Positions 1 through 64,000 of a stretch of DNA of 64,000 nucleotides are shown piece by piece; position 1 is the first letter of the stretch; each line of letters opens with the position of its first letter. Source of the stretch: Gammaproteobacteria bacterium (GTDB taxonomy: Bacteria; Pseudomonadota; Gammaproteobacteria; Pseudomonadales; Cellvibrionaceae); contig SEBU01000001.1 in NCBI GenBank assembly GCA_004173475.1, positions 1,364,001 to 1,428,000 on the forward strand. The letters are read 5' to 3'. Made by a program: the position numbers and the translations under genes. Under the pieces are notes generated by a model, which worked only from the letters and a program-made list of their open reading frames with translations, had not been told where the DNA came from and searched no databases.

Positions 1-136
1 ACACTTGACACCTAATCGACCTCAACTAGGCTGAAGATAGCTGCAGCATCTTATGCGCATTGATTTATCTGCGTGAGACGTTATTTCCAACGCGTTATTG
101 CCAAGCATTATCATCTTTCTAAGCTCGTGAAGTTTA

Positions 137-2581
137 ATGGATCATTTTATTAGCACTTGGCGTCAGGCCGCGGGTCGTTTAGCGGCCCAATTTCAAATTT
201 ACGAAGCAGATGCTGCAATCGCGGCGGGTTTTCGTGCGCAACAAATCAAGGCTGTTTTGCGTTTAACCCCATTAACCATGTTGGCCAATAGCTTTAATAC
301 GTGTTTGTTACTTTTAATGTATCGAAACGCTCCGCAATTCCCGCTGATCCTAATATGGTCTATCGCTTTAGCTACTATAATTTTTCTCGGAACGCGGGCG
401 TGGATACAACAAAAACGCCGGCCAACCCCGACGCATGTTTCTATGCGCGCCATTCGAAATGCAACCTTCCACGCCATTGCTCTGGGTTGTATCTGGGGCG
501 CACTCCCCATAATGACATTCAACCAAAATGATCCTGCCAACACTCTACTGCTAACTACTATATGCACAGGGATGATCTGCGCAGGAGGCTTTGCACTCGC
601 AACGGTTCCGCAAGCCGCCATAGGCTTCGTTTTTACAACAACCCTGGGTTGCGAAATTGCAATTTTTCGAGACAGCCTTACCGCCCATTGGGATTTGGCG
701 ATTTTATTATTGCTCTACGCGTTTATTATCAGCTTTGCAGTTATCGCCAGTGCTAAAACATTTGGTGCACGACTCATGGCTGAAGCAGGTGCTGAACACC
801 AACAGCAATTAATCAGTTTATTGCTACATGATTTTGAAGCCCATGCCAGTGATTGGTTATGGGAGCTGGATAGCACAGGTCATTTACACTCGCCTTCAAA
901 AAAATTAACGGCTCTCCTCGACGGAGATGAGCAAAACATTACGCAGATCCCTTTTACCAAATTGTTTGACGAAGAATATGCGCGCACTGAGTTAGTGGAC
1001 AACAATCCTATCACTCAACTTGAACAACACTTTTTTAATCACACCGCCTTTCGCGAATTAGTGATTCCAATTTTGATTGGTGGCGAACGTTTTTGGTGGC
1101 AACTGACCGCTAAACCACGATTCAATAGCAAGGAACAATTTATTGGTTGGCGCGGTGTGGGCTCAGACGTAACGCAAAAACGCAATTCTGAATTAGAAAT
1201 GCGTCGACTCGCTAATTACGACTCGCTTACTAACCTTGCCAATCGCCATTATTTTTATATGCAATTGGAAGCTCTTAGACGGCAAGACCAATTCACACCG
1301 TTCACGCTTTATTTTTTGGATCTGGATAACTTTAAAAATGTTAACGACTCACTCGGCCATGGTGTGGGCGATTTAGTATTAAAAAATATTGCGCAACGAT
1401 TGTTAAAAACTGTACGTAATGATGACCTTTTAGCGCGCCTGGGTGGCGATGAATTCGCTATTATCAGCCACGGTGAGGATTCTGCGACCCACGCGAGCCA
1501 ACTAGCGCAACGCTTGCTAAATACTTTTGTCGCACCTTGTATTATCAATGGAAAAAATCTACAGATAGGTTGCAGCATAGGTATAGCTTTAGCTCCAGAT
1601 CACGGCCCCGATACAGAAACCCTGCTAAAAAATGCAGATATGGCGCTCTACGCGGCCAAATCCGCTGGGCGAAATACCTTCCGCTTTTATGAACCCGGGA
1701 TGGAAATTGTTGCGCAGAAAAAATTACATCTGCTCAATGACATGCGCGCTGCGTTGGAAGAACATGCCGCTACCAATAAATTGCTCAATAAAAGTTTCAG
1801 CGATGATCTTCCTTGGCCCACCACACCCATAGTGGGTCAATTTGAAATATATTTTCAACCGCAAATAAAATTAGCGACACGAGAAGTGATTGGTTTTGAA
1901 GCGCTACTGCGCTGGAATCATCCCGAGCTGGGTTTAATTTCTCCTGCGCACTTCATTCCCCTAGCCGAAGAATCTAATTTAATTATTCCTATCGGCACCT
2001 GGGTGTTGGTTGAAGCTTGTAAATATGCAGCACGCTGGCCAAAACGTTGGCGTATCGCAGTCAACCTTTCTGCGGTGCAGTTCCGCGAGGGAAATGTAGT
2101 GCAAGTAGTGCGTTGGGCGCTTCAAGTCAGTCGTCTGGCACCCGAACGCCTGGAGTTGGAAATTACCGAATCGCTGTTAATACACGATAATATTTCTGCG
2201 CAGGAAACCTTAACTGCCTTGCGCCAACTCGGCGTACGAATTGCGTTGGACGATTTTGGAACCGGCTACTCATCGCTCGCTTATCTGCGTAGTTTTCCGC
2301 TAAACAAATTAAAAATTGACAGATCGTTTGTAACTGCATTGAGCAAAGACAGCAGTGCACTGGCGATTGTAAATGCCATCATTCAATTAGCCGAAGCCCT
2401 CGAACTGGATACCACCGCAGAAGGTATTGAGTCGCAAGAAGAGGCTACTATTTTGCAAAACTGCGGTTGTGCCGACGCCCAGGGGTTTTATTTTGGGCGC
2501 CCCTTACCGCTGCAAGAGGCTCTCGCCTACGTGCGGCAGTTCGAACTCTCCCAGCATGCGAATTCAGGTTCCAACCTCTAA
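137..2581 (+). CDS. Membrane-anchored PAS-GGDEF-EAL bifunctional c-di-GMP signalling protein
   Basis: ORF with N-terminal hydrophobic segments, I-site RNDD upstream of GGDEF (RNDDLLARLGGDEF), and EAL motifs EALLRW, DDFGTGYSS and KIDRSFV. Confidence 0.93.
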   Translation: MDHFISTWRQAAGRLAAQFQIYEADAAIAAGFRAQQIKAVLRLTPLTMLANSFNTCLLLLMYRNAPQFPLILIWSIALATIIFLGTRAWIQQKRRPTPTHVSMRAIRNATFHAIALGCIWGALPIMTFNQNDPANTLLLTTICTGMICAGGFALATVPQAAIGFVFTTTLGCEIAIFRDSLTAHWDLAILLLLYAFIISFAVIASAKTFGARLMAEAGAEHQQQLISLLLHDFEAHASDWLWELDSTGHLHSPSKKLTALLDGDEQNITQIPFTKLFDEEYARTELVDNNPITQLEQHFFNHTAFRELVIPILIGGERFWWQLTAKPRFNSKEQFIGWRGVGSDVTQKRNSELEMRRLANYDSLTNLANRHYFYMQLEALRRQDQFTPFTLYFLDLDNFKNVNDSLGHGVGDLVLKNIAQRLLKTVRNDDLLARLGGDEFAIISHGEDSATHASQLAQRLLNTFVAPCIINGKNLQIGCSIGIALAPDHGPDTETLLKNADMALYAAKSAGRNTFRFYEPGMEIVAQKKLHLLNDMRAALEEHAATNKLLNKSFSDDLPWPTTPIVGQFEIYFQPQIKLATREVIGFEALLRWNHPELGLISPAHFIPLAEESNLIIPIGTWVLVEACKYAARWPKRWRIAVNLSAVQFREGNVVQVVRWALQVSRLAPERLELEITESLLIHDNISAQETLTALRQLGVRIALDDFGTGYSSLAYLRSFPLNKLKIDRSFVTALSKDSSALAIVNAIIQLAEALELDTTAEGIESQEEATILQNCGCADAQGFYFGRPLPLQEALAYVRQFELSQHANSGSNL

Positions 2582-2728
2582 AAAAACCACTCAAATAATC
2601 TAAGGCCGCACTAAAGCTAACCTATACTCAGGTTAATAGCTGAAGCTTGGTCTGTGCATCTTAACGATGACCTGTTCGCTGGCAATCAATAACATCCGGA
2701 ACCATTCTGTAAATATTCCGAGGGTTTA

Positions 2729-3949
2729 ATGCTCAAACGTATTGCCGCCAAAGATATCCGTATGGGGATGTTTATTACTGAACTATGCGGCTCCTGGATG
2801 GAGCACCCTTTTTTTAAGACCAAATTTTTATTGGAAGACTCGCAAGATCTCGAAAGCCTTTTAAAAAGCGGTATCAAAGAAGTATGGATAAACACTGAAA
2901 AAGGTTTAGATGCAGACGAGATTGTTCAAGGTAAAACCCTTTCAGATATTGAACTGGAAACTGAAGCTATGCTGCATGATGTGGTGCGAACCAAAAGCAC
3001 CGAAAAAACCAGCATGGCTGTTGAAGTAAAAAATGCGCAGAAAATTTGCGCGCGCGCCAAAGAAGCCGTCATCATCATGTTCAACGACGCGCGAATGGGC
3101 AGAGCAATAGAAGTTGAAAACGCCCAGTTATTAGTGGAAGAAATTGCCGATTCTGTTTTACGCCAACCGCACGCGCTTATCAGTCTGGCGCGATTAAAAA
3201 ATTCTGACGAATACACCTACATGCATTCCGTAGCTGTTTGCGCACTTATGATTGCACTAGCTCGCCAACTTAATCTTGATGAGGAACTCGTACGGGAAGC
3301 CGGTTTGGCAGGCTTGATGCATGATCTCGGGAAAATTGGCGTAGCCAACAAAATTTTAAATAAACCGGGAAAATTAACCGACGACGAATTTAATGTCGTA
3401 AAGTCGCATCCGCAAATCGGTGCAAGTATTTTAATGAATAATCCGTTGGTCAGTGCGCTCGTATTAGATGTAATACTTCATCACCATGAAAAGATGGATG
3501 GCAGCGGTTATCCGCACAGATTGTCTGGAGAAAATATAAGTGTATTCGCGAAGATGGGCGCTGTATGCGATGTATACGACGCGATTACATCTAACAGGCC
3601 TTATAAAAAAGGTTGGTCGCCGGCAGAGTCAATTCGGAAAATGGCAGAGTGGAGTAAAGGACATTTTGATGAAGCCATCTTTCAAGCGTTTGTAAAAACC
3701 GTGGGAATTTATCCAACCGGGTCGCTCGTAAGATTGGAAAGTGGACGCTTGGGTGTGGTTACGGAGCAAAGTGAAACGTCGCTATTAACTCCCCAAGTAA
3801 AAGTGTTCTTCTCGGCGAAATTAAAAACGCCTATATTGCAAGAAACTTTGGACCTCTCGAAACTAATTGGAAAAGAAAAAATCATTGGCCGCGAATCACC
3901 CGATGACTGGGGTTTTCGCAACATTGAAGAGCTTTGGAGCGCCCACTAA
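2729..3949 (+). CDS. HD-GYP domain c-di-GMP phosphodiesterase with DUF3391-like N-terminus
   Basis: HDLGKIG and HHEKMDGSGYP motifs; N-terminal KRIAAKDIRMGMFITEL typical of DUF3391. Confidence 0.93.
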   Translation: MLKRIAAKDIRMGMFITELCGSWMEHPFFKTKFLLEDSQDLESLLKSGIKEVWINTEKGLDADEIVQGKTLSDIELETEAMLHDVVRTKSTEKTSMAVEVKNAQKICARAKEAVIIMFNDARMGRAIEVENAQLLVEEIADSVLRQPHALISLARLKNSDEYTYMHSVAVCALMIALARQLNLDEELVREAGLAGLMHDLGKIGVANKILNKPGKLTDDEFNVVKSHPQIGASILMNNPLVSALVLDVILHHHEKMDGSGYPHRLSGENISVFAKMGAVCDVYDAITSNRPYKKGWSPAESIRKMAEWSKGHFDEAIFQAFVKTVGIYPTGSLVRLESGRLGVVTEQSETSLLTPQVKVFFSAKLKTPILQETLDLSKLIGKEKIIGRESPDDWGFRNIEELWSAH

Positions 3950-3955
3950 TTAGCC

Positions 3956-6088
3956 CTAACCTATGATGGGAAATTCCGCATAAAACGTACTGCCCTCACC
4001 TAACACCGACGTAAACCCAACTCGCCCATTCATACGCTCAACAATTTCTTTTGTTATAGCCAGCCCTAAACCAGTCCCACCTTTTTTGCGCGAATCTGAT
4101 GCATCAGCCTGATAAAATTTTTCGAAAATATGAAGCTTGCTATCTTCCGATAAACCAACGCCCATATCGGTCACTGAAACTCGCGCATAACCATCAATGT
4201 TATTTAAACTAATAAACACGTTGGAGTCGGCTTTTGAAAATTTTGCTGCGTTAGATAAAAAATTGGCCATGACTTGTAAAAACCTGCCGCCTTCGATGTT
4301 AACCTTGGGATTGATATCTATAGGCACCATTACAAAATGCACGTGCATTTGATCAGCGTAAGCTTTGTTTTCTGAAAGTGCGCGTTCAATCAGGGATTTA
4401 AGGCGTTGCGGCTCGCAATGAAATTCCAATTTTCCTGCTAATAATTTATCCATATCCAACAAGTCATTAATTAATAACGTCAGCCGTTGGGAATTTTTAT
4501 AGGCGATGTCTAAAAGCTGTTTTATTTTCTCTGACAGTTCGCCCATGGTACCACTCAGAGCTACTCCCAAAGCGCCAGTAATGGCTGTTAGCGGGGTGCG
4601 TAGTTCATGGCTTACTGTAGATACAAATTCCGTTTTGATTCTATCTAATCTTTTATGCTCCGTAATGTCCCAGCAGGTGCCAATCATTGATGTTGCTTCA
4701 CTACCTTCGTAAATAATTTTTGCGCGTGATGCTAAATAATGAATGCTATGATCAGGCCAAACCACACGATATTCAGTGTCATAACCCTGCTTACCTTCGA
4801 TTGCTTTTGCAATTTCTTCGAACACGCGCTGCCTGTCATCATTGTGAACGAGCGAAAGAAAACTTTCGTAGCTGGACAATTCACTGCCATTAATCAATCC
4901 AAACAGTGCGTACATTGAATTGTCCCATTGAACATGTTTATCACTTAAATTTAAGCTCCATACTCCCATTAACGAAGACTCAAGCGCGAGCGCGAGTCGC
5001 TGTTGATTATTTTTTAGTTCAACATGTTTTTCACGTACATCCGCAGTCATTTCCTTTGTCATTATTAACGCACGCTGGCGTTGGCTAGCTAGCACATAAA
5101 ATATAATGCAAAGAAGACAGCTGATAAAAAAACCAATAACAAATACCACGAGTGAGGTGTAGGAATTATGGCGCTTTTGAAAAAGACTATTATTGGATAC
5201 TTGCAGAAACCAGGGTTGGCCGAATAAGTTTAATTGGCGAGTGTCGGTAAAATCCGGTAAGAAATTTTTCTGCTCACTAGTATAGCTATACAGTTCCTGC
5301 GTCTTATTCGCCGATTCGCCTGCGTAAAGAACATAATTAATGTACATGCTACGCTGGGGCAAAATGCTTTCCATTAAATCAATCATACGAAACGCAGCAT
5401 ACACAAATCCCTCCAATGCATTCCATCGTTCACTGACAGTGGCTGTCGGCATGTTTTTTTTATAGATGGGCATGTATAACAAAGCACCTGCCTGGACCGC
5501 ACCTTGACTTTCCTGAACCAAAGTCACTTTGTTGGACAAAGTCGTCTGATGTGTTTCTACTGCAGTTGTCATTGCCTTGCGACGAACTGGCTCCGAAAAC
5601 ATATCGAAACCGAATGCTGCCAAGTTTCTTCCTGTAAAAGGCTCTGCGTAAATAATCATTGTATAGTTGTCGCGCTCACCTTGTGGGCGAATAGTGAATT
5701 GTGGGAATCCATCTGCACGTACACGCTTGATTGCGCCCTCAAGTTGCGAAGGCGGCAACCATTGGCTAAAACCAATTAATTGAATTCCGGGATACTTTTC
5801 TGTCAACTCGAAGCTGCTGACATATTTATGAAACTCTTCGCGCTCAACCGTTTGGCTTGCCTCATATAAGCCTTTAACGCCTACCAAAATTTGCTCGTTA
5901 TCGCGCATCTTTAACTGGATGCTTTGAATTAAATCATCGACTTCCTGCTCAAAAGCGGCTTCGGAATATTGCATTGACTGACTGCGAATAGTCAGACTTA
6001 TAAAAATGGTGAGCAACAGCAGTACGCTTAGCAGAAGCAACATCCAGGCTAATTGTTTGTTTTTTTGCAATAGCGTCATCACTGCCAT
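3956..6088 (-). CDS. CHASE-PAS sensor histidine kinase
   Basis: N-terminal TM plus CHASE-like periplasmic region, PAS, SHELRTPLTAITGAL H-box, GGTGLGLAITKEIVERM G-box. Confidence 0.9.
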   Translation of the reverse strand: MAVMTLLQKNKQLAWMLLLLSVLLLLTIFISLTIRSQSMQYSEAAFEQEVDDLIQSIQLKMRDNEQILVGVKGLYEASQTVEREEFHKYVSSFELTEKYPGIQLIGFSQWLPPSQLEGAIKRVRADGFPQFTIRPQGERDNYTMIIYAEPFTGRNLAAFGFDMFSEPVRRKAMTTAVETHQTTLSNKVTLVQESQGAVQAGALLYMPIYKKNMPTATVSERWNALEGFVYAAFRMIDLMESILPQRSMYINYVLYAGESANKTQELYSYTSEQKNFLPDFTDTRQLNLFGQPWFLQVSNNSLFQKRHNSYTSLVVFVIGFFISCLLCIIFYVLASQRQRALIMTKEMTADVREKHVELKNNQQRLALALESSLMGVWSLNLSDKHVQWDNSMYALFGLINGSELSSYESFLSLVHNDDRQRVFEEIAKAIEGKQGYDTEYRVVWPDHSIHYLASRAKIIYEGSEATSMIGTCWDITEHKRLDRIKTEFVSTVSHELRTPLTAITGALGVALSGTMGELSEKIKQLLDIAYKNSQRLTLLINDLLDMDKLLAGKLEFHCEPQRLKSLIERALSENKAYADQMHVHFVMVPIDINPKVNIEGGRFLQVMANFLSNAAKFSKADSNVFISLNNIDGYARVSVTDMGVGLSEDSKLHIFEKFYQADASDSRKKGGTGLGLAITKEIVERMNGRVGFTSVLGEGSTFYAEFPIIG

Positions 6089-6154
6089 AAATAAAGCTCA
6101 GGAACCTGAAAGATAATAAATAAATTTAATCGTAAATATGTTGGGAAAAGGGTA

Positions 6155-6547
6155 TTAATTTTTATTAACGCGGGACCAAATATCGCGCAATTGATCTGCC
6201 AAGGTCATAGGATCAAAGGGTTTTGCTATGACGCCTACTGCACCAAGCTCCAGGTAACCCTGTACTTCTTGCGGCTGTACTTTTGCCGTCATAAATACCA
6301 CTGGCGTGCTTGAAAGCTCTGGGAGTTTTCGCAATGCATGTAATGTTTCCGGGCCATCCATTCCAGGCATCATCACATCCAACAAAATTAAATCCGGATC
6401 GAACGCAACAGCCTTACTGAGAGCCTCATTGCCTGATGAACAGGGCTCTAACGTAAATCCGCTAATTGCATCTAATACCATAACGGCAATAGCCTGAATA
6501 TCGGGATCATCTTCCACATATAAAATTTTATCTAATGTCTTGGTCAT
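6155..6547 (-). CDS. Single-domain response regulator (CheY-like receiver)
   Basis: VEDDPD, LILLDVMMPGMDGPE and VFMTAK motifs; start set at internal ATG (MTKTLDKILYVEDD) preceded by a GGA-type RBS; provided ORF extends to 6619. Confidence 0.9.
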   Translation of the reverse strand: MTKTLDKILYVEDDPDIQAIAVMVLDAISGFTLEPCSSGNEALSKAVAFDPDLILLDVMMPGMDGPETLHALRKLPELSSTPVVFMTAKVQPQEVQGYLELGAVGVIAKPFDPMTLADQLRDIWSRVNKN

Positions 6548-6627
6548 ATTAATTTCCTGTGCGTTAATTAATAACATCTGAAGTGGCATAAGCTTGGAAA
6601 AATTAGCGCATCGATTCAAGTTTCGAG

Positions 6628-8607
6628 CTATTGAGCTTGTCTAAATTCGGTGTAAAAGCAACTACCTTTTCCTGATTCGCTTTCAAATCCAATCTTGCCA
6701 CCCATGCGCTCGGCTAATTCTTTACTAATAGCGAGCCCTAGCCCAGTTCCACTTTTTTGTCGGCTATCCGATGAATCGGCTTGCGAAAATTTTTGAAACA
6801 TACGCGATTTAAATTCTTCTGGAATACCAGACCCGTAATCACGTACAGATATGCGGACCCAACCTTCATTTGCAGATATCGTTATATCAACCAATGATTG
6901 GGGCGGCGAAAATTTTGCAGCGTTACTTAAAAAATTACTCATTATCTGCTGAAACCTGAATGCATCAATATTGATTGCAGCCGAGGCAGAGATGTCCCGT
7001 AATACATATTTAACGGCATATTTGTCTGCATACATTTTGTTTTCGAGCAGAGCCTGTTGCACTAGCAGGTAAACAGCTTTTATGTTCAAATCAAAGTCCA
7101 TTTTACCGGCGATTAATTTTTCCATATCCAGCAAATCATTAATCAACAAACTCAGCCGCTGGCTATTTTTGTACGCAATCTCCAGCATGGCTTGAGCTTT
7201 ATCCGGTATAGCGCCGAGCATATTGTTGATAATTAAACTGAGCGCGCCTGAAATGGATGTTAGTGGTGTACGCAATTCGTGGCTTACTGTTGAAATAAAT
7301 TCACTCTTCATTCGCTCTACCCGCTTTTGCTCACGAATATCTTTTACCAGAGTCCACCAACATTGCTCATCGTTCTCCAATGTATTAATCAATGAGCCGC
7401 TTATTTCTACTGGAATCAACTCACCATTTTTATGACGATAGGTTTTTTCCATGGGACCGAATCGTTCAGAATCCCTTACGTCCATCGCGGTTTTAATATG
7501 ATCCCATTCATTTTTTGGAATGAAGTCCAATATACTCAGTGCACTTAATTCAGCTTTACTGTAACCAATCATTTTGATGAATTCAGGGTTGGCATCAAGT
7601 ACCTGACCGCTTTCTTTGACTTGGATAATTCCTATAGGCGCCATCTCAAATAGTTGCGAAAGTTTATTGGTCATAATGCGTTTTTCAGAAACGCTATCAA
7701 TCCTGGACTGGATATCCCAGATAAAACCATCAATGAACTGCAAATTACCCTGCGTATCAAAAACGCCTCGGCCAATTTCCTGAACGTGACGCCATTGGCC
7801 ATCTGCGCGCTTGATGCGATATTCGATATCGAATGATTGATGTTTCGCCAAAGCTTCTTGCACCGATGAATGGACACGGCTTACATCGTTAGGATGCGTA
7901 ATATCATTAAAATTTAATGTTGAATCACGGATAAAATTCTTCGCGGAGTATCCGGTTAATTGCTCAACCGCATCGCTTAGATAATGCATGGTCCAGGATG
8001 AATTATTTTCGCAACGGTACGCGGCGCCAGGAAAGTTACTTAGCAAGCTGCGCAATAAACTTTCGCTACCTTTAATTCGCGAAGAATATTCCTGCATAGA
8101 TTTATTAATGGATTTTAATTCCAACAAGTGCATAACTTGTCGCGCAAGCGCGCGCAGAGAAACTAGTTGAGCGTTACTCAATACTCGCGGTCTGTAGTCA
8201 ACAACACACAAGGTACCTAAAGCAAATCCCTCTTCGTTAACCAAAGGCACGCCTGCATAAAAGCGTATGTAGGGAGAATTAACGACTAATTCGTTATCTG
8301 CAAAACGTTTATCTTTGGTTGCATCCTCCACCACCAAAATATCACTTGGCATTAAAATGGCGTGGGCACAAAATGCGATGTCGCGCGGCGTTTCGGCGGC
8401 ATCCAAGCCTATACAACTTTTAAACCATTGACGGTCGCGATCAATCAAAGAGACCACCGCAATAGGTACATCACACAAATGCATGGCAATTTGCGCGATG
8501 TCGTCAAAGCTTTGCTCTCTCGGCGTATCGAGAATAGCAAGATCATGCAGGGCTTTCAGACGTAAAATTTCGTTGTCAGGTAATTCCGCTATCATAATTT
8601 CACGCAA
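6628..8607 (-). CDS. GAF-PAS-PAS sensor histidine kinase
   Basis: GAF-like N-terminus (FDDIAQIAMHLCDVPIAVVSLIDRDRQWFKS), two PAS regions, SHELRTPLTSISGAL, GTGLGLAISKELAERMGG. Confidence 0.9.
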   Translation of the reverse strand: MREIMIAELPDNEILRLKALHDLAILDTPREQSFDDIAQIAMHLCDVPIAVVSLIDRDRQWFKSCIGLDAAETPRDIAFCAHAILMPSDILVVEDATKDKRFADNELVVNSPYIRFYAGVPLVNEEGFALGTLCVVDYRPRVLSNAQLVSLRALARQVMHLLELKSINKSMQEYSSRIKGSESLLRSLLSNFPGAAYRCENNSSWTMHYLSDAVEQLTGYSAKNFIRDSTLNFNDITHPNDVSRVHSSVQEALAKHQSFDIEYRIKRADGQWRHVQEIGRGVFDTQGNLQFIDGFIWDIQSRIDSVSEKRIMTNKLSQLFEMAPIGIIQVKESGQVLDANPEFIKMIGYSKAELSALSILDFIPKNEWDHIKTAMDVRDSERFGPMEKTYRHKNGELIPVEISGSLINTLENDEQCWWTLVKDIREQKRVERMKSEFISTVSHELRTPLTSISGALSLIINNMLGAIPDKAQAMLEIAYKNSQRLSLLINDLLDMEKLIAGKMDFDLNIKAVYLLVQQALLENKMYADKYAVKYVLRDISASAAINIDAFRFQQIMSNFLSNAAKFSPPQSLVDITISANEGWVRISVRDYGSGIPEEFKSRMFQKFSQADSSDSRQKSGTGLGLAISKELAERMGGKIGFESESGKGSCFYTEFRQAQ

Positions 8608-8621
8608 CGCTGAATGAAAAG

Positions 8622-11600
8622 TTATTGATTAAGAGCTTTTTTTATAGCGGCAATAATTGCTGCCGTAGGCTGCGGTTTTTGCAACCATTGCACGTCTGCA
8701 AACATAGTCGAGCGGCCATTTGCTACACGCTCAGAATCAAGGTTCGCTGAGATAACAATAATAGGTATATGTTTGGTACTGGCATCGCTACGCAACTGAC
8801 GAATCAATTCAATTCCGCTCATATCGGGTAATTCAATATCCATAGTCAATGCTTTGTAGGCGTAGAGCGCTAAACGTTCCAACGCGTTCTGTGCAGAGTA
8901 GGCTATATCCACGCGATAATTTTGCGCACGCAGAACGGTAGCAAATAATTCGGCGACTTCAGGATCATCCTCAATTACCAGGAGTCGCTCACCAGTTGCA
9001 TTGCGCTGGCCGTTAGTAACGGGTGGCGGTGGCGGAGCTGACATGCTTTCTTCAAACGGAATTTCAAAATAAAATTCCGAGCCTTTGCCCACTTCTGAGA
9101 GGAAGCCGACCCGTCCGCCCATGCGCTCGATGATTTCTTTACAAATAGCGAGCCCTAAACCAGTACCGCCTTTTTGACGCGAATCTGACGAATCCGCTTG
9201 CGAAAATTTCTGAAAAATTCGGCTACGGAATTCATCGGGAATTCCCGGGCCTTTATCAATAACCGATACGCGAACGCTATTATAAATACCTTCAACGCGA
9301 AGTTCGACGGTTTCGTCCGGCGGAGAAAATTTCGCCGCGTTCGACAGGTAATTTGCAAGAACTTGTTGCAACCGTTGAAAATCTACCACTACACGCAAAT
9401 CATCACGCACAAAACTATTCAACACAAATTTCACTTGATATTGCGCAGCATAAGCTGAGTTCGCATCAATGGATTGTGAAATGATAGGAATGATGGGTTG
9501 TGACTTGAGGTCAAAATACATTTTTCCTGCATTAAGTTTTTCCATATCCAGCAAATCATTTACCAGATGAATTAATCGCAAACTGTTTTTATGCGCGATA
9601 TTCAGCATTTTTATTGCCGTATTGGGAAGCTCGCCCGCAGCGCCGTTTACAACGATGCCAAGCGCTCCACTTATTGCTGTTAAGGGAGTTCGCAATTCAT
9701 GGCTCACGGTTGAAATAAATTCGCTTTTCATGCGATCCATGCGTTTAATTTCGCTGATGTCACGCGCAATTCCCATGTAACCTGTTATTTCCCCGTCTGC
9801 ACTTCGCAGCACTGACGATGTGACAATAACAGGAAGATGAGAACCGTCTTTGCGCACATATGTCCATTCATTTTCATCCTCATCGCCTTGCCTTGACTTG
9901 GCACTAAATACTTCTGGGCCCGAAGGTATATCCGTACCAAATTCGCGCGACAAGGCAGCCGCGCGCGCTTTAATTTCTGACTCAAGATGGAATTCCGTAG
10001 GCGTATGTTTATCAATGACTTCTGCAGCAGAATATCCCAGTAAACGCTCGGCGCCTTTATTGAAGGTTTTAATAACTCGTTTTGTATCAGTAGATATAAT
10101 TGCTACGCTCGCCGCATCGAAAATAGCTTCGCGCAACGCATTTATTTCTTGCAATTTAATGGCCGCTAATTTTTCCTCAGTGACTTCCTGCAGGTAACCG
10201 TGCCACAGTGTATCTCCACCTTTGAGCTGCTCAGGTCGGGCTTCGCCACGAACCCATATTTCGCCACGACGAGGATGTATGATTCGGAATGTTACGTTCC
10301 AATTTTTAAGGCTTGCAGCAGAAGCCGAAATACTTTCGCTCACCCAACCGATATCGTCAGGATGCACAACATTGAAAACATGAGTGGCGTCCTCTTTTAC
10401 TTCTTCCGCGCTAACGCCGTAAATTTCTTCAATACCGGAGCTGGCAAACGGGAAAAAATTTCTGCCATCAGCATTCAATTGGTATTGATACAAAAACCCT
10501 GGCAACTGATTGCACAATTTTTCAAATCGATCGAGTAGTAATTGTTGTTCAGATTGATCTTGCCAACGCTCAAGCGTAATTCCGACCCATCGCGATAACA
10601 GCCGCATAAAATCTTTATCGAGATCATCGTAGGGCTGGTGACGACTTCTCTCTGAATCGAAGCTCAAGGTGCCGTACATTTTGCCTTGCAGCCAGATAGG
10701 TACGCCTATATAAGAATCGACCTTCATGTGATCGGTAGCGTAGTGATTGGCGTATTCACTTTTTGAAATTTCATCGCTGCTAAATACGTCTTGTTCCCTT
10801 AACGTAAACTCGCAAAAATAATTAGATAGTGGCCCCTCAGCAGATCGCTGACAGGTTTGGCCTACAATAATTTTAATTTGGTATTGTTTGCCTTGTACGC
10901 GACTAATAACGCCGCAAGGTAAACCGAAATAACGCGCCCCTATTTCGAGCGCATGACGCAGCTGATCTTCCGCGGAAGAAAAAGGAACTGATGCAATTTG
11001 GTTTAATGCACGTAACGCCGCTTGTTGGCGGACAACAATAATTTCATTTTTTTTGCGGTCAGTGATATCCGTATACACCCCCAACATAAGCGCAGCTTTA
11101 CCATCGGGCAGCCATTCCACCACCTTTCCACGGGTAAATATCCATTTATAATCACCGTCAGCAACCCGCAAGCGATATTCATTTTCGAACATGGGTGTTT
11201 CGCCTTTAATGTGGCGAATCATTTCGTTGTAACTTGCGCGCTTGTCGCTAGGATGAACACGGGCCATCCATTCTTCAATGTCACCTGTGCCTTCGTCCCC
11301 CTCCAGACCGCACATCGCGCGCCACTCTTTAGAAAAATAGGCTTGGTTTGTGGCGATATTCCATTCCCAGAAACCGGACTCGCTACTTACCAGTGCCAGG
11401 TTTAAACGCTGCCGTGACTGCTCACTGAGATCGCGCTCCTTTTTCACCAAGTCACTGTGATCGCGCAAAACTTGCAGAATATGACGACGGTTAAGCCGTA
11501 GTAAAAACCACAGGACGGCCAATGAAAGTATCCAGCCTGCGAGGTAGTTAGTGATTAAAGTTTGGCGCGCTCCTAAATAAGCAGCTAATTCCGCGCTCAC

Positions 11601-12560
11601 GTCTATCCAGCTGACCACCATTGTTGTAGGGGCGGCTGACGCGCTCGAGGGCGTTTGCCCAGCGAGCCGCACGATCGCCAATAGATAGGTTTTTTCATGG
11701 TGACTTACCGTCCAGGGCACACTCTTATCCATATTGATGTTGGAAAAGATCCCATTCGCCAACCAATCCTTTATCAAAGGATTGTTATAAGACTCTAGGT
11801 ACCACGGGTTGCCGAGATTTTTGCTGCTCGCCGGAATCTCTTGAGAGGGCCCCCATAACAGCTCCCGCGCGATAGGGGTACTTACCAGTACTGCCTGTCC
11901 CTTGCTCTTTTCCGCATCACCCGCGGGCAACAGGGACATGCCCACCTCAATCGCGGCAACACTTCGGTTTGAGCCATCATTAAGATTGATGGGTACAATT
12001 GCCCGATAATTTGCTCCGTAATGTCGAACCTCCATGCCTTTTACAGGGTTTCCGGTTTTCAATGCAGAGCTTAGCAACGGGCTAATTTTGATGATGTCAT
12101 CACCGAACCGCTCCGCCTTATTTGCGCGTAAAAAAATGACTGCTTTAGGTTCTGCTGCCGAACTGAAAAAATGAATGTTGAGCTCACGGAAGCCGAGCGG
12201 AACCATTTGAATCCAGTAGTGTTCGAGCGTCTGCTGTAGTTGCTTACGTAATGTTGCGCTTTGTTCAGCGCCGCCACTACCGCCTTCCATATCGTGAACG
12301 ATAACGGCTTTATGGATGAGACTTGTAACGACGGTATCTTTAGCAATGAGCTCTGCAAAGACCTCCGCATGATGGAGCAAATCCTCTTGAGTAATATTGG
12401 AGGCAGAACCCACCGCCGCCTGCTCCAAAAGCAAACGCTGTTGCCACTCACTTTCCTGGCGTGTCAGTTCATTATGCAGAAGCACTACGAATAAGCCGGT
12501 AATAAGGAGAGTTATACACCACGGCATCCAGGTAAAGAGCCGCTTATTTTCTAGATCCAT
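8622..12560 (-). CDS. Large hybrid sensor histidine kinase (TM sensor, PAS, GAF, PAS, PAS, HisKA, HATPase, REC)
   Basis: SHELRTPLTAISGAL, GGTGLGLAICKEIIERMGG, C-terminal receiver LLVIEDDPEVAELF...MDIELPDMSGIEL. Confidence 0.92.
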   Translation of the reverse strand: MDLENKRLFTWMPWCITLLITGLFVVLLHNELTRQESEWQQRLLLEQAAVGSASNITQEDLLHHAEVFAELIAKDTVVTSLIHKAVIVHDMEGGSGGAEQSATLRKQLQQTLEHYWIQMVPLGFRELNIHFFSSAAEPKAVIFLRANKAERFGDDIIKISPLLSSALKTGNPVKGMEVRHYGANYRAIVPINLNDGSNRSVAAIEVGMSLLPAGDAEKSKGQAVLVSTPIARELLWGPSQEIPASSKNLGNPWYLESYNNPLIKDWLANGIFSNINMDKSVPWTVSHHEKTYLLAIVRLAGQTPSSASAAPTTMVVSWIDVSAELAAYLGARQTLITNYLAGWILSLAVLWFLLRLNRRHILQVLRDHSDLVKKERDLSEQSRQRLNLALVSSESGFWEWNIATNQAYFSKEWRAMCGLEGDEGTGDIEEWMARVHPSDKRASYNEMIRHIKGETPMFENEYRLRVADGDYKWIFTRGKVVEWLPDGKAALMLGVYTDITDRKKNEIIVVRQQAALRALNQIASVPFSSAEDQLRHALEIGARYFGLPCGVISRVQGKQYQIKIIVGQTCQRSAEGPLSNYFCEFTLREQDVFSSDEISKSEYANHYATDHMKVDSYIGVPIWLQGKMYGTLSFDSERSRHQPYDDLDKDFMRLLSRWVGITLERWQDQSEQQLLLDRFEKLCNQLPGFLYQYQLNADGRNFFPFASSGIEEIYGVSAEEVKEDATHVFNVVHPDDIGWVSESISASAASLKNWNVTFRIIHPRRGEIWVRGEARPEQLKGGDTLWHGYLQEVTEEKLAAIKLQEINALREAIFDAASVAIISTDTKRVIKTFNKGAERLLGYSAAEVIDKHTPTEFHLESEIKARAAALSREFGTDIPSGPEVFSAKSRQGDEDENEWTYVRKDGSHLPVIVTSSVLRSADGEITGYMGIARDISEIKRMDRMKSEFISTVSHELRTPLTAISGALGIVVNGAAGELPNTAIKMLNIAHKNSLRLIHLVNDLLDMEKLNAGKMYFDLKSQPIIPIISQSIDANSAYAAQYQVKFVLNSFVRDDLRVVVDFQRLQQVLANYLSNAAKFSPPDETVELRVEGIYNSVRVSVIDKGPGIPDEFRSRIFQKFSQADSSDSRQKGGTGLGLAICKEIIERMGGRVGFLSEVGKGSEFYFEIPFEESMSAPPPPPVTNGQRNATGERLLVIEDDPEVAELFATVLRAQNYRVDIAYSAQNALERLALYAYKALTMDIELPDMSGIELIRQLRSDASTKHIPIIVISANLDSERVANGRSTMFADVQWLQKPQPTAAIIAAIKKALNQ

Positions 12561-12745
12561 TGATCATCTCTTGCAGATATAGCCATCACTCTTTAATGCG
12601 ATTTAAGTTCTATATCCAGTGTAGTGCAGATTTTTTGAAGGGCCGAATTTGGGGACTGAATTTACGTACTGAATTTAAGGATCGAAATGACCGTCAATGA
12701 GAAGAGCGTAGCGATGATAGTTACTAAAACGAGTTGATGCTGAAA

Positions 12746-13057
12746 CTAATCCCCAACATCAGCACTTTTTGCAGCACGTTTACGACGGGCATCTTTAGGA
12801 TCCACCAGCAACGGGCGGTAAATCTCTACCCGATCTCCCGCATGCAGTACATGAGAGGCGCTTTTACTACCCAGGGACTCACCAAAAATTCCTAATTTGG
12901 CGGTGGGAATATTAATTTCAGGAAAATATTTCACTATGCCGGAACGCTCCACAGCTTGTAGCGCTGTAGTACCGGGCTCTACCAGCAGCGAAATGATTTT
13001 CTGTTTGTGCGGAAGTGCATAGGCGACCTCTACGGTAATTAAGTCGAAATCAGCCAT
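12746..13057 (-). CDS. rnfH: RnfH family ubiquitin-like protein
   Basis: MADFDLITVEVAYALPHKQKIISLLVEPGTTALQAVERSGI...DRVEIYRPLLVDPKDARRKRA; start set at internal ATG at 13057; next to ratA. Confidence 0.88.
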   Translation of the reverse strand: MADFDLITVEVAYALPHKQKIISLLVEPGTTALQAVERSGIVKYFPEINIPTAKLGIFGESLGSKSASHVLHAGDRVEIYRPLLVDPKDARRKRAAKSADVGD

Positions 13058-13064
13058 AGAATTC

Positions 13065-13520
13065 CTAACGATAAATTTGCTTGGCACGGGCGCAGAGCGC
13101 ATCAACCTGCTTGCCAGCAACTGATTCGAATAGCTTGCCAATAGCCATACCAAGTAGCCGGTTTTTTAATTCAAACTCAAGATCAAAGCTGACTTTGCAG
13201 GCATTCTCACCCAAAGCAGTAAAACGCCAAAAACCGTGTAGTGATTTGAATGGGCCATCTACCAGCGTCATGCTCATAAGTGTCGGTGACTGAAGATGAT
13301 TGCGGGTTATAAAACTGTGGGTGACTCCCGCTTTACTTAAATCCAGGCGAGCTTCCAGCCACTCGCCTTCGCGCTTAAGTATTTCCGCACCTACGCAGCC
13401 ATCCAGATATTGGGGATATGCTTCAATGTCATTCACCAAGTCAAACATCTGCTGCGCAGAATAATTAACGAGTGCTGAGCGATTTACCCTGTGCGACACA
13501 AATAATTCTCCACGACCCAA
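13065..13520 (-). CDS. ratA: RatA/COQ10-type START domain protein
   Basis: NRSALVNYSAQQMFDLVNDIEAYPQYLDGCVGAEIL...FDLEFELKNRLLGMAIGKLFE; ratA-rnfH arrangement. Confidence 0.88.
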   Translation of the reverse strand: MGRGELFVSHRVNRSALVNYSAQQMFDLVNDIEAYPQYLDGCVGAEILKREGEWLEARLDLSKAGVTHSFITRNHLQSPTLMSMTLVDGPFKSLHGFWRFTALGENACKVSFDLEFELKNRLLGMAIGKLFESVAGKQVDALCARAKQIYR

Positions 13521-13528
13521 GATCGCTA

Positions 13529-14911
13529 TTAATCAGCAACCAGGCGGGTCGCTATAGGGAAAAATAAATTGATAATGATCGCCAAGACTGCAATCGGCGA
13601 AACATAGCGCAGCACCCAGCGCCATACGGCGAGTAAGCGCGGGTGATCCTGTTGCATCTCGTGGGCTGATAGCTCGCGTTTCATTATCCAACCAACAAAA
13701 ATAGCGGTAAGCAAACCGCCGCTAGGCAGAAGCAAGTTGGTGGTAAAGAAATCGAGACAAGAATAGAAGTTCATGCCCCAGAGCAACTCTTGCTCTGACC
13801 ACTGGTTGAAGGATAGGACTGACCCCAATCCTAATAGCCATGCGGCACCCGCTACCAAAAGACTAGCGCTGATACGGTGGAAACCAAATCGTTCATGCAA
13901 ATAGGCAACGCCCGGCTCAAGCAACGACATAGTGGAGCTCCAAGCTGCAAGCACCACCATCCCAAAAAAGGCAATACCCAAAAATGTACCCATGGGCATA
14001 GAGCCGAAAGCGACCGGCAAGGTGACAAACATAAGCCCTGGACCACTGCTGGGTTCGATCCCGGGCGTCGCAAATACGAAAGCAAAAATCGCCACGCCCG
14101 TGAGAAGCCCTACGAGCACATCGAGCACTGCAACGGTTATCACCGTCTTACCAATTGATGCAGTGCTGGGCATGTAAGCACCGTAAGCCATGATGGCTCC
14201 CATACCTATGCTTAGCGTAAAGAAGGCGTGGCCGAGGGCCAATAACGCAGAGTTCCAGGATAGATCTTCGATGTTAAAGCTAAACATAAACCGGGCGCTG
14301 GTCATGATTTCGCCAGTGGTAAAGGCATAACCCAGCAGAATCAGTAACAATATAAACAATGTAGGCATCATAAAGCGGATGGCATTTTCCAGGCCTTTAG
14401 TAACGCCAAACATCAACACCAAAGCAGTCATCGAGATGAAAGCCGTGTGCCATTGCACCAAGCGACTTTGGTCGGCCAAAAGCGTATTGAACAGCTCGTT
14501 AGAACTCTCACCGTTAAGACCACCAAACTTCCCTTCGATGGCCGCGACAAGGTAATCCAACGTCCATCCGGCGATGACGGAATAGTAAGAAAGGATAAAA
14601 AAACCAGCCAGCACCCCCATCCAACCTATGATTGACCACAGCCGCGTAGAACCTATGTCGCTACTGATATTGGACATAGCGGTGACGGGGTTCGCACGGC
14701 CTTTACGGCCAATCATAATCTCGGCCATCATGATGGGGATGCCAACCAAGGCAACGCACACCAAATAAAGCAGCACAAATGCCGCACCGCCGTTTTCGCC
14801 CGTGATGTAAGGGAACTTCCAGATATTACCCAATCCAACAGCAGAGCCGGTGGCCGCCAGGATAAAGCTGCCGCGCCCCCAGATGGCGTGCTGTTTAAGT
14901 CGTTTAGCCAT
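13529..14911 (-). CDS. Sodium-dependent neurotransmitter:sodium symporter (NSS/SNF) family transporter
   Basis: GRGSFILAATGSAVGLGNIWKFPYITGENGGAAFVLLYL motif; start set at internal ATG 14911 (MAKRLKQHAIW); ORF extends further upstream. Confidence 0.92.
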   Translation of the reverse strand: MAKRLKQHAIWGRGSFILAATGSAVGLGNIWKFPYITGENGGAAFVLLYLVCVALVGIPIMMAEIMIGRKGRANPVTAMSNISSDIGSTRLWSIIGWMGVLAGFFILSYYSVIAGWTLDYLVAAIEGKFGGLNGESSNELFNTLLADQSRLVQWHTAFISMTALVLMFGVTKGLENAIRFMMPTLFILLLILLGYAFTTGEIMTSARFMFSFNIEDLSWNSALLALGHAFFTLSIGMGAIMAYGAYMPSTASIGKTVITVAVLDVLVGLLTGVAIFAFVFATPGIEPSSGPGLMFVTLPVAFGSMPMGTFLGIAFFGMVVLAAWSSTMSLLEPGVAYLHERFGFHRISASLLVAGAAWLLGLGSVLSFNQWSEQELLWGMNFYSCLDFFTTNLLLPSGGLLTAIFVGWIMKRELSAHEMQQDHPRLLAVWRWVLRYVSPIAVLAIIINLFFPIATRLVAD

Positions 14912-15026
14912 GAAAGCTCCAAAAATGGATGTTTGTGACTTGTAAGGTGAATTGTAACGGGATTGCCTCCACAAGATAAGTCCAGTGAGATCAAGCGCAT
15001 GCGCGAAACTTCTCACAAAATACGCG

Positions 15027-15032
15027 TATAAT
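15027..15032 (+). promoter_or_regulatory. Candidate -10 box (TATAAT) upstream of smpB
   Basis: Exact TATAAT about 48 bp before the smpB ATG; no convincing -35 box. Confidence 0.35.
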
Positions 15033-15079
15033 GCGCGCCTGCTTCCGGAAGGGGTTTTAATTAGGAGCCTATAGACGTT

Positions 15080-15565
15080 ATGGCCAAGAAAAATACGCAA
15101 AAAAATAATGGCAGCACCATCGCTCTCAACAAGAAAGCCAAGTTCGATTATCACCTGTCTGACCGCTTCGAATGTGGAATGGTACTGCAGGGCTGGGAAG
15201 TAAAAAGCTTGCGTGCTGGCAAAACCCAGCTAACCGATTGTTACGTGTTCTTTAAAAACAACGAAGCGTGGCTCTTAGGCGCGCAAATCACACCTATTCA
15301 ATCTGTATCTACTCATTACGTGGTGGACCCGACCCGTACGCGCAAGCTTTTGCTGAATCGTCGCGAAATAACGCGGCTGCAGGAAGCATCACAGCAAAAG
15401 GGTTATACAGTTGTAGCAACCGCCTTTTACTGGAAAGCGCATCTGATTAAATGTGAGATTGCGTTGGCGAAAGGTAAGCAAGAGCACGATAAGCGCGAGA
15501 CTGAAAAAGAACGCGATTGGGCGCGACAAAAACAGCGCATTTTCCAAACCGGAAATAAGGATTAA
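15080..15565 (+). CDS. smpB: SsrA-binding protein SmpB
   Basis: [41 protein letters not shown]-terminal [18 protein letters not shown]. Confidence 0.96.
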
Positions 15566-15811
15566 AACTCCAGGCGTGCCCGTATTAGCGAGCCGGTAAC
15601 AGAGAGAGCACAAGATCGTGAAGTTAGCTATTTGGGAGATGCGACTACGTCCTGTAAGCATACGACCTGCCAGCGTGGGCGCGTTGTAATATAAACTCTC
15701 TTTAAAAACAACGAAGCATGGTACGGCGAGGTGACACGCAACACTTGCAAGCGTCATCTCCAACCGCAATAATCTTTTATACTTTCGGCAACGATTGACC
15801 GAGGCCTTCCG

Positions 15812-16609
15812 ATGAACGCAACTGTCCCCGCACTACCGCTGGATGCTCTCTGGGAATCCATTCGCAGCCAAACGCGTAAACAAGCAGACAATGAACCTGT
15901 GTTGGCGAGCTTTCTCTACGCCACAATCCTCAACCATGACACTCTCGAAGCTGCGCTTAGCTTCCACCTTGCTAACAAGCTTGATAGCCCCGCGTTGCCC
16001 GCAATGCTAGTACGTGAAGTGATTGAGCAGGCGATGCGTTCCAGTCCAGACATTGGCCTTGCTGTGCGCGCGGATTTACAAGCCGTAAGTGAACGCGACT
16101 CAGCATGCTGCTCTCTGGTGACACCCTTCCTTTATTTCAAAGGCTTCCATGCACTACAGGCCTATCGCGTAGCCCACTGGCTTTGGCTGCAAGGGCGCAA
16201 CTCGCTCGCACTATTTCTGCAGAATCGTATCTCCTGCGTTTTTGCGGTAGATATTCACCCCAACGCCAAAATTGGTAAGGGCATTATGTTCGATCATGCC
16301 ACCGGAATCGTAATCGGTGAAACAGCGGTGGTTGAAGACAATGTTTCCATCATGCAATCGGTCACCCTGGGCGGAACCGGTAAAGAACATGGGGATCGCC
16401 ATCCTAAAGTTCGCAGTGGTGTACTTATTAGTGCAGGTGCAAAAGTGCTGGGCAATATCGAAATTGGGGAATGCGCCAAGATAGGTGCCGGCAGTGTCGT
16501 TTTGAAAGATGTAGCTCCACGTACTACAGTTGCAGGTGTACCTGCGCGCGAATTGGGCACAAGCCCCTGTCTACAACCAGCGCGCGACATGAATCACCAG
16601 ATTAACTAG
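15812..16609 (+). CDS. cysE: Serine O-acetyltransferase
   Basis: SATase N-terminus plus hexapeptide repeats; DIHPNAKIGKGIMFDHATGIVIGETAVVEDNVSIMQSVTLGGTGKEHGDRHPK. Confidence 0.95.
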   Translation: MNATVPALPLDALWESIRSQTRKQADNEPVLASFLYATILNHDTLEAALSFHLANKLDSPALPAMLVREVIEQAMRSSPDIGLAVRADLQAVSERDSACCSLVTPFLYFKGFHALQAYRVAHWLWLQGRNSLALFLQNRISCVFAVDIHPNAKIGKGIMFDHATGIVIGETAVVEDNVSIMQSVTLGGTGKEHGDRHPKVRSGVLISAGAKVLGNIEIGECAKIGAGSVVLKDVAPRTTVAGVPARELGTSPCLQPARDMNHQIN

Positions 16610-16668
16610 TGCTAGATAAACAACCTCAACAGGCGCTTGTTAACCGACAACTTGTGGTAAACGAGGCT

Positions 16669-17595
16669 ATGTTGCGATCTTCATTCGGATGGGTGCTGCG
16701 ATTACTCGCCACAACTGGGGTAATGTGGGCGCTGTCTTGCAGCTCAGCCGGTGCCGAAGAGCCAGTTCTTGTAGCAGTCAATTATGACCTCCCCGCCGAT
16801 TACCATCGCTTCCTGCGTGGTCGTGATCCACTCAATGTAAATTTCTTTGGCGGGCCCAGCGCACGCAGAGATGTTGTTGAGATGGTACTGCTCATGCAGG
16901 CACTTAATTTAGGTGGGTTCAAAAGACCTATAGAAATCCACGTAGAACCTAGTTATCTGCGCATTCTCCGAGGCGTTGCCGACGGCCAATTTATTAGCTC
17001 CGGCGCACTAATGTGGAAGGCCGATATTGATATGTTAGAAGCGGCCTATTTTGTAAGCCGTCCTGTCGTTAAAGAAGGAGAATTTCGGGTGGGCATCTAC
17101 ACAGGCGCAAAAAATCGTAACCGCCTTAATGCCATGCCACACTCCAAACTCAAGAATCTGAATGTTGTGACCAGCGCGCAATGGCAGAGCGATGTTCAAA
17201 CCTTGAAACGCCTGGGATTTAAAAACATCACCTACTCACCTAACTGGGTCAATATGGTACGCATGATCGGCGCTGAGCGTGCCGAAATAACCCTTGCGCC
17301 ATTTCAGACCACGCCCGATATGAGTATTACAGTAGACGATGTAACCCTGTATCCGATCAAGGATGTCACGGTCGCGATCTCAGGTTCACGTCACTGGCCA
17401 ATAAGCCGTAAGCATCCCCAAGGTAAAGATTTTTATACAGCGTTGGAACGTGGCTTAAATCAGCTCGAGGTGAAGGGAATTATTCAGCAAGCCTATCGTG
17501 AATGCGGTTTTTTCCATCCTGATGTTGCGCAGTGGACGTTACTGAAACCGACCATAGACACGCAACCGTCTCCTGTTAAACATCTACCAAATTAG
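16669..17595 (+). CDS. Secreted solute-binding-like protein (ABC substrate-binding fold)
   Basis: Signal peptide MLRSSFGWVLRLLATTGVMWALSCSSAGA; bacterial SBP-like body; ORF can also start at GTG 16609. Confidence 0.6.
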   Translation: MLRSSFGWVLRLLATTGVMWALSCSSAGAEEPVLVAVNYDLPADYHRFLRGRDPLNVNFFGGPSARRDVVEMVLLMQALNLGGFKRPIEIHVEPSYLRILRGVADGQFISSGALMWKADIDMLEAAYFVSRPVVKEGEFRVGIYTGAKNRNRLNAMPHSKLKNLNVVTSAQWQSDVQTLKRLGFKNITYSPNWVNMVRMIGAERAEITLAPFQTTPDMSITVDDVTLYPIKDVTVAISGSRHWPISRKHPQGKDFYTALERGLNQLEVKGIIQQAYRECGFFHPDVAQWTLLKPTIDTQPSPVKHLPN

Positions 17596-17609
17596 ACACG
17601 TCCATTAAC

Positions 17610-18434
17610 TTATTTTGTTGGGCTCATCCATTTCAACGGCGGAAATTGTTTAACTAGAAATTTATTTTCCAAGTCACGCAAGCCTTCTTCCTGCTCTGAT
17701 TGCGCCTGCGAAGAAAGCGTAACCTCTAAACCGTCCAACACACGATTGCTAAGCTCGATAAAAGGCATTTGATCTATCCATTCATCTATAGTGGGTTTTG
17801 GAATTTTATTCGTAAACACATTAATCCTGCTCATCACACAATATGTAATCAATAAATGTTTTCTACTTAGGGGAAAAATTAAAAAAGAAACCATTCCATC
17901 ATCATAAACATTTTTGTTGACCACGGCATCGAAGCGCGCTGCGAGACAAGGCATATTGGGCTGTTGCCGCCAGTTCTGAGGCACAAGCCAGGACTGCTGA
18001 TCCCCACTCAATGAAAAATCATTACCAAATTTCAACGTTAAATAATTAGTTATCCCCGCTTCTAATACTCTGGGATTAAAAAAATTCAGTTCGCTCGTCG
18101 GTTGTTTAGGTACAAAGATTCCCGCGTACATATCCACCGAACCTAAATGCCCGGTAAACCAGGGGCCGTAAAAATCCCAACTACGACGAATCAATTCCTG
18201 TGAACGCCATTTATCGCCTCCAATACCAACAATATCCGTCTGTAATTGTGAGAGGTCATATTCATTGTGAGGATCAACGGTACAACTGCTGGATTGCGTA
18301 TTATTTTGCGGAACGCGAAAAATAATTTGCGTTCCACTAAGATCAACAATCTTTTTTTCAGCTGAACTAAAATCCGGTCCCTTCGGTCGTAAAAAACCTG
18401 TTTGGGTACGGATGCGCTTTGGCCAATAAAACAT
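17610..18434 (-). CDS. Hypothetical protein
   Basis: Intact 274-aa ORF beginning MFYWPKRIRTQTGFLRPKGPDFSS; family not recognised. Confidence 0.6.
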   Translation of the reverse strand: MFYWPKRIRTQTGFLRPKGPDFSSAEKKIVDLSGTQIIFRVPQNNTQSSSCTVDPHNEYDLSQLQTDIVGIGGDKWRSQELIRRSWDFYGPWFTGHLGSVDMYAGIFVPKQPTSELNFFNPRVLEAGITNYLTLKFGNDFSLSGDQQSWLVPQNWRQQPNMPCLAARFDAVVNKNVYDDGMVSFLIFPLSRKHLLITYCVMSRINVFTNKIPKPTIDEWIDQMPFIELSNRVLDGLEVTLSSQAQSEQEEGLRDLENKFLVKQFPPLKWMSPTK

Positions 18435-19008
18435 TTATGTCGCCTTTGAAGTCGAGCGTTGAAAAACAGAGATTACCGGAAGGTTTGTTTTTTAAAAGCG
18501 AAATTTGTGGCAATTGAACACAGTGAGAATCAATTCAATTCTAATAGCGTTCGTGGTACTCGTAAAAACTCCGGTGAAGATTTACCTTTGTTGATCGAAT
18601 GGGATCACGTGTGATGTAAACATTTGCAGCATAAGTAGAAAACATTTATTAGAACACTGCGATCAAAATGCACACCCATAATACATCTAAGCTTTTTGTT
18701 TAAATGTTTACTAACGAACGCTGTAAAGATAGAAAAAGAATTAGCCTCGATTTACTTACTATTTTCAATTTGGGATAAAACTTCAGGCTTAGATTCTTTT
18801 TATAAGAAAGGTTCGATGTGATTGCTGAGCGCAACCACATTAGGAATTGTCAAAAGAGAAAGCAGAAAGGCGGGAATAACAAATTTTACAATCAATAATA
18901 GCAAACACAATTATCGCATGGACATTCAGCTTTCTATTCAAATCTAACGGTGATCAAATTGCTGAGCCATAAAAATTGAACTAAAAATTTGAATACTACT
19001 GCTAAACG

Positions 19009-21243
19009 TTAAAGCGCTTCCAATTTTGCATACTGCATCACTAAACGTTTGCTACCGGCTTCACTAAAGTTTACCTGGATCACCGCGTTATCACCCGAAC
19101 CCTCAAAGTGCAAGATTACACCCTCACCAAAAATAGCATGTTTAACACGCTGACCAAGACGAAAGCCTGTGCCTTCACCGTTGTCGTACATGGGTTGGCG
19201 AGAAGATGGTTGAGTGTGAGCGCGATTAAATGACACTGGTCTTGTTACAGCGGCTTTTAGCCGCACCTCTTGTATGGATTCAGCAGGAATTTCTCTCACG
19301 AAGCGCGAGACACTGTTAAATGTCTCCGAGCCATAAAGTCGTCGAGTTTCCGCGTAGGAAATAAATAATTTTTGCATGGCGCGGGTAATACCCACGTAGC
19401 ACAAGCGACGCTCTTCTTCCAAACGATCAGGGTCGTCCGCCGACATTTTATGCGGGAACATACCTTCTTCAACGCCGGCCAAAAACACCAGCGGAAATTC
19501 TAACCCCTTGGCAGAATGAAGCGTCATTAATTGTACCGCATCTTCAAACTCGTCTGCTTGGGTTTCTCCTGCATCCAACGCCGCCGTGTCTAAAAATTGT
19601 TGCAGCACGCTTAAGTCTTCATTTTCTTCGTCAGCATCGAATGCGCGGCAAGCGGTAATGAGTTCCTGCAGGTTCTCGCCACGCGCCTGACCTTTTTCAC
19701 CTTTTTCGTTTTGGTGAAACTCCAGTAGGCCAGTGTTCTCCAAAACCAGCTGCGCGATTTGGTCAAGCCCTGGCGTGTCACCATGAATATCTATTTCACA
19801 TGCGTCCTGCGCGAGCTTGGTAACAATATTTAAAAAACTTTGCACCGCATTGCCGGCACGCGCAGTGAAGATGCGCTTTTCTACCATTTGCTCCGCGGCC
19901 TGCCAAAGCGAGCAACCCTGCTCGCGCGCATACTCACGGATATCATCTACGGTTTTTCCGCCAATGCCACGTGTGGGCGTATTAATAACACGTTCGAAAC
20001 CTGCATCGTCGTGGCGATTACTGATCAATCTCATGTACGCGATGGCATTTTTAATTTCAAGTCGATCATAGAAACGTTGGCCGCCGTAAATTCGGTAGGC
20101 AATTCCCTCGCGCAACAAGGCTTCTTCAAGCACCCGCGATTGCGCGTTTGAGCGATACAAAATTGCACAGGAATCGTTGCGATTACCTTTGCGAACCCAA
20201 TCCTGAATTCGTTCAACAATAAAACGCGCTTCGTCTTGTTCGTTGTAGGCAGCATAAAGGGAAATAGGCTCACCTTTATCACCCTCGGTCCACAAATTTT
20301 TTCCTAACCGCCCGGAATTATTAACAATCACGCCATTGGCCGCCGTTAAAATATGGCCGGTTGATCGATAATTTTGTTCAAGTCGAATGGTTTGGGTATG
20401 ACTAAAATCTTGCGTGAATCGTTGAATGTTTTCGATTTTCGCGCCGCGCCAACCATAAATAGATTGATCGTCATCACCCACCGCCGTTACGCAAGATTCT
20501 TTTCCTGCGAGCATACGCAGCCAGGCATATTGCACGCTGTTGGTATCCTGGAATTCATCCACCAAAATAAAGGGAAAACGATTGCGATAGTGTTCAAGTA
20601 TGTGCGGCTTGTTCAACCAAAGTTCGTGAGCGCGCAATAAAATTTCTGCAAAATCTACCATGCCACCACGCTGACAATCTGCTTCATAGGCGCGATAAAC
20701 TTGCAGCATTGTTTTTATAAAAGGGTCGCCGGTTTCCTGAATATGTTGAGGCCGCAAGCCTTCATCTTTTTGCCCGTTGATATACCACTGCGCCTGTTTG
20801 AACGGCCACTTTTCATCGCTCAAATTTAAATTGGCATACACACGTTTGATTAAACGCAGCTGATCATCGCTATCCAAAATTTGAAAATTCTGCGGCAGGT
20901 TTGCATCCTGCCAGTGAGCTTTTAATAACCGATGTGCAATCCCATGGAACGTACCTACCCACATGCTGCGAGTGTTAACCGGCTGTCTCGCAATTAATGA
21001 AGAATCGGCAAATAATTCGTCCAATCGAGAACGCATTTCTCGCGCTGCTTTATTAGTAAATGTCACCGCCATGATTGAATAAGGCGACAATTGCTCAACC
21101 TGGATAAGCCACGCAATGCGATGTACCAACACACGTGTTTTGCCGCTGCCTGCACCAGCGAGAATCAATTGATTACAGGCGGGGGCTGACACGGCTTCGC
21201 GTTGAGCCTCGTTCAGGCCGCTGAGCAAATGTGAAAGTTCCAT
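19009..21243 (-). CDS. uvrD: DNA helicase II UvrD
   Basis: LNEAQREAVSAP, AGAGSGKTRVL, VDEFQDTN, GDDDQSIYGWRGA, LEQNYRS, TLHSAKGLEFPLVF, YVGITRAM motifs. Confidence 0.96.
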   Translation of the reverse strand: MELSHLLSGLNEAQREAVSAPACNQLILAGAGSGKTRVLVHRIAWLIQVEQLSPYSIMAVTFTNKAAREMRSRLDELFADSSLIARQPVNTRSMWVGTFHGIAHRLLKAHWQDANLPQNFQILDSDDQLRLIKRVYANLNLSDEKWPFKQAQWYINGQKDEGLRPQHIQETGDPFIKTMLQVYRAYEADCQRGGMVDFAEILLRAHELWLNKPHILEHYRNRFPFILVDEFQDTNSVQYAWLRMLAGKESCVTAVGDDDQSIYGWRGAKIENIQRFTQDFSHTQTIRLEQNYRSTGHILTAANGVIVNNSGRLGKNLWTEGDKGEPISLYAAYNEQDEARFIVERIQDWVRKGNRNDSCAILYRSNAQSRVLEEALLREGIAYRIYGGQRFYDRLEIKNAIAYMRLISNRHDDAGFERVINTPTRGIGGKTVDDIREYAREQGCSLWQAAEQMVEKRIFTARAGNAVQSFLNIVTKLAQDACEIDIHGDTPGLDQIAQLVLENTGLLEFHQNEKGEKGQARGENLQELITACRAFDADEENEDLSVLQQFLDTAALDAGETQADEFEDAVQLMTLHSAKGLEFPLVFLAGVEEGMFPHKMSADDPDRLEEERRLCYVGITRAMQKLFISYAETRRLYGSETFNSVSRFVREIPAESIQEVRLKAAVTRPVSFNRAHTQPSSRQPMYDNGEGTGFRLGQRVKHAIFGEGVILHFEGSGDNAVIQVNFSEAGSKRLVMQYAKLEAL

Positions 21244-21315
21244 GGGCGTTTACACTAATTAAGCGAGAGTTGGAATTCTACTGGCTAGATGTACAGATTG
21301 CCATTATTTTTACGA

Positions 21316-21696
21316 CTAACGGTGGATGAAGATTTTGGCGTCACGAAGAATTTTGTCAGCACACTCAAATATTTGTTCTTCCCAGCAACTTCCGGTGCTC
21401 ACGCCGACAAGCTTTTGTTGAGTATTAAAATTTACTTTATATGACACCTGGTTGTGATTCGCTATTTTTTTCAATTTAACATCCTCTACCATCAGTAACT
21501 GCATTTCACTTCGCTTATCAGAACTCATCGCAAATTCACGAGAATGGGATATTTGCGTTCGTAACTCCCGCTCAAGAGATTTGGTTAGTTCATCGCTTCC
21601 TACGTAAATGATATCGATGGTGATAACCTTCGGTAAAGAAAAGGCGGTAGGCGAAAAGTAAATGCAAAGCAAAAAAATCAAATTTTTAATTTTCAT
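21316..21696 (-). CDS. Hypothetical secreted protein
   Basis: 126-aa ORF with N-terminal signal-like MKIKNLIFLLCIYFSPTAFS. Confidence 0.55.
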   Translation of the reverse strand: MKIKNLIFLLCIYFSPTAFSLPKVITIDIIYVGSDELTKSLERELRTQISHSREFAMSSDKRSEMQLLMVEDVKLKKIANHNQVSYKVNFNTQQKLVGVSTGSCWEEQIFECADKILRDAKIFIHR

Positions 21697-21861
21697 TTTC
21701 GCACCGGATTTTTTGAATACTAGAATACGCTTCTTGTATTTTTGCTTGTTCGTTCAGAATAGATGTCGAGATGAAGAATCTTTAAACGAACTATGGCTGC
21801 GAGAGGGAATCGTCACATCTTAATGATACGACGACCTATCTCATAACTAATTGTTACTGAC

Positions 21862-23109
21862 TCAGGCTTGATAAATCTTTGCCGGCTGCGGTAAATCTGG
21901 CAAAGTTGCAACGGATAATTGCAACGCGGCTTGATAAACTTCTAAACTTTTTTGAGTTTCACCCAAATTATTCAATATGCGCGCAAGCTCAGCATAGGTC
22001 TCAACATTTTTTTGCACCGCCAAACTGCGCTGAAAATAATCGCGTGCAACGCCCCATAAATGATTACGTAAATGTAAACGACCCAGCGCACGCAATAACG
22101 CCGCACTTTGCGGATAATATTTTAACCAGGTTTCTGCATTGCGTATCACTTCGGCAATATCACTGATTCGCAATACTCCGTACAGATCAACTAAACTTTC
22201 ATCCCAACTTTTACTTAAGGTTTTACGTAGCAAAACCTCAGCTTCCTGATCTTGCAAATGATCTATTAATATTTTTGCGTAGGCGGCAACTATACGTGGA
22301 ACTCGTTGTTGATATGGCGGCACTTTGCCCCACGCTTTTCGCAAAATAGCCAACCGATCCGCCACAGACGCATGTTGTGCAGTTGTGCTCGCGAGATTTA
22401 ATTGGCCCAACACTACCAGCGTTTCAATCTCTATAGTTTCGGCAACTGAACACACTTTGTATTTTTTAACGAGCGGAAATATGTCACCAAGGCCTAACCA
22501 ATCCTGGCGCAATTCATATAATTGGCGAAGGCTATTGATGACAATCGTGTTCTTCGGTGCTTTTTGTTGTAAGGCCAACAAAATTAGTTTGGCTTGCTCA
22601 AAGCGACCGTTATTCATTTCCATTTTTGCCTGCGCGACACCAATTGGCACGGTGAAGGTAGGATATTTTTTTTGCGCATCATTAAGAATTTTTATGGCAT
22701 CTTCCTGGTCACCCAATTCGTAACTCGCACGCGCCGCCGCCAAATAATTCACCAGTGGTGATTCAACTTTGGTGGCCGTACGCAGTAATTTTTTGCGCGC
22801 TTGAAGCCAATCTCCTGATAAAAAATCAACTAGACCATTAGCCGCCCGCTTGCTCGCACGCTCAGTAGTTCCGAAAACAAAAAAATCTGTGAGACGTTGC
22901 GCAATAGACCAGCTCACCAATAAAAATCGTGTCGTCAGCCACCAAAGCACAACCAACACAAGCACAATAAAGCAGGCAAACCACAAACTGGTTTCAACCG
23001 TTTTTTGTCCAAGGATAAACAGCACGTATCCAGCATCAGGCAATACAAAGCCAAAACCCCAAAGCGCTAATAAAATTATCGCGATAGTGAGGGCAATCAA
23101 TTTTTTCAT
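21862..23109 (-). CDS. hemY: HemY-type TPR membrane protein
   Basis: N-terminal TM plus TPR-like repeats; directly downstream of hemX/hemD/hemC. Confidence 0.9.
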   Translation of the reverse strand: MKKLIALTIAIILLALWGFGFVLPDAGYVLFILGQKTVETSLWFACFIVLVLVVLWWLTTRFLLVSWSIAQRLTDFFVFGTTERASKRAANGLVDFLSGDWLQARKKLLRTATKVESPLVNYLAAARASYELGDQEDAIKILNDAQKKYPTFTVPIGVAQAKMEMNNGRFEQAKLILLALQQKAPKNTIVINSLRQLYELRQDWLGLGDIFPLVKKYKVCSVAETIEIETLVVLGQLNLASTTAQHASVADRLAILRKAWGKVPPYQQRVPRIVAAYAKILIDHLQDQEAEVLLRKTLSKSWDESLVDLYGVLRISDIAEVIRNAETWLKYYPQSAALLRALGRLHLRNHLWGVARDYFQRSLAVQKNVETYAELARILNNLGETQKSLEVYQAALQLSVATLPDLPQPAKIYQA

Positions 23110-24197
23110 TAATTGCCTCCGTGACGACTAAAAGCAAGGCGATCTTTTTGACGAAGATATTCTTTTACCAAGGCTGCGGAACCGGTGAAATCAGGAAGGG
23201 GTTGTTGCACATTATTCTTTTTCAATTGATCCAGATCATTGAGCACAATTTGCGCTTGATCATTAAGCGGATAGTAATCGCGAATCCAATTTTGCGCCTT
23301 ATCAAGGCTCGCTTGATATACGTGTTGTTCTTCACGCAGCAACCCTATTTGAGCCTGCTCCAACATTAATCTCAAGTTTTGTTTTAAATACATCTGATCT
23401 TCCGGTGGCAAGATTGCATCCACACGGCGGCCTTGATCACGCACTCTTACGTACATACTTAACTTGTGCCAAGCTCGCTTACCTACATTTTTTACACTTT
23501 GCCATAAAGTGGTCGATGGCAACTCTTCACCTTCATTCAACGCGGCGATTGTCTCCTCATCCTCTTCGAACAAGGGCTCAATAAGCGGCAGATTTTCTAT
23601 TTGTTGAGTTATCGCAAGCAATTGTAAATAAATACCTTCCCGATCAATTTTTTGCGCTAATTTTAATGCTTCAATTTCTTCTGATAATTTTTTTCGCGCG
23701 GGAAATAAATCCGCATTTTGCAATTCGGCCAACACACTATTTGCAGATTGGGCAAGCGCGAGAGAATTTACCGCTTCATGCTCCATTAGAATGCGTTGAT
23801 TCGCCATACGCAATAAATAATCAACTTCTGCTAACTTCCAGTCATCTTTATTTAGGTTAGTTAATGCCAAAACCTTCGACGTGGTGCTGTCTAAACGTTG
23901 CGTTAGCTCAGTGACATCGCCTTGAACCTGCTTGCCTTGGTTGGCGAGGTCTTCAGCAACTTTTGCTTCAAGCGCTTTCTGTTTAACATCATTCGCAGCA
24001 GTTTGAGATGCGAGAATATTGTGAAGATTATTTATAGCTTGATATTGATACCACAAAAAAGCAGAAACGCCTGCAACCAACAAAAAGAGTGTCAAAGCCA
24101 CCCAAAAACCTAGGTTAGACTTTTTAACAACTGGACTGGTTTTTACATTTGCAACGTGCACGTTGTCAGCTTGCACCGGGGTATTAAGATCACTCAC
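23109..24197 (-). CDS. hemX: HemX-type uroporphyrinogen-III C-methyltransferase-like protein
   Basis: Single TM, coiled-coil, WKLAEVDYLLRMANQRILMEHE motif; operon context. Confidence 0.92.
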   Translation of the reverse strand: MSDLNTPVQADNVHVANVKTSPVVKKSNLGFWVALTLFLLVAGVSAFLWYQYQAINNLHNILASQTAANDVKQKALEAKVAEDLANQGKQVQGDVTELTQRLDSTTSKVLALTNLNKDDWKLAEVDYLLRMANQRILMEHEAVNSLALAQSANSVLAELQNADLFPARKKLSEEIEALKLAQKIDREGIYLQLLAITQQIENLPLIEPLFEEDEETIAALNEGEELPSTTLWQSVKNVGKRAWHKLSMYVRVRDQGRRVDAILPPEDQMYLKQNLRLMLEQAQIGLLREEQHVYQASLDKAQNWIRDYYPLNDQAQIVLNDLDQLKKNNVQQPLPDFTGSAALVKEYLRQKDRLAFSRHGGN

Positions 24198-24201
24198 AGT
24201 T

Positions 24202-25077
24202 TCACACCTTTTTAACTTGCGCTTTAAACGATAAAAGCGCGCGCTTCACGTCAATTAATCCTTGCAACATACTCGCTTCAGTTGCATTTTGTGCGCCATA
24301 TACATGGATTAGACCAGCAGCTTTTGCCAATTCAACAATACGCTGGCTCGGCACCAGCAACCAAATACGTTCGATTACAGCGCGCTCAAACACAGCTTTT
24401 TCATTCATTATTTTTATCAAATTTTCCAGCGCTTCGCCGCTGTGTACCACCACTACTAACTCCTGCGTAGCTGTTAAATCCTGTGTAGCTTTTAATTCTT
24501 GAGCATCATCGTCCTTTAGCAACTTAGCAAATTCAGATTGAGATGCTTCAGGCAACAGACGCTCGTAAAGCTCACAATATGTCACCAGTGCGCCACGAGT
24601 GGCCAGAACTTCGCCTATATGCGGCCGACCACCAACGCCACGAAAAATCACTATTTTTTTTCCTGCTACCGACTGCAGCCCTGGAGCTTGCAATAGCGTT
24701 TCACTGGTCATGGCTCCTACCTGGCTTTGTGCTAAATCGGTAACGGGTGCTCCACGATTTTGCAAAAGCTTCGCTGTGGTTTCACCTACAGCGAAAAATT
24801 CAATTCCGATTGGTAGTTGCGGCCAATAATTCTCAATCCATTCAAAACCTAATTCAACAGCATTTTGACTGACGAAAATTGCCTTATCGTAGAGATCCAA
24901 ATCCAAAATACAATTTTTAATGGCTTGTATCTGTACGTTGTCTAATACAGGAACAATTTCCAGCAAGGAGATAACCGTTGTAACTGCACCTAATTGATTG
25001 AGACGTTCAGCCCACGGAAGCGCTTGCGCGGTTGGGCGAGTGACGACTATATGTAAACCCGTTAAATCGTCTATCAA
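24202..25077 (-). CDS. hemD: Uroporphyrinogen-III synthase
   Basis: IVVTRPTAQALPWAERLNQLGA, FVSQNAVELG, AVGETTAKLLQNRGAP, FRGVGGRPHIGEVLATRGA; position after hemC. Confidence 0.92.
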   Translation of the reverse strand: MIDDLTGLHIVVTRPTAQALPWAERLNQLGAVTTVISLLEIVPVLDNVQIQAIKNCILDLDLYDKAIFVSQNAVELGFEWIENYWPQLPIGIEFFAVGETTAKLLQNRGAPVTDLAQSQVGAMTSETLLQAPGLQSVAGKKIVIFRGVGGRPHIGEVLATRGALVTYCELYERLLPEASQSEFAKLLKDDDAQELKATQDLTATQELVVVVHSGEALENLIKIMNEKAVFERAVIERIWLLVPSQRIVELAKAAGLIHVYGAQNATEASMLQGLIDVKRALLSFKAQVKKV

Positions 25078-25092
25078 AATAACAAACCCTGG

Positions 25093-26043
25093 TTAGTCCG
25101 GAGCACCTTCATAAACCTCGGCGAGAATTGCATCTGCTCCGGCAGCTAAAAGTTTTTCTGCAAGTGCAATTCCCATAGCTTCACCGTCATCGACTGCGCC
25201 ACGAATATCATCCCGTAACATACGTTGACCATCTGGAGAGCCAACCAAACCGCGCAACCATAAACCACCGTCAGTGTGGATAGCGTAGCAAGCAATCGGA
25301 ACCTGGCAACCGCCCTGTAACCGACGGTTCATAGCTCGTTCGGCAACAACTTGTTGAGCGCTTAACTTGTGATGCAATGGCGATAATAATTCCTGGGTCG
25401 CATCATCATCTACACGGCACTCAATACCCACGGCACCTTGTCCACCCGCCGGCAATGAAAATTCAACACTTATATAGGATCGAATACGTTCGCTTAGCTC
25501 CAGACGAATTAAACCTGCCGCTGCAAGAATGATGGCGTCGTATTCACCGTTATCGAGTTTCTGCAATCGCGTTTGTACATTGCCGCGTAAAAATTTTACA
25601 GTCAGGTCTGGCCGCGCCGCCAATAGCTGACATTGACGACGCAGACTCGAAGTACCCACAACACTTCCAGCAGGCAATTCATCGATGGTGTTAAAGCGAT
25701 TAGATACAAAAGCATCTCGCGCATCTTCGCGCGGGCAAATGACACTTAAGCCCAAGCCTTCCGGAAACTCCATAGGCACATCTTTCATGGAATGTACGGC
25801 GATATCCGCTTGATCTTCAAGCAAAGCTTGCTCCAATTCCTTAACGAATAAACCTTTGCCACCAACTTTGGCCAAAGGCACATCGAGTATCTTGTCGCCA
25901 CGGCTGGTTAAAGGCACCAATTCGATAACTAAATCAGGATGAAATTTAAGAAGCTCTGCTTTCACATATTCTGCTTGCCAAAGGGCCAACAGACTTTTAC
26001 GGGTAGCGATACGGAGCTTGCGGGCACTTGAAGACATAGACAT
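25093..26043 (-). CDS. hemC: Porphobilinogen deaminase (hydroxymethylbilane synthase)
   Basis: [81 protein letters not shown]; start set at internal ATG 26043 (26037 also possible); ORF extends to 26148. Confidence 0.95.
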
Positions 26044-26152
26044 CACACTTGCTGAAGCCGAACAGTTAAGGCGCGCATCATACCACTTGCAGCCATAATT
26101 TAATCTCGCCGACGTGGGTTTCAGGAAATCTATCGCAAGTTTCGGCAAATAA

Positions 26153-26181
26153 AAACGCCAGGGGCAAAACCACTGGCGTTT
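26153..26181 (-). terminator. Rho-independent terminator after pot genes
   Basis: Minus strand AAACGCCAG-loop-CTGGCGTTTTTATTT; 9-bp perfect stem followed by T-run. Confidence 0.85.
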
Positions 26182-26224
26182 GAAAGATCGAACTCAGGAT
26201 AAATAGGATATTGAATTACATTAA

Positions 26225-27292
26225 TTATTGGCCCGCTTTCAATAAATCCCAATATTTGGAGTAAATGGCGAGAACTTCATCGCCAACATCGGCATGAATT
26301 GAACCTTTTTCAAAATCTTCTTTCGATGGAAAGACCATTTTATTTGACCGTAATTTTTCATCCAATAGCGCCTGTCCTGCTAAATTAGGTGCGGTATAGC
26401 CCAAATCTTCAATGGCTGCTTTTGCACTTTCTGCACGCAGCATGAAATCAATAAATTTGTACGCGGCATCCACATCCGCTGCACCTTTGGGAATTACAAA
26501 ACTATCAATCGCAAAAGTGGCGCCTTCTTCTGGATAAACGAATTGAACATTTTCCAATTCTTGTGAGGCTTTATAAGCTTCGCCGTTCCAGATAGCGCCG
26601 ATGCTGACGTTTCCTTGAATTAATGGAACCTTTGGAGCGTCGGAGTTAAAAGTTTTTACGCTCGGCAATAACTCTTTTAGCTTTTCATAAGCACATTTAA
26701 TTTCTGCCTCATTAGTGCTGTTGTCTTGAAAACCACACAAACGCAAACCTATGTAAAAATTATCGCGCATGTCATCCATCAATTCGATTTTGCCCACGTA
26801 TTCAGGCTTCCACAGATCCGCCCATTTGGTAATTTTGCTGGCATCAACCACCTTGCCATTAATCGCAATGCCTGTAGCACTTACGAGATAAGGCACACTA
26901 TATTCGTTGTTCGGATCGTAGGATTTGTTCAGAAGCGCTGGGTCCAGGTTTGCAATATTTTGTATTTTTTCTTTTTCAAGCTTTTGCAACAACCCTTCTT
27001 TGCGCATTTTTTCTACATAAAAAGTTGATGGCACTACAACATCGTAACCCTTGCCGTCTAACAATTTAATTTTGGCATACATAGCCTCGTTACTTTCGTA
27101 AGTAGCATATTCCACTTCGATACCAGTTTCTTTCGTAAACGCCTGCAGTGCAGAATCTGGTAGGTATTCAGTCCAGTTGTATACCACTACTTTTCGTTTG
27201 ACCGAGGGTTCGGCTGCCGTGGGCGTTTGCGATTCCTGCTTGGAACATCCAACCATTAGTAATGTGACTACTAGTGCAATCCACTTTTTCAT
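26225..27292 (-). CDS. potD: Spermidine/putrescine ABC transporter substrate-binding lipoprotein (PotD/PotF family)
   Basis: Lipobox MVGCSK; VYNWTEYLPDSALQAFTKETGIEVEYATYESNEAMYAKIKLL...VVPSTFYVEKMRKEGLLQKL. Confidence 0.92.
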   Translation of the reverse strand: MKKWIALVVTLLMVGCSKQESQTPTAAEPSVKRKVVVYNWTEYLPDSALQAFTKETGIEVEYATYESNEAMYAKIKLLDGKGYDVVVPSTFYVEKMRKEGLLQKLEKEKIQNIANLDPALLNKSYDPNNEYSVPYLVSATGIAINGKVVDASKITKWADLWKPEYVGKIELMDDMRDNFYIGLRLCGFQDNSTNEAEIKCAYEKLKELLPSVKTFNSDAPKVPLIQGNVSIGAIWNGEAYKASQELENVQFVYPEEGATFAIDSFVIPKGAADVDAAYKFIDFMLRAESAKAAIEDLGYTAPNLAGQALLDEKLRSNKMVFPSKEDFEKGSIHADVGDEVLAIYSKYWDLLKAGQ

Positions 27293-28078
27293 TTACTTTT
27301 TCTCCCGCAAAAGAAGTTGAGAAACGATGACTAAAATAAGTGACACCACCAAAAGCGTTGTCGAGATAGCGTTTACTTCAGGTGATACACCTACACGCAC
27401 CATCGAGTACACTTTGAGCGGCAAAATTTCGTAACTTGGGCCAGTAACAAAAGCGCTGACGATTACGTCATCCAACGAAAGGGTAAAACTTAATAGCCAA
27501 CCGGACGCTACTGCTGGCAACGCGAGCGGTAAAATAATTTTCATAAATACCCGCCCTTCAGTTGCGCCTAAATCGCGCGCAGCCTCCAGCATTTTCATAT
27601 CAAACCCTTTCAACCGCGAGTAAACGGCGACAATTACGAAGGGTAAACAGAACGTGATGTGGGCCAACAACAACGACCAAAATCCCAACTGAATGCCCAA
27701 CAAAATAAAAATAATTAACAAGGCAATTGCCAACACAATTTCCGGTGTGAGCATGCTGACAAAAACCATTGAGGATAAAACGGCTTTGCCTTTGAATTGA
27801 TAACGGTGTAGTGCCACTGCAGCGAGTGTGCCAATGATTGTGGCTAAAGTAGCAGAGGTAATCGCAATTAACACTGAGTGGCCAGCAGCTTGCATTAGGC
27901 CTTCATTTGAAAATAATTTTTCGTACCATTTAAGGGTAAAACCTGTCCAATGATTGCCATATTTTGAAGCATTGAATGAATTAATAACGAGCACAGCGAT
28001 AGGCAAATAAAGTACAACCAAAACGCCGACTAGATAACCCTTACTTAACCAACGCACTGATTTAGAAGTCTGAGCCAT
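27293..28078 (-). CDS. potC: Polyamine ABC transporter permease (PotC/PotI family)
   Basis: MetI-type permease; EAARDLGATEGRVFMKIILPLALPAVASG; start set at internal ATG 28078. Confidence 0.9.
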   Translation of the reverse strand: MAQTSKSVRWLSKGYLVGVLVVLYLPIAVLVINSFNASKYGNHWTGFTLKWYEKLFSNEGLMQAAGHSVLIAITSATLATIIGTLAAVALHRYQFKGKAVLSSMVFVSMLTPEIVLAIALLIIFILLGIQLGFWSLLLAHITFCLPFVIVAVYSRLKGFDMKMLEAARDLGATEGRVFMKIILPLALPAVASGWLLSFTLSLDDVIVSAFVTGPSYEILPLKVYSMVRVGVSPEVNAISTTLLVVSLILVIVSQLLLREKK

Positions 28079-28931
28079 TGATGCCCCCTTGCTTACTAAC
28101 AAAGCTCGCGGCTTTGTAATATAACCACAACATAAATCCGAGCAATACAATTAGCAGCACGCTCAATGCTGAACCAAATGGCCAGTCTCGCGTCACGAGA
28201 AATTGAGTTTTTATTACGTTACCAAGTAGTAAATTTTTTGCGCCGCCGAGTAAATCGGAAACGAAAAACATCCCCATCGCAGGTAATAAAACCATTAAGC
28301 ACCCTGCGACAATTCCAGGCGACGTAAGCGGAATTGTAATATGCCAAAAACGACTCCAAACACCGGCACCCAAATCTTGCGCCGCCTGATGCAAACGTAA
28401 ATCCAATTTTTCAATGGCGGAAAATAATGGCAATACCATAAATGGGAGGAGGATATAACTTAAACCCATGATCACAGCAAATTCTGTGTAGAGCATTTGA
28501 ACGGGCTCTTTGACAACATGCAAAGCAATCAAAATATTATTAAACAACCCCTCGTTACCCAGCAAAAATTGCAAGGCGTAGGTACGCACCAATGAGTTAG
28601 TCCAGAACGGTAAAATAACGAGAAATAATATAAGCGGCTGCCATTTTTTCGGAAGACTGGCGATACACATGGCAAACGGATAGCCAATCAACAAACACAC
28701 CAGCATTGCTTTTAACGACATTCGCAATGAATCCCACAGAACCTGCAAATAAAGTACATCAAGCGTGCGTACATAATTTTCGCCCGTGATGGGCAGCGCA
28801 ACGGTAGACGCAGGATCGCGTGTTAAAAAGCTGGCGAAAACCACAAACAAGTTGGGCATGAATACAAAACAGGTAAGCCAAACACTCACCAGTCCGATTG
28901 CCCAAAAACGAAATTGATAAAATTGCTTCAT
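28062..28931 (-). CDS. potB: Polyamine ABC transporter permease (PotB/PotH family)
   Basis: MetI-type permease; QAAQDLGAGVWSRFWHITIPLTSPGIVAG; start set at internal ATG 28931. Confidence 0.9.
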   Translation of the reverse strand: MKQFYQFRFWAIGLVSVWLTCFVFMPNLFVVFASFLTRDPASTVALPITGENYVRTLDVLYLQVLWDSLRMSLKAMLVCLLIGYPFAMCIASLPKKWQPLILFLVILPFWTNSLVRTYALQFLLGNEGLFNNILIALHVVKEPVQMLYTEFAVIMGLSYILLPFMVLPLFSAIEKLDLRLHQAAQDLGAGVWSRFWHITIPLTSPGIVAGCLMVLLPAMGMFFVSDLLGGAKNLLLGNVIKTQFLVTRDWPFGSALSVLLIVLLGFMLWLYYKAASFVSKQGGINGSDF

Positions 28932-28933
28932 GA

Positions 28934-30037
28934 TCAGTGTGCCTCGTAAGGCATTACAACTTCCCACCCGGGAACCCACTTAACTGCCACGGTTTGATTA
29001 AGGCTGTAATCAAATGATGGGTCGTCTTCATCGAAGAATTCACTGGCGATTAACTCAACACCTGAAGGCAAACGAATAATAGAGTCTAGTGTTTTACCTT
29101 TATAGTTACGCTCAACTACAGTGCCCGTTAGAACTTGGCTCACGTGCGGATCATCTATATATTCCACACGCAAATCTTCAGGTCTCAGCAACACATTGAC
29201 CTTGTCACCCACTTTGAAATTATGTTCAGCGTGAAGCGTCCATTGCAGACCTTCTACCTTAACCTCGTATTCTTTGTTGCCATCAATGGCGACAATTTCA
29301 CCTTCGAGCTCGTTAATTTCGCCAATGAATTTTGCAACAAATAAATTGGCCGGATTTTCATAAATTTCGCGAGGCGTACCTAACTGTTGCACTACTCCTT
29401 TATGCATTACCACAACTCGATCAGACATGGACAAAGCTTCGTCCTGATCGTGCGTAACAAATACAAAAGTAATGCCGAGCTTACGTTGCAAACGCTTTAA
29501 TTCAATTTGCATTTGCTGACGCAATTTATAATCGAGTGCCGACAAGGATTCATCTAGCAATAATAATTTTGGTCGATTAACGACGGCACGAGCAATAGCA
29601 ACGCGTTGTTGTTGGCCACCGGAAAGCTGTGAAGGTTTACGATCAGCAAAATCACCGAGACGAACCATTTCCAGAGCTTCGATCACGCGCGGTTTGATTT
29701 CTTCTTTGGCGACACCGCTCATTTTTAAACCGAAGGCGACATTCTCAAAAACAGTCATGTGTGGAAATAGCGCATAACTTTGAAATACGGTATTTACCGG
29801 GCGCTTTTCAGCGGGAAGAGAACTTATTTCCTGACCCGCCAAATGTATTTCCCCGACATCAGCAGTTTCCAAGCCTGCGATCATTCGCAACACAGTGGTC
29901 TTGCCACAACCTGATGGACCAAGGAGTGTAAAAAATTCACCGTTAAAAATAGTGAGATCGAACTTATTCAAAACTACGTTATCTCCGTAAGCTTTGGATA
30001 AGCCGGTTAAGACTAATAAAGGGCGCGCTTCAGTCAC
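28934..30037 (-). CDS. potA: Polyamine ABC transporter ATP-binding protein (PotA/PotG family)
   Basis: [45 protein letters not shown]-like C-terminus. Confidence 0.93.
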
Positions 30038-30475
30038 CTTGGTCAGGCTCCTCTGATCGTTACATAACAGCGCACTGCATTAACTTGCAAACGCTACTAA
30101 GGCACTTTGTTAATTGGGAAAAAGAATCTGGGCATTGTTTCGCAAACCCGTACGTCTATCTAAAGCTTCAGCACACAGAAATAAGTTTTCGTACTAAATA
30201 TTTGAGCGATTCCAAAAGCTACGGATTACGTCAGGTAATTATATTGTGGTTCATGTAACACCGTTTTTGCCGACATATCGTCATGCAAACCGAGTCAAAA
30301 AAGCACGAAATCAATTGAACCAAAAAGACGCCGCATTTTACTCACACAGGGTGGCAAAAATCCAGCAAGACAACGCAAAACACGCGCCAACCGCAATTGA
30401 ACGCTACGTTTTGGGAGAGGTAAATATATTAAGCCTAGCCATACCGCACCAGGCTTATCATAACTGCGATGGCGA

Positions 30476-30787
30476 CTAAATAGGACGACCGCCGTAATCC
30501 GGGCTTGGCTTTTTCGGTGGGTCTGCAGTGACGTTAGGAGGCACTTCACTAATAACCCCTCCACGCGCCAAAAATGCGGCCACTTGATCTTCTAATTCAT
30601 CGCGAATTTTTTGCCGTGAAGCGATACTGAAATCTTCAAGTGCTTCCACCACAGCTGCCGCTTTGGTGCTTGCAGTATAACCTGCGTCGTCACTGTCGAG
30701 GGGCTCATCATCTGCGTCTGCATCCTCGACATCATCCTCAATGGGCTCTTCGGCTTCATCTTCTTCGTTAATGAGATCATCACTCAT
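30476..30787 (-). CDS. sutA: SutA-like small acidic protein (RNA polymerase-associated regulator family)
   Basis: Acidic N-terminus and C-terminal AAFLARGG...EVPPNVTADPPKKPSPDYGGRPI, resembling Pseudomonas SutA from memory. Confidence 0.72.
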   Translation of the reverse strand: MSDDLINEEDEAEEPIEDDVEDADADDEPLDSDDAGYTASTKAAAVVEALEDFSIASRQKIRDELEDQVAAFLARGGVISEVPPNVTADPPKKPSPDYGGRPI

Positions 30788-31163
30788 ACTTTCACCTACG
30801 TTTTCATTTAACTATTTCGTCGAACAAGATTGTTAACGAGAGATAACGCAAGCCACCCACTTCATTACAATCATGCTTTTGATTATTTGGTTAACTATAT
30901 AGCTCAGACTTGGGTAAACGTCATGGTCAGCACCACAAATTTTTAGTCTTTTTTTATCTTGAGGTCAACAGGGCCATTATCGTGGCAATTACCTCAAGAA
31001 ATTTTGCCGCATTTTACTGTTAAGCACGCCAAGCGCAATCGTAGAATAATAAAACTTATGTAAGATTATCAAATAAAAATAAAAAGATGCAGTTGCACTA
31101 TGACCGCGTTCATTTTTCAGCCAAGCGAATCACTAAAGCCAATTCTTAAATTCTAAAGAAAAA

Positions 31164-31188
31164 AAAAGCGCACCGGATGTGCGCCTTT
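31164..31188 (-). terminator. Rho-independent terminator after downstream PII gene
   Basis: Minus strand AAAGGCGCACATCCGGTGCGCTTTTTT. Confidence 0.85.
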
Positions 31189-31204
31189 TAACACAGACAT
31201 ATTT

Positions 31205-31558
<354 letters not shown>

Positions 31559-31740
31559 TTATGGTCTTATCAGTAAAGCGTATTTATTAAAAAGAACGCT
31601 CAATTGTATTTTTTAAAACAAAATCAAAAACCTAAGATACACGTTAGCCGTATGAAAATCACCTGTTCGCTTATGACAATTTTCCAAGGCAATTATTTAC
31701 TAAGGGTTTGCCATTACAACTCACTGACTCTAGAGGATTA

Positions 31741-31774
31741 AAAAAGCCCCGTGTTTAATCACAAGGGGCTTTTT
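31741..31774 (-). terminator. Hairpin terminator downstream of amtB
   Basis: AAAAAGCCCC...GGGGCTTTTT perfect inverted repeat between the amtB stop and glnK. Confidence 0.85.
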
Positions 31775-31807
31775 CCAATCTTGCTGAACGCTTCAATAAC
31801 TCTTCAA

Positions 31808-33334
31808 TTATGAGTGATAAGCGCGTTCGCCATGTTCAGCAGTATCCAAGCCCTCAGTTTCAAGCTCTTCAGTTACACGCAGACCTACAATTACGTCAAC
31901 CAGCTTATAGGCTATGAAAGAGATTACACCGGACCAAAGAATGGTTACACCAACTGCCTTGGCTTGAATCCAAACTTGCGTACCTATTCCGGAGAAGCCC
32001 CAGGTACCCGCAACGTAGTCGTATACACCAGTACCGCCTAAGTCTGGACTGTTAAATACGCCCGTCAGAAGTGCACCGATGATTCCGCCTACACAGTGAA
32101 CACCAAACACATCCAAGCTATCATCGTAACCCAAGATAGCTTTCAGTTTGAGAACCGCCAGCATACATACCAAGCCGCCCACCACACCTATTACGATACT
32201 GCCCATCGGGCCAACCCAACCGCAAGCTGGCGTGATCGCAACCAAGCCAGCAACAGCGCCAGAGGCAGCACCCAACATGGTTGGCTTACCGCGAATAGCC
32301 CACTCACCGAAAGCCCACGCTAAGACGGCAGCAGCGGTGGCGAGGAAAGTATTAATGAACACTTGCGCAGCGAAGGCGTTAGCTTCGAGGTTTGAGCCCA
32401 CGTTGAAACCGAACCAACCTACCCACAGTAACGCGGCACCAACCATCGTGAAAGGAACATTGTGTGGAGCAAGAGATTGCGTGCCGAAGCCTTTACGTTT
32501 ACCGATTAATAAGCAACCTACCAAACCTGCGATACCTGCGTTGATATGTACTACCGTACCACCGGCGAAGTCGAGTGCGCCCATTTGAAAAATATAACCA
32601 GCTCCAGCCGTTGCAGCATCAGCCGCTTCTTTAGTGGTATATGCATCTGGACCCGCCCAGAACCAAACCATGTGGGCAATTGGCAAGTAAGCGAAGGTAA
32701 ACCACAACACCATAAACAGAAGCACAGCAGAGAACTTCATACGTTCAGCAAATGCGCCTACTATCAAGCATGGAGTTAACGCAGCAAATGTCATTTGGAA
32801 AGCAGCGTAGAGGTACTCAGGAATGTATATACCCTTACTAAAAGTTGCAGCAGGCGTTAAGTTTCCAGCCGCATCCAACATATTTTTCAGGAAGAAGCGA
32901 TCGAAGCCCCCGATGAAAGAGGTACTGCCTTGCGTGAAGGCGAGCGAGTAACCGTAAATCGCCCATAGAATACTGATAAGGCAGAAGGTTACAAAAATTT
33001 GCATCGACAACGACAGTACGTTTTTAGCACGTACCATACCGCCGTAGAAAAGTGCCAGGCCGGGCAGGACCATGAACAATACCAACAAGGTACTGGTTAA
33101 CATCCATGCGATATCGCCTTTGTTAAATTCAGGCGCTGCTGCAACCGGCGCAGCGGCTTCAGCGGGGGCTGCTGCCTCAGCGGCTGGAGCAGGAGCGGCA
33201 ACTTCAGCCTCGGAACTGACTTCAGCAGCTGGAGCTGCCGCATCTTGTGCAAAAACACTCCCTGCACCCAACAATAGCGCCGCCATTCCAACGAGCAAGA
33301 CGAGCGTGCGGCTCATTTCGAAAAATTTCTTCAC
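31808..33334 (-). CDS. amtB: Ammonium transporter AmtB
   Basis: DIAWMLTSTLLVLFMVLPGLALFYGGMVRAKNVLS; FAGGTVVHINAGIAGLVG; DDSLDVFGVHCVGGIIGALLTGVF. Confidence 0.96.
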   Translation of the reverse strand: MKKFFEMSRTLVLLVGMAALLLGAGSVFAQDAAAPAAEVSSEAEVAAPAPAAEAAAPAEAAAPVAAAPEFNKGDIAWMLTSTLLVLFMVLPGLALFYGGMVRAKNVLSLSMQIFVTFCLISILWAIYGYSLAFTQGSTSFIGGFDRFFLKNMLDAAGNLTPAATFSKGIYIPEYLYAAFQMTFAALTPCLIVGAFAERMKFSAVLLFMVLWFTFAYLPIAHMVWFWAGPDAYTTKEAADAATAGAGYIFQMGALDFAGGTVVHINAGIAGLVGCLLIGKRKGFGTQSLAPHNVPFTMVGAALLWVGWFGFNVGSNLEANAFAAQVFINTFLATAAAVLAWAFGEWAIRGKPTMLGAASGAVAGLVAITPACGWVGPMGSIVIGVVGGLVCMLAVLKLKAILGYDDSLDVFGVHCVGGIIGALLTGVFNSPDLGGTGVYDYVAGTWGFSGIGTQVWIQAKAVGVTILWSGVISFIAYKLVDVIVGLRVTEELETEGLDTAEHGERAYHS

Positions 33335-33403
33335 GAGAAATACTCCTAAGTGATTTATCTGACGTACAAAACGATCTCGATCAAATTTGTACTTGTTATT
33401 GAT

Positions 33404-33769
<366 letters not shown>

Positions 33770-34197
33770 TCAAGGTGCGGAAGCACCGGAAATATTACTT
33801 TACTCGAACTGAAAACCACAAAATCCATATCAATATGGCTTCACAGAACCCAACTCGAGATGTCTTTAAGTTCATTGGAGATTTAGCATTTTGCAGGCCA
33901 ATTAATAATTACCTTGGAATTTCAATAACCTAGGTGACAGCGAGTTAAGTGGCAAAGCGTCTCGCCTGAATCAATAAAGTTAATTGCACCATATTGGAAC
34001 TCGCGTGCGTGCGATGAGCACCAATATGGGATGACGTCGCTTCGATACACACCTCTCACGCCCCTAAATCTATTTAGCAACATTCAAATGCTGGAGGACC
34101 TACGACCTAGAGCACAAATTAATTCAAAATAGAATCGAGTGACCGAAACAATGCATAAAGAGTACACTGAGCCAATACGATAATTGAGGAGCTACCC

Positions 34198-34440
34198 ATG
34201 ATTAGCCATCTAGCCCAACGCCTTAGCCAGGAATTGCAAAATCTTTTGCCCGCGGTAACAAATCTAATACCGAAACGTGAACTCCACCTGGCATTACAAT
34301 CGAGTCTCGCCAAATTAAACTTGGTGACTCGTGAGGAATTTGACGCGCAGGCTGCTGTTCTCCACCGCACTCGGCAAAAGCTGGAAGCGCTAGAGCTACG
34401 CTGCGCCGAAATGGAGCAAAATCTTAAACAAAACTCTTAG
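34198..34440 (+). CDS. ubiK: UbiK/YqiC (BMFP) ubiquinone biosynthesis accessory factor
   Basis: 80 aa; C-terminal coiled coil VTREEFDAQAAVLHRTRQKLEALELRCAEMEQ; GAGGAG RBS. Confidence 0.85.
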   Translation: MISHLAQRLSQELQNLLPAVTNLIPKRELHLALQSSLAKLNLVTREEFDAQAAVLHRTRQKLEALELRCAEMEQNLKQNS

Positions 34441-34552
34441 TAGAACCCGATGGTTTTATTTCATGCAACATATTGGTATATTCGTTTTGCTTAATTAGAT
34501 CCATCGAACACGTTAAAGGGAAATTTTTCAGACACTTAAGTAAGGAACACTT

Positions 34553-36046
34553 ATGTCACTCGCCATTGTTTACACTCGCGCAAAGCTAGGCGTTAACGCA
34601 CCTCTTGTTACTGTAGAAGTACATCTCTCCGCTGGCCTGCCAAGCTTGTCAATCGTCGGTTTGCCAGAAGCTGCCGTCAAAGAAAGCAAAGATCGAGTAC
34701 GCAGTGCAATCCTTAATAGTCATCTCGAATTCCCCGCACGACGAATCACCGTTAACCTTGCACCTGCTGATTTGCCGAAAGAAGGCGGACGTTTTGATCT
34801 CGCAATCGCATTGGGAATTCTTGCGGCATCCGGCCAGCTCCCCACTTCTACTCTCAATCACTACGAATTTCTGGGCGAGCTAGCACTTTCAGGTGAATTG
34901 CGATCCATTAGCGGCGCATTACCCGCAGCGCTGGCATGTGCCGACAGCAAGCGCGAACTTATTATCTCCGATTACAGCGCAAGTGAAGCCGCACTCAGCA
35001 CCGGATCCCGTGTGTTTGGTGCCAAAAGCTTATTGCAAGTTTGCGCGCATCTGCATGACCGCGAGCATTTGTTTCAAGCGAAAGCGCCTGAAGCGCGTGA
35101 CGTAGACTATGTAATGGAGATGCATGACGTTAAAGGCCAAGCACAGGCCAAACGCGCGTTGGAAATCGCTGCGAGCGGTGGCCACAACCTTTTATTTTTT
35201 GGTCCACCGGGAACGGGTAAAACTATGCTCGCGAGTCGCCTGCCTAGTATTCTGCCGCGACTTAATGAACGTGAAATGCTGGAAGTCGCTGCGGTCTATT
35301 CAGTCGCATCGCAAACAACACATTGTTCATGGCAAACGAGACCATTTCGAGCACCTCATCATACTGCTTCGGCTATAGCCTTGGTTGGTGGAGGAAGCAA
35401 TCCCAAACCTGGAGAAATTTCTCTAGCGCACTGCGGAGTATTATTCCTCGACGAACTGCCGGAATTTCATCGCCAGGTACTCGAGGTTTTACGTGAACCC
35501 CTTGAAAGCGGTGAAGTGAGAATATCGCGCGCGCGAACGCAAGCAGTATTTCCAGCACGCTTCCAACTTTTGGCAGCGATGAATCCTTGCCCATGTGGAT
35601 ATTTTGGGAATAATGACGATCGGTGTCGCTGCACTGTAGATCAAGTTCGTCGCTATCGCGATCGCATCTCCGGTCCAATGCTAGACAGAATTGATATGCA
35701 CGTGCCCGTAAGAGCTTTAAAGCAAGGTGAATTGCATAGCAAAAGTAACGGCGAGTCGAGCGCTCTTATTCGCGAGCGAGTTGAACAAACTCGCGCACGA
35801 CAAGTTGAACGACAGGGTAAAGCAAATAATTTATTAAGTGCGCCCGAGCTCGAAAAACATTGTCAATTAGTGGATGCAGATAAAGCGCTACTTGAGCATG
35901 CGATTACAAAAATGGGATTATCAACCCGTGCTTACCATCGCGTATTAAAAGTTGCGCGGACGCTGGCGGATATGCAACAAAAAAATCAACCTGACACTGA
36001 AAATATCAGCGAAGCCCTGAGCTACCGTACGTTGGATCGACAATGA
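34553..36046 (+). CDS. comM: ComM/YifB family Mg-chelatase-like AAA ATPase
   Basis: VEVHLSAGLPSLSIVGLPEAAVKESKDRVRSAI; FFGPPGTGKTMLASRLPSILP; LFLDELPEF; MNPCPCGYFG. Confidence 0.95.
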   Translation: MSLAIVYTRAKLGVNAPLVTVEVHLSAGLPSLSIVGLPEAAVKESKDRVRSAILNSHLEFPARRITVNLAPADLPKEGGRFDLAIALGILAASGQLPTSTLNHYEFLGELALSGELRSISGALPAALACADSKRELIISDYSASEAALSTGSRVFGAKSLLQVCAHLHDREHLFQAKAPEARDVDYVMEMHDVKGQAQAKRALEIAASGGHNLLFFGPPGTGKTMLASRLPSILPRLNEREMLEVAAVYSVASQTTHCSWQTRPFRAPHHTASAIALVGGGSNPKPGEISLAHCGVLFLDELPEFHRQVLEVLREPLESGEVRISRARTQAVFPARFQLLAAMNPCPCGYFGNNDDRCRCTVDQVRRYRDRISGPMLDRIDMHVPVRALKQGELHSKSNGESSALIRERVEQTRARQVERQGKANNLLSAPELEKHCQLVDADKALLEHAITKMGLSTRAYHRVLKVARTLADMQQKNQPDTENISEALSYRTLDRQ

Positions 36047-37742
36047 CACCTGACTGATAATCTTGTAATGTTTTACACAGATCATCCAACGATTGCGGCG
36101 GGGCAAAATGATAGCCCTGCATTTGTTTACACCCGGACTCATACAACCAACGCTTTTGCTCCTGGGTTTCCACACCCTCGGCAACAACAATTTTTCCAAG
36201 GTTGTGAGCAAGATTAATCATCGCTGCAACTAGGCGGCGATCACTTGCGTTGCGTTGTAATTCTATGAGCAGTCGAGATGCTAATTTAACCGAACTAATG
36301 GGTAAACGTTGCAGATGTAAAAAAGATGAGCTGCCAGTTCCAAAATTATCCAGCGCGAAATTGATACCGAAAAAAGCCAGCGGACGCATGCACAAACTCA
36401 CCAATTCGATATTTTCCATAAAGGATGACTCAGTAAGTTCTAACTCAATGTCGCCAGCCTGAATATTATAATCCTCAAAAATAATTGCTATTTCATGCAC
36501 CAAACGCTCGTCTTTAAACTGACGCATCGAAAGGTTAATAGACATGGTGATGCCAGTACCAAAACGTGCGTGAATAATTTTTAAATCACTGCAGGCCTGC
36601 CGGATAGCCCAATAACCAATAGCAATGATTAAACCGGTATCTTCAGCAACTGCGATAAAGTCGCTAGCATTTAATACGCCTAGCTCAGGGTTATCCCAAC
36701 GTAAGAGCGATTCCACTGCAACAACTTTCTGCGTTTCAACATCAACACGAGGTTGATATTGTAAAAAGAATTGGTTTTTCTTCAGCGCTTTACGTAAATT
36801 TGATTCCATGCGCAACTGGCGACGCACATTTTTATTCATCGCATCTGTAAAAAAACAAAAACTACTACCTTCATCTTGCTTGGCTTTATACATTGCCATG
36901 TCAGCATTTTTTAGCAAACTCTCTGCATCGCGCCCGGCATGGGGATAAACTGCGATGCCAATACTACAACCTACAACAATATCGTAACCGTTAATTTCTG
37001 CAGGGGCGGATATAAGTGCAATAATTTTTTCAGCGATGTGTGCAATATCGGTTTGGTTCTCTACATGCGACAGCAATAAGGTAAATTCATCACCTCCCAT
37101 ACGCGCAACCGAATCACTACGACGCATGCAGGTGTTTAATCTTTCAGCGCAAATACGAATAATGGCGTCACCCGCGTCATGACCAAAATTATCATTCACT
37201 TGCTTGAAACCGTTGAGATCGATAAACAATAATGCAAAAGATGTTTTATCGCGATTCGCCAAATGTATGACGTGCTCTAAACGATCACGAAATAAAATGC
37301 GATTGGGAATGTCAGTCAGCTGATCGTAATGAGCAAGATGAGCCAAATGAATTTCTGTTTCCTTGCGTTCAATCGCATAGCGAATGGTTCGCTCCAAAAG
37401 CTGAACATCAATTTGACCTTTTATTAGATAGTCGGAAGCGCCCGTGCGAATAACATCACGATCGACTTCGATTTCCATTTCATCGGTCATGATCACAATA
37501 GGAATTTTATTTGCTTGGACTTTAACGCTATTTAGGAGATCGCGTGCGCTAACATCACCCCAATAAAAATCAAGCAGAACAACATCGAATTCATTCGATA
37601 AAATTTTAGCGGCCGCAGTCTCAAGTTGGTCACACCACTCCAGCTCATACTTGACGTTTCTAACCTGCGATAAAATATCGGCAATCAGCAAATATTCGCC
37701 GTGCTCCCGATCAATAAATAAAATTTTTATAGTTCTTTCCAT
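36006..37742 (-). CDS. REC-GGDEF-EAL protein with degenerate EAL domain
   Basis: Receiver N-terminus, RRSDSVARMGGDEF with I-site, EAL-family C-terminus with VESLLRW, DNFGTGSSS and VKLASRLL. Confidence 0.9.
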   Translation of the reverse strand: MERTIKILFIDREHGEYLLIADILSQVRNVKYELEWCDQLETAAAKILSNEFDVVLLDFYWGDVSARDLLNSVKVQANKIPIVIMTDEMEIEVDRDVIRTGASDYLIKGQIDVQLLERTIRYAIERKETEIHLAHLAHYDQLTDIPNRILFRDRLEHVIHLANRDKTSFALLFIDLNGFKQVNDNFGHDAGDAIIRICAERLNTCMRRSDSVARMGGDEFTLLLSHVENQTDIAHIAEKIIALISAPAEINGYDIVVGCSIGIAVYPHAGRDAESLLKNADMAMYKAKQDEGSSFCFFTDAMNKNVRRQLRMESNLRKALKKNQFFLQYQPRVDVETQKVVAVESLLRWDNPELGVLNASDFIAVAEDTGLIIAIGYWAIRQACSDLKIIHARFGTGITMSINLSMRQFKDERLVHEIAIIFEDYNIQAGDIELELTESSFMENIELVSLCMRPLAFFGINFALDNFGTGSSSFLHLQRLPISSVKLASRLLIELQRNASDRRLVAAMINLAHNLGKIVVAEGVETQEQKRWLYESGCKQMQGYHFAPPQSLDDLCKTLQDYQSGVIVDPTYGSSGLR

Positions 37743-37986
37743 AGCCTCTCACGCTTTCAATCAAGCGCCTGCAATTGAAAGCCAGCCCTAGTTGCGTAGT
37801 TTAAATTTAGCATATTGCAGACAATACACCCTGCTCTTAAGAGAATAAATAAGATTTGTTCGCATATAACAAACAAAGACGCTTAAAGCATTTTTAAAAT
37901 TACAGGCTATAAAAACGAATAATTGCATAGCCCAAGATGATTGTTACAATAAGCGCCCCATTTTTATCCCAGATATCCAGGAACTC

Positions 37987-40005
37987 GTGACTCAGTTAAA
38001 TGCTCGCCAACGTGAAGCCGTGCTGTACATTGATGGCCCCTGCCTCGTGCTTGCCGGTGCAGGAAGTGGCAAGACCAGCGTGATCACTCGCAAAATTGCA
38101 TATCTTATCCAAACCTGCGACATCCCGGCTCGCCATATTGCCGCCCTTACCTTTACCAATAAAGCTGCTCGCGAAATGAAAGAGCGTGTGAATCATTTGG
38201 TTCGAGGGAGTGCAGCAAAAGGACTAATAGTTTCCACATTTCATAACCTCGGGCTCAATATAATTCGACGCGAATATAAAAGCCTCGGGTTTAAACCCGG
38301 TTTTTCGATTTTTGATGCGGAAGATGCCCGCTCTTTACTTAAGGAGTTGATGTCAAAAGATGGCGATTTAGATAGCGACCATTTGAACCTTGTACAACAT
38401 CAAATTTCGAATTGGAAAAATGATTTAATAACGCCCAAACGTGCGCTTGAATTAGCACAGAGTCCCGGCGAACAAACTATCGCATTGGTTTATCAACAAT
38501 ACAATCAAGCCTTACGCGCTTACAACGCAGTCGATTTTGACGATTTAATTTTAATTCCGGTGGATTTATTTCAACAGCACGCTGATATTTTAGCGCGCTG
38601 GCAAAAAAAAATTCGCTATTTATTAGTGGACGAATATCAAGACACTAATTCAAGTCAGTATCTTTTGGTGCAGTTATTAGTAGGCAACAGAGGTTCGCTT
38701 ACCGTCGTAGGCGACGACGACCAATCAATTTATGCGTGGCGCGGTGCACGCCCGGAGAATATGGTTCAGCTTAAAACGGATTACCCGCAGCTACGAGTAA
38801 TCAAGCTAGAACAAAATTACCGTTCCACCAGCCGTATACTCCGAGTGGCAAACCATTTAATTGCGAATAATCCGCACGAATTTGATAAAGCATTGTGGAG
38901 CGAAATGGGTCTTGGCGATCACATTCGTGTTTTACGTTGCGCAAATGAAGATGCTGAAGCTGAACGTGTTGCCGCCGAAATTTTAACGCAACGTTTACGT
39001 AAGCAAAATAAATTTCGTGATTATGCAGTCCTCTACCGAGGTAATCATCAGTCGCGCTTGTTGGAGGTGAAATTACAGCAACATCAAATCCCCTACAAAA
39101 TCAGCGGCGGCTCATCGTTTTTTGCAAAAACAGAAATCAAAGATGTGATGGCTTATTTGCGACTGCTAGTAAATCCGGATGATGACAATGCATTTTTGCG
39201 AATTATTAATACCCCGCGTCGCCACATTGGCACCAGCACATTAGAGTCCCTGGGTAGTTACGCCAGTCAACGCCATATCAGTTTATTTTCGGCATTGGAC
39301 GAAGTGGGCTTGCAAAGTCATATTCCGGAAAAAAATCTGGAACGATTGCTTCGCTTTTCACACTGGCTGCGGCAAATTGCGCAAAATTGTACGCGTGCCG
39401 ATCCTATCATCGCGATTCGCGAAATGATTGACGATATAGATTACGTAGGCTGGATGCATCAAAACTCTCCAAGCAGTAAGGCTGCAGAAAAGCGCATTGA
39501 AAATGTTTTTTACTTGGTTGAATCCTTACAAAAAAGCTTGGATAAAACCGCAGACGACGATGAAGACGATGAAAAACGTATTCAGGATGCAATCGCAAAA
39601 TTAGTATTGCGCGATTTATTAGAGCGGCAGGAAGAAGAGGACGATAGCGACCAGGTGCAGCTTATGACTTTGCACGCGTCCAAAGGCCTGGAGTTTCCAC
39701 ACGTGTTTATGGTTGGCATGGAAGAAGATTTGTTACCACATCGCAATAGCATTGATGATAACAACATTGAAGAAGAACGCAGGCTCACTTACGTTGGCAT
39801 AACCCGCGCGCAGAAAACGCTTACCATGACATTGGCGGGTAAACGCAAACAATTCGGTGAGCACAGCCCTACAACACCAAGCCGTTTTTTGGATGAACTG
39901 CCGAAGGAAGATGTTGAGTACGAAGGCTTCGGTGAACACAATCCTGAAAAAAATACCGCGCAGGGAGCGGAAACGTTAAACAGTTTATTAAATTTATTTG
40001 ATTGA
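37987..40005 (+). CDS. rep: ATP-dependent DNA helicase Rep (GTG start)
   Basis: LNARQREAVLYIDGPCLVLAGAGSGKTSVITRKIAYLI; GDDDQSIYAWRGARPENM; YVGITRAQKTL. Confidence 0.94.
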   Translation: MTQLNARQREAVLYIDGPCLVLAGAGSGKTSVITRKIAYLIQTCDIPARHIAALTFTNKAAREMKERVNHLVRGSAAKGLIVSTFHNLGLNIIRREYKSLGFKPGFSIFDAEDARSLLKELMSKDGDLDSDHLNLVQHQISNWKNDLITPKRALELAQSPGEQTIALVYQQYNQALRAYNAVDFDDLILIPVDLFQQHADILARWQKKIRYLLVDEYQDTNSSQYLLVQLLVGNRGSLTVVGDDDQSIYAWRGARPENMVQLKTDYPQLRVIKLEQNYRSTSRILRVANHLIANNPHEFDKALWSEMGLGDHIRVLRCANEDAEAERVAAEILTQRLRKQNKFRDYAVLYRGNHQSRLLEVKLQQHQIPYKISGGSSFFAKTEIKDVMAYLRLLVNPDDDNAFLRIINTPRRHIGTSTLESLGSYASQRHISLFSALDEVGLQSHIPEKNLERLLRFSHWLRQIAQNCTRADPIIAIREMIDDIDYVGWMHQNSPSSKAAEKRIENVFYLVESLQKSLDKTADDDEDDEKRIQDAIAKLVLRDLLERQEEEDDSDQVQLMTLHASKGLEFPHVFMVGMEEDLLPHRNSIDDNNIEEERRLTYVGITRAQKTLTMTLAGKRKQFGEHSPTTPSRFLDELPKEDVEYEGFGEHNPEKNTAQGAETLNSLLNLFD

Positions 40006-40014
40006 ATAAAAATA

Positions 40015-40041
40015 AATAAAGCAGCGCGCAGCTGCTTTATT
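40015..40041. terminator. Bidirectional hairpin between rep and the DUF805-like gene
   Basis: AATAAAGCAGC-GCGCA-GCTGCTTTATT, 11-bp perfect stem between convergent genes. Confidence 0.85.
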
Positions 40042-40059
40042 GGTTAAAACCGTAACAAA

Positions 40060-40770
40060 TTATTTAATTGTGTCGGGATCAGGCACTTCTTCAGATTCAG
40101 CTGTTATTTCTTCTTGCGCATCGTCAATAACATCGTCTTCTTCCAGGCTTTCTTCGTCATCAGCGCTTTCTTCGCCCATGACATCTTCCTCGGCAGGAGC
40201 TTCCTGCAACAAATCACTTTCTGCATCATTTTGAGCATCGAAACTTTGAATATCTTCTTGCTGAGTACCTAGACCATAGGCGTCATATGCAGGTATGGCT
40301 ACGAATAACGCTGCCAAAATACCAAGCAACGCAAAGATGATTGGTACACCCAACCCCAGGATCCAATGCCAGGTTTTATTCGGCGGTGGCGGTAGACCGT
40401 ATTTATTTGATCCTTCAGTGCCTTTGAAAAAGACTAATAGCACGAGCAAAACAATATTCGCGACGGGCACGAGAATGAGCAGCGAAAGCCAGCCAGACTT
40501 ATCCAAATCATGCAAGCGTTGAATAATCACAACAAAACCAAAAACAATCATTGCAACATAAGCGATTGCGGCAATCCCCCAAAAAAACAACGATACCTGA
40601 ATAGCTAAAAAAGCACTTAATCCAAGCGCAATATAAAATGGAATTGTCATCAACATAGAGTGCGCCCAATAACGCAACCGGTTAATTCGTGAGTTTGGAG
40701 AAAAAAATTTGATCTCAGCAAATTGTGGATCACTTATTAACGGGGGGTTTAGTTCTGGTTCATTGCTCAT
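40060..40770 (-). CDS. DUF805-like membrane protein with acidic C-terminal tail
   Basis: Hydrophobic segments with RLHDLDKSGWLSLLILVPVANIVLLVLLVFFKGTEGSNKYG; Glu/Asp-rich tail. Confidence 0.85.
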   Translation of the reverse strand: MSNEPELNPPLISDPQFAEIKFFSPNSRINRLRYWAHSMLMTIPFYIALGLSAFLAIQVSLFFWGIAAIAYVAMIVFGFVVIIQRLHDLDKSGWLSLLILVPVANIVLLVLLVFFKGTEGSNKYGLPPPPNKTWHWILGLGVPIIFALLGILAALFVAIPAYDAYGLGTQQEDIQSFDAQNDAESDLLQEAPAEEDVMGEESADDEESLEEDDVIDDAQEEITAESEEVPDPDTIK

Positions 40771-40909
40771 AAATATTCCTTGAGTTTTTTATTGATAAGT
40801 AATTTTTGATACAACGTTTTATTTGGAACGATAATGTGACTAGGAGACTTAGCAAATTCATCTTAGAAAAACTAACAATTTTTTTGCAACATCAGCCACC
40901 TACAAATAA

Positions 40910-40938
40910 AAAAACCAGCCGTTGAATGGCTGGTTTTT
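40910..40938 (-). terminator. Rho-independent terminator after cytochrome c5 gene
   Basis: AAAAACCAGCC-loop-GGCTGGTTTTT, 11-bp stem. Confidence 0.85.
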
Positions 40939-40967
40939 AAAGTGGGACAGTACTTACACCCCTTAGG

Positions 40968-41423
40968 TTATTTACTACCATCCACCATATATTTCACTGC
41001 GCCTTTAATTTCGTCATCGCTACAGGAAGCACAAGTTCCTTTAGGAGGCATGCTATTAAATCCACCAATAGCGTGGGTGTAGAGTGTATCTAAACCTTTG
41101 GCTATACGAGGCGCCCAATCGCCAGCATTACCAAACTTTGGCGCATTTAAAACACCTGTCGCGTGGCAGGTAGTGCATACGGTGCCATAGAGATCTTTGC
41201 CTGATTTTGGGCCAGCTGACGCAGGCGCGGCTGGCGCAGCGGCACATGATTCACCAGACATACAGGATTTACCCACTGGAGCAATGCGTTCTTTTACTGA
41301 ATCGGTGGCCGTACCTTCACTGTAGGAAACACCTGATACGGTTACCAAGCTGGATACCATCAAAATTCCTACTAATTTCTTTATCAAACTCACAGTTTTT
41401 TCCTCGTCTATATTCTTTCCCAC
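40968..41423 (-). CDS. Cytochrome c5 family protein
   Basis: Signal peptide; CTTCH heme motif; GFNSMPPKGTCASCSDDEIKGAVKYMVDGSK; start uncertain (GTG at VSLIKKL likely). Confidence 0.88.
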   Translation of the reverse strand: MGKNIDEEKTVSLIKKLVGILMVSSLVTVSGVSYSEGTATDSVKERIAPVGKSCMSGESCAAAPAAPASAGPKSGKDLYGTVCTTCHATGVLNAPKFGNAGDWAPRIAKGLDTLYTHAIGGFNSMPPKGTCASCSDDEIKGAVKYMVDGSK

Positions 41424-41591
41424 AGCTAGCGCATTTCGAAACCGCCGGTGGGGTTACGGCACTTGCCAAGGCTCGCGGGCATTATAGCCAAAAGTACCAG
41501 CGATTGCGCACCTGAATAAACGGTAGTTAACGCTCGCTTGGGCTCAGTGCTATGCTTAGCGCAAAAAATTAGTCAGGAATCTCAACTTATC

Positions 41592-43640
41592 ATGGAACAC
41601 ACAGCCGTCACTTTTACGGCCTATCTCAGCGCCGCCGTTGTATCGACTCTGCTGACGCTCACTTACCTCTACCAGTTCTGGCATCACCAGCGCGGGTTTG
41701 CCTTTGCTGTCGCGGCGGCAATCAATACTTTGCACCTGGCCGCCATAGCTATGTCATTTTCAAGCTATCAATTAACCACTCACTGGTTACTGCTGGTGGA
41801 GTGTCTGCATTACAACGCTTGGGTTTTGGCTATCGCACTGAGCTTGCGCAAGCAAAGTAAGCAGCAGCAATTTCCGCGCAGCTTGCAAATTCTATTTGGC
41901 GCAGGCTGGCCACTAACGGCGTTAATTTTTGTATTTGCTCTTTCAGACAGCAAAAAACTTATCGCACTGACCCCCTGGTTTGCGTTGAGCCTTGCGGTTA
42001 TAAGCCTTGTAAGCGTAGAGCAACTTTACCGGTACGCTGCGAGCAATGATCGTCAAATAAAGCTCCTGTGCATGAATCTTGGTGCTATTTTTATTTACGA
42101 CATTTACCTCTATACCCACGGCATTATTTTTCAAGGCCTTGACCCGCTGCTATGGCAATCGCGGGCCGCCGTCTCAATTGCTACTTGTCTATTTATGTCT
42201 CTAGGCGGACTGGTGCCCCTACAACAATCCCATCGTACGGCCAATTTCAATATCTCCCGACCCATAGCCTTTTATACGACTTCATTAATAGGCGTGGGGC
42301 TGCTAATTACTTCATTATCGTTGGGAGGATATTACGTTCGACTTTATGGTGGAAACTGGGGTACGGTCATTTACAGCTTTGTGCTGGTAGGTGCGGTTCT
42401 GATTATCGCTACCGTGTTCGTATCAAGCAGTTTGCGTTCGCGCTTATCTGTACTAATTAACAAACATCTATTCCGACTTAAATATGATTACCGCAGCGAA
42501 TGGCTGCGCATCATCAACTATCTTGCTCAACCTGCGGAAGCGAGTGAGGTTAACGAACGCGCATTCTTCGCCGTAGCCTCCACGACCAAAGCCCCAGGCG
42601 GAGCCATTTGGTTATTGAAGCAGGGTTTTTACGAGCCGGTTTATCAGGTGAATCTTCCCAAGATTGTTGATCTACAGGAAGAACCTACCAATAGTTCGTT
42701 TTGTCAGGCATTCCTGGATTTGGAGTGGGTATATTTTCCAGACAGCGGCGACAACGAGGCGCTAAGCCAAAACAATGAATTATTGCCATACTGGGCGCGC
42801 AATTTTCCCAATCTTTGGCTGATATTCCCCTTAATCGTGGGCGAGGAGCTAGTTGGTTTTATGGCTCTAACCAAACCTACTGATGATGCCACGCTCACGT
42901 GGGAGGATTTAGATCTTCTTAAAACTATTGGCCGCCAAATTGCCAGCTATTTAAAACGCCATCATCAAGCAGACCAGCTTGCGGAAGGTAAGCAATTCGA
43001 TACCTACAACAAGCTCGTGGCATTTATTATTCATGACCTCAATAATTTGATCGCCCAACAGGCGCTCATGGTCAAAAACGCGGAAAAACATAAGGACAAT
43101 CCAGCCTTCGTTGAGGATGCTATTAAAACCATCAGCCATTCGGTAGATCGCATGAATAACCTGCTGAAAAAACTGCGGAGGGATGAATCTGATTTAGTAA
43201 AATGTCTCAACATGACTGAGATCGTGGAGCAGGCGGTTTCAGAGTGTTCACGTAACAATCCGCAATTAACCAGCACCATCGCGCAAGCCAATCACACCTT
43301 GAATGCTGATCAGGTTCGACTGGTCATGACCATCACCAATTTCATAAAAAACGCTTTGGAAGCAACACCTTCCGGCGGCAGAGTTCATGTTACACTCGTC
43401 TATATTGATGATCGGGCAGTTATTAATATTGAAGATAACGGCTCCGGTATGGATTGGGATTTCATTCACAATCGATTGTTCAAACCTTTTGAAACCACCA
43501 AGTCAGGCAAGGGCATGGGAATCGGGGTTTACCTGTCACGCGAATACATCAGCGAATTGGGTGGCGCACTCAACGTGATGAGCGAGGTAGGGGAAGGCAC
43601 GACCATCACCATTTCACTTCCACTGAATACCATGGATTAA
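41592..43640 (+). CDS. prsK: PrsK-type membrane sensor histidine kinase (exosortase-associated)
   Basis: N-terminal multi-TM, GAF-like region, FIIHDLNNLIAQQALMVKNAEKH H-box, KSGKGMGIGVYLSREYI; adjacent to PrsR-type regulator; start set at ATG 41592. Confidence 0.85.
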   Translation: MEHTAVTFTAYLSAAVVSTLLTLTYLYQFWHHQRGFAFAVAAAINTLHLAAIAMSFSSYQLTTHWLLLVECLHYNAWVLAIALSLRKQSKQQQFPRSLQILFGAGWPLTALIFVFALSDSKKLIALTPWFALSLAVISLVSVEQLYRYAASNDRQIKLLCMNLGAIFIYDIYLYTHGIIFQGLDPLLWQSRAAVSIATCLFMSLGGLVPLQQSHRTANFNISRPIAFYTTSLIGVGLLITSLSLGGYYVRLYGGNWGTVIYSFVLVGAVLIIATVFVSSSLRSRLSVLINKHLFRLKYDYRSEWLRIINYLAQPAEASEVNERAFFAVASTTKAPGGAIWLLKQGFYEPVYQVNLPKIVDLQEEPTNSSFCQAFLDLEWVYFPDSGDNEALSQNNELLPYWARNFPNLWLIFPLIVGEELVGFMALTKPTDDATLTWEDLDLLKTIGRQIASYLKRHHQADQLAEGKQFDTYNKLVAFIIHDLNNLIAQQALMVKNAEKHKDNPAFVEDAIKTISHSVDRMNNLLKKLRRDESDLVKCLNMTEIVEQAVSECSRNNPQLTSTIAQANHTLNADQVRLVMTITNFIKNALEATPSGGRVHVTLVYIDDRAVINIEDNGSGMDWDFIHNRLFKPFETTKSGKGMGIGVYLSREYISELGGALNVMSEVGEGTTITISLPLNTMD

Positions 43641-43649
43641 CTAATCTGC

Positions 43650-45029
43650 ATGAGCCTAGCAAACCCTAAACCTATATTGCTGATTATTGAAGATGACCTG
43701 GGCCTGCAAAGCCAATTGCGATGGCATTTCGACCAGTACGAAACGGTATTCGCTGAAAACCGTTCTGATGCTATAGCCGCTCTACGCCTACACGAAGCTT
43801 CGGTCATTATTCAGGATTTAGGGCTGCCTCCAGATGAGGATGGGGTGGACGAAGGATTTAAGTGTATTCAGGATATCCTGCGAATAGCCCCTAATAGCAA
43901 GATAGTCGTCATGACCGGGAAAACCGATCATGAAAATGCGATCCGTGCGGTAGGTTTGGGCGCTTATGATTACTACCAAAAGCCCGTAGATCCAACCACA
44001 CTCGATTTGATTGTCCAGCGCGCTTTCCAAATCGCAGAGCTTGAGGCCGAGAATCGCCGGCTCAATGCAAATCATCAATCGCCCTTGGCTGGCCTTATCA
44101 CTAATGCTCCGGCGATGCTAAAACTTTGCCGCCAACTTGAGAAAATCTCTCCCACGACGGTGACCTGTACTCTTTTGGGCGAAAGCGGCACGGGCAAAGA
44201 GGTCATGGCGCGAGCTATTCATCAATTGAGTCCGCGTAAAGGCAACCGTTTTATAGCCATTAACTGCGCTGCCGTACCCGAAAACCTAATCGAAAGTGAA
44301 CTCTTCGGCTATGAAAAAGGCGCATTTACTGGAGCTAATAAACTGACCATCGGGAAGGTGGAAACTGCTCACGAAGGCACTCTTTTCTTGGACGAAATTG
44401 GCGATATGCCATTAAATTTACAAGCCAAACTACTTCGTTTCTTGCAGGAGAGGGTTATCGAGAGGGTCGGCGGACGCTCAGAAATATCGGTAGACGTGCG
44501 CGTTATCTGCGCTACTAACAAAAATATCTTAAATATGGTCCACGAAGGCACCTTCCGTGAAGACCTGTATTATCGTATTTGCGAGATGACAGTAAACATT
44601 CCGCCCCTTCGAGAGCGCCAGGGAGACAAAATTTTACTTGCTCGTCATTTCATGCAGAAGTTTGCAAAGGATCACCATCAATACATCACGGGGTTTACCC
44701 AGGAAGCGATAGAGGCCATCGAATCTTACAACTGGCCTGGAAATATTCGCGAAATGGAAAATAAAATTAAGCGCGCAGTAATCATGGCCGATGAGAAAAC
44801 CATTAGCTGCGATGACCTTGGATTGGCCCCAGCAGAAGAGTTGTCTCTTAATCTTCGTCAAATCCGCCACGAGGCAGAGAAACAGGCTATTTTGCGAGCT
44901 CTAAGCATGACAGATAACCAGATCTCGGCAGCCGCGAAATTGTTGGGAATCACTCGCCCTACTTTCTACGACCTAATAAAGAAATACGACATTACTACAC
45001 CCACAAGTAGTGAAACCTCGCCAAATTAA
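43650..45029 (+). CDS. prsR: PrsR-type sigma-54-dependent response regulator (exosortase-associated)
   Basis: N-terminal REC, LLGESGTGKEVMARAIHQLSPRK, ELFGYEKGAFTGA, LFLDEIGDMPLNLQAKLLRFLQE, C-terminal Fis-type HTH. Confidence 0.9.
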   Translation: MSLANPKPILLIIEDDLGLQSQLRWHFDQYETVFAENRSDAIAALRLHEASVIIQDLGLPPDEDGVDEGFKCIQDILRIAPNSKIVVMTGKTDHENAIRAVGLGAYDYYQKPVDPTTLDLIVQRAFQIAELEAENRRLNANHQSPLAGLITNAPAMLKLCRQLEKISPTTVTCTLLGESGTGKEVMARAIHQLSPRKGNRFIAINCAAVPENLIESELFGYEKGAFTGANKLTIGKVETAHEGTLFLDEIGDMPLNLQAKLLRFLQERVIERVGGRSEISVDVRVICATNKNILNMVHEGTFREDLYYRICEMTVNIPPLRERQGDKILLARHFMQKFAKDHHQYITGFTQEAIEAIESYNWPGNIREMENKIKRAVIMADEKTISCDDLGLAPAEELSLNLRQIRHEAEKQAILRALSMTDNQISAAAKLLGITRPTFYDLIKKYDITTPTSSETSPN

Positions 45030-45280
45030 CCGGCGGAAAGATGAACTATTAACCTACATTAAAATTATTTTTCTGTTAGCTATATAACAATATTGAATAT
45101 AAGATTTCACCAATGTGCCAACTACTTATCACAATTAATGGAATTCCATTCTCGGTTTTGATAAATACCTCTAAAAGCTCTCACATCTTTATAAGCTAAA
45201 TGCTAAAAGATTAATTGCAGGGGAGCCTGCGCGAAGTTTGAGATACACCCAAAATTCCAAATATCTAATGGTATAGAAAA

Positions 45281-46162
45281 ATGCTTTCTCTTGCGCTCAA
45301 CCACGCTAAGCTGCCTTTTTGCGGCATGATTTTTTCACTCATTTTAACCGCTTGTGGCGGTGCCGCCGGCGTTGACGGCGAAGGAGCTGGTACGTCCGGC
45401 TTACAAAACAAAACAGAAAATGCTGAAATACCCAGCCTTAGCTCATCATCGAGCCAAACTGTTACAGAATCTTCCGTAGCAACAAGCGTAACCGCTTCCA
45501 GTGAAGCACATTCAAGCTTAAGTTCAAAAATTACAGTTACTGCCAGCTCAGTAAGTTCACCTGCGATTCAAACATCTTCAAAATCAAGCTCAGTTAGTCT
45601 CACTGTCGTTGCTTCGTCTGCAAAAGCAGCTTCGATCGCGAATCAAATCAGCTCAGCCGCCAACGTAAAATCAAGTTCGCTATCGAGCTCATCGGTTTCT
45701 TCGAGCGTTAAGTCCAGCCTGTCAAGCTCAAGCGTGGTCAGCAGCTCGAGTAAATCAAGCTCTCTTATGAGTAGTTCCAAAGCGGCAAGCTCGTCGAGCA
45801 AATTGAGCTCGTCCGTTGCCTCAAGCAAAGCAGCATCTTCTATTAAATCCAATAGTTCTGTTGCGGTTAGTTCGAGCAGCAAAGCTGTTACCTCCTCTAG
45901 TAGCTCTGCCAGCGCAACCAACACTCTTATTCAATGGTCCCACCCCATAGCTCGCGCGAATGGCGAATACTTGAACCTGGACGAAATCGGTGGGTACGAC
46001 ATACGTTATAAATCATCAACCGCTAGCAGCTACACACGTATAAATATCAAAGGAAACAGCACTACCTCCTATACATTCGTGGGTTCTTTATCAGGCCTAA
46101 CGTTTGAAATTGCTGTTTACGACACCGACAGCGTATACAGCGATTATGTAACCATCGAATGA
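45281..46162 (+). CDS. Poly-Ser-rich lipoprotein with C-terminal FN3-like domain
   Basis: Lipobox ILTACGG; long Ser/Lys/Ala/Val low-complexity region; C-terminal beta domain TLIQWSHPIARANGEYLNLDEIGGYDIRYKSS...YTFVGSLSGLTFEIAVYDTDSVYSDYVTIE. Confidence 0.8.
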   Translation: MLSLALNHAKLPFCGMIFSLILTACGGAAGVDGEGAGTSGLQNKTENAEIPSLSSSSSQTVTESSVATSVTASSEAHSSLSSKITVTASSVSSPAIQTSSKSSSVSLTVVASSAKAASIANQISSAANVKSSSLSSSSVSSSVKSSLSSSSVVSSSSKSSSLMSSSKAASSSSKLSSSVASSKAASSIKSNSSVAVSSSSKAVTSSSSSASATNTLIQWSHPIARANGEYLNLDEIGGYDIRYKSSTASSYTRINIKGNSTTSYTFVGSLSGLTFEIAVYDTDSVYSDYVTIE

Positions 46163-46267
46163 TGGGAGCGGTAACGCAACACGAACCAACAAAACCTGCG
46201 AGTCTACGAACCTTGCCTTTGCCGGCCGGATATTGCACCATCAGCTTTTTTACGGCCGATCACCTCT

Positions 46268-47731
46268 ATGCAGGACATGAATACAGCAAGCAGCTTTAGG
46301 ACCAGCCTGCAACTTTCGGCATTGCTAGCGATTCTGATCTTATCCTTTCACTCGACCGCCCTATCGCTCTACAGTCGGTGGATTAAGTTTGATCAATCAT
46401 TAAGTCACGGCCTACCCACGGTCGCCATTTTTACGTTCCTTCTGTGGAAAATTACGGCCACTTCCGGCACGCGAGATCAAACCAGCCTCAATTGGTTCCT
46501 AACTATTTCACTCGGTGTGCTATCAATCATCTGGTATCTGGTTGAAGCTATTAACCTGCAATTGGCTTCTGCCGCTTTATTACTCGCATTGTTCGCGCTC
46601 TATATTGCTAGCAGTTTTTCGCTAAAAACTGCACGTCAGTTATTACCGCTTATCGCGATGTTTCTATTCACCATTCCAGTCTGGGGCGAGCTTACCGATG
46701 TATTGGTCGAGATCAGCAGTTTCGTTGTTGGAAGAGCAGTAGAAATCATAGGAATCACCGCTTTAATCGAAGGCAATAACATTTTAATTCCCAGCGGAAT
46801 TATTCAAATTGCGGAGGGTTGTTCAGGATTACGCTATCTGACGATATCGTTGTTACTGGCATACATATTAAGCCTGATTAACGGTTACAACTTACGTCAA
46901 AGCATCGTAGCGCTCATCGTAGGGACATTGCTTGGGTTACTGACAAACTGGATTCGCATTATTGCTTTGGTGGTTATAGGCTATAACACCAACATGCAAA
47001 GCTCGCTTATGCATGATCACGAAATGTTTGGGTGGATTCTATTTTCCCTTATTATTTTGCCCGCACTTTACCTCGCTCCCCTCGTGCAAAAACACATTAA
47101 TTTCAATATCGAAACGCCGCCCTTTAAACCGTTCATTCCTACATTGTTCTTAATAATCGGCCCCGTGTTGTTTATTTTTTCGGAGAGAAATGCCGATTAC
47201 TCAAATCGTCTCGACCTAAACGGATTTAATTTTTCACAAAATGCTATGCGGGATATAAATTTAGTTGAGATCCCATTTCCAGAAACTATAGCGGTATCAA
47301 ATAACGCCATTTTAATTGATGGGACCGATATAAAATTAACGCTGGCGAAATCTATCGCACCACCCACTAATAGGAAGCTAGTTCCTTACATTGGAAACTT
47401 TTTTGATAATAGTGATTGGGTGGCGACTGAGCAAAGAACCGTAAATATAGATGGCGAAAAATTTACGCTATTAATACTTAAAAAAATTAATGCCAGCCAC
47501 CAATCGTTGCTGATGTACCAATTTAATATTGGCAAAAGCAATACGGCCTCATATCGAATGGCGAAATTGCTGCAATTGAAAGCGCGACTTTTAGGTGAGG
47601 ATTTTTTTGGGCTTCTAGCTATGCAAGCTAACTGTAAGCTGGATTGCGATGACGAGATAATTGCATTGCGCAAGGCCGCTTCGGAGTGGCACAAAATAAA
47701 GCGACAACAATTACGCCAAGTTATTAACTAA
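46268..47731 (+). CDS. xrtA: Exosortase (XrtA/EpsH-like) with C-terminal EpsI/DUF3485-like domain
   Basis: Multi-TM with Cys motif EGCSGLRYL, Arg motif TNWIRI, His motif HDHEMFGWILF; soluble C-terminal extension after last TM; prsK/prsR context. Confidence 0.88.
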   Translation: MQDMNTASSFRTSLQLSALLAILILSFHSTALSLYSRWIKFDQSLSHGLPTVAIFTFLLWKITATSGTRDQTSLNWFLTISLGVLSIIWYLVEAINLQLASAALLLALFALYIASSFSLKTARQLLPLIAMFLFTIPVWGELTDVLVEISSFVVGRAVEIIGITALIEGNNILIPSGIIQIAEGCSGLRYLTISLLLAYILSLINGYNLRQSIVALIVGTLLGLLTNWIRIIALVVIGYNTNMQSSLMHDHEMFGWILFSLIILPALYLAPLVQKHINFNIETPPFKPFIPTLFLIIGPVLFIFSERNADYSNRLDLNGFNFSQNAMRDINLVEIPFPETIAVSNNAILIDGTDIKLTLAKSIAPPTNRKLVPYIGNFFDNSDWVATEQRTVNIDGEKFTLLILKKINASHQSLLMYQFNIGKSNTASYRMAKLLQLKARLLGEDFFGLLAMQANCKLDCDDEIIALRKAASEWHKIKRQQLRQVIN

Positions 47732-48865
47732 AGCCAATGCCGCTTTTATTCGAGATATTTGTGACTGTTTAACATATTGATGAATTGGCAAGGTTAGAAA
47801 GCGGCGCGCGAATTCGTACGAATTTTTTAAATCTCCCCGTACCTCAACCAAATCCCGCACCATTAGAATCTCAACTATGGGGCGCTGATATAATGGCGAC
47901 GCACCTAATCCCCCCGAGCGTAGCTCCTCCAAAATCTGAATGCGTTGCTCCGAGCTTTTACACAATAAAGGATAACGGAGTAACCGCTTGCGACGAGGTG
48001 CTTGCATTGAGTTCAAATTTTGTAGGCTAGCGAGCTCCGATAGTTGGTCATAATTTTTTTCAACTTCCAGCTTGCGTTGCTCATATTGAAGCAGATTGGT
48101 ATTAAATATATTCTTCTGAAGAAGACTCATTTCCGTAATTTTTTCGTGACGATGATAACGGGTTTCACCTAGCTTCAAAAACGGCGCACGATTCAAAAAA
48201 CAATAAAGCTGAGGATTCAACAAAACGTTATACAAAAATATTTTTAAAGACTCTCTTTTCAAATTAGTCGTCGCATCACGCAAAACAACATTTTTCACTG
48301 CTAGTGGCTCTTTCGAGAATAAAACGCCCCCACCCAACAGGCTTAAAGGCTTACCTCGACCAAATGAAAATAAAACGTAATCTCCGACAAAGTGATGTTC
48401 ATCTTGCGAAGCAGGAAACCATTGCGCGTTATCCTCAATGATTTTTATAGGTTTATGTGCAATTAAGGATTTAATCTCCGGTAAACGCTCTTTAATTCCT
48501 AAAAAATTTACCGCGATTACAGCGATGGTATTTTCATCTGCCAGGGCTAAATCCAATGCTTCCAGATCATAGCTTGCGTCATTCACGCAAATATCTACTA
48601 CTACCGGTTTAACTCCTGCGTACACCGCTGCAGATACTAAATCCGGGCAGCAATACCCGGGGATCACAACTTTCGGATCTACAACATTCCCAGCTTTTTC
48701 CTTAGCATCCAATAATGCCAAGGCTAAGGCAGACGTTCCTGAGTCAACCCAAACGGGAGAATAGCCATCAATAGAATAATTAAAATTTTGTGGCTGACGC
48801 GCTAGAGAAATTTTATTTCCTGCAGGAGATAAATCTCCCTGAATTAACGCGCGGAGGGTTTCCAT
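47711..48865 (-). CDS. DegT/DnrJ/EryC1-like PLP-dependent aminotransferase
   Basis: VDSGTSALALALLDA, PGYCCPDLVSAAVYAGVKPVVVDI, IEDNAQW, FSFGRGKPLSLLGGGVLF. Confidence 0.75.
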   Translation of the reverse strand: METLRALIQGDLSPAGNKISLARQPQNFNYSIDGYSPVWVDSGTSALALALLDAKEKAGNVVDPKVVIPGYCCPDLVSAAVYAGVKPVVVDICVNDASYDLEALDLALADENTIAVIAVNFLGIKERLPEIKSLIAHKPIKIIEDNAQWFPASQDEHHFVGDYVLFSFGRGKPLSLLGGGVLFSKEPLAVKNVVLRDATTNLKRESLKIFLYNVLLNPQLYCFLNRAPFLKLGETRYHRHEKITEMSLLQKNIFNTNLLQYEQRKLEVEKNYDQLSELASLQNLNSMQAPRRKRLLRYPLLCKSSEQRIQILEELRSGGLGASPLYQRPIVEILMVRDLVEVRGDLKNSYEFARRFLTLPIHQYVKQSQISRIKAALALVNNLA

Positions 48866-49992
48866 GTTGTCATTCTCTGGCCAGCCAAAAATTTAATTGC
48901 AGCGTCCAATAAAGCTACGTTGACTTGTACAAAAAAGTAAATCAACTTTATGGTTCCCACGGAACGAAGATTTGGCAAAAATTGCGCGATCAAAGCCGCC
49001 GTATAAAACGCCAGTTGCCCGAGGAACGCCAGAAAATAAAACCAACCATGATCAGCCAAGATGGCAGAGACAATAAAAAACCCAATAAAAAACCAAGGGG
49101 CCAACCAGCGCATTAATTTATGGGAAATAACTTGCAGAGAAAACAATCCAAAACGATTAAAGTTTAAAACTTCTTTATGTCGGGAGAGACCCGTCATACC
49201 TCTAATCACCGTGCGAATTTTACGCTGATATTCTTTTGATGAGTCTGCTAAATCCTGGTAATAACCTAATACATCCGGGGCGCTTATTGCACGCAGTCCC
49301 GCTTTAGCCGTATTCAGGGCGGTATTAAAATCGCTAGGCGAGTGTATGTCCCATTCCTGACAAATTTCTTTACGTGCCGCAAAAAACGAACCACTTAAAC
49401 CCACCAAACCTGCAAGTTGCGATTCTTGTTTGCGCAGCCACATTTCATATTTTACATAAGCGCCTTCACCCGCCACTGAACCGTCCTTACTAATAAAACG
49501 ATCTTCACTGGACACAGCCCCAATGCTCGGGTCAGCGAAATAACGTTCCAACTTTTGCAGTGCATCTTCAGGAATTTGTGTTGCAACGTCTGAAAATACC
49601 AAAATATCCCCTTTGGCGATTTGAATAGCCGCAAGCTGCGCATTCTCTTTCCCTAAACGTTCAGACGCACGCACTAAACGCACGCCACGGTCTGCATATT
49701 CCGCAACTATGGCATCGGTAGAATCCTCGGAGCAATCGGAGGCAACTATCAGCTCAAGACGAGTAATATCAAATTGAATGGCGAGTGTATTTTCTATCTT
49801 TTCTCGAATGCGGCGCTCTTCGTTATAAGCAGTAACAATCAAACTCATCGTCACGGGTTGTTCGCTATTTCGAAACTCAGTTGCAGGTTCCTTCACTCCT
49901 GTAAATATGCCCGCCAATTTGAGTACTAGTGGATACAATAAATAACTATAAATAGCGGCCAAACCCAATAACCAAAACAGCAAATGCAACAT
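48844..49992 (-). CDS. Membrane-associated family 2 glycosyltransferase
   Basis: SLIVTAYNEERRIREKIENTLAI...LIVASDCSEDSTDAIV; C-terminal TM segments. Confidence 0.88.
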   Translation of the reverse strand: MLHLLFWLLGLAAIYSYLLYPLVLKLAGIFTGVKEPATEFRNSEQPVTMSLIVTAYNEERRIREKIENTLAIQFDITRLELIVASDCSEDSTDAIVAEYADRGVRLVRASERLGKENAQLAAIQIAKGDILVFSDVATQIPEDALQKLERYFADPSIGAVSSEDRFISKDGSVAGEGAYVKYEMWLRKQESQLAGLVGLSGSFFAARKEICQEWDIHSPSDFNTALNTAKAGLRAISAPDVLGYYQDLADSSKEYQRKIRTVIRGMTGLSRHKEVLNFNRFGLFSLQVISHKLMRWLAPWFFIGFFIVSAILADHGWFYFLAFLGQLAFYTAALIAQFLPNLRSVGTIKLIYFFVQVNVALLDAAIKFLAGQRMTTWKPSAR

Positions 49993-50073
49993 TTTGTTCT
50001 CCGATAGCTTTTACAATAGCCATTGAACCGTTAATATCCCCACCATTTATGCACTAAGCCAAGCGAGATAGGG

Positions 50074-51198
50074 ATGCGAGAAAAGTTGCCAATTCTAAAC
50101 CGGCCTTTACGCGTAATGCACATTATTTCTGGCGATTTATGGGCCGGTGCAGAATCGCAGGCATTCACGCTGCTTAAACATCTACATGCGAACACCATAT
50201 TGCACGTAATTTTGATGAATGACGGCGAACTGTGTCGGCGTCTTCAAGGCCTAAACATACCTGTGACACTTATTCTGGAGTCCGAGCTTAGTAGCGTAAA
50301 AATTCTGACGCACCTAATAACTATTATTCGAACCTTTAAACCAGACATCCTTCATACCCACCGCCAAAAAGAAAATATTTTGGGTAATCTCGCAAATGTA
50401 ATAGCTTCCTTTCCGTTAAAAAAACGAACACCGTCTGTGCGCACCGCGCATGGCGCTCCCGAATTTCAGCCTACGGGCAAGCAAAAAGTTCAAGTGTGGA
50501 TGGATAATTTTGTTGGAAAATACCTACAACAAGCCATTATTTCCGTTTCTACAGATCTGTCTCAAAAATTAGAACTGATTTTTCCATCCCATAAGATCCG
50601 CGTTATTCAAAATGGCGTTGACAGCACTTCTTTAAAATCAGAGGTAACGACCACAGAGTTTCGCAGTGCCGCCCCGGATCACGTCCATATCGGTATAATT
50701 GGTCGAATCGAACCAGTGAAGCGTGTAGATCTCTTTATTGACATGGCTGCCATTCTCGTCAAGAGCCATGGAATGACACAGCTGCTACACTTTCATATTA
50801 TTGGCGAAGGTAGTTTACGCAGTGAGATGGAAAAAAAAGTAGGTGGTTTGAACTTAAACGATCGCATACATTTTCTCGGACATCGCGAAGACGTAGCCTC
50901 CTGTATTGATTCACTGGACGTCATTGTGATGTGCTCTGATCACGAAGGAACTCCGATGACTGCTCTGGAAGCAATGGCATTAGGAACACCTCTTGTTGCT
51001 CACAAAGTTGGCGGCCTTGTTGAAATTCTGCAAGATTATCCAAAACTCCTTGTAGCTAATCATTCAAGCGCAGGGTATGCAGCGGCACTACAGAATTTGC
51101 TTTCAGAAAAAAAACTAAATGTTGCCCTAAATCCAATTTACGAGGCGACGACAAACGCCGGGCGAACACTAGACTTGTATAAAACGCTAGCGGCATAA
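50074..51198 (+). CDS. Family 4 glycosyltransferase
   Basis: GT-B fold; HIGIIGRIEPVKRVDLFIDMA, IGEGSLRSEMEKKV, DHEGTPMTALEAMALGTPLVAHKVGG. Confidence 0.9.
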   Translation: MREKLPILNRPLRVMHIISGDLWAGAESQAFTLLKHLHANTILHVILMNDGELCRRLQGLNIPVTLILESELSSVKILTHLITIIRTFKPDILHTHRQKENILGNLANVIASFPLKKRTPSVRTAHGAPEFQPTGKQKVQVWMDNFVGKYLQQAIISVSTDLSQKLELIFPSHKIRVIQNGVDSTSLKSEVTTTEFRSAAPDHVHIGIIGRIEPVKRVDLFIDMAAILVKSHGMTQLLHFHIIGEGSLRSEMEKKVGGLNLNDRIHFLGHREDVASCIDSLDVIVMCSDHEGTPMTALEAMALGTPLVAHKVGGLVEILQDYPKLLVANHSSAGYAAALQNLLSEKKLNVALNPIYEATTNAGRTLDLYKTLAA

Positions 51199-51242
51199 AT
51201 AAGCTCGCATATCTGTTGGGATCATTTTGAACTTGGAAAATC

Positions 51243-52265
51243 ATGTTAAAAAAGAAATTTGATATCACTAAAAACTGGATACATGTTATTTCCCTAAGTT
51301 GCAATCCTGTGCCGCCAGTAAAGTACGGCGGTATTGAATTAGTTATAGCCCATTTGTGTGAAGGCTTAGCCGAGCGCAATGTGAAAGTTAAATGTTATTC
51401 GCCAGGCGATCTGAGCATTGATGGTGTAGAACATGTAAAAACACTCGCAACTCCTTCACTACATATTAAAGAGGGTGGAGTTCCAAATACGGTAGAACAT
51501 TTGGAAGCTGTGAAATCAGCACTTAAAAACAACCTCGCGGCTGGTGACGTCGTTATTTTTAACCACGCCGATCATCATCGTTATCTAAAGAAAAAATTGG
51601 GATTGTTTAACCGCTTTAAAGCCAATTTTTACGAAGTCGCGCATTGGGTAGACGCTGGCCTGCAAAAAAACATTATTTATCCGTCGCTTCATTTAAGAAA
51701 CGATATTGGAAAGCCTGGAACGGTTATACCGCATGGCGAAAAGCTGCTTTTCAATAAAAATCCGACGAGCGAAAGAGAAAGTTATTTATTTTTTGCCGGG
51801 CGCATTACTAAAGACAAAGGCGTCGACATTGCATTGGCAGCCTGCAAAAAATTAGGTGTTCCATTGGTCCTCGCGGGCCCACTGAATGACAAAGCATTCG
51901 CTGAGACGATTATTCACGATAGCAGCGTGAAGTATTTGGGCGAGCTAACCTATCAAGAGCTGTTTGATCACTACTGCAAATGCAAGGCTATGATTTATAT
52001 GACGCAGTATACTGAACCGTTTGGACTTTCCGTCATTGAAGCCATGGCAGCTGGAGCGCCCATTATCACAACCGGAAAAGGCGGTACCGGTGAAACGGTA
52101 CTTATTGGTAAAACCGGGTTTATCGCTAATACAGCGGATGAAGTTGTTGAAGCCTATGAAGCATTAGATCTGCTGAAACATGAGGATTGCATCAAACGCG
52201 CCCATGATTATACGGTAGATGTTATGGCAAATAATTACCTATCTCTTTTCGTAAGTGGAAAATAA
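51243..52265 (+). CDS. Family 4 glycosyltransferase
   Basis: PPVKYGGIELVIAHLCEGLAERNV; FFAGRITKDKGVDIALAA; EPFGLSVIEAMAAGAPIITTGKGG. Confidence 0.9.
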   Translation: MLKKKFDITKNWIHVISLSCNPVPPVKYGGIELVIAHLCEGLAERNVKVKCYSPGDLSIDGVEHVKTLATPSLHIKEGGVPNTVEHLEAVKSALKNNLAAGDVVIFNHADHHRYLKKKLGLFNRFKANFYEVAHWVDAGLQKNIIYPSLHLRNDIGKPGTVIPHGEKLLFNKNPTSERESYLFFAGRITKDKGVDIALAACKKLGVPLVLAGPLNDKAFAETIIHDSSVKYLGELTYQELFDHYCKCKAMIYMTQYTEPFGLSVIEAMAAGAPIITTGKGGTGETVLIGKTGFIANTADEVVEAYEALDLLKHEDCIKRAHDYTVDVMANNYLSLFVSGK

Positions 52266-52307
52266 TGCGCAAAAAAATATTTTTGAAAAGAAATTTAGGA
52301 TAAGCAC

Positions 52308-53246
52308 ATGAGTCGGAATCCAATTCTTAGTGTTGTATTGTGCACGTACAACAACGCTGATTCATTGGCAATTACACTTCAACAACTATCCGGTCAGGAA
52401 TTGCAACACCTTGAGAATGTAGAAATTATCATCGTCGATAATAATTCACCGGACCATACAAAAGCAGCATTTACAGAATTTTCGCAAACGTGCCCCTTGG
52501 CGAATACCTATCTTTTTGAGAGCCGGCAAGGACTCTCTCATGCTCGCAATACCGGCGTTGCTTGCGCACGAGGCGATTATATTTTATTTACTGACGACGA
52601 CGCAGAGATACCAAAAAATTGGTTATCGTCCTATCTAGAAAAAATCGAAACTTACAAACCTGACTGCGCCTACAGCAGGATAAATATTATTTGGGATAAA
52701 CCGAAGCCCTGGTGGTTTTTGCCAGAATATAATCCGTGCTTTGTTATAGTTGATTATGGAAATCACCCATTAGAAATTACCGATGTGCATCGGGAATTTT
52801 ATGGGAAAAATTTCTGCATTAAGAAAACAACCTTGTTAGCTTTAGGCGGATTTGATCCTGCATTGGGAAGAAACGGAACCAAGCTGATTGCAGGGGAAGA
52901 AACTTTACTCTATAGGAATATGATTGAGCAGAAACGACATCTCATTTATTTTCCCGATGCCCCAGTAGGACACAGACTTAAGGAGAGAGAATATCAGGCT
53001 GACAATATTAAGAAACAGTTTATTGATGGCGCCTATTCCATGCACCATCTTGCCAAGGTTACAGCGAAAAAGAAAATTTTCGGCCGCCCTTCCCGAGCAA
53101 TTTATAAAAGCACTACAGCCCTTTTAAAATCGGTTGGGTTCTGTCTTCAATATGCAGCTACAGGCAAGAAGCCGGAGTATTATTACCATTATTTAAATGT
53201 TTTAAAGCATCTAACATTTATTAAATTATGGGTTGTATCAAAGTGA
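52308..53246 (+). CDS. Family 2 glycosyltransferase
   Basis: LSVVLCTYNNADSLAITLQQL, EIIIVDNNSPD, SRQGLSHARNTGVACARGDYILFTDDDAE. Confidence 0.92.
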   Translation: MSRNPILSVVLCTYNNADSLAITLQQLSGQELQHLENVEIIIVDNNSPDHTKAAFTEFSQTCPLANTYLFESRQGLSHARNTGVACARGDYILFTDDDAEIPKNWLSSYLEKIETYKPDCAYSRINIIWDKPKPWWFLPEYNPCFVIVDYGNHPLEITDVHREFYGKNFCIKKTTLLALGGFDPALGRNGTKLIAGEETLLYRNMIEQKRHLIYFPDAPVGHRLKEREYQADNIKKQFIDGAYSMHHLAKVTAKKKIFGRPSRAIYKSTTALLKSVGFCLQYAATGKKPEYYYHYLNVLKHLTFIKLWVVSK

Positions 53247-54364
53247 GCCAATCATCCATTTTAATAATGCTACATTGCGATGAAGCCACCGGCTACGCCA
53301 TTTCATCTTTAGAATTTGTATTTCTAAATGCGGCACGTAAAGCTGGATTTTCTGATAAAAATATATTTTGGTCTTTCAAAAATACTGTAACAAAAAATGA
53401 CCCTCACATTATTAAATGTGGTTATTTCGATCATCAAGATCACTTGGAACTTCAACCCTTTATTAAACGAAACAATATTGATTTGGTCCTTGCATTCGAT
53501 TTGGGATTTCCCTGCCCGGTTATATCAGAACTTAAAAAAGCCGGCGTAAAACATATTATTTCGTATTTTGGCGCGGGCATGAGCAGCATAAATTCAGGCA
53601 TTAAGTTAATGTTGAAAAAGCTCGAGTACCGTTTTACCAAAAACAAACCTGATGTGTTTATTTTTGAGTCTGAAGCCATGCGAGCAACAGCTACTCATGG
53701 CAGAGGTATCAGCGAAAACGCTACTGAGATTATCTATCTCGGCGTAGACATTCAAAAGTTTTTTCCCAATTACAATCAGGATACTTATATTCACAAAACC
53801 TTAGGCGTTCCGGAAAACCGAAAAATTATTTTTTATTCTGGACATATGGAAGAGCGGAAAGGTGTGAGAGTTATTGTTAAAGCTGCAATCCACCTTGTAG
53901 AAACATTGAATATTTCTAACGTTCACTTTGTAATATGTGGAAATAAAAACAATGAAGCAGACAGCTTCGAAAAATTACTTGATGGCAAGAGAGCCCGCAA
54001 CCACGTCACTTTCGCAGGCTATCGGTCAGACATTCCCGAACTTATGCGTAGCTCCTACGCAGGCGTCATTGCGTCGACTGGCTGGGATTCCTTTACCATG
54101 TCAAGCGTAGAAATGATGGCATCGGGTCTCCCTCTTATAGTGTCTGATTTGCAAGGATTGTCTGAAACAATTGAAGCTAATCGTAATGGTTTCCTCGTTT
54201 TTCCAGGAGACCACGAACAACTCGCACAAAACATTAAAACGCTTATTACACAACCGGATCTTGCAAAAAACTTTTCTATCGCTTCGAGAAAAAGGGCGGA
54301 GAAACTCTTTTCAGTTGACGTGCAAATTAATGAATTTTCAAAGCTAATAAAACAATATATGTAA
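53228..54364 (+). CDS. Family 4 glycosyltransferase
   Basis: IIFYSGHMEERKGVRVIVKAA, GYRSDIPELMRSSYAGVIASTGWDSFTMSSVEMMASGLPLIVSDLQG; GTG start at 53243 (GTGA overlap with upstream gene) is equally plausible. Confidence 0.88.
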   Translation: MGCIKVSQSSILIMLHCDEATGYAISSLEFVFLNAARKAGFSDKNIFWSFKNTVTKNDPHIIKCGYFDHQDHLELQPFIKRNNIDLVLAFDLGFPCPVISELKKAGVKHIISYFGAGMSSINSGIKLMLKKLEYRFTKNKPDVFIFESEAMRATATHGRGISENATEIIYLGVDIQKFFPNYNQDTYIHKTLGVPENRKIIFYSGHMEERKGVRVIVKAAIHLVETLNISNVHFVICGNKNNEADSFEKLLDGKRARNHVTFAGYRSDIPELMRSSYAGVIASTGWDSFTMSSVEMMASGLPLIVSDLQGLSETIEANRNGFLVFPGDHEQLAQNIKTLITQPDLAKNFSIASRKRAEKLFSVDVQINEFSKLIKQYM

Positions 54365-54421
54365 TTCGGTCTTTTATAAATTACCGACGCCGGCAGTCCT
54401 ACTTTAACAACAGGTTCTTAA

Positions 54422-56218
54422 ATGTATATTTTTCAAATAATTCGCAATATTTTCCGATTGCTCACACCTGAGCAACGCTCTCGAATGTTAATGCTTCAGG
54501 TATTTTTTCTTTTTTCAGCCATAGTTCAAGTTGTTGGCGTAGCCAGCCTTGCGCCTTTTATTGGCATAATCTCGAACCCTGAAACAATCCACACTAATAA
54601 AATACTCGCATTTATTTATAATTTTTTTGGGCTTGAAACTGACCACCAATTCATCATAATTTTCGCGGTTTTATCGGTAAGCATGATTTTCCTTTCGAAC
54701 GCTATCTCAGCGCTAACCTTGTGGTTGCTATTGAAATTTTCAATGTCTGTTGGTAACGAGCTTCAATATAAACTCTACAGTTGTTTTTTAAACAAGAATT
54801 ATTTGTTTCACAAGAGCACAAACTATACCCAGCTCATCTCAGTAATTGCCACAGAAGCACCTCGTTTTGTATATATGGTCATGCAACCTTACTTGTTATT
54901 ATGTAGTAACGCATTTATAGCCTTCATTATTTTATCTGGCCTTATTTTTCTAAATCCTTTAATAGCAATCGCCTCAGCACTGGTAATTGGAGGAGCCTAC
55001 ACAATTACTTATTGGATTATAAAAAAATCGCTTATTGCTCACGGGAAAATTCTTACGGAAAAATATGAAATGGTTCAGTCTATTCTGTCGGAATCATTTA
55101 TTGGAATAAAAGACATTAAGTTAAATACACTTGAAAATAAATATTCTGATATTTATAAAAAGACCAACTACTCAGGCCTAAGCTCTTCTGCGTTTATTGT
55201 ATTGGCCGGCGACATACCAAAATTTGCGATTGAAGCCATATCATTCGGCGCCATTCTACTTTTCGCAATCATTCTACTTCTAACCAAAGGTAATGATGGA
55301 AGTGTTGTTGCGATTTTAAGTATCTACGCTATCGCCGGATACAAACTCTTACCTACCATGCAACAAATTTATAAATCAGCCGCCAATATGAGTGCTAATG
55401 GCGGTGTGGTTGCAGAATTGAAAGAGCAATTGCATGAGTACACTGTGAAACCCGATGCACCACACGTGGACCCACTGGATTCAATAAATCTTATTAAACT
55501 CGATAATATTTGCTATCAATATCCAAAAACTGACGCCCTAGTCTTGAACAATATCAACATTCAATTTCGCAAAGGCCAATTGAATACTATTGCGGGACCA
55601 TCTGGCTCCGGAAAATCTACACTTGCAGATATTATGCTAGGCCTGCTTCAACCCAAAAAAGGGAATATCTACGTGGATGATATTGTTTTGTCGGAAGAAA
55701 CTATAAATAGTTATCAACACAGCATTGGATACGTACCGCAGCATATTTTTATTTTGGATGACACTGTGTTGGCGAACGTTGCATTCGGTGTTGAAAAAGA
55801 AAATATAGATGTCGAGCGAGTTCAGAAGGCTTTGCGCCAAGCCAATGCAATGGAGTTCGTTGAAAAGCTTCCTCTCAATCTTTCAACGAGATTAGGTCAG
55901 GACGGTAAGTTGCTCAGTGGAGGGCAAAGGCAGCGGATCGGCATTGCGAGAGCTTTATATCGCGAAAATAAAGTTTTGATTTTAGACGAGCCCACCAGTG
56001 CGCTTGATATCGAATCTGAACACGACTTAATGATGCTGCTGAATAAGTTAAAAAACGAAGTATTAATTTTGGTAATTTCTCATCGACCTGCAGCAATTAA
56101 ATTATCTGATCAAATCAGCATTATCGAAAATGGAGTTTTAATTGCCAACGGAGGATTCGAGACACTGTATAACACCAATCTGCACTTCAAATCGATGATT
56201 GAAAAAGGGTTTATGTAA
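54422..56218 (+). CDS. ABC transporter permease/ATPase, PglK-like polysaccharide/LLO exporter
   Basis: N-terminal TM domain; GPSGSGKSTLADIMLGLL, LLSGGQRQRIGIARALYR, VLILDEPTSALD; glycosyltransferase context. Confidence 0.88.
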   Translation: MYIFQIIRNIFRLLTPEQRSRMLMLQVFFLFSAIVQVVGVASLAPFIGIISNPETIHTNKILAFIYNFFGLETDHQFIIIFAVLSVSMIFLSNAISALTLWLLLKFSMSVGNELQYKLYSCFLNKNYLFHKSTNYTQLISVIATEAPRFVYMVMQPYLLLCSNAFIAFIILSGLIFLNPLIAIASALVIGGAYTITYWIIKKSLIAHGKILTEKYEMVQSILSESFIGIKDIKLNTLENKYSDIYKKTNYSGLSSSAFIVLAGDIPKFAIEAISFGAILLFAIILLLTKGNDGSVVAILSIYAIAGYKLLPTMQQIYKSAANMSANGGVVAELKEQLHEYTVKPDAPHVDPLDSINLIKLDNICYQYPKTDALVLNNINIQFRKGQLNTIAGPSGSGKSTLADIMLGLLQPKKGNIYVDDIVLSEETINSYQHSIGYVPQHIFILDDTVLANVAFGVEKENIDVERVQKALRQANAMEFVEKLPLNLSTRLGQDGKLLSGGQRQRIGIARALYRENKVLILDEPTSALDIESEHDLMMLLNKLKNEVLILVISHRPAAIKLSDQISIIENGVLIANGGFETLYNTNLHFKSMIEKGFM

Positions 56219-56378
56219 CTGAAGCAAAAATGAAATAGTACGCTTCAGACGTGATCAATTCATAAAGCTGTGAGAAGTGAGGAACAGGTATGGCCCTAAG
56301 ACCTTCTTCAGCATCAATTAGAGCTTGTGAGCATGGGGATTATGGGCAGGAACGCCACAACGCGAAACTGGCGTGAGA

Positions 56379-56476
56379 GAGATTAGAGATTAGAGATTAG
56401 AGATTAGAGATTAGAGATTAGAGATTAGAGATTAGAGATTAGAGATTAGAGATTAGAGATTAGAGATTAGAGATTA
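56379..56476. repeat. Perfect heptanucleotide tandem array, 14 x GAGATTA
   Basis: Direct reading: 98 bp of uninterrupted 7-bp unit in the intergenic gap. Confidence 0.98.
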
Positions 56477-56490
56477 ACTAATTTTGATCA

Positions 56491-56535
56491 AAAAGCCAGA
56501 ATTTCTAAAAAAGTTATTTAGAAATTCTGGCTTTT
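56491..56535. terminator. Strong bidirectional hairpin terminator
   Basis: Perfect 19-bp inverted repeat AAAAGCCAGAATTTCTAAA / TTTAGAAATTCTGGCTTTT with 7-nt loop, between convergent genes. Confidence 0.92.
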
Positions 56536-56541
56536 ATTTTT

Positions 56542-58167
56542 TTAGTGAACCAATTTAGGCGACCTTGGCGCAAGCGGAGGATTTTCAGTAGAGACCTGCC
56601 AGCCAATCGCACCTATATAACGAGTGTAATTACCTATCAAGCCACCTGAACTATCAATGAGCGTGGGTGTGCTGCCGCTTGAAAGCGGGTCAACAAGGTT
56701 AAGTGTAGAAACCGAATCCACACTCACGAGACTCAACAAAGGCTTCACTAGACCACCCAGTATTGAGGGGGTGCTGTTTTCCAAAGAATAGCCAGTTGTT
56801 TTCGAGAGACTATTAACAAATACATTGTTAGCTACGTAGTAGGAAACCGAATTGCTATTAAGATTAAAAAATCTTACGTCACCAACAAAGGTATTTCTGA
56901 ATATATTTATGTTAGTAAGTTTATTGTTGTACGCCTGGTTAACCGAAAGCGCCAAACCATTCACATTTACATAGTTATAGCTAACTTCCATATCTGAATA
57001 CACTGTGTCAGAGACACCATCGCCTGAACCGTAAATCCAGATGCCTTCTGTCTTCGCGTTAACAATTTTATTGTGTCTTATGAACCAGAAACTAGTCGCG
57101 ATTTTTGGTCCTATAGGGTGACCTCCGGACATATCATGGAAGTAGTTATCTTCTATAAGTACTTTTTGCGCGGAGTATCCCAGAATTCCGTAAGCATTAT
57201 ATAAATCATAAAACTCGTTGTCCTGGAAAGACCAGTACTTACCATGAGCATCGTGAGCAATCATGATGGCACTTTGATTGTAAGACCCGCTGGTGGCACT
57301 TAAATTATGAAATTTGTTTTTGCGGAAGGTAACGTTAGATGATAAAGATCCAACTCGGAAACCCATGCGCATTTCTGTAGCAGCATCAGTATTGATCGTG
57401 TTGATGTCAAAACCGTCGACATAAAAATTATCGCCAGCTGTATCGATCAATCTAAGTGCAACTTTACTCATTTCTATAACGGGTGTTTGACCAGGATATG
57501 CTAACCATACAAGTGGTTGTCTGTTGGTGTATTGCACACCTTGAGTACCACCGGTATAACCGTCGAGCGTATAGGTTCCGGATTTGAAATAAACAAAATA
57601 TCCTTGATTTTTAGTCGAATATTTAGCGGCGTAATTGTTGCCACCATAAACATCATAAAAACCTTTTACTGGATCATTAATTGTCCCGGAAGCACCGACC
57701 TTACCGTTCACTGGGTCCACAAACATAAATTTGTCTGTGGTAACAGAAACAGTCCAGGACACGTCTTTGGTTGTACCTTTACTATCTACTACGGATAAAG
57801 TAACCGGATATGGCGTTGAGCTAGCTGCTGGAGATGCCCAAGAAATAGTCCCAGTATTTCCATCAATCGACATTCCTGATGGCGCAGTTTTCAACGAATA
57901 TTTAAATGGATAAGCACCACCAATTACCGCTGCCCTTACTTCGTAGAGCAATCCTGGATAGGCCTTATAAAATCTGTTGGTAGTATCGAGACCCGCGCGC
58001 GGCTGAATGATTTCGAGCTCATAATATGTTTGAGCAGAAAATGCGTTATTGCACGCCAAACTAAAAACCAGTGACAAAATTACTAGTATAGAGTTTGAAA
58101 AATTTACTTTTTTAAATGACCGTTGATTCGATTTAACGTTCGATAAATAGCTTAAAATACTTATCAC
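56542..58167 (-). CDS. Secreted protein with putative-Ig-like and right-handed parallel beta-helix domains
   Basis: Signal peptide ...LACNNAFSA; cadherin/Ig-like GTISWASPAASSTPYPVTLSVVDSKG; beta-helix NVTFRKNKFHNL, YWSFQDNEFYDL, KVLIEDNYFHDMSG. Confidence 0.8.
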   Translation of the reverse strand: MISILSYLSNVKSNQRSFKKVNFSNSILVILSLVFSLACNNAFSAQTYYELEIIQPRAGLDTTNRFYKAYPGLLYEVRAAVIGGAYPFKYSLKTAPSGMSIDGNTGTISWASPAASSTPYPVTLSVVDSKGTTKDVSWTVSVTTDKFMFVDPVNGKVGASGTINDPVKGFYDVYGGNNYAAKYSTKNQGYFVYFKSGTYTLDGYTGGTQGVQYTNRQPLVWLAYPGQTPVIEMSKVALRLIDTAGDNFYVDGFDINTINTDAATEMRMGFRVGSLSSNVTFRKNKFHNLSATSGSYNQSAIMIAHDAHGKYWSFQDNEFYDLYNAYGILGYSAQKVLIEDNYFHDMSGGHPIGPKIATSFWFIRHNKIVNAKTEGIWIYGSGDGVSDTVYSDMEVSYNYVNVNGLALSVNQAYNNKLTNINIFRNTFVGDVRFFNLNSNSVSYYVANNVFVNSLSKTTGYSLENSTPSILGGLVKPLLSLVSVDSVSTLNLVDPLSSGSTPTLIDSSGGLIGNYTRYIGAIGWQVSTENPPLAPRSPKLVH

Positions 58168-58584
58168 GATAATTACTCCTAACTAACAATTTTAAATTCA
58201 CTTAAGCTCGACTAATCATTAGTCAGAGCATCCAATAGAGTATGAAGTATAGCTTACGCTAGTTAGTCGTTTAAAAGTATTGCACACTTCAAATATTATA
58301 AATCTATGCTCAAACAACTACTCATAACTATACTTAATTACTGTTAAACAATTTGAATATTAGTTATGTATTACAAACTTTGACGGCATAAAGAGTCAGA
58401 TTTGTGAGACACAACACTTTTTGAATTCAAAAAAACTCTATTTACCAAAAATCCTCTTCTTCATCTACGTTGTCTTATTTGGTACAGCTCTAATTAAAAT
58501 GCAATATTGAATTTAGCGTTCTAAGCCACCGCACAAGGCGCCCCATTGCTGAGCAATAACAATAGCCGAAGATGGATTCAGGGC

Positions 58585-60570
58585 TTAGCTCATATTAACG
58601 TTCGAACTGTAATTATTTGTTGCAAGATGCTGCGTAACATACCAATCCTGAAACATAAAAAATGTCCAAAGTTTATTGCTATGATCGTATGAACCTGACA
58701 AATGTTGCAGCCAAATTTTTTGAATAATATCGGCGTTAAAAATACCTTGGGACGATAAAAAATCTGGCGCAATGAATTCTTCAGCCCAGCCTCGCAAGTC
58801 TTCACGTAACCATTGGCCAATAGGAATGCTAAAACCCATCTTGGGACGATCAATTAGTTGGCTTGGTACATATTTGTAAAGTACTTGCCGGAGAATCCAT
58901 TTTGATAGTCCATGTCTGAGTTTTAACTCATTTGCAATGGACCATGAGAATTCAATAACTCTTAGATCTAGCAATGGAACTCTTAACTCCAAACTTGCGG
59001 CCATACTTGCACGATCTGTTTTTACAAGATTGTCGCCGGGTAGGTACCATTTTTGATCCCATTCCATCGCAGCATCCAGGAATTCCGTTTCAAAATTATG
59101 TTTCGCAATTAACTGGGGCTCATTTGCAGATTTTACAAATAACAGTTCTGGATTAGGCCAATATGAACTCAGAAAATCATAAGCTGACTGAGCATCTTTT
59201 GAAGCAGCCAAATCGGCGAGCTTGTGCATTTTACTTCCGAAATTCGCCCCGCCCTTTTTCCCAAGGATATTATTGATGTTTAGGTACAAGGAATCCCAAG
59301 TGCGAGGAGAAATATTTTTTAAGCCGTAAGCACCCCATTTTTTAAGGGTGTCAGGCGCGGATTTCATTTTATCAATCACATTTTTTGCATGGGTATAACG
59401 ATTATATCCACAAAAAAGCTCGTCCCCTCCATCCCCCGATAAACACACAGTCACTTTTTTTCGGGCGAGCCGGCTCACAATAAGCATAGGAATTTGCGAT
59501 GAGTCAGCAAAAGGCTCGTCGTAAATTTGCGATAAAGAAGGGACAACATCCAACGCATCTTGAGCAGTTAAATATAATTCGTGATGACTGGAGCCAATAT
59601 GATTTGCAATCGCTTTAGCATGTTCAGCTTCATTAAAACTTTTATCGTCGAAGCCAATGGTAAATGTATCTATCGGAATTTCGCTTTGTGACTGAAGAAT
59701 GCTGGCAACAGCTGAAGAATCTATACCCCCAGAAAGAAAAGCCCCTAAAGGAACGTCTGATAGAGCTTGTTCGCTAATTACATTATTGAGAATAGAATCC
59801 AATTTTGTAATAGCTATTTTTTCGTCTTTCAGCAAAGGCTGCGGCTTATCTTGAAATAACGAATCGAGAAGCCAGTAATGCTGATTAGCTACATCGCCTA
59901 AACCGTTTGAAGGCGTTGTAAGGTCAACAATGTAAAAAGCTCCTGGCTCAAGCTTTTTTATGTTTTCATAAATAGTATGAGGTGCGCTGATGTAGCCGTA
60001 GCGAAAGTATGATTTCAGCGAGCCCATATCAATATTTGGACGCCCACTATCACACGCGCGCAAAATTCCTTTAAGTTCCGATGCAAAAACAAATCTATTT
60101 TCAATAAATCCATAATACAGAGGCTTTTCACCAATCCTATCCCTAGCTAAGGTAAGAGTTTTCTTTGCGCGATCATAAACGGCAAAAGCAAACATTCCTA
60201 TACAAAGATTGAGTGCTGCTTCTAGCCCCCAATATTCAATAGCATTAATAAGAATCTCTGTATCTGAAGAACCACGAAAGCCACATCCTTCCGCGACTAG
60301 CTTTTGTTTAATTGCATTGAAATTATAAATTTCTCCATTAAATGCAATGACTAAATTTTCACTCGCAGAATACATTGGTTGTGCACCGAGCGGACTTAAA
60401 TCATGAATTGAAAGTCGGCGGTGCCCTAAAGCCAAATGAGTATCGTCATCAATCCATATTCCTGCATCATCTGGACCGCGGTGATGTAATGCATCAGCCA
60501 TTGAGGTCGCTAATTTTCTTAACTCAGCTTCACTCAGCCGAGCGTCGATGACCCCAAGAATTCCACACAC
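58585..60570 (-). CDS. asnB: Asparagine synthase (glutamine-hydrolysing)-like amidotransferase, EPS cluster-associated; GTG start
   Basis: MCGILGVID, HHRGPDDAGIW, FNGEIYNF, PLGAFLSGGIDSSAVASIL, CLSGDGGDELFCGYNRY. Confidence 0.9.
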   Translation of the reverse strand: MCGILGVIDARLSEAELRKLATSMADALHHRGPDDAGIWIDDDTHLALGHRRLSIHDLSPLGAQPMYSASENLVIAFNGEIYNFNAIKQKLVAEGCGFRGSSDTEILINAIEYWGLEAALNLCIGMFAFAVYDRAKKTLTLARDRIGEKPLYYGFIENRFVFASELKGILRACDSGRPNIDMGSLKSYFRYGYISAPHTIYENIKKLEPGAFYIVDLTTPSNGLGDVANQHYWLLDSLFQDKPQPLLKDEKIAITKLDSILNNVISEQALSDVPLGAFLSGGIDSSAVASILQSQSEIPIDTFTIGFDDKSFNEAEHAKAIANHIGSSHHELYLTAQDALDVVPSLSQIYDEPFADSSQIPMLIVSRLARKKVTVCLSGDGGDELFCGYNRYTHAKNVIDKMKSAPDTLKKWGAYGLKNISPRTWDSLYLNINNILGKKGGANFGSKMHKLADLAASKDAQSAYDFLSSYWPNPELLFVKSANEPQLIAKHNFETEFLDAAMEWDQKWYLPGDNLVKTDRASMAASLELRVPLLDLRVIEFSWSIANELKLRHGLSKWILRQVLYKYVPSQLIDRPKMGFSIPIGQWLREDLRGWAEEFIAPDFLSSQGIFNADIIQKIWLQHLSGSYDHSNKLWTFFMFQDWYVTQHLATNNYSSNVNMS

Positions 60571-61826
60571 TAGCGCTCTCCTTTTGCTTGGAGCTTCGCA
60601 ACTGATTCATAATGCTGCGCAAGCTTGTTACCTATAGAGGAAAATGAAAAATAATTAACTGCATGGTCTCTAGCGTTCTTTTCTATGCTTACCCGGATAT
60701 CAGGATTATCCATAAGAAATCTAATTTTTGTAATGTATTCATCCACGCTAGTTGCAAATAATATATTCACACCGTCGGTGACGCCTAACCCTTCACAAGC
60801 AATTGGATCAGCGATTACTGCTTTTCCGCTCGCAAGAGCATCTATAACTTTTAATTTAGTTCCACCACCATCATTAATAGGACACAAATAAATTAAAGCT
60901 TTTTCAAAATAGGGATCTATATCGTTCACAAAACCATGCACATTAAAATCCTGGTTCTGCTTGCCAAACTCGACGATATCGTGAGGGGGACGAGCACCAA
61001 CTATATCCATCACCATCTGCGGTAATTGGCTTTTTAGGGCGCGCCACAAATCAAAAGCTAAGAATCTAACCGCTCTGATATTGGGGTACCAATCAAGAGT
61101 GCCGATAAAAAGCAATTTATTAGTATCAGGATAAGCCTTGCCCGGTTTGAATGCATTTATATCTACCCCATTAGGGATAGTAATGAAGTTATTGCTATGA
61201 ACAAAATCAATGAACCGCGCTGAATCCAAATCTGAGCAGGTAATATTAGTATCAACTAATTTACAATATTTTTTCTCTAATGACTTGACCCTAACGCCTT
61301 CCTGGAAATAATAAAATTTTTTAATCCAATTTTTTTCCAAGCTAGCGCGCCTGAACAACATATGAGACTCAACGTTGTGATGATCCAAACTAATCGCGGC
61401 ATTGCGCATTGCAGGATCCCAGTACGGCATCAACCCAATCGTATCGAAATGAATTAAATCATACTGATTTTCTTTATGCATAGTGTTTATTGTCTGCTGA
61501 AAATCACGACTGTCCAACCAGTTAACGGTATAGGGAAAGCGAGAAATTAAGCTTGTAGCAGCACATATCATTTTACGAAGCGACGAACCATCCGTTGGGC
61601 AATCAAAGATATTTACTCGTTTACATATGCTTGTTAAAAAAGATTTTGCCTCCGTCGTTCCCTCTTCATAGGTTTCAAAATAAGGCTCCATCAACCCCCG
61701 CTGATTAAACGCGATAAGATCGACCTCATGATATTTAGATAGCTCTTTGAGCAGATGGTGACTCCTAAGTAGCACGCCCGCCTTTGGCGGATAGGGTACC
61801 AAGTGTGAAACCCACAAAACCTTCAT
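60570..61826 (-). CDS. Family 4 glycosyltransferase
   Basis: MKVLWVSHLVPYPPKAGVLLRSHHLLKELSKYHEVDLIAF; LLFIGTLDWYPNIRAVRFLA; YLCPINDGGGTKLKVIDALASGKAVIADPIACEGL. Confidence 0.9.
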   Translation of the reverse strand: MKVLWVSHLVPYPPKAGVLLRSHHLLKELSKYHEVDLIAFNQRGLMEPYFETYEEGTTEAKSFLTSICKRVNIFDCPTDGSSLRKMICAATSLISRFPYTVNWLDSRDFQQTINTMHKENQYDLIHFDTIGLMPYWDPAMRNAAISLDHHNVESHMLFRRASLEKNWIKKFYYFQEGVRVKSLEKKYCKLVDTNITCSDLDSARFIDFVHSNNFITIPNGVDINAFKPGKAYPDTNKLLFIGTLDWYPNIRAVRFLAFDLWRALKSQLPQMVMDIVGARPPHDIVEFGKQNQDFNVHGFVNDIDPYFEKALIYLCPINDGGGTKLKVIDALASGKAVIADPIACEGLGVTDGVNILFATSVDEYITKIRFLMDNPDIRVSIEKNARDHAVNYFSFSSIGNKLAQHYESVAKLQAKGER

Positions 61827-61857
61827 TTTTAAAACCTTATAATTTGAATCAGCGTCA

Positions 61858-63213
61858 TCAACTTAATGACTGCGAGAACGCATCGTTAAAATTTTTCTCC
61901 AACGATTGAAGCCTCTGCACAGGATTACTTACTACTGTGTCCATTTTAAAAATGGCTAAAAGTTCTTCATTAAAATGTCTGAATTTAAAATTCACGTTAT
62001 CCATATAGCAGGCTTCAGGAGCATTAACTTTTGTATAAACAGATTCATAAGTTAAGCTTTCAGAGGCACGTTGATTTATCACATCAACCAAATTGGCCTT
62101 GGTAGCCATTGGTGAAATATTTTTGTCAGCCCATTCTTTTGGTGAGAATTTACTGTAGTTATTGGACACCCACAGCAAGGATTCTTCTAAATTAGCATCT
62201 GGAACGAGGAGGCCAGTAAATTCATTAATGCATGATTTATCAACACCGATATTTTCACTAATACAAATCACTGGGATATTACAAAATATAGATTCAAACA
62301 GGCTTCGATTACTACCTTCTTTGTAGGACAGTAAAATATTGCATTTACTCTTATTCAAATAGGTTGCCACCTCATTTCGCGGCAGAGAAAACTTCAAAGC
62401 AATATTCTTTTCTATCCCCGCCTTTTTTATTAGTCCTTCGACTAATTCATTATCTCCACCCCATGAAGCGCAGACCAGGCAAGCTTTATAATCGGCAGCT
62501 CCGCGCTCAACAATATTCTTGATAGCGGTGATATATCTATAAACCCTCTTGATGGGGTTATTGTTTGCAATGTAAATAGAATCAAATTCTTTTTCGACAG
62601 CCTGAGGTTTGAAATCTCCTTGGGGAACCCAGCATCCGGAACCGAATCTAACAGGAATGAATGTATCTGCGAAACAATTCATTAAAATGCGATCTTGCTG
62701 TTCACTAGATTCAATCACAATGTTGCCAGCCTTTCCTACCCAGCCCAAAATATCCGCGTCTGCATAACCAGACCAGCTTGGCTCAAGCACCAAATGGAAA
62801 TATTGAGTCAGTGCCGAAATGTCGATATTTTTTAAATAATAGGAAAAGGTGCGAGTAAATTTGACCAGTAAAATACCTTTAGAGCACTCCGAACCGTTAA
62901 ATGATGGCCACTTCAATACTATTGTTCTATCACTTGCCTCGCCGATTTGTACATTGGACGTTATTTTTTCCTCAATGAGTGAATTATCCTGACTTAAAGC
63001 ATTTTTAACTACGGTCAAGGCAACTGAATTAAAATTGTAACGCAGCGATCTAAGACTTAAATCAAGACCAATGTTTTTAAAACCTAAAGTCCATAGAATA
63101 TTCGCCGCTACGGCCATTGAGTTGGAGACGAGGTTATTTAAATAGCTAAACCATATCTCGTTGGTTAGATATTTAAAAAAATATTTAGATGAAACACTCA
63201 AACTAACCTCCAA
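61858..63213 (-). CDS. Putative glycosyltransferase (GT-B, family 4-like)
   Basis: SIYIANNNPIKRVYRYITAIKNIVERG; NILLSYKEGSNRSLFESIFCNIPVICISENIG. Confidence 0.75.
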   Translation of the reverse strand: MEVSLSVSSKYFFKYLTNEIWFSYLNNLVSNSMAVAANILWTLGFKNIGLDLSLRSLRYNFNSVALTVVKNALSQDNSLIEEKITSNVQIGEASDRTIVLKWPSFNGSECSKGILLVKFTRTFSYYLKNIDISALTQYFHLVLEPSWSGYADADILGWVGKAGNIVIESSEQQDRILMNCFADTFIPVRFGSGCWVPQGDFKPQAVEKEFDSIYIANNNPIKRVYRYITAIKNIVERGAADYKACLVCASWGGDNELVEGLIKKAGIEKNIALKFSLPRNEVATYLNKSKCNILLSYKEGSNRSLFESIFCNIPVICISENIGVDKSCINEFTGLLVPDANLEESLLWVSNNYSKFSPKEWADKNISPMATKANLVDVINQRASESLTYESVYTKVNAPEACYMDNVNFKFRHFNEELLAIFKMDTVVSNPVQRLQSLEKNFNDAFSQSLS

Positions 63214-63266
63214 TAATTCATCCTAGTTATTTGCCGCCTATAGATCAGTGTATGCATCAAAGCTTG

Positions 63267-63995
63267 CTAATTTTTCGCAAGCTCTTTGGGCTGGACTTTC
63301 ACTTTTAGGGTATTGCTTAACGCGCAAATAAACGCGAGATGAATCCATAAAAACGGATAATAAGATACTGTTACAAACTGACCGGCGATAAAGAAACCTA
63401 ACACACCATACCCCAAACCGGCAGCAATATTTCTTTCTAGCTCGCTCGCATTTTTATTACGACTTATTTTTATACTCACAATAAAACAATAAAATATTAG
63501 ACCGGAAAACAGAAAAACCGCTAAAAATCCTGCATCAGTGCCCACCTGTACAAAAATATTGTGGGGTAACTCTGCATGAGGAAATAGCATATCTTCAGAA
63601 TAATAAGTTTCGTAATAAGTACTAAAATTAAAGAATCCTACTCCAGCCCAAGGGTGATCCTGCATCATATCCCATCCATGCTGCCAATATAGAAGTCGTT
63701 GCTGCGAGGTTTTGTCGTCCCCCGAGTTCGAAAAGCGTGCCTTTTGTTCTTCAGGCACAAGATAAAATAATGCAGTACATAAAAGAACTACACCAATGAA
63801 TGCTTTGGGCCGAACAACACTTTTCCTAAATATAATGAGAAGCTCACAGACCAGTGCGATTTGAGCACCCCTACTGCTGGCGCCAAGAATCGTCATTATC
63901 GGCGCGACCCAGAAAACAATAAGCATCCACTTTTCCCAAGACGCGATTTTTGTTTTCAAACACTGAAACAAGAAAAAGGCTAGTGGAAATATCAT
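63267..63995 (-). CDS. O-antigen ligase/polymerase (Wzy/WaaL-like), C-terminal part; gene probably runs past window end
   Basis: Multi-TM; SSRGAQIAL; YWQHGWDMMQDHPWAGVGFFNFSTYYETYYSE...LPHNIFVQVGTDAG; such proteins are usually longer than 242 aa. Confidence 0.8.
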   Translation of the reverse strand: MIFPLAFFLFQCLKTKIASWEKWMLIVFWVAPIMTILGASSRGAQIALVCELLIIFRKSVVRPKAFIGVVLLCTALFYLVPEEQKARFSNSGDDKTSQQRLLYWQHGWDMMQDHPWAGVGFFNFSTYYETYYSEDMLFPHAELPHNIFVQVGTDAGFLAVFLFSGLIFYCFIVSIKISRNKNASELERNIAAGLGYGVLGFFIAGQFVTVSYYPFLWIHLAFICALSNTLKVKVQPKELAKN

Positions 63996-64000
63996 CAGCA

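Follow-up and report, generated by a model that had tools for sequence, protein, structure and literature searches.

Introduction

The described systems closest to the gene considered here are those of PEP-CTERM protein sorting and of polyserine-linked carbohydrases. Phylogenetic profiling in 2006 tied PrsK, PrsR, PrsT and the exosortase EpsH/XrtA to PEP-CTERM proteins, the fate of which after the exosortase was left open in that study (PMC1569441). Serine-rich and polyserine linkers are typical of the carbohydrases of Cellvibrio, Saccharophagus and Teredinibacter (PMC2699552).

We analysed a stretch of 64,000 nucleotides from a Cellvibrionaceae genome (hereafter the window), in which a gene for a lipoprotein with a serine-rich linker stands between prsR and an exosortase gene. 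The protein resembles PrsT in being a lipoprotein of the same loci, frequently its direct neighbour, and in sharing the phylogenetic profile of PrsK and PrsR (PMC1569441), but it has neither TPR repeats nor any sequence relation to PrsT, gives no match to the PrsT model TIGR02917 in NCBIfam, and coexists with PrsT in genomes. PEP-CTERM proteins (PF07589/TIGR02595) are encoded close to it in many loci, whereas the lipoprotein itself carries neither a PEP-CTERM signal nor a sigma-54 box. It shares a serine-rich linker and the bacterial group with the polyserine-linked carbohydrases (PMC2699552); unlike them it has no known catalytic or binding module, and its relatives swap the serine linker. 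Its C-terminal domain, which we call the cap, recalls fn3 (PF00041) in its predicted fold, its Foldseek matches and its core W, P, Y, A, G and S positions, but differs in scoring below threshold, in lacking strand A and in being single and strictly C-terminal; ordinary fn3 domains stand internally in some of the proteins that bear a cap.

The locus and the lipoprotein

All genes of the locus lie on the forward strand. The XrtA/PEP-CTERM histidine kinase gene prsK (41538..43640; TIGR02916, 571.3 bits against a cut-off of 300) is followed by prsR, encoding the sigma-54 response regulator of the PEP-CTERM box (43650..45029; TIGR02915, 694.9 bits against 502.6), by a gap of 251 bp (45030..45280), and by the lipoprotein gene (45281..46162), which starts with ATG and encodes 293 residues. 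Downstream lies an XrtA-like exosortase gene (46268..47731) whose product matches PF09721 (141 bits, E 7e-41) and contains the C-x-G, N-x-x-R and H-x-x-x-G motifs described for this family (PMC1569441); its best NCBIfam match is XrtA (TIGR03109), at 148 bits under the cut-off of 208, and its C-terminal part is weakly EpsI-like. About 20 PEP-CTERM matches above cut-off, a part of which fall in very short reading frames, and a prsT gene about 24 kb past the exosortase gene make the sorting system of the source genome look complete. No PEP-CTERM gene adjoins the lipoprotein gene at the window locus.

The protein begins with a type II signal peptide (residues 1-24, 45281..45352) closed by the lipobox LTA|C25-G-G, a signal peptide with a lipobox ending in Cys being the mark of signal peptidase II processing; Cys25 is invariant across 22 aligned relatives, which bears out the original prediction of a lipoprotein. 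The residue at +2 is Gly and not Asp, which does no more than suggest an outer-membrane location.

The mature N-terminus and linker (residues 25-213, 45353..45919) are delimited by composition and by the low confidence of the full-length AlphaFold2 model, in which residues ~30-210 appear disordered with block mean pLDDT of 42-54. A linker of about 170 residues dominated by serine had been predicted; the length holds, with 173 residues between positions 41 and 213, and the composition is serine-rich rather than nearly pure serine, with 80 Ser (46%) accompanied by Ala, Val, Lys and Thr. The richest stretch of 100 residues nevertheless holds 55 Ser, whereas none of 13 other window genes goes beyond 15. 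Serine codons, all six of them, are used in the linker as they are in these 13 genes, and Tandem Repeats Finder detects no tandem repeat in the linker DNA, which indicates that serine is kept at the protein level and rules out slippage or repeat expansion of the DNA as the origin of the polyserine.

Pfam yields no catalytic domain and no carbohydrate-binding module (CBM) in the lipoprotein, as originally noted for enzymes, and with no Pfam or NCBIfam match to the whole the possibilities of an enzyme, a CBM or a TPR protein are eliminated. Matches to MiAMP1 lie below cut-off, and those to PLRV_ORF5 track the proline-rich linker. The lipoprotein is not an exosortase substrate of the PEP-CTERM type either: it ends in ...YSDYVTIE, with no motif and no PF07589 match.

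The C-terminal cap

The remaining residues, 214-293 (45920..46159), make up the cap. The earlier expectation of a compact C-terminal beta domain is upheld by structure prediction, with a start at ~213 rather than ~210: modelled alone by AlphaFold2 the cap reaches a mean pLDDT of 92.6, and in the full-length model residues 212-293 score 89-98, with strands at 214-218, 236-245, 252-257, 263-267, 273-281 and 290-292. Its top PDB matches in Foldseek are almost all FN3 domains, at a probability of ~1.0 and a TM-score of ~0.6, with a best E-value of only 0.019. Searched with the isolated cap, Pfam fn3 gives a sub-threshold 20.2 bits (cut-off 25, E 7e-4), and with the whole lipoprotein no fn3 match. 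The profile aligns from its position ~13 onward, leaving positions ~1-12 unmatched, which together with the Foldseek matches points to an FN3-like fold without strand A. According to the models, then, the cap is a confidently folded domain, probably FN3-like and lacking that strand.

Each of the 91 cap proteins collected carries one cap, and in 90 of them at most 10 residues separate its end from the C-terminus, whether it sits behind a lipobox and linker, behind CBM6 repeats, or behind F5/8C or PA14 domains. FN3 domains of the ordinary kind typically occur inside a protein and in several copies. Set against this, the strictly terminal position of the cap speaks more for docking or sorting than for a spacer. 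Could the cap be a C-terminal sorting module, read like other such sorting domains by an export or surface-attachment machinery of which the lipoproteins are small clients? The single terminal cap following a low-complexity linker and the diversity of cargo ahead of it (CBM6 x3, F5/8C, PA14, or a lipobox only) would fit such a signal; most of the Prs-linked copies, however, have no cargo beyond the linker, the analysis turned up no machinery dedicated to the cap, and we regard this explanation as rather unlikely.

In many Cellvibrio copies the linker is interrupted midway by an additional fn3 domain of the ordinary type. The cap also closes large secreted proteins in which CBM6 or F5/8C (discoidin-like) domains are repeated (L012:3718-5754, L014:4874-6994, L027:4762-6111 and L105:3931-6237).

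A separate observation concerns paralogous cap proteins of Cellvibrio whose first ~80 residues are similar to MshEN, a domain that binds c-di-GMP (MshE, 5htl, E 2e-5), and are placed ahead of the signal peptide or lipobox (alignment A4; L011:4038-4340, L012:3718-4032, L126:4684-4992 and others). Every Cellvibrio genome except one has such paralogues, and so do the genera g50 and g43. Motif I is kept, whereas motif II has lost its Arg and a spacer of 15-19 residues replaces the usual 5, which makes binding of c-di-GMP uncertain.

Conservation and gene order

The lipoprotein gene adjoins prsR, the exosortase gene xrt, or both in 21 of 21 Cellvibrio genomes (that of the window and 20 more), and in most of the 20 further genomes the positional orthologue sits between the two. 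The exceptions are of three kinds: the gene lies beside prsR with xrt 20-28 kb off (G006, G014, G016 and the second locus of G009), beside xrt with prsR 28 kb off (G011), or at a contig end adjoining one or the other (G002, G007, G010, G020). The check for conservation at this position that had been proposed thus turns out positive throughout the genus, and what had been described as an insertion between prsR and the exosortase gene proves to be an old resident of these loci. The Cellvibrio caps are only 29-68% identical to that of the window while prsR keeps 80-86%, so the cap evolves fast. In a cap tree of 79 columns most forks are open and the Cellvibrio copies at the xrt locus are not shown to form a single clade; their orthology therefore rests on position. 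In Cellvibrio sp. OA-2007 (L062:4662-6417) prsR is cut at 303 residues and the lipoprotein that follows is without its lipobox end, a lesion that could be either a natural deletion or a misassembly.

Outside the genus, members were traced by a motif scan of genome contigs for the cap, which was found in Marinimicrobium, Reinekea, Saccharospirillum and Natronospirillum; the cap also occurs in further families of the same order. These proteins mostly consist of a lipobox, a linker and the cap, and their linkers are of other kinds: PTPSP in genus g50, TEPEP or DTGTDTG (DTGTD) in Saccharospirillum and Reinekea. With sister lineages carrying other low-complexity linkers, a special role of polyserine is not supported; as far as the sequences tell, polyserine is replaceable and the linker is a putative low-complexity spacer of free composition.

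Gene order shifts across families, yet the company of Prs and Xrt genes persists. The lipoprotein gene lies beside prsR in g50. One to three copies of it directly precede prsK-prsR-prsT in Reinekea, Saccharospirillum and Natronospirillum, and two Saccharospirillum genomes have a copy on either side of a PEP-CTERM gene. In Marinimicrobium it stands ahead of prsT - PEP-CTERM - xrtA. Other families show prsR - lipoprotein - prsT, prsR - prsT - lipoprotein, or lipoprotein - DUF1631 - prsK - prsR (- prsT). A gene of 725-747 codons separates the cap lipoprotein from prsK in several families (L130-L132, L134-L136, L148), and in both families scanned it encodes DUF1631 (PF07793).

Such proximity to the kinase raises the question of whether the lipoprotein could act in the outer membrane as an envelope sensor of the RcsF kind, its cap, held on a disordered arm, reporting the state of the envelope or matrix to PrsK. 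A lipobox, a disordered linker and a small C-terminal domain make up the RcsF-type layout, which the lipoprotein shares, and it adjoins prsK or prsR in most families. In Marinimicrobium-like genomes, however, it is encoded 30-38 kb from prsKR, in the company of prsT, PEP-CTERM and xrtA genes, and the tandem copies per locus and the fusions to CBM6 and F5/8C domains fit a sensor poorly. We consider this role unlikely.

Co-occurrence with the Prs system

Across 393 genomes of the order with a completeness of at least 90%, the cap occurs in 77, prsR in 104 and both in 72, so that prsR is present in 72 of the 77 genomes with the cap and in 32 of the 316 without it (Fisher 8e-47). Counted by genera, which is less affected by relatedness than the count of genomes, prsR is found in 24/27 genera with the cap as against 21/110 others (Fisher 1.7e-11). 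Among the matches listed, a copy lies within 10 kb of prsR in at least 30 of the 68 genomes in which both could be placed, and within 40 kb in four more; by our own estimate, random placement would yield about 1%. About half of the cap genomes of the order have no copy near prsR among the matches listed, and a recognisable cap is absent from 32 of the prsR genomes. Elsewhere in the class, prsR occurs in 19 of 30 cap genomes and 95 of 340 others (counted from lists), and few copies of the cap are near prsR; since the association there is weak and mostly unlinked, we claim a tight link for the order only.

The lipoprotein thus shows two of the properties expected of a Prs component, linkage with genes of the system across lineages and a phylogenetic profile matching that of prsR, and its association with Prs and Xrt genes is direct observation. 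The suspected partnership with the exosortase system turns out to be broader than a single locus could reveal, extending over several families and involving prsK, prsR and prsT, PEP-CTERM genes and xrtA. The same counts speak against a passive spacer or adhesive surface decoration with no specific exosortase link, for which the neighbourhood would be nothing but old gene order. Such a role could be read from the polyserine linkers typical of this bacterial group (PMC2699552), from the paralogues found in housekeeping contexts and from the fast divergence of the cap relative to prsR, but it would hardly account for co-occurrence with prsR at the level of genera or for a linkage that is rearranged and nonetheless persists across families, and we think it improbable.

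PEP-CTERM neighbours and regulation

At 10 loci of Cellvibrio and g50, a PEP-CTERM gene (PF07589 above cut-off) adjoins the lipoprotein gene or lies one gene off. Seven of the 10 nearby PEP-CTERM proteins belong to one family of ~250 residues, mostly 45-58% identical between genera, which in Saccharospirillum and Marinimicrobium is likewise encoded next to the lipoprotein gene or to prsT (L069, L070, L072, L075-L077, L092, L110, L112, L127 and L144 for the family as a whole). Members of this family have a conserved DGWGID..TVG motif just ahead of the PEP signal, and in several genera they are encoded beside xrtA or prs genes.

The lipoprotein might itself be a candidate downstream partner of the exosortase: the cap might be a C-terminal docking module dedicated to Prs/exosortase bacteria, through which the lipoprotein, as an outer-membrane receptor, would hold or hand over PEP-CTERM proteins released by the exosortase. 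Without strand A the sheet would have a free edge, at which a partner could add a strand of its own. In this specific form the proposal seems to us very doubtful.

Is the lipoprotein gene, then, controlled by PrsR? With a scoring matrix composed from general knowledge, no sigma-54 site of the -24/-12 type was found upstream of the gene in the window (p 0.62) or ahead of the lipoprotein genes of most relatives, and the 251-bp gap contains no sigma-70-like site. The positive controls were found: six of eight PEP-CTERM genes from other genomes score p<=0.015, and clear -24/-12 sites such as TGGCACGATAATCGCT stand ahead of PEP-CTERM genes (L034, L036, L110, L112, L127, L129, L144), in keeping with the prediction of 2006 (PMC1569441). 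Control by sigma-54 and PrsR is therefore rejected for most members; the lipoprotein gene is not an obvious PrsR target and, by motif, probably falls outside the PrsR regulon.

Proposed function

What could such a protein do? The reading that we favour, at a probability of about 0.48, is that of an unnamed family of predicted outer-membrane lipoproteins belonging to the XrtA/PEP-CTERM (PrsK-PrsR-PrsT) loci of one gammaproteobacterial order, in which the cap docks a matrix component. Against this reading stand the lack of an adjoining PEP-CTERM gene at the window locus, the missing sigma-54 site, the cap genomes with no listed copy near prsR, the prsR genomes without a recognisable cap and the weak link outside the order. 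The membrane location, ligand and tethering function that we infer would take the following form. The protein would be exported by Sec, cleaved by signal peptidase II and acylated at Cys25, and then carried to the outer membrane by Lol transport, given Gly rather than Asp at +2. The disordered linker of ~185 residues would act as a spacer holding the FN3-like cap away from the membrane, where the cap may dock a component of the EPS/PEP-CTERM matrix and so tie the matrix to the cell; this component would be the polysaccharide itself or a PEP-CTERM protein that the exosortase has released.

No model in Pfam or NCBIfam covers the cap lipoprotein, and a literature search, with subscription papers outside its reach, found no paper naming the family. 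The single paper found to combine PEP-CTERM and exosortase with lipoprotein and fibronectin type III appears to be a Geobacter transcriptome study, and the only one found to join Cellvibrio and exosortase concerns rhombosortase. Polyserine linkers (PMC2699552) and PrsK, PrsR and PrsT (PMC1569441) were already known; what is new is that these loci recurrently encode one more lipoprotein. Small, tipped by 80 residues that can fold, and often travelling with one PEP-CTERM family, it offers a testable part of a poorly understood system, and if it does hold PEP-CTERM proteins or EPS, an outer-membrane end of the pathway would have been identified.
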